DNA from: a virus
Reading direction: 5' to 3' (one strand)
IMG/VR virus record: IMGVR_UViG_3300042372_000264
Coordinates: 1-30,447 of that record
Length of the DNA: 30,447 nt
The translations under genes and the position numbers were made by a program. Position 1 is the stretch's first letter. Every line of letters begins with the position of its first letter. Under the pieces are notes generated by a model. It searched no databases. It saw only the letters and a list, made by a program, of their open reading frames with translations, and was not told the origin of the DNA. Of this stretch, positions 1-30,447 are shown piece after piece.

Positions 1-1
1 A

Positions 2-67
2 GTATACGATCTGTTTAATGTTGAACAGAATCACAGGTATTATGCAAATAACGTTCTAATCAAAAAT
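2..67 (+). other. C-terminal end of an intein (splicing blocks F and G)
   Basis: The translated start of the window reads VYDLFNVEQNHRYYANNVLI followed by K-N and then Cys. This matches the C-terminal intein block F pattern (VYDL-V-xx-H-xYYANN/G-xLV) and block G (terminal Asn before a Cys +1 extein residue). The splice junction would be Asn at 65-67 and Cys at 68-70. The penultimate residue is Lys rather than the usual His, which is tolerated in some inteins. Whether a homing endonuclease domain is present cannot be seen. Confidence 0.88.
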
Positions 68-829
68 TGCGAATTTTTAGTATACGACGAAACTCTTATA
101 AACAGTTTGAAGTTAGTTGAGCTGTATGGTAAAGAACCTATGATGAAAATGGGGCAAGTGCGATGGTATAAAACACCAACTGCAGGTAATTTATATTTAA
201 TTGCATTAGATCCTAGTTTAGGTACAGGAGGCGACTATTCGGCTATTACTGTTTTTGAATTACCATCAATGGTGCAAGTTGCAGAATGGCATCATAACAT
301 TACTCCTATACAAGGACAGGTAAAGTTATTTAGAGATATATTATTATATGTACAAGACGAAATTGGTGCTGATCAATATAATTCAATATATTGGTCGGTA
401 GAAAATAATACAGTAGGCGAAAGCGCATTAGTAGTAATTGACAACTTAGGAGAAGAAACATTTCCGGGATTATTTGTGAGCGAGCCGGGCAGAAAAGGGC
501 ATGTTCGAAAATTCCGCAAAGGATTTAATACAACCTTTAATAATAAAATTGCTGCATGTTCAAAATTAAAATTTTTTGTTGAAGAAGATAAGATGGTAAT
601 TAATAGCAAACCGTTAATAACCGAATTAAAATCTTTCATTGCACATGGAATTAGTTTTAAAGGTAAACCGGGACAACACGACGATTTAGTAGCAGCATTA
701 TTATTAATAGTAAGAATGATTGATATACTAGCAGAATGGGATCCTTTAGTATTTGAAAAAATGCGGATTGAAGATCGAATTGAGGACTGGGAAGCACCTC
801 TACCAATATTTGTTTCCTCTAATATGTGA
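2..829 (+). CDS. 17: Terminase large subunit (gp17-like), C-terminal part with interrupting intein; 5' end outside window
   Basis: This is the packaging ATPase/nuclease that pumps DNA into proheads and cuts the concatemer. The reading frame is open from base 2, so there is no true start here; the TTG at 107 is internal. Residues before base 68 are the end of an intein. The extein resumes with CEFLVYDETLI, which resembles the conserved segment following the ATPase domain of T4-like terminases. The nuclease domain has its acidic triad in recognisable contexts: ALDPSLGTGGDYSA, WSVENN and GQHDDLVAALL, which match the usual D, E and D metal-binding positions. The stop at 827-829 abuts the next gene. 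The ATPase half and most of the intein lie upstream. The family call is firm; the gene number is by homology to T4. Confidence 0.93.
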   Translation, partial: VYDLFNVEQNHRYYANNVLIKNCEFLVYDETLINSLKLVELYGKEPMMKMGQVRWYKTPTAGNLYLIALDPSLGTGGDYSAITVFELPSMVQVAEWHHNITPIQGQVKLFRDILLYVQDEIGADQYNSIYWSVENNTVGESALVVIDNLGEETFPGLFVSEPGRKGHVRKFRKGFNTTFNNKIAACSKLKFFVEEDKMVINSKPLITELKSFIAHGISFKGKPGQHDDLVAALLLIVRMIDILAEWDPLVFEKMRIEDRIEDWEAPLPIFVSSNM

Positions 830-840
830 TAAATATAAAC

Positions 841-3168
841 ATGGACAATAATTTAGATAAAATTGCTTTAGACCTTTATGGTAAAATACAAACACGTTTT
901 TCAGACATTACGATGGGAGACGAGAACGCAGCAGTACTGAGTAAAAAAGTTGATATTCCAAAAGCACGATTCTTTGAGTTTGAGTATACTGAAGATGACA
1001 AACCACTTGGAACTATTACTATTACTTTAGATAAAGACGACGGAGTTGTAGTGCAAGTTAGTGGGGATTTAGTAGACAACGATTCTGATACGACCCACCA
1101 TAACGCATACAAATTCATTCGATCATTTAGAAACTTTGCTAAACATCGCTTATTAAACTTTGATGTACAAAACATTGGAAAAAGCAACTTAGACAAACGA
1201 GACTACCAGTTTCAAGCAAAACCCAAGGAACAACAAATGATGGAAAGTAAAATGTTTGGTACTTCTAGAATAAGTTACCAAGACTTAGGCGAGGCTCGTT
1301 TAATAGTTAAACATACTCAACCTGTTAATCCAGAGTTAGCTGCAGGCCGTACAATGCATATTGAATGTATATACATTGAAAATGCAGACGGCGAACGATT
1401 CAAATATCCATATAAACACTTACCCGGTGCTCGTGCATTAGCAGAACACATTAAACACGGTGGTATCCCGTATGATGATATTGGTAAACATATTACTAAA
1501 CTTAGCGAAGAATTAGCAAGTTTACGTAAGTTTAAAGGATATGTTAGTCGCCAATCACAAATATCAGAAGCAATGGGCGACGTTACAACGCGTGTAATTG
1601 AACGCATTGATGCAGTTAAAAAAGAAATTGTTAGCTTACAACGTCCGGCTTACTATCAACAATTTGCAGAATCATTTACTACAACAGAAGAAAGAGTAAT
1701 ACCGGAAACTGTTATGAACGATTGGATTGAACGCCTAACTGTTCGCACATTTAATGAAGAAATGAAAACAGTATTTCCGTTCTTATATAACATTGTAGAC
1801 GAAAGTGAGTTGCCAGTTTGTGAATTATCTTCAGATTACTTTATGGATGAAGCTGCACCTAAAGGATGGGAAGGTACTGTTAAAGCAATGAAAAAACACA
1901 AGGAAATTGATAATCCTTGGGCATTAGCACACTCAATGAAAAACAAAGGCTATAAAAGTCATAAGAAAGAAGAACTTGATCCAGAGCTTGCATTTGAGTC
2001 ATTTATTAATCATCTTATGAATGAAGACAAAGATGAATTGTTTAGTCAGTCGTTAACATCTAAGCATGCTGCAATTGAAAAGTTGAATGATCTACTAGCA
2101 CAACCGTTGCTTAACGGTGCGTATGGAGAAGGTGCAGCCGAAGAATTAGAAGGGTTAATTAATGATCCTGCTTTTTTTGATTCTCTCAAAACAGTTGACG
2201 CAGATTTAGATATACGTGCAATACTTCAAAATTATATTACGCAACGAGATCCAGACGTAGCAATTCAATTAAAAATTGGTCCTGATGCAGACAGCACCCC
2301 TGCGGTACCGACTGAACCTAGTGCTCCAATGCCGGATGCAGGTGCTCCGATGCCAGATGCAGGTGCTCCAATGCCGGATGCAGGTGGCGGGTTAGGTGGC
2401 GGGTTAGGTGGTATGCCTCCAGACTTAGGTGGCGGTATGCCTCCAGAAGGTGAATTAGGCGCAGAAGGTGAAGTGCCTCCAGCAGCACCGGGTGAAGAAG
2501 GTGAAGTACCTCCAGCAGCACCGGGTGAAGAACCACCAGCAGCACCGGTTGCAGAAGGAATTAATCCTAAAAAATCTAAAATGAAAGCTAAGTTTATTAA
2601 AGCTAAAGCTGCGGGTGCTAACTTAGATACTCCAATTGCAGAAGGTATGACAATCCGTGATCTTATTAGAGAAAGTGGAATGACACCTAGTGAAGCGGGA
2701 TTTGGCGAGTATGAAGTAGAAGATAATGATCAAGAAGGTGGTGAACCGGAAGAAGAAAACATTTCAGGTGTTAATCAAATTTTAAGATCAATTATAGGAT
2801 TTTGGAATGCAGAAGACCGTAACTTTACAGTTGGCGGAACACGCGTTAAAATTATTATTAAGAAAAACTATGAAGATGACGAATACAGCAATGCATCAGA
2901 CGACGATGTAAAATATGTAATGCAAAAAGTTAATAAATTAGATCCAAGTTCAGACGATCAAGAACAGACTGATGTATTAAGACTAGCCGGATTAGGCAAC
3001 CAAGAACCTGAAGATGATGACGGTCAAGACATTGCAATGTTGATGAAAGAGCTACAGGGATTTGGTGGCAGACGTAAATTTGATAGCATTGATAAACATA
3101 AAATGCACAAAACAATGAGAAATAATTATGAAAAAAACTTTAGAAACCGCTCTTCTAAATTCCGTTAA
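841..3168 (+). CDS. Large conserved phage protein, probably virion-associated; function unknown
   Basis: The product is about 775 aa if translation starts at ATG 841; a GTG at 826 overlapping the terminase stop would add five residues, and neither has a clear Shine-Dalgarno. Residues 1-320 are a mixed globular region. A basic segment near residues 340-375 (KGWEGTVKAMKKH, NPWALAHSMKNKGY) is of a type I recall from proteins of marine phages. A Gly/Pro/Ala-rich linker follows (three MPDAGAP repeats, then GGLGG and PPAAPGEE repeats, about residues 490-575), then an acidic C-terminal domain ending in a basic tail. Its place after terminase suggests a head or packaged protein, but no motif gives an activity. 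The last 41 bp overlap the next gene. Confidence 0.7.
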   Translation: MDNNLDKIALDLYGKIQTRFSDITMGDENAAVLSKKVDIPKARFFEFEYTEDDKPLGTITITLDKDDGVVVQVSGDLVDNDSDTTHHNAYKFIRSFRNFAKHRLLNFDVQNIGKSNLDKRDYQFQAKPKEQQMMESKMFGTSRISYQDLGEARLIVKHTQPVNPELAAGRTMHIECIYIENADGERFKYPYKHLPGARALAEHIKHGGIPYDDIGKHITKLSEELASLRKFKGYVSRQSQISEAMGDVTTRVIERIDAVKKEIVSLQRPAYYQQFAESFTTTEERVIPETVMNDWIERLTVRTFNEEMKTVFPFLYNIVDESELPVCELSSDYFMDEAAPKGWEGTVKAMKKHKEIDNPWALAHSMKNKGYKSHKKEELDPELAFESFINHLMNEDKDELFSQSLTSKHAAIEKLNDLLAQPLLNGAYGEGAAEELEGLINDPAFFDSLKTVDADLDIRAILQNYITQRDPDVAIQLKIGPDADSTPAVPTEPSAPMPDAGAPMPDAGAPMPDAGGGLGGGLGGMPPDLGGGMPPEGELGAEGEVPPAAPGEEGEVPPAAPGEEPPAAPVAEGINPKKSKMKAKFIKAKAAGANLDTPIAEGMTIRDLIRESGMTPSEAGFGEYEVEDNDQEGGEPEEENISGVNQILRSIIGFWNAEDRNFTVGGTRVKIIIKKNYEDDEYSNASDDDVKYVMQKVNKLDPSSDDQEQTDVLRLAGLGNQEPEDDDGQDIAMLMKELQGFGGRRKFDSIDKHKMHKTMRNNYEKNFRNRSSKFR
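2323..2385 (+). repeat. Three tandem 21-bp repeats inside the linker of the 775-aa protein
   Basis: The unit GCTCCAATGCCGGATGCAGGT occurs three times with one or two third-position changes, encoding A-P-M-P-D-A-G. The third-position differences suggest the peptide repeat is kept by selection rather than being only fresh slippage. Confidence 0.9.
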
Positions 3169-3733
3169 GTCGTTATTAGAATCGATACACATACATGAAG
3201 GTGAACGCGTAGGGTCACAGGCTGAATTGAAACAGTTATTCGGTCGATCTCAAAATCAACCAGCTAACGGTGTAGCTCCAAATGGACGAGCAGCTACACC
3301 TGCTGATATAGACACAATACGTCGAGCGTTTGGTAATGCTCCGCCTGCAACATCGCAACCAGCACCACAGCAATTAGATGAACCAGAAAGTCTAGACGAT
3401 ACTGCAAAGCAACGTGCATTCGAACGTCCATTTATGCCTCCTAATCCTAAAGGTGAAAGACCTTTCCAACCAAGTAAAGAAGATGCATTCTACGACCCGT
3501 ATTACAGCCCTGAAACATTCAATGGAGACTTTACTAACAATCCACAAGATTCTGATCGTACATCACAGTTTAGACGTAAATTTAATGGAGAACCGGCATA
3601 TCCGAGACAGTTCTTTCAAACACCGCATGGACCACGTAGCACTGTTCTTAAGCCGACTGATAGCGTAGCAGAGGATGTTACATTTAAACAAGAAGAAAGT
3701 TTAGCTAGAATCATTCAGCTAGCACGAGGATAA
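3128..3733 (+). CDS. Hypothetical 201-aa protein with paired end motifs; possible packaged or virion protein
   Basis: I do not recognise a family. The protein starts MKKTLETALLNSVKSLLES and ends VTFKQEESLARIIQLARG. Both ends closely match the next gene product (MKKITENSLLSRVNKLNES and VTFGEDESLARIVQLVNW), while the middle is unrelated, Pro/Gln-rich and probably disordered. LxE-type tripeptides fall at residues 16-18 (LLE) and 22-24 (IHE), the same positions as in the neighbour. In T4-type phages (L/I)xE is the prohead protease cut site. The start overlaps the upstream gene by 41 bp and only three bases separate it from the next gene, so the three are probably cotranscribed. Confidence 0.75.
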   Translation: MKKTLETALLNSVKSLLESIHIHEGERVGSQAELKQLFGRSQNQPANGVAPNGRAATPADIDTIRRAFGNAPPATSQPAPQQLDEPESLDDTAKQRAFERPFMPPNPKGERPFQPSKEDAFYDPYYSPETFNGDFTNNPQDSDRTSQFRRKFNGEPAYPRQFFQTPHGPRSTVLKPTDSVAEDVTFKQEESLARIIQLARG

Positions 3734-3736
3734 CAG

Positions 3737-4582
3737 ATGAAAAAGATTACAGAAAACTCGCTCTTATCAAGGGTTAATAAATTAAACGAATCATTAGCGT
3801 TGTATGAACTTGCACGTACAGACGCAAATGGAAACGAATACAAAAGTAGAGAAGATGACATTAGAGGTAGAGAAAATGACCTTAGAGGTAGAGAAAACGA
3901 GTTTAAATCCAAATGGCCGCAAACTGATGCAGAAGTTAGCGCATTCCAGACAAGCCATAAACAACTTGACGGACAGCCATTAGTTGTCGACGGTGACATT
4001 GGACCGCAAACTATGCAGGCACTGGCTGCTGCAGGAATTCAACCCCCGCCTGGTTGGACTGGTTTAAAACCAGCTGCGCCAAAAGTTACTCCGCCAACTG
4101 GAAATACTGCTCCAAAAGTTACTCCGCCAACTGGAAATACTGCTCCAAAAGTAACTCCGCCGACAATGCAGCGTCAACAATCAGATCCTAAAGTAGTTGC
4201 TATTCAGCAAGCGTTAATGGCAAAAGGTTGGCCGTTGCAACCGACTGGAATTATGGATCAAAATACTAGTGATGCATATGAAGCACAATTTAAAACCGAT
4301 TCAATGAATAATTCGTTAAATCAATCGGTTGCTACTAATAGACAAACTGAACCGGCACCTAATTTAAATAACCCAACTGCACAGCCATTTAACAACGTAT
4401 TGTCACCTACTACGACTGCACAGGCATATGACAAGGTGTTACCAACTTCACCGGATGCATATGCTCCAAAAACAGATTACTTAAATAATCCACCTGCTTC
4501 ATTAACAACACCTGTAAAAGAATCTGTTACATTTGGTGAAGACGAAAGTTTAGCTAGAATAGTACAATTAGTGAATTGGTAA
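3737..4582 (+). CDS. Protein with two peptidoglycan-binding-like repeats and shared terminal tags
   Basis: The product has 281 aa. After an N-terminal tag (MKKITENSLLSRVNKLNES) and a charged RGREN repeat there is a peptidoglycan_binding_1-like segment around residues 75-105 (FQTSHKQLDG, VVDGDIGPQTMQAL). Three APKVTPPTGNT repeats follow, then a second similar segment around residues 150-190 (VAIQQALMAKGWPL, TGIMDQNTSDAYEAQF). Such folds bind murein or act as protein-interaction modules, so a role in a virion structure that meets the cell wall is plausible. The C-terminal VTFGEDESLARIVQL motif is shared with the upstream gene. LNE and LYE at residues 16-18 and 22-24 are potential prohead-protease sites. 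Domain calls are by eye. Confidence 0.72.
   Translation: MKKITENSLLSRVNKLNESLALYELARTDANGNEYKSREDDIRGRENDLRGRENEFKSKWPQTDAEVSAFQTSHKQLDGQPLVVDGDIGPQTMQALAAAGIQPPPGWTGLKPAAPKVTPPTGNTAPKVTPPTGNTAPKVTPPTMQRQQSDPKVVAIQQALMAKGWPLQPTGIMDQNTSDAYEAQFKTDSMNNSLNQSVATNRQTEPAPNLNNPTAQPFNNVLSPTTTAQAYDKVLPTSPDAYAPKTDYLNNPPASLTTPVKESVTFGEDESLARIVQLVNW
4076..4162 (+). repeat. 33-bp tandem repeat (2.6 copies) encoding APKVTPPTGNT
   Basis: Two full 33-bp units (4076-4108 and 4109-4141) and a partial third encode a Pro/Thr linker between the two peptidoglycan-binding-like segments. The copies are nearly identical at DNA level, indicating recent expansion. Confidence 0.9.
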
Positions 4583-4594
4583 AATAAATTGAAA

Positions 4595-4612
4595 AAGTGA
4601 AAGATTTCACTT
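4595..4612 (+). other. Hairpin after the structural-type gene cluster
   Basis: AAGTGAAA and TTTCACTT form a 7-8 bp stem 12 bases after the stop of the preceding gene. On the + strand no U-tract follows (TGCTC), so it is a poor intrinsic terminator; it may stabilise the mRNA 3' end. Confidence 0.5.
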
Positions 4613-4617
4613 GCTCA

Positions 4618-4625
4618 TATAAATA
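4618..4625 (+). promoter_or_regulatory. T4-type late promoter (TATAAATA)
   Basis: There is an exact match to the T4 late promoter octamer, read on the + strand in a 194-bp gap just upstream of gp32. Start of transcription would be near 4632. In T4 these sites are read by host polymerase with gp55 and gp33. Placement in a true intergenic gap ahead of a gene makes it more credible than chance matches in coding DNA. Confidence 0.6.
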
Positions 4626-4722
4626 ATAGAGTATATAATATGCACATACTTTAAAAGTAAGGTATTATATATTAAAGTATAAAACATAAAAAAATATTAG
4701 TAATAAAACACATAGGCTATAT

Positions 4723-4748
4723 AACACACAGGGTAAAACCTGTGTGTT
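4723..4748 (+). promoter_or_regulatory. Leader hairpin upstream of gp32, possible autoregulatory element
   Basis: A perfect 10-bp stem (AACACACAGG / CCTGTGTGTT) with loop GTAAAA ends 28 bases before the gp32 ATG. The interval is A/U-rich and unstructured. In T4 the gene 32 message has a 5' pseudoknot followed by an unstructured tract where gp32 binds its own mRNA to shut off translation, and this layout is similar. I could not find a convincing second pseudoknot stem. Confidence 0.55.
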
Positions 4749-4776
4749 AACTCAAAACACAATAGGAAATTATAAT

Positions 4777-5772
4777 ATGGCAACTTTAGCAGAAATCAGA
4801 GCAAAATTAAAAGCGGCAGAAACACGTAGCACAGATAGCAACACAGGCGGTGATAAATCAATTTATCCTTTCTGGACTATTAAAAATGGCGGTGAAGCAG
4901 TTTTTAGATTCTTACCAGACGGCAACCCAAACAATACTTTTTTCTGGGCTGAACGTTCTGTAATCAAATTACCTTTCGCAGGTATCAAAGGTCGTACCGA
5001 TAGCAAACCAGTAGTAGTAAATGTTCCATGCGTTGAAATGTACAACGACGGTGCAGTATGTCCAATTCTTTCAGAAGTTCGTCCTTGGTTTAAAGATCCT
5101 TCATTAGAAGAAATGGGCCGTAAATACTGGAAAAAGAAGTCATATATCTTCCACGGCTTTGTTCCTGAAGATGGCTTAGACGAAAAAGAAAAACCAGAAA
5201 ATCCAATCCGCAGATTTGTTATTGGACCACAAATTTATAAATTAATTCATGCAGCATTACTTGATGACGAGTTTACAGAATTACCTACAGACTACGTTAA
5301 CGGCTTTGACTTCCGTTTAAAAGTTGGTTCTAAAGGTGGTTATGCAGATTACTCTACATCAACATGGAGCAGACGCACACGTCCATTGAGTGAAGAAGAA
5401 CGTGCAGCAATTGATAAATTTGGTTTAACTGACTTATCAGAATACTTACCTAAAAAACCAAATGAAGTTGAACTCAAAGTTATGATGGAAATGTTTGAAG
5501 CATCAGTAAATGGTGAAGCATATGATGTCGAACGTTGGGGCAAATACTTTAGACCGTATGGTATTTCAGCAGACGAATCTACATCATCTGCAACTCCTAC
5601 TGCTACAGTAGCTCCAGTTGTTGCACCCGTAGTACATGCACCCGAAGAAGCTATGCCTTGGGATGAACCTGCTACTACCTATACTCCACAGCCTGCAGTA
5701 GCTGAATCAGCACCTGCAAGTGATTCAAGAGCAGCTGATATCTTAGCAAAAATTAGAAATCGCGGCGCTTAA
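4777..5772 (+). CDS. 32: Single-stranded DNA-binding protein (gp32-like)
   Basis: This 331-aa protein coats ssDNA at the fork and in recombination and organises helicase loading and UvsX/UvsY exchange. The start is ATG 4777 with AGGAAA at 4764-4769. The product shows the gp32 order: an N-terminal helical basic arm (ATLAEIRAKLKAA), a core with FWTIKNGGEAVFRFLPDG and KSYIFHGFVPEDG, two Cys in the zinc region (VPCVEMYNDGAVCP), then an Ala/Pro/acidic linker and a short terminal helix ADILAKIRNRGA. The T4 zinc site has more ligands, so metal binding is uncertain. uvsX and uvsY follow, as expected for a recombination module. Confidence 0.93.
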   Translation: MATLAEIRAKLKAAETRSTDSNTGGDKSIYPFWTIKNGGEAVFRFLPDGNPNNTFFWAERSVIKLPFAGIKGRTDSKPVVVNVPCVEMYNDGAVCPILSEVRPWFKDPSLEEMGRKYWKKKSYIFHGFVPEDGLDEKEKPENPIRRFVIGPQIYKLIHAALLDDEFTELPTDYVNGFDFRLKVGSKGGYADYSTSTWSRRTRPLSEEERAAIDKFGLTDLSEYLPKKPNEVELKVMMEMFEASVNGEAYDVERWGKYFRPYGISADESTSSATPTATVAPVVAPVVHAPEEAMPWDEPATTYTPQPAVAESAPASDSRAADILAKIRNRGA

Positions 5773-5784
5773 CACAACAGTGAT

Positions 5785-5812
5785 TAACGTAGCAAGGGGT
5801 CTTGCTACGTTA
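5785..5812 (+). other. Intercistronic hairpin between gp32 and uvsX
   Basis: A perfect 12-bp stem (TAACGTAGCAAG / CTTGCTACGTTA) with loop GGGT fills most of the gap and ends six bases before the uvsX Shine-Dalgarno TTAGGAG. No U-tract follows, so it is more likely an mRNA processing or stability element than a terminator. Confidence 0.7.
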
Positions 5813-5831
5813 CATTATTAGGAGTATAACC

Positions 5832-6920
5832 ATGGCAACAAAACCCTTTGATTTAACAAAATTTCGAAAAACTCTAACAAAAAGTATTGACGGCTTAGGC
5901 GTAGGCTTTAATGATCCTACTGATTGGGTTGGTACCGGCAATTATGCACTTAACTACCTTATTAGTTCAGACTTCCATAAAGGCATTCCACTAGGTAAAG
6001 TAACTGTGTTTGCAGGCGAGTCAGGTGCAGGCAAAAGTTATATTTGTTCAGGTAACATTGTTAAAAATGCACAAGAACAAGGAATATACGTAGTACTAAT
6101 TGATTCAGAAAACGCACTTGACGAATCATGGCTACACGCATTAGGTGTAGATACTACTGAAGAAAAACTTCTTAAACTTAATATGGCTATGATTGACGAT
6201 GTAGCTAAAACTATTAGTGAGTTTATGAAAGAATACAAAGCAATGGAAGACAAACCAAAAGTATTATTTGTAGTAGATTCTTTAGGTATGTTACTAACTC
6301 CGACTGATATTAATCAATTTGAAGCAGGTGATTTAAAAGGTGATATGGGTCGTAAACCTAAAGCACTTACTGCACTTGTTCGTAATTGTGTTAATATGTT
6401 TGGTAGTCACAACGTTGGATTAGTATGTACTAATCATACGTATGCAAGTCAAGATATGTTTGATCCTGATGATAAAATATCAGGTGGTCAAGGATTTGTT
6501 TATGCATCAAGCATTGTAGTAGCAATGAAAAAACTTAAACTAAAAGAAGACGAAGACGGTAACAAAGTTAGTGAAGTAAATGGTATTCGTGCCTCTTGTA
6601 AGATTATGAAAACGCGTTATGCTAAACCATTCGAAACACTACAAATTAAAATTCCATATACAACCGGTATGAATCCATTTAGCGGATTAGTTGATTTATT
6701 TGAAAAAAAGAACATTTTGAAAAAAGATGGTAATAGACTTAAATACGTGGCTACTGACGGTACTGAAATTAAACAATACCGTAAAGAGTGGGAAAGTAAT
6801 GCTAACGGCGCCCTTGAACGAGCAATGGCCGAATTTACTGACGAACCTGTATTATTAGATATTATTGATGATGCAGACGATATTGACAATTACGTTACGG
6901 AGGACGATAATGTTGAATGA
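5832..6920 (+). CDS. uvsX: RecA-like recombinase UvsX
   Basis: UvsX forms filaments on gp32-covered ssDNA and catalyses strand exchange for recombination-dependent replication. The 362-aa protein has Walker A GESGAGKS at residues 62-69, Walker B VLFVVD at 144-149, and the RecA-type loop region ISGGQGFVYASS. The length is slightly below the T4 protein (about 390 aa). ATG 5832 has TTAGGAG eight bases upstream; a TTG at 5802 lies within the intercistronic hairpin and is rejected. The 3' end overlaps the next gene by 11 bases, and that gene's Shine-Dalgarno lies in uvsX, so they are probably translationally coupled. Confidence 0.95.
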   Translation: MATKPFDLTKFRKTLTKSIDGLGVGFNDPTDWVGTGNYALNYLISSDFHKGIPLGKVTVFAGESGAGKSYICSGNIVKNAQEQGIYVVLIDSENALDESWLHALGVDTTEEKLLKLNMAMIDDVAKTISEFMKEYKAMEDKPKVLFVVDSLGMLLTPTDINQFEAGDLKGDMGRKPKALTALVRNCVNMFGSHNVGLVCTNHTYASQDMFDPDDKISGGQGFVYASSIVVAMKKLKLKEDEDGNKVSEVNGIRASCKIMKTRYAKPFETLQIKIPYTTGMNPFSGLVDLFEKKNILKKDGNRLKYVATDGTEIKQYRKEWESNANGALERAMAEFTDEPVLLDIIDDADDIDNYVTEDDNVE

Positions 6921-7143
6921 AACACAAATTGCTGATGTATGGTTATTATTTGCAGATTACATTGATAAGAAACAAGCAGAAATTGCTGCTGAAAGATTTA
7001 TTGAATTATTAGCAGACTTTGGATCAACTGATCGCACCTTTTTAGGTGCTACTGGAATTGATCCTACGTTAGACCAAGCAATTAACTATTATTTAGAAGA
7101 CAATGAAGACGAAGATGACGGCTACAATGACTTGGAGTTTTAA
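6910..7143 (+). CDS. Small acidic protein between uvsX and uvsY, unknown function
   Basis: This 77-aa protein begins MLNETQIADVWLLFADYIDKK and ends in a very acidic tail (DNEDEDDGYNDLEF). The start ATG 6910 is set by GGAGG at 6899-6903. The stop TAATG overlaps the uvsY start by one base. No motif is recognised. An acidic protein made from a recombination operon could modulate DNA-binding partners, but that is only context. Confidence 0.75.
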   Translation: MLNETQIADVWLLFADYIDKKQAEIAAERFIELLADFGSTDRTFLGATGIDPTLDQAINYYLEDNEDEDDGYNDLEF

Positions 7144-7598
7144 TGAGTTGGTACGGTATAATTACTAGAGACATTACTAGACTACCGGATGGTATTTTGC
7201 ACTTTGAATCAGAATTGACAGATGCCAAAAAAGAATGTAAAATAGCAGGAAACGTAGAAAAGGCATCTGCAGCAATGCCTGGCATTGTAGAACACAGATA
7301 TGGACAGCTTCAAGAAATTGAAGCTATCCTAGAGTTCCTTAATATTGAACTTAAACGATTAAAGAGTTATCACTTTAGAAAGTATTTAGAAACATACGCA
7401 AGGGCATTAAGCAGTCGTGATTGTGAAAAATATGTAGAAGGCGAAGATGAAGTAATCGAGTATGAAAAAATTATAAATGAATTTGCGTTAATAAGAAATC
7501 AATGGTTGGGTATTACAAAAGCCTTAGATCAAAAATCGTATGCATTAAGTAATATTATACGATTAAGATGTGCAGGCATGGAAGACGCAACCCTTTAA
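7143..7598 (+). CDS. uvsY: UvsY-like recombination mediator
   Basis: UvsY helps UvsX displace gp32 from ssDNA. The 151-aa product is close to T4 UvsY (137 aa) in length and helical character. It has the segments I associate with the family: AAMPGIVEHRYGQLQEIE near residues 40-58, a helix LNIELKRLKSYHFRKYLETY, ALSSRDCEKYVEGEDEV, and a C-terminal helix (KALDQKSYALSNIIRLRCAGM) like the UvsY terminal helix before its AG ending. Position directly after uvsX supports the call. Assignment is by pattern and context. Confidence 0.82.
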   Translation: MSWYGIITRDITRLPDGILHFESELTDAKKECKIAGNVEKASAAMPGIVEHRYGQLQEIEAILEFLNIELKRLKSYHFRKYLETYARALSSRDCEKYVEGEDEVIEYEKIINEFALIRNQWLGITKALDQKSYALSNIIRLRCAGMEDATL

Positions 7599-7605
7599 AC
7601 TAACA

Positions 7606-7626
7606 TGACGGGCTTAGTGCCCGTCA
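7606..7626 (+). other. Intercistronic hairpin after uvsY
   Basis: TGACGGGC / GCCCGTCA form a perfect 8-bp GC-rich stem with loop TTAGT in the 48-bp gap. A U-tract is lacking. This is the third such hairpin placed shortly before a start codon in this block. Confidence 0.65.
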
Positions 7627-7646
7627 CTACTTTAGGTGTATAACAC

Positions 7647-8861
7647 ATGAACACAATTGACAATCTGCTTCATTTTGTATTTCTCGAAGCTATGACAACC
7701 CCTCTTCCGTTCTCATCAAGAGATAGCCGTACATTGCAAAGTTTACATACTGCAATGCAAACTGATACATACATTACCGAAAAACAAGGTAATTTATTAC
7801 TTCAAATAATAAGCAATGAAATTTACGCGCCATTTATGCTGTTAGCTAATGAACACTATGCAGATTATATCAATAACCCGGTATGGAAGAAATCATTTCG
7901 TATATTACCAGAGGTAAAACGCATATATCATATTCCTGCAGGATCTGACCAAATTAACATTAATGTGTTAAAAGAAAACTATACTGGTGTAATTGCAATT
8001 GATTTTACGTTTTCAAGTACGATTCGTAATGAATTAAAACCGCTGTCTGATGTGTTATGGCAAGTTAAATCCGGATCGTTATACTATGCAGATTTTACTG
8101 AATCTAATCTTGTAACTATTATACAACTATTAGATCCTTATAAGTTTGAAGTTGAATTAGAGTTACGAGATTACTACAACACAATTAGACTATGGGATAA
8201 ACAAGATTTTAAAGATATGTACGATGTACACAAATTAGAACATACTAGATTTCAAACCCTTATTTCAAAAGATTTAGAATCTAATGATCCTACCATCATA
8301 GTTGATAGACGACTAAGATATCAATATTCAACAACTGTTGAATGCCAGACTACTAATGAATTAACTAAACAAATTGCAACCCGTGAAAAATCTAAAGTTT
8401 GGATTGATAGTAATACATATTCAATATCCAATGTAGTTGCATCATTAGTAGAGCTACAACGATTTCCGTTATTAGTAGTATTTGAACAATCAACTGATTT
8501 TACAACCATAACACAGTTTAACGAGTTATCTCAGGCGCTAACTGATCACGGCATCACTGATAACATTGGATTCCATTTTAGATTAGATAATACACCCGAT
8601 GGAAAAATGTTTAATGACGGGATTGGAAAAAGACAGTATAATAGTGTACTAAACAATAATACAAAGGTTGCAGCAGTGCTTGGTGGTAAATTACCAAAAT
8701 TCTTCCTTAAAGAAACTTGGAGACCAATGAGTGTTCTTTGTATTAAAAATACACTAAGACATAGCAAAACTGCAGTGTATGCGAATAGCAGTGATTTAAT
8801 CATATCGTATACGCACGTAGAACCAATTATAGAAACGAGGAACAAATGGGAGTCAAACTAA
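7647..8861 (+). CDS. Conserved protein of unknown function next to uvsW
   Basis: This 404-aa protein has no motif I can name. It begins MNTIDNLLHFVFLEAM and alternates beta-rich and helical stretches. A C-terminal segment (WRPMSVLCIKNTLRHS, KTAVYANSSDLIISY) resembles proteins I recall from marine T4-like genomes near recombination genes. The last 16 bases overlap uvsW and contain its GAGG ribosome site, implying coupled expression and perhaps a related role in branched-DNA metabolism. That role is inference only. Confidence 0.7.
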   Translation: MNTIDNLLHFVFLEAMTTPLPFSSRDSRTLQSLHTAMQTDTYITEKQGNLLLQIISNEIYAPFMLLANEHYADYINNPVWKKSFRILPEVKRIYHIPAGSDQININVLKENYTGVIAIDFTFSSTIRNELKPLSDVLWQVKSGSLYYADFTESNLVTIIQLLDPYKFEVELELRDYYNTIRLWDKQDFKDMYDVHKLEHTRFQTLISKDLESNDPTIIVDRRLRYQYSTTVECQTTNELTKQIATREKSKVWIDSNTYSISNVVASLVELQRFPLLVVFEQSTDFTTITQFNELSQALTDHGITDNIGFHFRLDNTPDGKMFNDGIGKRQYNSVLNNNTKVAAVLGGKLPKFFLKETWRPMSVLCIKNTLRHSKTAVYANSSDLIISYTHVEPIIETRNKWESN

Positions 8862-10309
8862 TTATAAAAGATGAAGTTAATATTAAGTTTGAACATTTAC
8901 CATTAGATGCAAGGAAGAAGCTAGCAAGTGCATTCAAATATGAAGTGCCGTATGCTAGATATCAACCTTCGTTTAAGTTGGGCAGATGGGATGGTACAGT
9001 TAGCTTATTTGGTATAGGCGGTACCGGTTACTTAAACAACTTAGAATCGATACTTGCAATACTTAATAAGATGGGAGTTGCAATAGACGACATTGAAGAT
9101 TTGCGTAAACCATTTAATTTAGATTTTACACCAATTACTGAAACATATTGGGCAGACTTAGGCAAAGTATGGCCAGTAGGACATAATGATGTTGGTAAAC
9201 CTATTATGTTAAGAGATTATCAAGTAGACGCCGTTAACAAGTTTTTACAACAACCGCAGGCATTACAAGAAATTGCAACAGGTGCAGGTAAGACAATTAC
9301 AACTGCTACACTGGCACATATATGCGAGTCACAAGGTCGTACAATAGTCATTGTACCAAACAAAAGTTTAGTTGAACAAACTCATGAAGATTTTGTAAAC
9401 GTTGATTTAGATGTAGGTATGTATTATGGCGATAAAAAAGATTTAAACAAAACACATACTATATGCACCTGGCAAAGTCTTAATATATTAGATAAGAAAA
9501 GTAAAAACTTAGAACACGATATTATAACATTAGCAGAATTTTTAGACGGTGTTTGTGCAGTAATTGTAGACGAAGTGCATATGGCAAAAGCTGATGTGTT
9601 AAAGAATTTACTTACTCACAACTTATGTAATGCACCAATCCGGTGGGGATTAACTGGTACTATACCTAAAGAAAAGTTTGAATACGAACAAATATTTGCA
9701 AGTATAGGTCCTGTCATTGGAGGCATTAAAGCACACGAATTACAAGATGCAGGTGTGCTATCAGCGTGCCATGTTAAGGTATTACAACTGATCGACTTGC
9801 CATCATTTAGATCTTATTCGGATGAAATAACATATCAAGTTACTAATAAAGATCGAATGATGTTTATTAGCGATACTATTAAGACTATTGCAGAAACTGG
9901 CAATACGTTAGTGTTAGTTGGTAGAATTGAAAGTGGCAAGTTGTTAATTGAAAATATCCCAGATGCAGTATTTGTATCAGGTAATGTAAAAACAAAAGAT
10001 AGAAAAACAGAGTACGACGAAATTAAAACATCAACAAACAAAATTATCGTAGCAACGTATGGGGTAGCAGCAGTAGGTATTAACATTCCAAGAATTTTTA
10101 ATTTGGTGTTAATTGAATCGGGTAAAAGTTTTACACGAGTTATTCAAAGTATTGGTAGAGGAATTAGAAAGGCACATGATAAAGATTTTGTGCAAATTTA
10201 TGATATTACTAGTACCTGCAAGTATGCTAAAAAACACTTAACAGAAAGAAAGAAATTCTATAAAGATGCAAAATATGAATTTGAAATTAATAAGGTAGAT
10301 TGGAAATGA
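8846..10309 (+). CDS. uvsW: UvsW-type DNA/RNA helicase
   Basis: UvsW is an SF2 helicase that remodels forks, migrates Holliday junctions and removes R-loops to switch T4 from origin- to recombination-dependent replication. The 487-aa product has the UvsW N-terminal domain (FKYEVPYARYQPSFKLGRWDG, residues 30-50), motif I ATGAGKT (144-150), motif II DEVH (242-245), motif III LTGT (269-272) and motif VI QSIGRGIRKA (434-443). Length matches the family. ATG 8846 has CGAGG just upstream. The stop shares ATGA with the next gene. Confidence 0.95.
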   Translation: MGVKLIIKDEVNIKFEHLPLDARKKLASAFKYEVPYARYQPSFKLGRWDGTVSLFGIGGTGYLNNLESILAILNKMGVAIDDIEDLRKPFNLDFTPITETYWADLGKVWPVGHNDVGKPIMLRDYQVDAVNKFLQQPQALQEIATGAGKTITTATLAHICESQGRTIVIVPNKSLVEQTHEDFVNVDLDVGMYYGDKKDLNKTHTICTWQSLNILDKKSKNLEHDIITLAEFLDGVCAVIVDEVHMAKADVLKNLLTHNLCNAPIRWGLTGTIPKEKFEYEQIFASIGPVIGGIKAHELQDAGVLSACHVKVLQLIDLPSFRSYSDEITYQVTNKDRMMFISDTIKTIAETGNTLVLVGRIESGKLLIENIPDAVFVSGNVKTKDRKTEYDEIKTSTNKIIVATYGVAAVGINIPRIFNLVLIESGKSFTRVIQSIGRGIRKAHDKDFVQIYDITSTCKYAKKHLTERKKFYKDAKYEFEINKVDWK

Positions 10310-10812
10310 ATATACTCACAGTAAATAATCAATCGTTTTCTTTAAATAACCTGCCTGACGAAGTAGACGACAGTATGCGATTTGGCATTTTAGATAATAG
10401 CAATCCGCAAGAACCGGATTTCTTTTTTATGCCGCTAATATATTTAGAATCGTTTAACGCTCCGGCTATTGTATTAAAGATTGGTGACAGCGAAGTAACT
10501 ATGCCAATTGATTGGTGCATTGCAGTAGGTGATGGTAGTAGTGCAACTCACATTGAAATATTACCATTAACTAGTTTAAATGATAGAGGATTTGATGCAC
10601 TTGTGTTTAATCCAATATCTGATTTTAGAATTGAATTTAAAAAAATTGAAATTATAAATTTTTACAATGATGTTAAATGGTACTTTCCAAAAATGAAAGT
10701 TGGCCATTTATTAGCAACTCCTTTACAGAATAAAGATCAACCAGAATGTGTATATTTTGTTAAAGAAGTTTCTCGTCAGAGTGAGATGATACATTTAGAT
10801 AAATTATTATAG
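10306..10812 (+). CDS. Conserved hypothetical protein downstream of uvsW
   Basis: The product has 168 aa from ATG 10306, which overlaps the uvsW stop (ATGA); a TTG six bases upstream is less likely. Segments such as FFFMPLIYLESFNAPAIVL, MPIDWCIAVGDG, LPLTSLNDRGFDALVFNP and a C-terminal CVYFVKEVSRQSEM look strongly conserved and are familiar to me from T4-like marine genomes, where the family is annotated only as hypothetical. No catalytic motif is seen. Confidence 0.75.
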   Translation: MNILTVNNQSFSLNNLPDEVDDSMRFGILDNSNPQEPDFFFMPLIYLESFNAPAIVLKIGDSEVTMPIDWCIAVGDGSSATHIEILPLTSLNDRGFDALVFNPISDFRIEFKKIEIINFYNDVKWYFPKMKVGHLLATPLQNKDQPECVYFVKEVSRQSEMIHLDKLL

Positions 10813-10820
10813 GATTATAT

Positions 10821-11462
10821 ATGGCATTTAAAGTAGCGTATTTTGCCCCAACTATTATTGCAGCGGATCAAGTTCCGCCTGTTGAATTTAGCAAGTTATT
10901 TAATTTAACCAATCAATTACATTTGCATCCCGAGTTACACGAAGCTGATAATCCATTTGTTAGTTTAGTGGGCGGATCTCATATTCAAATGTACCCTGCA
11001 AAAGTTGAACTTGATATTAATTGGCTTATTGTTTGGTTAGAGACAGTGTGTCAAGAGTACATGGATTTAGTAACTGTGCAAACTGGTACAACTGATTTGA
11101 AAATATGTAAACCAGTAATTACAAATGTATGGACTACCCAGCAAACATCAGGAAATTATCAAACCATGCATAGCCATCTAGGTAGTAATATTAGTGGCAA
11201 CATTTATATTAGCACACCTAGTCTTGATGCTAACAGTAACCCTTCCGACGGTCAATTTGTTTTAAAAATGCCGCAAATTAAAGATATATCTAGATTTGTT
11301 ATGCAAGATACATGGAAAACTGATACATCGCCTGGTACCCTTGTAGTGTTTCCAAGTTGTTTAGCACATCTTACATATCCATGGAACGGAACCGGTACTA
11401 GGACCGTTGTGTCTTTTGAAGCGGCAATAGTACCAATTATTGATGACGAGGATGCAGCATGA
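10821..11462 (+). CDS. 2OG-Fe(II) oxygenase-family protein
   Basis: The 213-aa product resembles the compact phage 2-oxoglutarate/Fe(II) dioxygenases (the TIGR02466-like group). Visible signatures are the paired histidines in MHSHLGSNISGNIYIS (His117 and His119), a later Asp-containing strand, and the distal histidine in LVVFPSCLAHLTYPW (His183) followed by RTVVSFE, which supplies the basic residue for 2OG binding. Such enzymes hydroxylate amino acids, nucleobases or proteins; the substrate here is unknown. It lies between replication genes, so a nucleic acid or protein modification linked to replication is possible. Spacing is eight bases from the upstream gene. Confidence 0.82.
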   Translation: MAFKVAYFAPTIIAADQVPPVEFSKLFNLTNQLHLHPELHEADNPFVSLVGGSHIQMYPAKVELDINWLIVWLETVCQEYMDLVTVQTGTTDLKICKPVITNVWTTQQTSGNYQTMHSHLGSNISGNIYISTPSLDANSNPSDGQFVLKMPQIKDISRFVMQDTWKTDTSPGTLVVFPSCLAHLTYPWNGTGTRTVVSFEAAIVPIIDDEDAA

Positions 11463-11941
11463 GTGATAAAGTAGAACTAAAAGAAAAGATTCAAGCAGTA
11501 GATATGAACATTCGCGAGTTATGGGACGAACTTGATGAAGTAAATCAAAAAGGCCTTAAGGGTGAATTGTTTATTTTAAATAGATACATTAGCAATGTTA
11601 AAGGTCAATCATCGGAAATACAAAAACACTTTGTAATATCAGTAAACGAATACTATAACAAAAATTGGTTCTTGTTGTCAAAAGAACATTCAAAATTATT
11701 ATGGTTATTGTTATGTATGTGTAGTTTTAACGGAGAGAAAACATTCTTTCATGAATGGCTTGGCAACAAAAAGAAAGACGGTAACGATAATAAGAAAGTA
11801 CAGTTTTTAGCCGAGCTTAATCCTGCTATGAAGATGCAAGAAGTTGAAATGTTAGCAAAACTAACACCGACTAAAGAAATAACTAAGTTAGCTAAAGACT
11901 ACGGATTTGAAGATAAAGATATTAAAAAGAAACTTAAATGA
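11459..11941 (+). CDS. Hypothetical protein; possible divergent clamp-loader small subunit (gp62-like)
   Basis: The 160-aa, mostly helical, Lys-rich product overlaps both neighbours by four bases. ILNRYISNVKG followed by NEYYNKNW, a helix rich in Leu (SKLLWLLLCMCSF) and a C-terminal KDYGFEDKDIKKKLK loosely follow the layout of gp62 clamp-loader subunits of marine T4-like phages (NR-x-LS, NEMN, compact helical tail). The match is weak. It could equally be an unrelated conserved protein. No gp44 or gp45 is in the window to support it. Confidence 0.55.
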   Translation: MSDKVELKEKIQAVDMNIRELWDELDEVNQKGLKGELFILNRYISNVKGQSSEIQKHFVISVNEYYNKNWFLLSKEHSKLLWLLLCMCSFNGEKTFFHEWLGNKKKDGNDNKKVQFLAELNPAMKMQEVEMLAKLTPTKEITKLAKDYGFEDKDIKKKLK

Positions 11942-12630
11942 TGAGTTTACAGCCTAAACCATTTGAATGCCAGTACTGCAAGAGTAAATTTGTAAAAGAA
12001 TCTACTCTTATGGTTCATGTATGTGAATCAAAGCGTAGAGCATTGGCACAAAAAGAAAAACATGTAGTGATAGGGTTCGAAACATACAACATATTTTTTC
12101 AAAAAACACAAAGCTTTCATGGTGTAAAGACATACGAAAACTTTTGCAAAAGTCCGTATTATAATGCGTTTGTTAAGTTTGGAAGTTTTGTTAGTAACGT
12201 AAAACCGTTGTATCCTGACAAGTTTATTGTGTTTGTAGTAACTAGTGGCACTAAGTTAGATCATTGGTGTAGAGATGAGTTATACGACAAGTATGTTGTA
12301 GATTTAATTAAAACTGAATCAGTAGAAACTGCGTTAGAACGTAGCATTAATCACATGTTAGATTGGGGTGATGCAAATAACGCACAATGGAATCATTACT
12401 TTTCATATGTAAGTTTAAATAGAGCAATGTATGATATTAAAGATGGAAAGATTAGTCCGTGGATTGTGTTAAATTCAAATACTGGCAAATTAATGATAAA
12501 ACGATTTAACGATGAACAACTTGCAGCAGTGAGCAGTGTATTAGATATACCGTTTTGGTTTAACAAGTTTAAACATAGATCAGCTGACGTAGAGCTTGTA
12601 AAAACTGTAGTTAAGGAGAGTAATCTATGA
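11938..12630 (+). CDS. Conserved zinc-finger protein of T4-like marine phages
   Basis: The 230-aa product starts with a C2HC finger: Cys11 and Cys14 (ECQYCKSKF), His27 and Cys29 (LMVHVCESKRR), followed by a basic stretch. The remainder (VVIGFETYNIFF, FCKSPYYNAFVKFGSFV, KLDHWCRDELYDKYVVD) looks like a well-conserved helical domain known to me only from phage hypothetical proteins. A nucleic-acid-binding role fits the finger and the replication neighbourhood. The start shares ATGA with the upstream stop. Confidence 0.78.
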   Translation: MMSLQPKPFECQYCKSKFVKESTLMVHVCESKRRALAQKEKHVVIGFETYNIFFQKTQSFHGVKTYENFCKSPYYNAFVKFGSFVSNVKPLYPDKFIVFVVTSGTKLDHWCRDELYDKYVVDLIKTESVETALERSINHMLDWGDANNAQWNHYFSYVSLNRAMYDIKDGKISPWIVLNSNTGKLMIKRFNDEQLAAVSSVLDIPFWFNKFKHRSADVELVKTVVKESNL

Positions 12631-12698
12631 GCATAAATATTGCGATTGAAACAAAACCAGATTATCATTGGAGGTTCATCACCTATGCCGGATATTGA
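12627..12698 (+). CDS. Possible 23-codon leader ORF before the DnaE-like gene
   Basis: ATG 12627 has the better Shine-Dalgarno (AAGGAG at 12613-12618, eight-base spacing) but its frame ends after 23 codons (MSINIAIETKPDYH...), 11 bases inside the DnaE-like gene. It may be a leader peptide coupling translation to the next gene, or the real start of the DnaE-like protein followed by a +1 shift near 12639, where the other frame becomes open with plausible coding. A sequencing error is also possible. Confidence 0.35.
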   Translation: MSINIAIETKPDYHWRFITYAGY

Positions 12699-13242
12699 CA
12701 TTGACTTTGCTAATAGAGATCTAGCACTGTCAAAATTAAAACATGTTACGGCAGCTATTAGTATTCAAAAAAAACACAATACAGGCATCTACTGTCACAA
12801 TATACCACACAATCCAGTAACTGGGGTGAGTACAATTGACTATAAAGAAGCTGAAGACAGAGGTTATTTTAAAATTGATTTTCTCAATGTTATGATATAT
12901 AAAGACATTCGAGATAACGACCATCTACTACATTTAATGGGAACTGAACCAATATGGGAACTATTACTTCAAGAAGACTTTGTAAATCTACTATTTCATA
13001 TAAACGGGCACATAGATATTCTGAAACAGATGCAGCCGACTTCCGTGGAACAATTAGCTGCAGTCCTGGCGATGATAAGGCCAGCGAAACGCTATTTGAT
13101 TGGGAAAGAATGGACTACGGTGATGACAGACATATGGGAACACTCAGACGCTGACGCCGGGTATGCATTCCGTAAATCGCATGCAATTGCTTATGCAATG
13201 GCGATTGTAGTGCAGATGAATTTAATTTGTGAAGAGGTTTAA
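12685..13242 (+). CDS. Miniature DNA polymerase III alpha (DnaE)-like protein
   Basis: The product is 185 aa from ATG 12685 (GGAGG at 12670-12674); the frame stays open and coding-like back to TTG 12640 (IIIGGSSPMPDIDIDF). It keeps three landmark motifs of C-family polymerases in order: MPDIDIDF (catalytic Asp pair of DnaE), GYFKIDFLNV (the KxDFLGL motif with the third catalytic Asp, here Asp65), and GYAFRKSHAIAYA (the GYxFNKSHAxAYA motif). PTSVEQLAAVLAMIRPAK resembles the DnaE stretch before RPG. PHP, most of palm/fingers and clamp-binding parts are missing. Full-length alpha is about 1,100 aa. It may be a degenerate polymerase, an accessory protein or a domesticated fold. Confidence 0.75.
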   Translation: MPDIDIDFANRDLALSKLKHVTAAISIQKKHNTGIYCHNIPHNPVTGVSTIDYKEAEDRGYFKIDFLNVMIYKDIRDNDHLLHLMGTEPIWELLLQEDFVNLLFHINGHIDILKQMQPTSVEQLAAVLAMIRPAKRYLIGKEWTTVMTDIWEHSDADAGYAFRKSHAIAYAMAIVVQMNLICEEV

Positions 13243-13610
13243 GGTTTTCGGACGAGTTGAACAGATTTACGTTTAACTCGTTTAACTGTTAGGTTCATTA
13301 AATTAACTACTGGACCTAATATTATACGAGTATCTTTGCTATTAAATGTTTTAATTGCATAACTAAATGGTTGCAGTTCTTCTCTGCAAAATATAGATAT
13401 TGGAAATTGTCGATTAGATTCCCACCACCATATCTCGCCTATCTCTAAAAACGTTACTTTATCGTCAGCTGATAGTATTGCGTTTAAGTCGTAGAAACTT
13501 GTTACGTACTGATCTTGGTTGGTAATTATACCAACATATTCATCGTTGCCGTAAGTAATCACACTAATAAACGGTAAATTTTGTTCTATGTTATCTCTTA
13601 AGTTTGCCAT
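13239..13610 (-). CDS. Conserved hypothetical protein on the opposite strand
   Basis: This 123-aa gene runs against its neighbours. Start ATG 13610 gives MANLRDNIEQNLPFISVITYG; a TTG further out would overlap the divergent gene. Segments GIITNQDQYVTSFYDL, FLEIGEIWWWESNRQ and a basic C-terminus VKRVKRKSVQLVRKP look conserved and familiar from T4-like marine phages, where no function is assigned. Its stop overlaps the convergent DnaE-like stop (TTTAA shared). No Shine-Dalgarno is obvious upstream of the ATG. The basic tail suggests nucleic-acid contact, which is only a guess. Confidence 0.75.
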   Translation of the reverse strand: MANLRDNIEQNLPFISVITYGNDEYVGIITNQDQYVTSFYDLNAILSADDKVTFLEIGEIWWWESNRQFPISIFCREELQPFSYAIKTFNSKDTRIILGPVVNLMNLTVKRVKRKSVQLVRKP

Positions 13611-13634
13611 AAATATATATAAAGGATATTGCCA

Positions 13635-14441
13635 ATGCAAAAAATATCAAGTTATTTATACCCAAACCGAATCGAACTTATCGCCGATCTGGTTGGATTT
13701 ACAGTGGAGTTCACATCAGTGTATCAAAGAAATGTAAAAATTTATAATGGTATTGATAATACCATTGAGTTCGATATTAAGAACGCAGATCAAAAACGAA
13801 TTGACTTAACTACGTTAAGTGTAATTGAACTAAACCTTATGGATGTTTCTGGCAATGCCCTACCTAACAGTCCATACGCAGTTGCTCCAATTGTTGATAA
13901 AAAAGGAATTGCTAAAGTTACTATACCACAAGAAGATCTTGTTGATCTTACTCCCCAATTTTTAACATATAGTGTTAGTGCAGTTAAGGATGGCGCCGAT
14001 GTTATGCTGTATGCTGATACTAAGTTTGGCGCAGTTGGTACAGTTGAACTTATTGGCAACGCAATGCCAACTTTCCGAAATGAAAAAATTTATAATACGT
14101 TTAGCGGCGAAATTGATTATATGGGCAATGTTGTAAAACATACTAGTTCAATTCCTGCTACGTTTTACGAAGCAGTGCCAACTACACAATTATCATTTGA
14201 AATTTCAATAACTGGGTTTATTGGTAAAGTATGGTTAGAAGCTACTACTGCATCAACTATTAGTGTTAATTCGTACCTACACGCAGTTAAGTTAGCAGAA
14301 CGAACTATTGTTGCACCAAGCTCAACTCCTATCACATTTGACAACGTTGATGTTGCAGATTTTAAATATTTTAGAGTATTATACCAAGGCAATAGTCCAA
14401 TCAATCCAACCGGTACTGTTGACAAAGTAACCGTTTGGTAG
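13635..14441 (+). CDS. Probable virion structural protein (beta-rich)
   Basis: The 269-aa product starts at ATG 13635 with AAAGGA eight bases upstream. The N-terminal half (VYQRNVKIYNGIDNTIEFDI, NADQKRIDLTTLSVIEL) is a beta-sandwich-like region resembling the N-terminal attachment domain of phage baseplate or fibre proteins (BppU-like). The C-terminal half is Thr/Ser/Val-rich and probably another beta domain. The gene sits alone between replication genes. A one-mismatch late promoter (CATAAATA, 13608-13615) lies just upstream, in line with late expression, though such matches are common in AT-rich DNA. Confidence 0.7.
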   Translation: MQKISSYLYPNRIELIADLVGFTVEFTSVYQRNVKIYNGIDNTIEFDIKNADQKRIDLTTLSVIELNLMDVSGNALPNSPYAVAPIVDKKGIAKVTIPQEDLVDLTPQFLTYSVSAVKDGADVMLYADTKFGAVGTVELIGNAMPTFRNEKIYNTFSGEIDYMGNVVKHTSSIPATFYEAVPTTQLSFEISITGFIGKVWLEATTASTISVNSYLHAVKLAERTIVAPSSTPITFDNVDVADFKYFRVLYQGNSPINPTGTVDKVTVW

Positions 14442-14473
14442 TATAATATACTTTTAAACTAAACATACCTATT

Positions 14474-15457
14474 ATGAACCTTATTACAGATACATTGTTA
14501 ATGTACTGGCAATCTGGTAGACGAACTAAAAAAACTCCAAGTGGATGGATAACTGGCAACGCTCCGTGTTGCCAGGATACCCGGTATCGTGGCGGATTTA
14601 TTGTAAACGATGGCGATGCAGTTACATTTCACTGCTTCAATTGTAGCTTTAAAGCTAGTTGGCAACCAGGTCGGCACATTAGTAAAAATATGAAAGACTT
14701 TATGCGGTACTTGCATATGAGCGATTCAGAAATTTCTAAACTTAGTTTAGAAGCTTTTAGACTAGAAGCATCTGAAACTGTACTACTAGAAACAATGTTA
14801 CCTAAGTTTGAAAATCGCACACTGCCAATTGATGCAGCACCGATTGGGTCATTCTTAAATAACATTCCTAAACCATTATTTCCGGTGTTAGAATATATGG
14901 CCAACCGTAACTTATGTATAGACGATTACCCGTTTCATTGGACTCCTAAAACTGGATTTAATGATCGATTGATTATCCCGTACTACTACGAAAACAGACT
15001 AGTAGGATACACTGCAAGACGCATTGGTTCAAATAAGAACCCACGGTACTTCTCAGAGCAACAACCAAATTTTGTTTTTAACTTAGATAGACAATCTTAT
15101 GAACGTACATTTGTTATTGTATGCGAAGGCCCAATTGATGCAATTAGTATAGACGGCTGTGCTATACTTGGTTCACAAATTAAAGATAAACAAGATTGGC
15201 TACTTAAACGATTAAACAAGGAAATTATATTAGTACCAGATAGGGATCACGAAGGCCCAGCTACTGTAGAACAGGCTATTGAATATGGTTGGTCTGTTAG
15301 TATGCCAGAATGGCCTGTAGGGATTAAAGATGTAAATGACGCTGTCATTAAACTAGGTAGACTAACTACACTGTGGCTAATTATTAATGCAAAACAAAGC
15401 TACGCACTTAAGATTCAATTAAGAGCAAAACAATTTTTTAAAGAGGTAACACTATGA
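14474..15457 (+). CDS. 61: DNA primase (gp61-like, DnaG type)
   Basis: This is the primase that makes RNA primers with gp41 helicase on the lagging strand. The 327-aa product has an N-terminal zinc ribbon with Cys32/Cys33 and Cys54/Cys57 (APCCQDTRYRGG, FHCFNCSF), then a TOPRIM-type catalytic core: CEGPIDAIS (Glu218), VPDRDHEG (Asp256, Asp258) and KDVNDA (285-290). Length fits T4 gp61 (about 340 aa). The stop overlaps the following 37-aa gene (ATGA). gp41 lies two genes downstream, in keeping with the primosome partnership. Confidence 0.93.
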   Translation: MNLITDTLLMYWQSGRRTKKTPSGWITGNAPCCQDTRYRGGFIVNDGDAVTFHCFNCSFKASWQPGRHISKNMKDFMRYLHMSDSEISKLSLEAFRLEASETVLLETMLPKFENRTLPIDAAPIGSFLNNIPKPLFPVLEYMANRNLCIDDYPFHWTPKTGFNDRLIIPYYYENRLVGYTARRIGSNKNPRYFSEQQPNFVFNLDRQSYERTFVIVCEGPIDAISIDGCAILGSQIKDKQDWLLKRLNKEIILVPDRDHEGPATVEQAIEYGWSVSMPEWPVGIKDVNDAVIKLGRLTTLWLIINAKQSYALKIQLRAKQFFKEVTL

Positions 15458-15567
15458 AAAAACTTTTAGAGATTATACTACGACCATACACTAAGTGGAA
15501 AGAAGATCGTGCATACAATAAACGTATTGAAGAACTCCGTAAACGAGACCCGTTTATATACAAATGA
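15454..15567 (+). CDS. Conserved 37-aa basic protein between primase and carbamoyltransferase
   Basis: The product starts MKKLLEIILRPYTKWKEDRA and ends LRKRDPFIYK. ATG 15454 overlaps the primase stop by ATGA and its own stop overlaps the next start by ATGA, with GAGG upstream at 15442-15445. The double overlap and the charged, helical, KRDPFIYK-ending sequence, which I recall from similar short genes in marine T4-like phages, indicate a real gene. Function is unknown; context suggests replication. Confidence 0.72.
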   Translation: MKKLLEIILRPYTKWKEDRAYNKRIEELRKRDPFIYK

Positions 15568-16505
15568 TTAGTTGGGGCATAAACGCATTAAATCATGGCT
15601 CTAGCATAGCAGTTATTACTGATAAGCTAGAGTTCTTCCAAATTGATAATTCTAACGATATACTTGAATCAAGTATAGATCTTGCACTAATGCACGGAAG
15701 ACCTGATCGTATCTATTGGTACGAAAATCCATGGATTAAGAAAGGTCGACAACTATATGCAGGACAATACAGTACAGCATTTGATATGTCATCATTACCG
15801 ACTGCGCATTTAAAGAAGGTCGGCCTTAGTCATATTCCACTTACGTATACTAAACACCATGCTAGTCATGCTGCAGCCGGTTATTATACCAGTCCGTTTA
15901 CTGATGCTGCAGTAGTGGTGTTAGATGCAATTGGTGAGTTTGAATGTGCTACTATTTGGCACGGCAAAGGTGATAACTTAACAAAAGTTTGGTCAGCATC
16001 TTATCCAAATAGTTTAGGTTTATTCTACTCAGCATTTACACAACTAATTGGGTTTACGCCAATACAACAAGAGCATCTATTACAATTGTCTGCAGAAGTT
16101 GGAGACCCGGCTAGATATTATAATACAGTAAAGAGTTATTTTAATGGAACAGTTAAACTTACTCGCAACTTACACAGAGGTGTACTAGATTGGCCACATC
16201 CTATAAAGAACTTACAAGATCAAACTGATATCGCAGCAGCAGTACAAAAGGTATTTGAAGAACAACTATATGGAGTTCTTGAGGTTGCATTTCAACTCAC
16301 AAAGTCGTATAATTTAGTATACATGGGCGGCTGTGCAATGAACAGTTCAGCTAATAAAAAATCGTTACACAATTGGGAAAAAGTTTGGAGTTTACCTAAT
16401 CCAGGTGACCCTAGTAGTGCAATTGGTGCAATATTGTGGCACACAAAACAACGGCTTGTTTGGGGTAATAATACTTCTAAACATATTGAAATTAAAGGAT
16501 ATTAA
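15564..16505 (+). CDS. Carbamoyltransferase-like protein (NodU/CmcH N-terminal domain)
   Basis: The 313-aa protein corresponds to the Kae1-like half of NodU/CmcH O-carbamoyltransferases, which transfer carbamoyl to sugar or antibiotic hydroxyls. Seen are the N-terminal strand WGINALNHGSSIAVI, the metal-site histidines KHHASHAAAGYY (His98, His99, His102), VVLDAIGEFECATIW, LGLFYSAFTQLIGF and GGCAMNSSANKK. NodU/CmcH enzymes are usually 500-600 aa; the second domain is missing, as in other phage versions. It might modify a sugar or nucleotide with partners, but sitting between primase and helicase genes it could also act on nucleic acid. It starts four bases inside the upstream gene. Confidence 0.82.
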   Translation: MISWGINALNHGSSIAVITDKLEFFQIDNSNDILESSIDLALMHGRPDRIYWYENPWIKKGRQLYAGQYSTAFDMSSLPTAHLKKVGLSHIPLTYTKHHASHAAAGYYTSPFTDAAVVVLDAIGEFECATIWHGKGDNLTKVWSASYPNSLGLFYSAFTQLIGFTPIQQEHLLQLSAEVGDPARYYNTVKSYFNGTVKLTRNLHRGVLDWPHPIKNLQDQTDIAAAVQKVFEEQLYGVLEVAFQLTKSYNLVYMGGCAMNSSANKKSLHNWEKVWSLPNPGDPSSAIGAILWHTKQRLVWGNNTSKHIEIKGY

Positions 16506-17906
16506 ATGGCACAAAACGTAGACTATGGTTATGATATACAAAAGTTATATTTAGAAATGATGATAAGTGATGCCGCTACATTTGTTAGATGCCAATCTAT
16601 TTTTGATCATAGATTATTTGATCGCAAATTACAAAAACCGGCAGACTTTATAAACAGCTATGTTGACGAACATAACGTAATGCCAACACTTGAAATTGTT
16701 AATGCTGCTACACAAGGTGACTTTAAACCTGTAGAAGGACTTAAAGAAGAACATTATGATTGGTTACTTAATGACTTTGAAACGTTTATTAGACACAAAG
16801 GTCTTGAACGTGCGATTAATGAATCAGCTGACTTACTTGAAAAAGGCGAGTATGGTCCAGTTGAAGACAAAATTAAACAAGCAGTGCAAATTGGTTTGCA
16901 AAAAGACTTAGGTACCGATTACTTTGCTAATCCACGTGAACGACTTATGAAGATTAAGGATAAGAATGGCCAAGTATCTACTGGTTGGAAGAACATGGAT
17001 GACAAACTGTTTGGTGGTATGAACAGAGGTGAGCTTAATATATTTGCAGGTGGTTCAGGTGCAGGTAAAAGTTTATTCCTAGCTAACTTAGGTGTTAACT
17101 GGGCACTAGCAGGACTTAATGTAGTTTACCTTACACTAGAGCTTAGTGAAGAACTTGTATCAATGCGTATTGATAGTATGATAACAGGTATTTCAACTAG
17201 AGAAGTATTTAAGAACATTGAAGATGTAGAACTTAAAGTTAGAATGATTGGTAAGAAGTCCGGGTCATTACAAGTAAAATATATGCCATCAGGTAAGACT
17301 GCTAACGATATTAGATCATACTTAAAAGAGTATGAAATTAAAACAGATAGAAAAGTTGACGTATTGCTAGTAGATTACTTAGACTTGTTAATGCCAATGA
17401 GTAAAAAGATTAGCCCGGCAGACTTATTCATTAAAGACAAATATGTATCAGAAGAACTTAGAAACTTAGCAGTAGAAAAACAATGTGTGTTTGTTACTGC
17501 GGCACAGCTTAATAGAGGTGCAGTAGAAGAAGTAGAATTTGACCATAGTCATATCTCAGGCGGGTTAAGTAAAATTCAAACTGCAGATAACGTGTTTGGT
17601 ATCTTTACAAGTAGAGCAATGCGTGAGCGTGGTAGATATCAAATTCAGCTTATGAAAACACGTAGTAGTTCCGGCGTTGGCATGAAGATTGATTTAGAAT
17701 ATGACATCGATACATTGCGCATTACAGACTTAGAAGAAGATCAAGGCTATGGTAATGCTAGTACATTATCAGCGGGTAGTTCACTTTTAAACTCTATTAA
17801 AAACAGAAATACAGTAGAAGCAGAAAGCAGTCCAAAAGTAACAGCAGGAATACAAAGCACTGCATTAAGAGACCTAATAAACAATTTAGACGTAGACGAT
17901 TTTTAG
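16506..17906 (+). CDS. 41: Replicative DNA helicase (gp41-like, DnaB family)
   Basis: This hexameric 5'-3' helicase unwinds the fork and partners the primase. The 466-aa product has an N-terminal helical domain, Walker A GGSGAGKS at residues 182-189, Walker B VLLVDYLDLL at 286-295, sensor-like TAAQLNRG and the DnaB-type HISGGLSKIQTAD region, then the GRYQIQLMKTRSSSGVG segment. Length matches T4 gp41 (475 aa). ATG 16506 follows the previous stop without a gap. No helicase loader gene (gp59) is seen nearby. Confidence 0.95.
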   Translation: MAQNVDYGYDIQKLYLEMMISDAATFVRCQSIFDHRLFDRKLQKPADFINSYVDEHNVMPTLEIVNAATQGDFKPVEGLKEEHYDWLLNDFETFIRHKGLERAINESADLLEKGEYGPVEDKIKQAVQIGLQKDLGTDYFANPRERLMKIKDKNGQVSTGWKNMDDKLFGGMNRGELNIFAGGSGAGKSLFLANLGVNWALAGLNVVYLTLELSEELVSMRIDSMITGISTREVFKNIEDVELKVRMIGKKSGSLQVKYMPSGKTANDIRSYLKEYEIKTDRKVDVLLVDYLDLLMPMSKKISPADLFIKDKYVSEELRNLAVEKQCVFVTAAQLNRGAVEEVEFDHSHISGGLSKIQTADNVFGIFTSRAMRERGRYQIQLMKTRSSSGVGMKIDLEYDIDTLRITDLEEDQGYGNASTLSAGSSLLNSIKNRNTVEAESSPKVTAGIQSTALRDLINNLDVDDF

Positions 17907-17914
17907 CATAAATA
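17907..17914 (+). promoter_or_regulatory. Late-promoter-like CATAAATA before the giant-protein genes
   Basis: This is a one-mismatch version of the T4 late octamer in the 35-bp gap after the helicase stop, with the Shine-Dalgarno AAAGGA at 17930. The same CATAAATA occurs at 13608 before a structural-like gene. Chance matches are expected in AT-rich DNA, so this is tentative. Confidence 0.35.
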
Positions 17915-17941
17915 CTAAAAATATATTTTAAAGGATTTACG

Positions 17942-20920
17942 ATGCGGTTACGCGAATTATACGAAACAATAAATCTGTTTGAAGCATACGATACTAAAGT
18001 TGCTAAACTACATAAAGAATTTGCTCAAATGCGAGCAGGCTTTCCAGAAAAGCCAGAAACACAATGGGGGCCTGCAGTACCTGCAATTCCGGGCGATCCA
18101 AGTGTACTTGATGAAACTCAATTAGCAGCATTAGTTGGTTTTGCCGAACAAGCATTTAAGTCGGGTGCAAAACCATCTGAACAAGCAATGCAATGGTACT
18201 TGTCATTACTTGAAACTTATTATAAACAGAACGATCCTAAGTTTGCAGGTAAGTTTGCTGCAATGATTGGCCAGTATCAATTTACTGATTTTAATTCATT
18301 AAACAATGAACTAGCACATTTCTTTACATCAGAATATGCTGATTCACAGTATATGAAGGATTTAGTTAAAGCAATTAGACCAGCTACTACACAAATTGAT
18401 AATCTTATTACTAATGCAACTGCAGCTGAACAAAGAATACATGCAGAAAACGAAGCAGCTCGTAAATTAGCAGGTCGTCCGGATATTAAATTAATGGAAG
18501 GCGATCAAGTAATATTACCAGTAGATAACAAATATGATTGGTGGTGGTTACCATATAGAACACACGAGTTTGAATCAGCAGCTATGGGACATTGTGGTAA
18601 CTGTCAAACATCTGATGGGAATATGTTAAGTCTTCGTACTAAAAAACCTATATGGCCTGAATTAACATTTGAATGGAATCCGCAAGATAAAATGTTATAT
18701 CAAACAAAAGGCCCTCATAATTCAAAACCTGCTCATAGATATCGTCCGGCTATTTTAAAATTAATGCTTAGTGATTTAATAAGCGGCATTGGTAATGATT
18801 CATATCAACCAGCTAACGACTTTTCTATATTTGATTTTGAACCAGCAGATGTAAAAACAATTGCAGATCAAAAACCAAATTTGATTACTAGCCAAATAGA
18901 AAAGTATCCAATTGACTTTTTAAGAGCTCCTGAATTTATTAGAGCTATTCCTGAATTTAGAGATATTGCAGTACAAAACGCACGCGGATTAGCGGCACTA
19001 GTTGACAATACTGGCAAAGTCAACACATCACTAGATGCATGGGAAGATGCAATCGAAGCTGACAGAAGTATTATTATTTACGCTCCAGAAGATCTTAAAG
19101 ATTATGAAGACCGAATTATTGATGCGTTAAAACGTGATTCATCATTGCTAGGATTTGCAAGTGCTAAGATTCGCGGTAATCACAAAATTATGTCTGAAGT
19201 AATTAGATGGAATCCTAACTCAATTGAACTAGTTCCTCTTAGAGCACCCGCATATGAAGAACTAGCACTACAAGCAGTTACAAAAAGAGGTGAGCTGTTA
19301 AAGGCTATTCCTGTAGAAAAAAGAACATATGAAATGTGTCTTACAGCTGCAAAAAATCGCCAGCTATGGGATGAAACTCCATTGAGAGAGTTTTACGAAT
19401 TGTTTAATACACTACCCTTTACTAAAGACCAACATAGTGAATTAGCTTCATTGGTATTACAATACGATACAGAAAATAAATTATTAGATTTACTACCGGC
19501 TGAAATTAGAACATTCGTATCCACAATGGCTCGTCTTAAACTCAGTGAGCGTAACTATTATGGTGACGACCGCGCAGCACACGTAAAAGAACTAGTTGAT
19601 TCAGTTACTCCTGGTTCAGTATCTGATGAAGAATATATGAAAATCTGTTTAAAGGCAGGTGAATTATCATTCCACCGCGCAGTACCAACAGAATTCCAAA
19701 CATATGAATATTTTAAAAAATATATACTTACTATAGAACCAACTGCAAACCGTATTATTACACCGGTCTTTACTCCCGCTTTTAAACAATTACTACCTGA
19801 ACAACGAGAAGAATTAGTATCAATTGCTGTAAAGTTATGTCCTGAATCGTATTTTGAATTACCATACGAGTATAAACTTAACTTATCTAGAACACTGAAG
19901 CTGATACAAAAAACTGATAGACCGTTAACTCATGGCATCGTTGCTGATATTACACTAGCGGCAATTGAACATGGTGTATCCGACGAAGACTATGATAAGT
20001 TAATTGCGTATTACAAACACTCACTTAAAACTAGCAGTGGTTCAACAATAAACCTTTTGAATAACTATGCATTGACGCAAGCTAAAAAATATAATAACGA
20101 TGATTGGTTTGACGTGTTAGCGTATGGCGCTAAACTTAACTTAACAGAATTTATAAATATGTTAACTCCTGATTTTGTTGATAATAACTTTGAATGGGTT
20201 GTTGATATTATATGTAAAGAATTTAGTCAGTCTAGATCAAATTTGCACTTTAGTACATTAACCAACCGATATCCTGAAATTGTTGTTGAATTATTCAAAC
20301 GCCTACCAACTAGTGAGCTAGGTAAACTACAATACCCGCATTATATAGCTCAGATGTATGAACTTGATCCTCGCAAGTTTAAACGAGTATTAGAGATTAT
20401 GGTAGATCGAGAACCGCATTTAATTGCAGAAATACAAAATTTAGTACCGGACTATATTCCAGAAACAGAACAATCTTGGGTAGATAGATTGACCTATAAA
20501 GGATTTACTAATGGTGGAATTGCGGCATTAATATATAACTTCCCAATGGAGCTACTAACTCCTGAACTATTAAATACTGCAATCCTTGGTGCAAATAGAA
20601 TGGATGCTAATATTGAAAGAAAAATAGAGGAGTTATACAAATACTATAAAGATAAACCGGAATACGACGCCGTACTAGAAAATATGTTAGATCTTGTACC
20701 TAACATCATTACAATGTTATCTCCTCAAGAGATTGAGCTTTTTCATGTAAAACGCTTTATAACGTATTTAGAAAACAAAAAACACTCACCAGAAACTATA
20801 CTGCTACAGCTTAGAAGAGAACCATTTCCGTCAGCTGCATACCTAAAACCAGACATTGCAGCATATCTAAACAAATATAAAGCAGAGAAAGCACCTAACC
20901 TTAGCTCAATCTCTTTTTAA
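17942..20920 (+). CDS. Giant 992-aa protein, PcfJ-like core with helical repeats; paralog of next gene
   Basis: The N-terminus MRLRELYETINLFEAY contains LFE at 12-14, a T4-type prohead-protease site. A helical region follows to about residue 165. A conserved core at roughly residues 175-275 (EGDQVILPVDN, WWWLPY, AAMGHCGN with His217 and Cys218, LSLRTKKP, QTKGPHNSKP) resembles the PcfJ-like pattern of HC, S-L-R, P-x-x-T-x-E and Q-x-K-G-x-x-N. Residues 290-990 are repeat-like helices (YPIDFLRAPEFI, DRSIIIYAPEDLKD, NPNSIELVPLRAPAYEELAL) reminiscent of DUF4116 repeats. There is no Walker or nuclease motif. It may be packaged and delivered to the host. Confidence 0.78.
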   Translation: MRLRELYETINLFEAYDTKVAKLHKEFAQMRAGFPEKPETQWGPAVPAIPGDPSVLDETQLAALVGFAEQAFKSGAKPSEQAMQWYLSLLETYYKQNDPKFAGKFAAMIGQYQFTDFNSLNNELAHFFTSEYADSQYMKDLVKAIRPATTQIDNLITNATAAEQRIHAENEAARKLAGRPDIKLMEGDQVILPVDNKYDWWWLPYRTHEFESAAMGHCGNCQTSDGNMLSLRTKKPIWPELTFEWNPQDKMLYQTKGPHNSKPAHRYRPAILKLMLSDLISGIGNDSYQPANDFSIFDFEPADVKTIADQKPNLITSQIEKYPIDFLRAPEFIRAIPEFRDIAVQNARGLAALVDNTGKVNTSLDAWEDAIEADRSIIIYAPEDLKDYEDRIIDALKRDSSLLGFASAKIRGNHKIMSEVIRWNPNSIELVPLRAPAYEELALQAVTKRGELLKAIPVEKRTYEMCLTAAKNRQLWDETPLREFYELFNTLPFTKDQHSELASLVLQYDTENKLLDLLPAEIRTFVSTMARLKLSERNYYGDDRAAHVKELVDSVTPGSVSDEEYMKICLKAGELSFHRAVPTEFQTYEYFKKYILTIEPTANRIITPVFTPAFKQLLPEQREELVSIAVKLCPESYFELPYEYKLNLSRTLKLIQKTDRPLTHGIVADITLAAIEHGVSDEDYDKLIAYYKHSLKTSSGSTINLLNNYALTQAKKYNNDDWFDVLAYGAKLNLTEFINMLTPDFVDNNFEWVVDIICKEFSQSRSNLHFSTLTNRYPEIVVELFKRLPTSELGKLQYPHYIAQMYELDPRKFKRVLEIMVDREPHLIAEIQNLVPDYIPETEQSWVDRLTYKGFTNGGIAALIYNFPMELLTPELLNTAILGANRMDANIERKIEELYKYYKDKPEYDAVLENMLDLVPNIITMLSPQEIELFHVKRFITYLENKKHSPETILLQLRREPFPSAAYLKPDIAAYLNKYKAEKAPNLSSISF

Positions 20921-20929
20921 GGAAAATTA

Positions 20930-23662
20930 ATGAAACTAAGAGAATTATACGAAACAATACAACTAGATGAAAACTATAATGGTAAGGTAAACAAACTTAA
21001 AAACTCACCGTTGTTTGCACAACACCCTGATCTACTACAAGACTTTGATGCACGCCTTGAATGGGCTAAACAAGTGTTCAGTGATAAGAATCAACCTATG
21101 CTTTGGTATATCACACTATACGAAGCTTGGCTGTTGCAAAAACAAGACCCTAATGCAAAAGCAAAATATGAAACGATGTTAGGCGGTTATCCACCGTTTG
21201 ACTTTGCTGCATTTGAAGAAACATTAAATCACTGGCTGTCTAGTGCATACGCAGAAAGAAATCAGATTAAAGACGTAGTTAAAAAGATTAACGCCCAAAC
21301 TACAACTGTTGATGCATTAATTAAAAACTTAGAAGCAGCTGAAGCAGTTATTAAAAAAGAAGATGAAGCTAAAGCTAAGAACGCAACTCCGATTGAAATA
21401 CTCGAAGGCGACCATATCATATTGCCGCTTGGTAATCAAGGAGATTGGTGGTTACTACCTACTAGTTCTCATAAGGCAGAATCTAAGATTATGGGACATT
21501 GCGGTACAGCAGGAAACAACAAAAACGTACTATTGAGCTTACGTGATAAAACTCCAATACCTTGGGTTACTATGGAATACAGTGCTGACAACAAAGAACT
21601 CCATCAAATGAAAGGAAGATCTAATTCTAAACCTGCAAATAAATTCCATCATGCAATACTTGTATTATTAAAAAGCGATTTAGTTGACGGAATGTTCACT
21701 GGTCAAACATACCAACCAGCAAGTGACTTTTCTATATTTGATATGAACCCTGCAATGATAGAAGATATCGCCGCTACTAAACCAAATCTTATAATGACTC
21801 AAATTAAAAAGTATCCAATTGACTTCTTAAGAGCACCTCAAACTCTACGTGCAAATCCCGACTATAGAAACTTTGCTATATCATGCTTACCGGGTATTGC
21901 TGTAATCTTAGACGAAGCTGGCGTTACTTCAACAGATAACGACACTTGGGAAGAAGCAATTAACCAAGATCCTGGTATGATTATCTATTCACCAACTACA
22001 TTAAAAGATTGGGAAAACCGTGTTACTAAGTATTTGGTAAAAAATCATAGAAACTTAGGCTATTGCGGTAATCATATCCGTAGTAATTATAATATAATGA
22101 AAGAAGTAATTACACACGGAGATGCAGCTGCAATTGAATTAGTACCATATAGAGCACCTCAGTATAAAGAACTAGCATTACTTGCTATTGGACAATCGCC
22201 AATATTGATTAAATCAGTAAACACAGAAGGCTGGTCTAAAGAGGAAATGAGAAAAGCATGGATGAATGCAGCTCATAAATATTTAGATACAGAAGATTGG
22301 CCAAATGAGTTATTTACACCCGAAGACGACAAAGAAATTTGGCGTACACAGGTTAAAAATAATAGATATTCAATTTCAAAAATTCCACCTGGATTGTTTG
22401 ATGAACAAGAATTAATTGAGGTATGGAGTGATGCAACTAAAGCACATCCTTCGTTAATAAAGTCATCAGGGTTTATCAACTTAAATATCCCAGCAGAAAC
22501 AAAAGATCAAATAAGAATTGCTGCAATATTTGAACACCCAGAATATATTGCTGACTGTAGACCTGACTTAATTGAAGATGAAAATGATAGAATTGAACTT
22601 TGGACTAAGGCATGTGATAGCTATCCTAACTTAATTACTGTACTTAAGAACGCAGCAATACCTGATGAAGTTAAAATAGAATTAACTGTTAAGACAGTAC
22701 GTGATAATCCTACATATATTACAAATATTGATCAACGCTTAATACCTGATGAAAACGAAAGAATTGAACTTTGGATTAAAGCATGCAAAGTTCAACCAAA
22801 ATATAAAAATGATCCGAAATTTCCAACAGACGCATTTGATAGAAACCCTGCAAAACTAAAAGAATTATGGATTAGTATGTTCGAAACCAACTTACCTCAT
22901 GATTGCCCTCGGTTGAATGAAATTCCAGAAGGACTATTTACTCTAGAAGAATTAACTACATTAGCACGTAAAGTAATTGATAAAGACCCAAGCCAACTAA
23001 TGTACGCGCCGCCCTCTATGACAACTACTGAAGAAAAATTAACTACTATTAAAGATCTTATGAATAGTGACCCATGGAAGGTGATGAGCTCACCACATAA
23101 TCCAACTCCGCCTGATCTATATACTAGAGAACAAATTAAAGAAGTTTGGGATTATGCGCTTAGTAATGTTACTGACCCAGAATCAGATAGTAACGATGGA
23201 TATATCGTAACGTCCGATTGGCTGCCATATCATATCGTTGATCAAGACTTGTTAAAGAGTACTATACAACACGGTGCAATAAACGACTATTTTGAGAACG
23301 ATTCTATATTAGCTAGAATAAATTATAATTTGCTTGAACGACTATTTACTCCAGCAGAAATAAGAAAGTTACATAAAGATGTGATAGTAAATGCCGATTG
23401 CTATAATGAAGTCGGCGGACCGTTTGCTGCTATACCTTTAAAGTATAGAACTTATGAGTTATGTAGATTTGCACTTGATCATGACCCGTCTTATATAAAC
23501 GTAGTAGTAGCATCAAAAGAAAACTTTACCGAACGTGAATTTGAAGAATTGCGGGCAATGTCTAATGACCCAATTGATGAAGAGTTCGTTAGAGATATAC
23601 AACAACATACCGCACATAACTCATTCCAAAATTACCGCCCATTGCCATTTGAAGGACAATAA
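20930..23662 (+). CDS. Giant 910-aa protein, tandem paralog with PcfJ-like core
   Basis: This gene begins nine bases after its paralog, with TAAGGAAA as ribosome site. The N-terminus MKLRELYETIQLDENY matches the paralog and keeps an LxE (LDE) at 12-14. The core shows EGDHIILPLGN, WWLLPTSSHKAE, IMGHCGT (His190, Cys191), LLSLRDKTPIPWVTMEY and QMKGRSNSKPANKFHHA. The middle keeps YPIDFLRAPQTL and AIELVPYRAPQYKELAL; the rest of the C-terminal half diverges into other helical repeats (DENDRIELWTKAC, DENERIELWIKAC). Strong core conservation with diverged repeats suggests the core carries the function and repeats set targets. No family has an established activity I can cite. Confidence 0.78.
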   Translation: MKLRELYETIQLDENYNGKVNKLKNSPLFAQHPDLLQDFDARLEWAKQVFSDKNQPMLWYITLYEAWLLQKQDPNAKAKYETMLGGYPPFDFAAFEETLNHWLSSAYAERNQIKDVVKKINAQTTTVDALIKNLEAAEAVIKKEDEAKAKNATPIEILEGDHIILPLGNQGDWWLLPTSSHKAESKIMGHCGTAGNNKNVLLSLRDKTPIPWVTMEYSADNKELHQMKGRSNSKPANKFHHAILVLLKSDLVDGMFTGQTYQPASDFSIFDMNPAMIEDIAATKPNLIMTQIKKYPIDFLRAPQTLRANPDYRNFAISCLPGIAVILDEAGVTSTDNDTWEEAINQDPGMIIYSPTTLKDWENRVTKYLVKNHRNLGYCGNHIRSNYNIMKEVITHGDAAAIELVPYRAPQYKELALLAIGQSPILIKSVNTEGWSKEEMRKAWMNAAHKYLDTEDWPNELFTPEDDKEIWRTQVKNNRYSISKIPPGLFDEQELIEVWSDATKAHPSLIKSSGFINLNIPAETKDQIRIAAIFEHPEYIADCRPDLIEDENDRIELWTKACDSYPNLITVLKNAAIPDEVKIELTVKTVRDNPTYITNIDQRLIPDENERIELWIKACKVQPKYKNDPKFPTDAFDRNPAKLKELWISMFETNLPHDCPRLNEIPEGLFTLEELTTLARKVIDKDPSQLMYAPPSMTTTEEKLTTIKDLMNSDPWKVMSSPHNPTPPDLYTREQIKEVWDYALSNVTDPESDSNDGYIVTSDWLPYHIVDQDLLKSTIQHGAINDYFENDSILARINYNLLERLFTPAEIRKLHKDVIVNADCYNEVGGPFAAIPLKYRTYELCRFALDHDPSYINVVVASKENFTEREFEELRAMSNDPIDEEFVRDIQQHTAHNSFQNYRPLPFEGQ

Positions 23663-23737
23663 AAAACAATGAGAACATACTGACCCTGCGAAGCAGGCGG
23701 TAAAACAATTTTTACAACTTTAACTACATACCAAATG

Positions 23738-23767
23738 AAAGCCAGCTTAAACACTGGCTTTTATTTT
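23738..23767 (+). terminator. Intrinsic terminator ending the rightward gene block
   Basis: AAAGCCAG / CTGGCTTT form an 8-bp stem with an 8-nt loop followed by TTTATTTT on the + strand, 75 bases after the last giant gene. A smaller hairpin (CCTGC GAA GCAGG, 23685-23697) lies in the same 3' region. Confidence 0.85.
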
Positions 23768-23894
23768 GACTCCGCATATGGCCCCGGCCCATTACTTTCT
23801 TATACTATGGAATTCACTGTTTATTCACTGTGCTTATGGATTAGGGGCATAACAGTATATCACCATTTTTTAAGTTTTCTAGACCATCCAAACA

Positions 23895-23915
23895 CCGTAG
23901 AACTATTCACTACGG
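23895..23915 (-). other. Hairpin overlapping the stop of the coiled-coil gene
   Basis: CCGTAG / CTACGG form a 6-bp stem with a 9-nt loop that contains the - strand stop codon. No U-tract follows. Bases 23768-23894 hold no gene I can support on either strand. Confidence 0.45.
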
Positions 23916-24121
23916 TTGCGTATGGTAGACTTAACTTCACTTATGGATGATTCCAGCCTTGAGATTTGACGCGCTTGACGTTCTACCGTTTCCATTAGAC
24001 GGTTGACTAGCGTATATAGATGGCTAGAGTCACTGTGTATAAACTTACTGCTACCATTTTCAAACTCTACTCGGCCCGGGACTATGCTGTTCGGGACCGG
24101 CTCTTGATTATATTGTTCCAT
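23903..24121 (-). CDS. Small coiled-coil protein, unknown function
   Basis: The 72-aa product starts MEQYNQEPVPNSIVPGRVEF and ends in a heptad-rich helix (LVNRLMETVERQARQISRLESSISEVKSTI) likely to form a coiled coil. ATG 24121 has GGAG five bases upstream (24127-24130 on the - strand). Several CACTGTG/CACAGTG motifs lie around its 5' region (24031, 24131, 24152, 24164), possibly operator sites. It is the leftmost of the leftward early genes. Confidence 0.65.
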   Translation of the reverse strand: MEQYNQEPVPNSIVPGRVEFENGSSKFIHSDSSHLYTLVNRLMETVERQARQISRLESSISEVKSTIRNRSE

Positions 24122-24290
24122 ACTAACTCCACTGTGTGTATACTGTATATATCACTGTGACGCCACTGTAGAGGCAGGTGCGGGCGAAAAGGGTCCTAGG
24201 GGTCTAAAAAATTTCCCGCGCAAAAAATTAGAGAGAAGTACTTACAGATTCTCACTGGTGATTTAGTACCTATGGGGTTAAATTTAAAGG

Positions 24291-24316
24291 AGTTTTTAGA
24301 GTTTTTAGAGTTTAGG
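24291..24316 (+). repeat. 9-bp tandem repeats in a non-coding gap
   Basis: AGTTTTTAG is repeated almost three times in tandem (24291, 24300, 24309). The gap 24122-24404 has no gene I can support. Besides these units it holds GGGTCCTAGGGGTC (24190s), homopolymer A/T runs and a C-rich tract (24368-24380). Iteron-like repeats in AT-rich DNA at the boundary of opposed gene blocks could belong to an origin, but nothing proves it. Confidence 0.5.
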
Positions 24317-24337
24317 GAAAAAAGGTTGCGTTGTTGT

Positions 24338-24361
24338 AAAAAAACAACAAATTGTTGTTTT
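24338..24361 (-). terminator. Intrinsic terminator on the - strand
   Basis: On the - strand AAAACAAC / GTTGTTTT form an 8-bp stem with loop AATTT, extended into a seven-U tract. It lies about 40-60 bases downstream of the - strand promoter at 24405-24433, so that promoter would make a very short RNA unless read-through occurs. Confidence 0.55.
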
Positions 24362-24398
24362 ATATGTCCCCCACCCCCCGGGGCATTGTGTATTGCGT
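24338..24398 (-). ncRNA. Possible short RNA between a strong promoter and a terminator
   Basis: A consensus - strand promoter is followed within about 60 bases by a terminator with no credible ORF between. The RNA would contain CCCCGGGG and a G-rich tract (GGGGGGTGGGGG) able to form a quadruplex. It could be a small RNA or a leader attenuated before the coiled-coil gene. Confidence 0.35.
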
Positions 24399-24404
24399 TA
24401 CACT

Positions 24405-24433
24405 ATTATAACATATAAAAAAGCACATTGCAA
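24405..24433 (-). promoter_or_regulatory. Sigma70-type early promoter, leftward
   Basis: On the - strand TTGCAA (24428-24433) and TATAAT (24405-24410) are separated by 17 bases. It is divergent from the rightward promoter at 24487. Two promoters facing apart about 50 bp from each other make this the divergence point of the early region. Confidence 0.75.
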
Positions 24434-24486
24434 GCTTTTTTTTTATAAAAAAAATTAAAAAAAGTAAAAATAATTTAAAAAAAAGC

Positions 24487-24514
24487 TTGCATTTTTTTTA
24501 AATGCGCGTATAAT
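24487..24514 (+). promoter_or_regulatory. Sigma70-type early promoter for the 139-aa gene
   Basis: TTGCAT and TATAAT are separated by 16 bases on the + strand. Downstream are two leader stem-loops, AGTTAA-GTAA-TTAACT (24523-24538) and a perfect 9-bp TTAAGTGTG / CACACTTAA (24576-24599), then the ribosome site. The promoter plus early stem-loop plan is the same as for the leftward genes further right. Confidence 0.8.
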
Positions 24515-24633
24515 ACATTGTAAGTTAAGTAATTAACTAGCTTTTTAAAAACTTAGTAGCTGTACAAAACGCGCGTTAAGTGTGCGCATACACACTTAAT
24601 GTTTATATAACCCGCACAAAAAAGGGGATTACT

Positions 24634-25053
24634 ATGCAAATTGAAAATATTACTGTTAATAGCATTGCTAACAATAGCGCAAAATTAGTGCAATGCGTGG
24701 GCGTTAGCACGCACGAAAAAGCGTCAATCGGTATTAAGATACGCTTTAGCGGCAAGCCCGATAGTAGTGCAAGAATTAGCACGCTAATTAACACTAAATT
24801 GCATAAGGGTATTACGTTTTGCAATATAAACGTGCAATGCAGTGAATTGCAAGCCGCACTATTATTGCGCGAATACTTGCAAGCAATAAACGTGCAAGAA
24901 AAAACACTTGATTTAATACCTACGCACGACATTGATGCAGTAACGGTATTTATAAACAAGTTTAGCACTACTGAACAAGATAACGCACGACAAGCGTGCA
25001 ATGACAATAACATACAAATTGTGGAAAACAGTTTAAAAACTGAATACGCATAA
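24634..25053 (+). CDS. Early hypothetical protein, 139 aa
   Basis: ATG 24634 follows AAGGGG (24622-24627); an upstream in-frame GTG at 24580 lies in the leader hairpin and is rejected. The product (MQIENITVNSIANNSAKLVQ, IGIKIRFSGKPDSSARISTL, ELQAALLLREYLQAINV) looks like an alpha/beta globular protein with no motif I know. It is a self-contained unit: promoter at 24487, leader hairpins, gene, terminator at 25065. It is the only convincing rightward gene in the early region. The opposite-strand reading frame over the same bases lacks these signals. Confidence 0.75.
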   Translation: MQIENITVNSIANNSAKLVQCVGVSTHEKASIGIKIRFSGKPDSSARISTLINTKLHKGITFCNINVQCSELQAALLLREYLQAINVQEKTLDLIPTHDIDAVTVFINKFSTTEQDNARQACNDNNIQIVENSLKTEYA

Positions 25054-25064
25054 AGCACAAAAAG

Positions 25065-25094
25065 AGTGCAATCCGAAAGGGTTGCACTTTTTTA
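25065..25094 (+). terminator. Strong intrinsic terminator
   Basis: AGTGCAATCC / GGGTTGCACT form a 10-bp stem (one G-U) with a GAAA tetraloop followed by TTTTTT, 12 bases after the stop of the 139-aa gene. Confidence 0.92.
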
Positions 25095-25108
25095 TTTATT
25101 TATTTTAC

Positions 25109-25137
25109 TTTACATTGCACAATAAACGTGCTATAAT
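25109..25137 (+). promoter_or_regulatory. Sigma70-type promoter facing right into a hairpin-rich segment
   Basis: TTTACA, 17 bases and TATAAT stand immediately after the terminator. No rightward ORF follows; the transcript would begin with stem-loops (25153-25197) and then run antisense to the 33-aa gene at 25256-25357. Confidence 0.75.
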
Positions 25138-25152
25138 ATACATATATCCGCT

Positions 25153-25197
25153 CCGCTATCAGCGGGGCCACCGGCCCATCCGGTACGCTAAAAGCGT
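25153..25197 (+). ncRNA. Three consecutive stem-loops at the start of a rightward transcript
   Basis: CCGCT-ATC-AGCGG (25153-25165), GGGCC-ACC-GGCCC (25165-25177) and ACGCT-AAA-AGCGT (25185-25197) are compact GC-rich hairpins unusual in this AT-rich DNA. They begin about ten bases after the expected transcription start. The first overlaps an AGCGGGGCC box (25161-25169). A small or antisense RNA is plausible. Bases 25198-25255 show nothing further. Confidence 0.45.
25161..25169 (+). repeat. AGCGGGGCC box, copy 1
   Basis: First of eight copies of this GC-rich word in 4.9 kb. Here it is part of the hairpin cluster rather than next to a gene end. Confidence 0.8.
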
Positions 25198-25255
25198 TAC
25201 CCACTTACCTCAGCTTACCAAACCTCTCCATATACAATCAACTCACTCCGTTCGT

Positions 25256-25357
25256 CTATAAACCTCTAAGCTCTTTCCATCGCTTAACCTTTTGCGCCAT
25301 ACGCGCCGCCTGTTCACCGGGTGTCATCATTACACGCAATTTGGTTGCGCTGGACAT
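25256..25357 (-). CDS. Short basic protein, 33 aa
   Basis: ATG 25357 on the - strand encodes MSSATKLRVMMTPGEQAARM followed by AQKVKRWKELRGL. The amphipathic, basic helix and a good promoter (25418-25446) suggest a real small gene. There is no GGAG or AGCGTG box in front of the ATG, unlike its neighbours, so the start is less certain. It lies opposite the rightward promoter at 25109. Function is unknown. Confidence 0.55.
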   Translation of the reverse strand: MSSATKLRVMMTPGEQAARMAQKVKRWKELRGL

Positions 25358-25417
25358 ATTGTACTTGTGTAATTTGTGTGTTAGCATAGTTATTATATGT
25401 TGTTGTTAAAAAAATAT

Positions 25418-25446
25418 ATTATAGCATTGCGTGTAACACAATGCAA
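25418..25446 (-). promoter_or_regulatory. Sigma70-type early promoter, leftward
   Basis: On the - strand TTGCAT (25441-25446), 17 bases, TATAAT (25418-25423). It would drive the 33-aa gene with a leader of about 50 bases. Confidence 0.78.
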
Positions 25447-25493
25447 GCATTTTTTTAATTAATGTATCCGATGGAGGCGAAGCCGACATGTAT

Positions 25494-25523
25494 ATTATAC
25501 CACCTTTCCCCACCACCTGTCAA
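25494..25523 (-). promoter_or_regulatory. Consensus TTGACA promoter, leftward
   Basis: TTGACA (25518-25523), 18 bases, TATAAT (25494-25499) on the - strand. The exact -35 hexamer and a G-rich spacer differ from the TTGCNN type used by other units. Confidence 0.72.
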
Positions 25524-25534
25524 CCCCTAAATAG

Positions 25535-25548
25535 TTACAGCGGGGCCT
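25535..25548 (+). repeat. TTACAGCGGGGCCT direct repeat, copy 2 of the box family
   Basis: Identical over 14 bp to the copies at 25779 and 26017, and preceded like the 25779 copy by CCTAAATA. It lies between two leftward promoters; CCCCGGGG follows and can pair with it. The segment 25549-25778 has no gene I can support; it holds a promoter, TTGCATTGCATTGC, and the stem AACGCG / CGCGTT (25683-25703). Confidence 0.85.
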
Positions 25549-25570
25549 GAATCCCCGGGGCTATAGTTAT

Positions 25571-25599
25571 ATTATACTACCTCTAAGATGGTATGTCAA
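25571..25599 (-). promoter_or_regulatory. Perfect consensus promoter TTGACA-17-TATAAT, leftward
   Basis: Both hexamers are exact (-35 at 25594-25599, -10 at 25571-25576 on the - strand). This is the strongest promoter by sequence in the window. No ORF lies within 150 bases downstream, so it may drive an RNA or the 33-aa gene from a distance. Confidence 0.82.
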
Positions 25600-25778
25600 G
25601 TTCTTTTTTCCATTAAAAAATTTGCGCTGTAAGCGTTTAAAATTTTGTACTGCTATAGTTGCATTGCATTGCTTAGTATATAAACGCGCATTGTGTCCGC
25701 GTTAAAACGCAAATTTTAGCATTGCAAATTGTACTTGCTAAACGTATTTTTTAAAAACAAGTAGCAATCCTAAATACC

Positions 25779-25792
25779 TTACAGCGGGGCCT
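25779..25792 (+). repeat. TTACAGCGGGGCCT direct repeat, left flank of the structured RNA segment
   Basis: Exact 14-bp copy paired with 26017-26030; the two bracket a 224-bp segment. Preceded by CCTAAATA at 25769-25776, a possible late-type -10 element on the + strand. Confidence 0.88.
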
Positions 25793-25802
25793 GCTGATAC
25801 GC

Positions 25803-26002
25803 AGGTGGCAGATGGATACAACTATATGTCTCCGGTATCCTGGTGGTTCGGTTATTCAGAGCATTCAAGACCATGATGACCGGTTAACCGATCTAATATG
25901 CGAGACAAGGGGAAGCCCGGTCCATCGCATAATGGATTACGGGCTAAGGGACTACCTATGAAAATTGGTCGGTGAGCAAATTCTACAACCATCTGCCCAC
26001 CT
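25803..26002 (+). ncRNA. Candidate structured RNA, about 200 nt, pseudoknotted, unassigned
   Basis: A GC-richer island without ORF. AGGTGG-CAGATGG (25803-25815) pairs with CCATCTG-C-CCACCT (25989-26002), a 13-bp closing stem with one bulged C. Inside are TATGCGA/TCGCATA (25897-25903 with 25925-25931) whose loop contains AGCCCG (25914-25919) complementary to CGGGCT (25940-25945), an H-type pseudoknot. GGTGGTTC (25842-25849) pairs with GGACTACC (25949-25956). ACCGATC (25887-25893) or CGGTTA/TAACCG compete nearby. The GGTGGTTC and ACCGATC helices need G-U pairs that work only if the + strand is transcribed. I could not match it to a tRNA, tmRNA, RNase P RNA or group I intron. Confidence 0.6.
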
Positions 26003-26016
26003 AGGTCTTTAGTCTT

Positions 26017-26030
26017 TTACAGCGGGGCCT
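26017..26030 (+). repeat. TTACAGCGGGGCCT direct repeat, right flank of the structured RNA segment
   Basis: Exact copy of 25779-25792. It sits 12 bases beyond the stop of the 25-aa gene, so on the - strand it directly follows that gene. Confidence 0.88.
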
Positions 26031-26041
26031 TTCTGCAGGTC

Positions 26042-26119
26042 TTATTTCTTGTTGCGTCTTAACACTCGGCGACATGCAATTTTTTTGCTAGTGGTAGCGC
26101 GGTCGGATCTTCTTGCCAT
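26042..26119 (-). CDS. Very basic 25-aa protein
   Basis: ATG 26119 has GGAG six bases upstream and a promoter at 26154-26182. The product MARRSDRATTSKKIACRRVL plus RRNKK has 11 Arg/Lys in 25 residues, suggesting nucleic-acid or ribosome binding. It is too short for homology calls, but promoter, leader, ribosome site and stop are all in order. The direct repeat and the structured RNA segment follow its stop. Confidence 0.65.
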   Translation of the reverse strand: MARRSDRATTSKKIACRRVLRRNKK

Positions 26120-26153
26120 CTTGTTCTCCTGTGTAGTTACTTAACTTGCATAT

Positions 26154-26182
26154 AGTATAACACAATGCTACACTATATGCAA
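26154..26182 (-). promoter_or_regulatory. Early promoter within a 12-bp inverted repeat
   Basis: TTGCAT (26177-26182), 17 bases, TATACT (26154-26159) on the - strand. CTTGCATATAGT / ACTATATGCAAG form a perfect 12-bp dyad with a 15-bp centre, so both promoter elements lie in the arms, as if a dimeric repressor could cover them. Confidence 0.78.
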
Positions 26183-26195
26183 GCGTTATTTATTA

Positions 26196-26372
26196 CTATT
26201 TTATCAGCGCGTCAAACGCTCCGCAAAACCCTGCAAACGCTATTGTTATCGGAGTTGCCAAGAGCATCCACATTGTCGCGTCCACCATGAAGTTCATTAC
26301 TCCATATTGTGTGTTGCGTGCTTGCGCTTGTTTGTTTAAAAAATTAGTAACTGTTTGTTGTTTAGTTTGCAT
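26196..26372 (-). CDS. Small single-pass membrane protein, 58 aa
   Basis: ATG 26372 gives MQTKQQTVTNFLNKQAQARN then a hydrophobic stretch at about residues 27-54 (MVDATMWMLLATPITIAFAG), long enough for one membrane helix. The start is preceded by ACAGCGTGC, the same box that stands before other early genes. Earlier in-frame ATGs lie in the leader region and are rejected. A role at the host membrane (for example superinfection or lysis control) is possible but unproven. Confidence 0.7.
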   Translation of the reverse strand: MQTKQQTVTNFLNKQAQARNTQYGVMNFMVDATMWMLLATPITIAFAGFCGAFDALIK

Positions 26373-26408
26373 AGTAGTTTGCACGCTGTAGTTGTTTAAG
26401 TAGTGCAT

Positions 26409-26437
26409 AGTATAGCACAATGCTATACTATGCGCAA
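26409..26437 (-). promoter_or_regulatory. Early promoter, leftward
   Basis: TTGCGC (26432-26437), 17 bases, TATACT (26409-26414) on the - strand; the flanks GCATAGTATAGC / GCTATACTATGC are again an inverted repeat. Confidence 0.78.
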
Positions 26438-26453
26438 GTGTTATTTTAAGTTA

Positions 26454-26801
26454 TTACAACCCCGAGCCGCATAAGCAGTTATACACAAACTCAGCGTCCT
26501 GTAATGCCACGTTGTTTATGTAATCCACTAAGTCCTTATGCTCCTCTACTTCCTCTATAAACGCGTGTACCGCAGCATCATCGTTCCACAAGTCCTCATG
26601 TGCATTGTAGTGTGTATTATATATTGTTACTATTTTTGCAATAATGTGCACCGGATGCTCAGTTGTGCCCCACTCCTCCGCATAGCCCTCGTCCGCCAAC
26701 ATAAACACTACACTTGTTATGCTGGGTGTTAGCGGGTACTTGCTTGTGTTAGCGTTATTTGTGTTAATTTTGTTTGTTGTTGCTGTAGTTAAATTTTGCA
26801 T
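26454..26801 (-). CDS. Early acidic protein, paralog 1 of 3
   Basis: The 115-aa product starts MQNLTTATTNKINTNNANTS (low-complexity Thr/Asn/Lys tail) followed by an acidic helical domain: FMLADEGYAEEWGTTEHPVHI, DLWNDDAAVHAFIEEVEEH, LVDYINNVALQDAEFVYNCL and a CLCGSGL end. It is about 90% identical to the gene at 28004 and about 60% to that at 28514. ATG 26801 is preceded by ACAGCGTGC rather than a Shine-Dalgarno; an in-frame GTG at 26810 lies in that box. No known domain. High acidity and duplication are typical of host-takeover or DNA-mimic proteins, but that is inference. Confidence 0.78.
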   Translation of the reverse strand: MQNLTTATTNKINTNNANTSKYPLTPSITSVVFMLADEGYAEEWGTTEHPVHIIAKIVTIYNTHYNAHEDLWNDDAAVHAFIEEVEEHKDLVDYINNVALQDAEFVYNCLCGSGL

Positions 26802-26856
26802 AATAAGCACGCTGTAGTAGTGTTAACAGTTAAGCGTTATTGCTTAACTTGTGCAT

Positions 26857-26885
26857 AGTATAACAAACTAGTTTGCTATTGTAAA
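26857..26885 (-). promoter_or_regulatory. Early promoter with downstream stem-loop
   Basis: TTTACA (26880-26885), 17 bases, TATACT (26857-26862) on the - strand. The transcript starts with AGTTAAGC / GCTTAACT (26828-26849), an 8-bp stem-loop, followed by GTTAACACTACTACAGCGTGC before the ATG. Confidence 0.82.
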
Positions 26886-26909
26886 GCGTTTTTTTATTTT
26901 ATTTTTTGC

Positions 26910-26938
26910 TTGCATTTTACTTTTATTTGTGTTATACT
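26910..26938 (+). promoter_or_regulatory. Rightward promoter opposing the leftward genes
   Basis: TTGCAT, 17 bases, TATACT on the + strand. No rightward ORF follows; a hairpin (26948-26974) begins about ten bases downstream and the transcript would be antisense to the 65-aa gene. Confidence 0.65.
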
Positions 26939-26939
26939 A

Positions 26940-26974
26940 TATAATAAAGCTCGGGCATGCCTAACACCCGAGCT
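26940..26974 (-). terminator. Intrinsic terminator after the 65-aa gene
   Basis: AGCTCGGG / CCCGAGCT form an 8-bp stem; on the - strand TTTATTATAT follows. On the + strand the same hairpin lies at the start of an antisense transcript. Confidence 0.72.
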
Positions 26975-26997
26975 ATCTACAACCAACTACTTCACAC

Positions 26998-27195
26998 TTA
27001 TCTCATATCACTATCACCGGCTACGTCACAGCGTGTCGCGTAACCAGTAAGTACCGTTTCATTCAATCTATCTAGCAATCTTACTTCAACTGCCCGGGCG
27101 GCTTGGCACTCGGCTTCTGTTTGGTATATCAATGTGTTATCAATTTCCTGTGCCCCAATAAACATAAACACCTTTAACACATATAATTTTAACAT
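26998..27195 (-). CDS. Small, possibly exported protein, 65 aa
   Basis: ATG 27195 has GGAG eight bases upstream (27204-27207) within GGAGCGT. The product MLKLYVLKVFMFIGAQEIDN begins with a short hydrophobic stretch and contains two Cys (AECQAARAVEV and TRCDVAGDS), as in small exported phage proteins with one disulfide. The hydrophobic stretch is short for a standard signal peptide. A promoter (27249-27277) and a terminator (26940-26974) make it a single-gene unit. Confidence 0.68.
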   Translation of the reverse strand: MLKLYVLKVFMFIGAQEIDNTLIYQTEAECQAARAVEVRLLDRLNETVLTGYATRCDVAGDSDMR

Positions 27196-27248
27196 TTTAA
27201 ACGCTCCGGCTATTTGTTGTTAGTTAGCGTTATTGCTAACTTGTGCAT

Positions 27249-27277
27249 AGTATAGCAAACTATTAAACTATATGCAA
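27249..27277 (-). promoter_or_regulatory. Early promoter with downstream stem-loop
   Basis: TTGCAT (27272-27277), 17 bases, TATACT (27249-27254) on the - strand. AGTTAGC / GCTAACT (27222-27241) forms the leader stem-loop. Confidence 0.82.
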
Positions 27278-27292
27278 GTGTTTTGTTTTCGG

Positions 27293-27466
27293 TTAGTCCA
27301 CTAATGCACTTGCTCTAAGATCCACAAAGTTCGCATACTTCATTGTGTCTTTTGTTTCTCTGCGCTCACGTAACAATGCAGTCCGGGCACGCTCGACTTC
27401 TCTGCGGGTCTGTACACCAATTAGTCTTGCGCTCAACACTGCCGTATATTCTTGTACCGGTTTCAT
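27293..27466 (-). CDS. Small Arg-rich helical protein, 57 aa
   Basis: ATG 27466 has TAGGAG six bases upstream, a good ribosome site. The product MKPVQEYTAVLSARLIGVQT continues with an Arg/Glu helix (REVERARTALLRERRETKD) and ends YANFVDLRASALVD. It likely shares a transcript with the 99-aa gene 63 bases upstream, beyond a conserved hairpin. No family recognised. Confidence 0.7.
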   Translation of the reverse strand: MKPVQEYTAVLSARLIGVQTRREVERARTALLRERRETKDTMKYANFVDLRASALVD

Positions 27467-27503
27467 TCTATGCTCCTAATGGTTTCGAAAAGTCGTTGTT
27501 GTC

Positions 27504-27519
27504 AGCACGTCCATGTGCT
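27504..27519 (-). other. Intercistronic hairpin AGCAC-GTCCAT-GTGCT
   Basis: A 5-bp stem lies after the stop of the 99-aa gene. Its surroundings (CAGCACGTCCATGTGCTCTG and on through GTGTT) recur almost identically at 28487-28510 after a different gene, so the 3' segment is a shared module. No U-tract. Confidence 0.65.
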
Positions 27520-27529
27520 CTGTGTTGCC

Positions 27530-27829
27530 TTACAGTCCGTACATTTCAGCTACGCTGTTTGCCACACGTCCGTCGTTACCCCATTGTACTTTAATGCAAC
27601 CCGGATGTTCATTGCCCAGTGCTGCCAACTTAGCAAGTGCCAATTCCCAGTTGTTTAGTTTGTCTACTGTTTTCGGAGCGTCAGCACTTGTAAAGTAGTT
27701 AGCTGGTGGTACCTTACGTTCCGGAACATTGCTTTTACTTGTTTTCACTTTACCGCCTGCTTCCAAAAACGCTTGTACTGCATTGTTTGTTGCTGTGTTT
27801 TTTGCTTGTTTGTTTGTATTAGTAAACAT
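27530..27829 (-). CDS. Early protein with FLxxGGxxKT motif, 99 aa
   Basis: ATG 27829 (ACAGCGTGC box upstream) gives MFTNTNKQAKNTATNNAVQA then FLEAGGKVKTSKSNVPERK, NYFTSADAPKTVDKLNNWEL and a C-terminal globular part. The FL-xx-GG-x-(I/V)-K-T-(S/T)-K segment also occurs in the 88-aa gene at 29479, with a similar distance to a later Trp-E-x-A helix, so the two are distant relatives. The basic region might bind nucleic acid. Promoter at 27883-27911. Confidence 0.7.
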   Translation of the reverse strand: MFTNTNKQAKNTATNNAVQAFLEAGGKVKTSKSNVPERKVPPANYFTSADAPKTVDKLNNWELALAKLAALGNEHPGCIKVQWGNDGRVANSVAEMYGL

Positions 27830-27882
27830 AATTTGCACGCTGTAGTAGTGTTAACAGTTAGCGTTATTGCTAACTTGTACAT

Positions 27883-27911
27883 ATTATAGCAAACTAAGCA
27901 CAAGTTAGCAA
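27883..27911 (-). promoter_or_regulatory. Early promoter with downstream stem-loop
   Basis: TTGCTA (27906-27911), 17 bases, TATAAT (27883-27888) on the - strand. AGTTAGC / GCTAACT (27856-27875) is the leader stem-loop. Confidence 0.82.
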
Positions 27912-27946
27912 ATGGTATTTTTGAGTATTGTTTCCATTGTGTCCGC

Positions 27947-27994
27947 GCGTGTGTACACATAACAGCGGGGCCTATTCGGCACTTCCCTGTGCCG
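27947..27994 (+). repeat. GTGTACAC palindrome plus AGCGGGGCC box plus hairpin
   Basis: GTGTACAC is followed by an AGCGGGGCC box (27964-27972) and a perfect 6-bp hairpin CGGCAC-TTCCCT-GTGCCG (27977-27994). On the - strand this unit directly follows the stop of paralog 2. The same order of palindrome, box and hairpin recurs at 28457-28504. Confidence 0.82.
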
Positions 27995-28003
27995 TTGTAT
28001 CCG

Positions 28004-28345
28004 TTATAGTCCCGATCCGCATAAGCAGTTATACACAAACTCAGCATCCTGTAATGCCACATTGTTTATGTAATCCACTAAGTCCTCGTGCTCCTCTACT
28101 TCCTCTACAAACGCTTGTACCGCAGCATCATCGTTCCACAAGTCATCATGTGCTTCATAATGTCTGTTGTATATTGTTACCATTTGCGCAATTATATGCA
28201 CCGGATGTTCAGTAGTGCCCCACTCCTCCGCATAGTTCTCGTCCGCCAACATAAACACTGTACTTGTTACGCTGGGAGTTAGCGGGTACTTGCTTGTGTT
28301 TGCGTTTGCTGTGTTAATTTTTGTTGCTGTAGTAGTATTTTGCAT
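28004..28345 (-). CDS. Early acidic protein, paralog 2 of 3
   Basis: ATG 28345 gives a 113-aa product beginning MQNTTTATKINTANANTSKY. It is nearly identical to the 26454 gene from SKYPLTPS to the CLCGSGL end, with conservative changes (EEHEDLVDY for EEHKDLVDY). The longer in-frame extension upstream runs into the promoter and leader hairpin and is rejected. It keeps the AGCGTGC box before the ATG. Retention of two near-identical copies 1.5 kb apart points to recent duplication together with the regulatory cassette. Confidence 0.78.
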   Translation of the reverse strand: MQNTTTATKINTANANTSKYPLTPSVTSTVFMLADENYAEEWGTTEHPVHIIAQMVTIYNRHYEAHDDLWNDDAAVQAFVEEVEEHEDLVDYINNVALQDAEFVYNCLCGSGL

Positions 28346-28393
28346 AGTTAGCACGCTGTAGTTATAAGTTAGCTTAATTGCTAACTTGTACAT

Positions 28394-28421
28394 ATTATAG
28401 CACGTTTAAACATTTTGTAAA
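28394..28421 (-). promoter_or_regulatory. Early promoter with downstream stem-loop
   Basis: TTTACA (28416-28421), 16 bases containing GTTTAAAC, TATAAT (28394-28399) on the - strand. The leader carries AAGTTAGC / GCTAACTT in a variant stem-loop. Confidence 0.8.
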
Positions 28422-28456
28422 GCGTTTTTTTAAGTTTTGTTTTCGCTGTTACCATA

Positions 28457-28504
28457 CGCGTGTACACATAGCAGCGGGGCCTTTCCGAGCACGTCCATGT
28501 GCTC
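28457..28504 (+). repeat. GTGTACAC palindrome plus AGCGGGGCC box plus hairpin
   Basis: Same arrangement as at 27947: CGCGTGTACACATA, box at 28473-28481, then GAGCAC-GTCCAT-GTGCTC (28487-28504). It directly follows, on the - strand, the stop of paralog 3. Confidence 0.82.
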
Positions 28505-28513
28505 TGTGTTATC

Positions 28514-28861
28514 TTACAAGCCCGAGCAACATAAGCAATCATACACAAACACTGTGTTCTGTAATGCCACATTGTTTATGTAATCCACTAACTTCGCATT
28601 GTCCTCAACTTCCTCTATACACGCTTGCATCGCAGCATCATCGTTCCACAAGTCATCATGTGCTTCGTAATGTCTGTTGTATATCTCTGCTATCTTTAAT
28701 ACTATGTGTGTCGGATGTGTCGTTGTGCTCCACTCCTCCGCAAAGCTCGCATCCGCCAACAGTGCCAGCACACTTGTTTTGCTCGGATAGTACCCGGGCA
28801 ATTTGCTTGTGTTTACGTTTTGTGTGTTAATTTTTGTTGCTGTAGTAGTATTAGTTTGCAT
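28514..28861 (-). CDS. Early acidic protein, paralog 3 of 3 (more diverged)
   Basis: ATG 28861 gives 115 aa beginning MQTNTTTATKINTQNVNTSK. It shares AEEWSTTTHPTHIV, IYNRHYEAHDDLWNDDAA, LVDYINNVALQ and FVYDCLCCSGL with the other two copies, but the region after SKLPGYYPSKTSVLALL differs. Cys replaces Gly in the terminal CLC motif (CLCCSGL). It has its own promoter (28917-28944), leader hairpin and AGCGTGC box. Confidence 0.78.
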   Translation of the reverse strand: MQTNTTTATKINTQNVNTSKLPGYYPSKTSVLALLADASFAEEWSTTTHPTHIVLKIAEIYNRHYEAHDDLWNDDAAMQACIEEVEDNAKLVDYINNVALQNTVFVYDCLCCSGL

Positions 28862-28916
28862 AATAAGCACGCTGTAGTAGTGTTAACAGTTAAGCGTTAT
28901 TGCTTAACTTGTACAT

Positions 28917-28944
28917 AGTATAACACGTTTAAACATTTTGTAAA
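28917..28944 (-). promoter_or_regulatory. Early promoter with downstream stem-loop
   Basis: TTTACA (28939-28944), 16 bases containing GTTTAAAC, TATACT (28917-28922) on the - strand. The leader repeats the AGTTAAGC / GCTTAACT stem-loop and GTTAACACTACTACAGCGTGC seen at 26857. Confidence 0.82.
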
Positions 28945-28977
28945 GCGGTATTTTAGAGTATTGTTTCCGACATAACC

Positions 28978-29029
28978 GGGGGGGGGGGTGGTCGGTCGGT
29001 CTGTCAGATTGCTTGGCACTTCCCTGTGC
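28978..29029 (+). repeat. Homopolymer of 11 G, GGTC repeats and a TTCCCT-loop hairpin
   Basis: Eleven consecutive G (28978-28988) are followed by TGGTCGGTCGGTC and then GCAC-TTCCCT-GTGC (29016-29029). The hairpin is the same type as at 27977. The G-tract stands where other units have the AGCGGGGCC box, so it may be a slipped or degenerate version. Bases 28945-29041 contain no gene. Confidence 0.75.
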
Positions 29030-29041
29030 TCGATATATCAG

Positions 29042-29413
29042 TTATGCCATTATGCTCGCTACTTCAGTGTATCGTTGTTTCAATCTTTCGATCATATGGA
29101 GTAAGTCGACATTAAAGACTAAGTCATATACATCGCTTTCCGTTGTACTCACTATACCAATTGCACTCGTGTAATGGAGTTGTTCGACTATAGTCGTTAC
29201 AGTCGTTACATCTATTTTCAATTGTTTCGATACTTCAGCTAGTAACACTTTCGAAACTGTCTTGCGATCTCTGTCCGCTAGTCTATGAAACCCTTTTGCC
29301 AACATCCTTGCAACATCGGTATTTTGGCGTATCGTTGCACCAATGCTATCGTTATGCTCGTGTAACTCGTTTAAAAACTTAATATGGTTTCTCAATACTG
29401 TTTGGATAATCAT
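29042..29413 (-). CDS. Early hypothetical protein with possible winged-helix fold, 123 aa
   Basis: ATG 29413 has GGAG six bases upstream (29420-29423). The product MIIQTVLRNHIKFLNELHEH is helical; SKVLLAEVSKQLKIDVTTVTTIVEQLHYTSA followed by a beta-like IGIVSTTESDVYDLVF has the look of a helix-turn-helix with wing, so a transcriptional regulator is possible. No family is recognised. Its upstream region has a dyad (29441-29463) and it may be cotranscribed with the 88-aa gene. Confidence 0.65.
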   Translation of the reverse strand: MIIQTVLRNHIKFLNELHEHNDSIGATIRQNTDVARMLAKGFHRLADRDRKTVSKVLLAEVSKQLKIDVTTVTTIVEQLHYTSAIGIVSTTESDVYDLVFNVDLLHMIERLKQRYTEVASIMA

Positions 29414-29440
29414 TATGCGCTCCAGTTAATCAGTTAAGTA

Positions 29441-29463
29441 CGCGCATACTCGATATATGCGCG
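29441..29463 (-). promoter_or_regulatory. Inverted repeat upstream of the possible regulator gene
   Basis: CGCGCATA / TATGCGCG is a perfect 8-bp dyad with a 7-bp centre, between the AGCGGGGTC box and the 123-aa gene. It could be an operator, for example for that gene's own product, or an RNA hairpin. TTTACA lies near but no well-spaced -10 was found. Confidence 0.5.
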
Positions 29464-29470
29464 TGTAAAC

Positions 29471-29479
29471 AGCGGGGTC
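29471..29479 (+). repeat. AGCGGGGTC box, variant copy
   Basis: One-base variant of the box, preceded by GCGCGTGTAAAC (a broken version of the GTGTACAC palindrome). Its last base is the first base of the - strand stop codon of the 88-aa gene. Confidence 0.75.
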
Positions 29480-29745
29480 TATTGGCGTGCTTTGATTGCC
29501 GATTGCACCTGCTTGTTCAACAGCCCAATTGCCGCTAGCTCCTCTTTAGCTTGTTCCCATGTGTATCGTTGTTTCTCTACTACAACTACGCGGGGAGTAT
29601 GGACTTGTGATACTGTAGTGCGTCCTCTGCGTCCTGTTTTAGTTGTTTTAATTGCTCCTCCGGTTGCTAAGAACATTGCCACGCGAGCCGCTAACTCCGC
29701 TGCTTGTTGTTGTTTAACTTCGTTGTTCATAATACCTGTTGCCAT
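29479..29745 (-). CDS. Early protein with FLxxGGxxKT motif, 88 aa
   Basis: ATG 29745 overlaps the upstream stop (TAATG) and has GGAG at 29753-29756 (GGAGCGTG). The product MATGIMNNEVKQQQAAELAA continues RVAMFLATGGAIKTTKTGRRGRT, basic and related to the FLEAGGKVKTSK segment of the 99-aa gene at 27530, then YTWEQAKEELAAIGLLNKQV. The Arg/Lys patch suggests nucleic-acid binding. It forms an operon with the zinc-ribbon gene. Confidence 0.72.
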   Translation of the reverse strand: MATGIMNNEVKQQQAAELAARVAMFLATGGAIKTTKTGRRGRTTVSQVHTPRVVVVEKQRYTWEQAKEELAAIGLLNKQVQSAIKARQ

Positions 29746-29906
29746 TATACACGCTCCGCTTTATCGTTAATGTCAGTTTCTTCAGTTTGCTCACAATCCC
29801 AACATGGTTCAAGCTCATCTGTTTCCATGTTGTATAGTACAGTCAAGTCCCCACACGTAGTGCAATACGCGCGTAGTGGGTAAGTGTTTTTGTATTGTAC
29901 TTGCAT
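29745..29906 (-). CDS. Small zinc-ribbon-like protein, 53 aa
   Basis: ATG 29906 gives MQVQYKNTYPLRAYCTTCGD, then an acidic linker and PCWDCEQTEETDIN. Two CxxC pairs (CTTC, CWDC) about 25 residues apart are typical of a zinc ribbon. The start has AGCGTG upstream (ACAGCGTGT) in place of a Shine-Dalgarno. In-frame extension upstream runs into the promoter and is rejected. Its last codons contain the ribosome site of the next gene, so the two are translationally coupled. Confidence 0.72.
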   Translation of the reverse strand: MQVQYKNTYPLRAYCTTCGDLTVLYNMETDELEPCWDCEQTEETDINDKAERV

Positions 29907-29939
29907 AATTTTTACACGCTGTTTTGTTAATGTGTGCAT

Positions 29940-29968
29940 ATTATAGCATTGTAACACGCGCATTGCAA
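29940..29968 (-). promoter_or_regulatory. Early promoter, leftward
   Basis: TTGCAA (29963-29968), 17 bases, TATAAT (29940-29945) on the - strand, driving the zinc-ribbon and 88-aa genes. The leader lacks the AGTTAGC stem-loop but keeps the AGCGTG box. Confidence 0.8.
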
Positions 29969-30003
29969 GTAGTTTGTTAACCGCAATGCGCGTGTACATA
30001 AGC

Positions 30004-30012
30004 AGCGGGGCC
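30004..30012 (+). repeat. AGCGGGGCC box, rightmost copy
   Basis: Preceded by GCGCGTGTACATAAGC; its last base is the first base of the stop codon of the 138-aa gene on the - strand. The box abuts a gene end here and at 29471. Confidence 0.8.
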
Positions 30013-30428
30013 TATACGGTAGTTACGAGCAACAAGTTGTCCAACACATCCGCTTTAGCTCTGTATACCATGTTGCCGTGTCTCGTATGCTCAATTACAA
30101 TCCCATTTGCCTCACACCACAAGTCCAAACGCGCTGCTCTTAAGCTCACTTTATCTTTAAACTGTGGTTTGTTGACTTTAACGGCAATAAACTTTTTTCT
30201 GTAGTTCAAAAACACGTTGCTCTGTATATACACATCCTCAATGTGTGCTAACAACGCTTCCCCTGCGCTCAATTGCACTAAGCTATACAAGCTCTCATTC
30301 TCAGCGTCTCTGCGTTTAATATCCTCTAAGCACACGTAAGCTGGAAGTTTGACGTCATCCGATGTGTGTGATACAGCGTGTACAATAGCAGTAGCTGTGT
30401 TTTTGAGTAATTTAGTAGTTGTTGACAT
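30012..30428 (-). CDS. Early hypothetical protein, 138 aa
   Basis: ATG 30428 has GGAG (30437-30440) as part of CGGAGCGT. The product MSTTTKLLKNTATAIVHAVS begins with the Thr/Lys/Asn-rich tail common among these early genes, then continues PAYVCLEDIKRRDAENESLY, YRKKFIAVKVNKPQFKDKVS, LRAARLDLWCEANGIVIEHT and ADVLDNLLLVTTV. A small alpha/beta fold is likely; no motif is recognised. Its promoter must lie beyond the right edge of the window. Confidence 0.7.
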   Translation of the reverse strand: MSTTTKLLKNTATAIVHAVSHTSDDVKLPAYVCLEDIKRRDAENESLYSLVQLSAGEALLAHIEDVYIQSNVFLNYRKKFIAVKVNKPQFKDKVSLRAARLDLWCEANGIVIEHTRHGNMVYRAKADVLDNLLLVTTV

Positions 30429-30447
30429 ATGATACGCTCCGAAAGTT

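Follow-up and report, generated by a model that had tools for sequence, protein, structure and literature searches.

A candidate structured RNA on the minus strand, bounded by a strand-polar 14-nt motif, in a viral small-gene region

In antitermination of the lambda N/nut type, a small arginine-rich peptide is encoded close to structured RNA, and polar signals recur in the early transcripts. Another arrangement of small phage genes is known as PeSLs, for which the source papers are reportedly those of Arbiol in 2010 and Comeau in 2014. In the excerpted text of PMC4503421, PeSLs are promoter-terminator shuffling cassettes of T4-like phages, with small cassettes, an intergenic element and host-type early promoters. 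The RNA Polynucleobacter-1 (RF01718) is recorded, in the excerpted text of Weinberg et al. 2010 (PMC2864571), for Burkholderiales and for fresh water and estuary, not for phages. Among open-licence papers we found no report of Polynucleobacter-1 in phages, of the 14-nt motif described below, or of the island RNA in phages.

The DNA analysed here (the window) is a viral record of 30,447 bases, which from position 10930 onward coincides with the terminal part of the 175.9-kb IMG/VR contig IMGVR_UViG_3300042382_000268 (G001), with one mismatch, at 26558. PHROGs matches on the plus strand at 0.1–18 kb include a terminase large subunit, a gp32-type SSB, UvsX, UvsY, helicases and a primase, and the best INPHARED match of the helicase is to Sinorhizobium phage Phosso (53.5% identity). 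Small ORFs with ribosome-binding sites occupy the minus strand from about 26 kb onward, and the island sits at the end of the plus-strand genes, within the still continuing minus-strand series (Table 1). Our best guess is that the island specifies an early RNA sharing its transcript with a 25-aa arginine-rich peptide. For the full statement, that the minus strand yields a structured RNA some 220 nt long, which is co-transcribed with the peptide in a series of motif-bounded cassettes and acts in trans, we judge the chances to be about even; our confidence in the structured RNA is higher than that in its mode of action. Like the lambda N/nut system, the island thus described would bring together an arginine-rich peptide ORF, a structured RNA candidate and a polar motif, known here from sequence alone, and we take the parallel as a lead only.

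Table 1. Coordinates in the window of the features discussed in the text.
Feature	Position	Strand	Basis or remark
Boundary motif, exact	26017..26030	-	read AGGCCCCGCTGTAA
Boundary motif, exact	25779..25792	-	window motif scan
Boundary motif, third exact copy	25535..25548	-	window motif scan
Boundary motif, degenerate, 3 mismatches	25157..25170	-	window motif scan
Boundary motif, degenerate, 1 mismatch	27960..27973	-	window motif scan
Boundary motif, degenerate, 2 mismatches	28469..28482	-	window motif scan
Boundary motif, degenerate, 3 mismatches	29467..29480	-	window motif scan
Boundary motif, degenerate, 3 mismatches	30000..30013	-	window motif scan
Candidate structured RNA flanked by motif copies	25793..26016 (5' end 26016 in transcription direction)	-	covariance match R1, pair counts
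25-aa arginine/lysine-rich ORF MARRSDRATTSKKIACRRVLRRNKK, AGGAGA upstream	26042..26119	-	just upstream of RNA; homologs L036, L108
Promoter-like TTGCAT-17-TATACT upstream of peptide ORF	26154..26182	-	pattern match only; kept in L036
Sigma-70-type promoter TTGACA-17-TATAAT, 12/12	25571..25599	-	L036: TTGACA-17-TATACT
Sigma-70-type promoter TTGACA-18-TATAAT, 12/12	25494..25523	-	spacer longer in L036
43-aa ORF, last of minus-strand series as read	25256..25387	-	present also in L108
Predicted hairpin H1, 25991-26001 with 25971-25981, 11 bp including 2 G-U	25971..26001	-	L036: 12-bp hairpin at homologous place; 4 pairs double-changed
Predicted hairpin H3, AGCCCG/CGGGCU stem, loop CAUUAUGCGAUG	25914..25945	-	loop identical in L036
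Predicted hairpin H5, GAUCGG/CCGGUC, one U-G pair on minus	25878..25893	-	only 3 pairs in shared model
Predicted short helix H6, UGGU (25870-25873) with ACCA (25841-25844)	25841..25873	-	L036: UGGA/UCCA, one pair double-changed
Predicted 3' hairpin CCUGC/GCAGG entering motif	25790..25805	-	L036: same stem, other loop
Possible pseudoknot, H3 loop UAUGCGA (25925-25931) with UCGCAUA (25897-25903)	25897..25931	-	7 bp in window

The same locus was found in a single other contig, IMGVR_UViG_3300010388_000228 (locus L036, contig G002), where the island measures 218 nt between motifs, against 224 nt in the window, and the two islands are far less similar to each other than their flanks are. With a GC content of 47.8%, compared to 33.5% at 25549-25778 and 39.4% at 26031-26195, and a longest overlapping ORF of 49 aa, the window island bears out its earlier description as GC-richer and ORF-free. 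Comparison by eye showed no reading frame conserved between the two islands: window ORFs (20-49 aa) and L036 ORFs (23-68 aa) differ in length, start and sequence. A covariance model built from the L036 sequence and its own fold only (R1, 40 pairs) was run without filters over the whole window and gave its best match, 47.6 bits (E 2.9e-14), on the minus strand at 25840-26001, compared to 11.6 bits (E 0.016) for the runner-up in the window and 26.6 bits (E 1.1e-7) for the same letters without structure (R2), all model E-values being rough owing to short calibration. In a two-row alignment of window and L036, which comprises just two alignable sequences and was fitted to the L036-derived structure, thereby favouring it, pairing holds in 93.4% of the 76 cells, and both sides differ in 11 of the 40 pairs. 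None of 500 shuffles reached that level of pairing, and sliding by 1-3 columns leaves 0-2 double-changed pairs. The claim of the sequence-only reading that a structured phage RNA is likely here is strengthened by the R1 match and the double changes; the match lies, however, on the minus strand, opposite to the one proposed. With a plain MAFFT alignment of the two islands the consensus fold is weak on either strand (-19.8 on plus, -16.2 on minus); the helix lists explain this by altered stems around preserved loops.

Searches for further homologs through the 910-aa neighbour, through the 115-aa family or through the 24580-25053 family never went beyond the contigs of the window and L036, and a search for GCAGGTGGCAGATGG found the same two. 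A model built from the G001 and G002 sequences (R3) matched only these source contigs among 12 whole contigs, and among 55 loci only L036 and the overlapping L104. A family in Rfam 15 had been thought worth looking for: at gathering score the window has no match, the 700-nt region gives four matches and L036 three, all sub-threshold. Candidates from looser patterns were judged to be chance by eye (L111-L113) or by eye and model (L130-L132; best 10.5 bits over 25 positions, E 0.067), and two pattern matches in genome_contigs (Paenibacillus, Devosia) were about the number expected by chance by estimate, with no model match at E 1. In a search for named relatives, blastn of window 25500-26060 against INPHARED gave three matches with 8-9% cover and E 0.2, regarded as chance, and no match was obtained with the locus of L036, the Polynucleobacter-1 region from phage, the 25-aa peptide or the N-padded motif.

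In the sequence-only reading the ends of the island are paired in a 13-bp stem, in which compensatory changes were to be expected. In the window AGGTGGCAGATGG/CCATCTGCCCACCT does pair, as 9 bp, one bulged C and 4 bp, but the stem is not kept in L036. On the minus strand CCATCTGCCCACCT is the 5' arm of H1; it differs in L036, where its counterpart is half of a local 12-bp hairpin, whereas its partner GGTGGCAGATGG, the left arm in the window and the minus-strand 3' arm, is identical. The long stem is therefore broken there without compensation, an outcome that the sequence-only reading had itself listed as counting against it. A perfect stem of at least 9 bp arose in 63 of 1000 mononucleotide shuffles, so such a stem is no rarity on its own. 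At the place of H1, read in transcription direction, L036 has UGUUAGGAUAUA/UAUAUCCUAACA around GGUAGUAG, and the window GGUGGGCAGAU/AUUUGCUCACC around GGUUGUAG. In the modelled window fold H1 and the 13-bp stem would compete for one arm, which leaves room for a switch. The 6-bp complement AGCCCG/CGGGCT, previously read as a pseudoknot, does exist but is modelled as the local stem of H3, which in L036 is GACCCUGUAU/AUACAGGGUU around the same loop. Another pairing of this loop is plausible: UAUGCGA with UCGCAUA in the window corresponds to AUGCGAUG/CAUCGCGU in L036 (8 bp, including one G-U), and shuffled partner segments pair equally at rates of 0.36% (window) and 2.7% (L036). It appears to be the better pseudoknot candidate of the two, graded as suggestive only because the partner columns are offset by 5 between window and L036 in the alignment.

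The exact 14-bp repeats TTACAGCGGGGCCT reported at 25779-25792 and 26017-26030 do stand at both ends of the island, but they are not private to it. The window scan revealed a third exact copy at 25535, and with up to 3 mismatches there are 8 matches (3 exact, 5 degenerate) compared to 0.88 expected, all on the plus strand and all within the last 5.3 kb of the window; read in the direction of transcription, here the minus strand, the motif is AGGCCCCGCTGTAA. The exact 14-mer occurs in 101 stretches of viral_contigs, many of them regarded as chance, and for motif statistics we picked 16 contigs from these matches, namely the multi-copy ones plus two single-copy contigs. In these 16 contigs CAGCGGGGYCY has 87 sites, 87/87 on one strand per contig and at least two sites in 14 contigs, and its reversed control occurs once. 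The shorter core CCCCGCTGTA has 72 occurrences, on one strand per contig except in G014 (one on each strand), compared to 1 for its reversed control. With the motif read as AGGCCCCGCTG, 25 of the 83 unique sites have a sigma-70 promoter scoring at least 10/12 no more than 130 nt downstream and 9 have one upstream, compared to 0 downstream in shuffled sequence. Mechanical same-strand ORFs of at least 60 aa contain 21 of the 83 sites. Hairpins precede individual copies in the window (27960, 28469, 25157), but no hairpin was found regularly beside the motif: the 38 nt upstream of 64 sites fold at a mean of -4.2 kcal/mol, those downstream at -3.9 and random nearby segments at -3.7. An intrinsic terminator was rejected, there being neither a regular hairpin nor a T-run, and a palindromic operator was rejected on the strict strand polarity. 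Polarity and promoter placement lead us to read the motif as a putative polar signal close to transcription-unit boundaries, and the motif copies could delimit a unit open to exchange. In other viral contigs (L011, L028, L052, L092, L015) the motif flanks one ORF-sized unit with a spacing of 673-693 nt, and a TAAATA-type sequence often stands immediately past one motif copy.

Compared to PeSLs as outlined in the excerpted source, small-gene cassettes and a recurring intergenic element beside host-type early promoters are found here too, the promoters at part of the motif sites in the proportions given above. Whereas in PeSLs the promoter is preceded by a terminator stem-loop, what recurs here is a polar 14-mer without a regular stem-loop.

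Polynucleobacter-1 offers a closer comparison for the RNA itself. RF01718 scored over its cut-off of 37 bits in 3 of the 16 motif contigs, each time in the direction of transcription: L106:1229-1373 at 61.1 bits (contig G015, 372 kb), L083:4140-4284 at 59.6 bits (G003, 88 kb) and L107:3106-3250 at 59.6 bits (G005, 372 kb); 14 control genomes gave one sub-threshold match. In all three loci a motif variant, TGACCCCGCTG or similar, begins directly at the 3' end of the RNA. The distance to the nearest upstream motif is at most about 75 nt in L106 and L083 but about 1 kb in L107, and by eye TTGACA and a -10-like box precede the RNA in L106 and L083. A known RNA can thus reside in the motif array with the orientation that is proposed for the island. 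Polynucleobacter-1 resembles the island candidate in being a structured orphan RNA located inside the motif array with the motif at its 3' end. The island nevertheless fails the RF01718 model, with no match at gathering level or up to E 10, and its assignment to Polynucleobacter-1 was rejected; G001 and G002 contain no RF01718 match. A second match in G015 (L117, C1:272537-272684 minus) is distant from the array and, at 28.7 bits, below the cut-off.

The peptide ORF upstream of the island has homologs in L036 (MARRSDRAKTAGQKAVRRYIRRNK, 67% over 24 aa) and in L108 (MARRSDRATTANKKAVRRVLRRNKK, 84% over 25 aa), and the peptide gene pattern was found in 3 of 12 searched contigs, those of the window, L036 and L108. 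L108 is the 372-kb contig IMGVR_UViG_3300042367_000228, reached by a search for the peptide gene and motif together with two contigs that have the same stretch (compared by eye). There the peptide is followed by a motif, some 200 nt lacking a long ORF and a second motif, and the island has a 13-bp hairpin and a 6-bp hairpin that by eye resemble the H3-H4 helix order. Because R1 scores 3.8 bits there and R3 1.2 bits (E 0.89), L108 counts as a syntenic island rather than a proven homolog. At about 3700-3750 in L036, a 13-bp duplication lengthens the spacer of the counterpart of the window promoter at 25494-25523, shifting the -35 away.

In the reading we prefer, the island would be expressed from the minus strand along with the early genes, the likely promoter being the one that precedes the 26042-26119 ORF, and the peptide ORF and island RNA would form one transcription unit. 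This unit would be one in a series of cassettes whose edges are marked by the strand-polar motif. The motif may serve as a signal for 3'-end formation or processing, recognised either in the nascent transcript or on the template, and recognition would free the folded RNA; the freed RNA might then act in trans via its conserved loops, or partner the arginine-rich peptide. Standing against this reading are the restriction to two sequences, an alignment fitted to the structure it supports, the weak consensus of the plain alignment, a whole-island fold that is better on the plus strand, as is that of H6 alone, the unmatched island of L108 and, for the motif, the 21 sites inside ORFs and the lack of a regular adjoining hairpin. 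The island could also be a cis-acting 3' UTR element of the peptide mRNA, serving stability or autoregulation by the peptide, rather than a free RNA. This would fit an island that begins right after the peptide stop codon and motif (12 nt in the window, 2 nt in L036) with no promoter between, and the co-occurrence of peptide and island in G001 and G002, but a motif copy closes the 3' end of the island as it does for Polynucleobacter-1, which in two relatives has a TTGACA promoter of its own (by eye). We regard a cis-acting element as rather unlikely, though it deserves to be kept in mind.

The pairs of the shared model bear both on whether the island acts as RNA and on its strand. In the window 31 of 36, including 5 G-U, are standard on the minus strand, compared to 26 of 36 on the plus strand, and there is no A-C that would turn into G-U on the plus strand. 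Such strand asymmetry fits RNA, not DNA sites, as do pairs changed on both sides in distinct hairpins whose loops are conserved. These two observations speak against a fast-evolving spacer without any RNA gene, in which inverted repeats act as DNA (operators, recombination) and folding is due to chance. Palindromic repeats are nevertheless frequent in the region, the 372-kb phage has a different sequence at the same place, and the fold z-scores are moderate; we consider this explanation improbable. The five G-U pairs and the lack of A-C pairs favour the minus strand as the predicted coding strand, which is also that of the neighbouring genes and of both 12/12 sigma-70 promoters found at 25.0-26.5 kb. 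Fold energies of single elements are lower on the minus strand for H1 (-16.2 kcal/mol vs -7.8 on plus) and the H4-H5 region (-8.0 vs -4.3); H6 shows the opposite (-2.1 on minus vs -5.0 on plus). The whole window island gives -73.4 on the plus strand (z -2.76) and -64.7 on the minus strand (z -1.55), and 25779-26030 compared to 200 dinucleotide shuffles gives z -2.41 on plus (3/200 as good) and -1.78 on minus (10/200). In L036 the whole-island z is -3.49 on the gene strand vs -2.30 on the other, and at the third locus there is little difference (-1.65 vs -1.86). The plus-strand RNA of the sequence-only reading, closed by the 13-bp stem, inserted at the repeat and perhaps a late transcript from CCTAAATA, has the lower window fold energy and the window stem in its favour, but with the stem absent from L036, the G-U pairs on minus, a motif that is not specific to the island, and a T4-type late promoter of the TAAATA type at chance level (2 found vs 1.82 expected in the window, at 25769 and 25526) and replaced in L036 by CCACAATA and CCCCTAATATG, it is very unlikely.

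If the minus-strand RNA is real, it represents a phage RNA family missing from Rfam 15, and the motif a one-strand cassette-boundary signal in several viral contigs that could be used to find more small genes and RNAs. The placement of Polynucleobacter-1, listed for bacteria and fresh water, in large viral contigs would open the origin of this orphan RNA to testing; the interest of the locus rests equally on the polar motif, on Polynucleobacter-1 in large viral contigs and on the island. More speculatively, the 14-mer might be a transcript-boundary code across large-phage lineages, serving as a 3'-end, processing or antitermination signal for exchangeable gene and RNA cassettes, with island RNA and peptide as a two-part device in which the peptide binds the RNA and which possibly acts on the code. 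We think this wider idea doubtful, a long shot at present.

Other repeats and gene copies occur in the window. A small minus-strand gene occurs as three tandem paralogs (26454-26753, 28004-28303, 28514-28813), with DNA identities to the first copy of 89% and 74%. A partly palindromic 60-nt repeat (CTTGCATATAGTATAACAC...TATATGCAAG) is present five times within 26132-28954, in several cases directly upstream of small minus-strand genes. Two adjacent large ORFs of 992 and 910 aa, at 17942-23662, both have a DUF4116 match above the Pfam cut-off.
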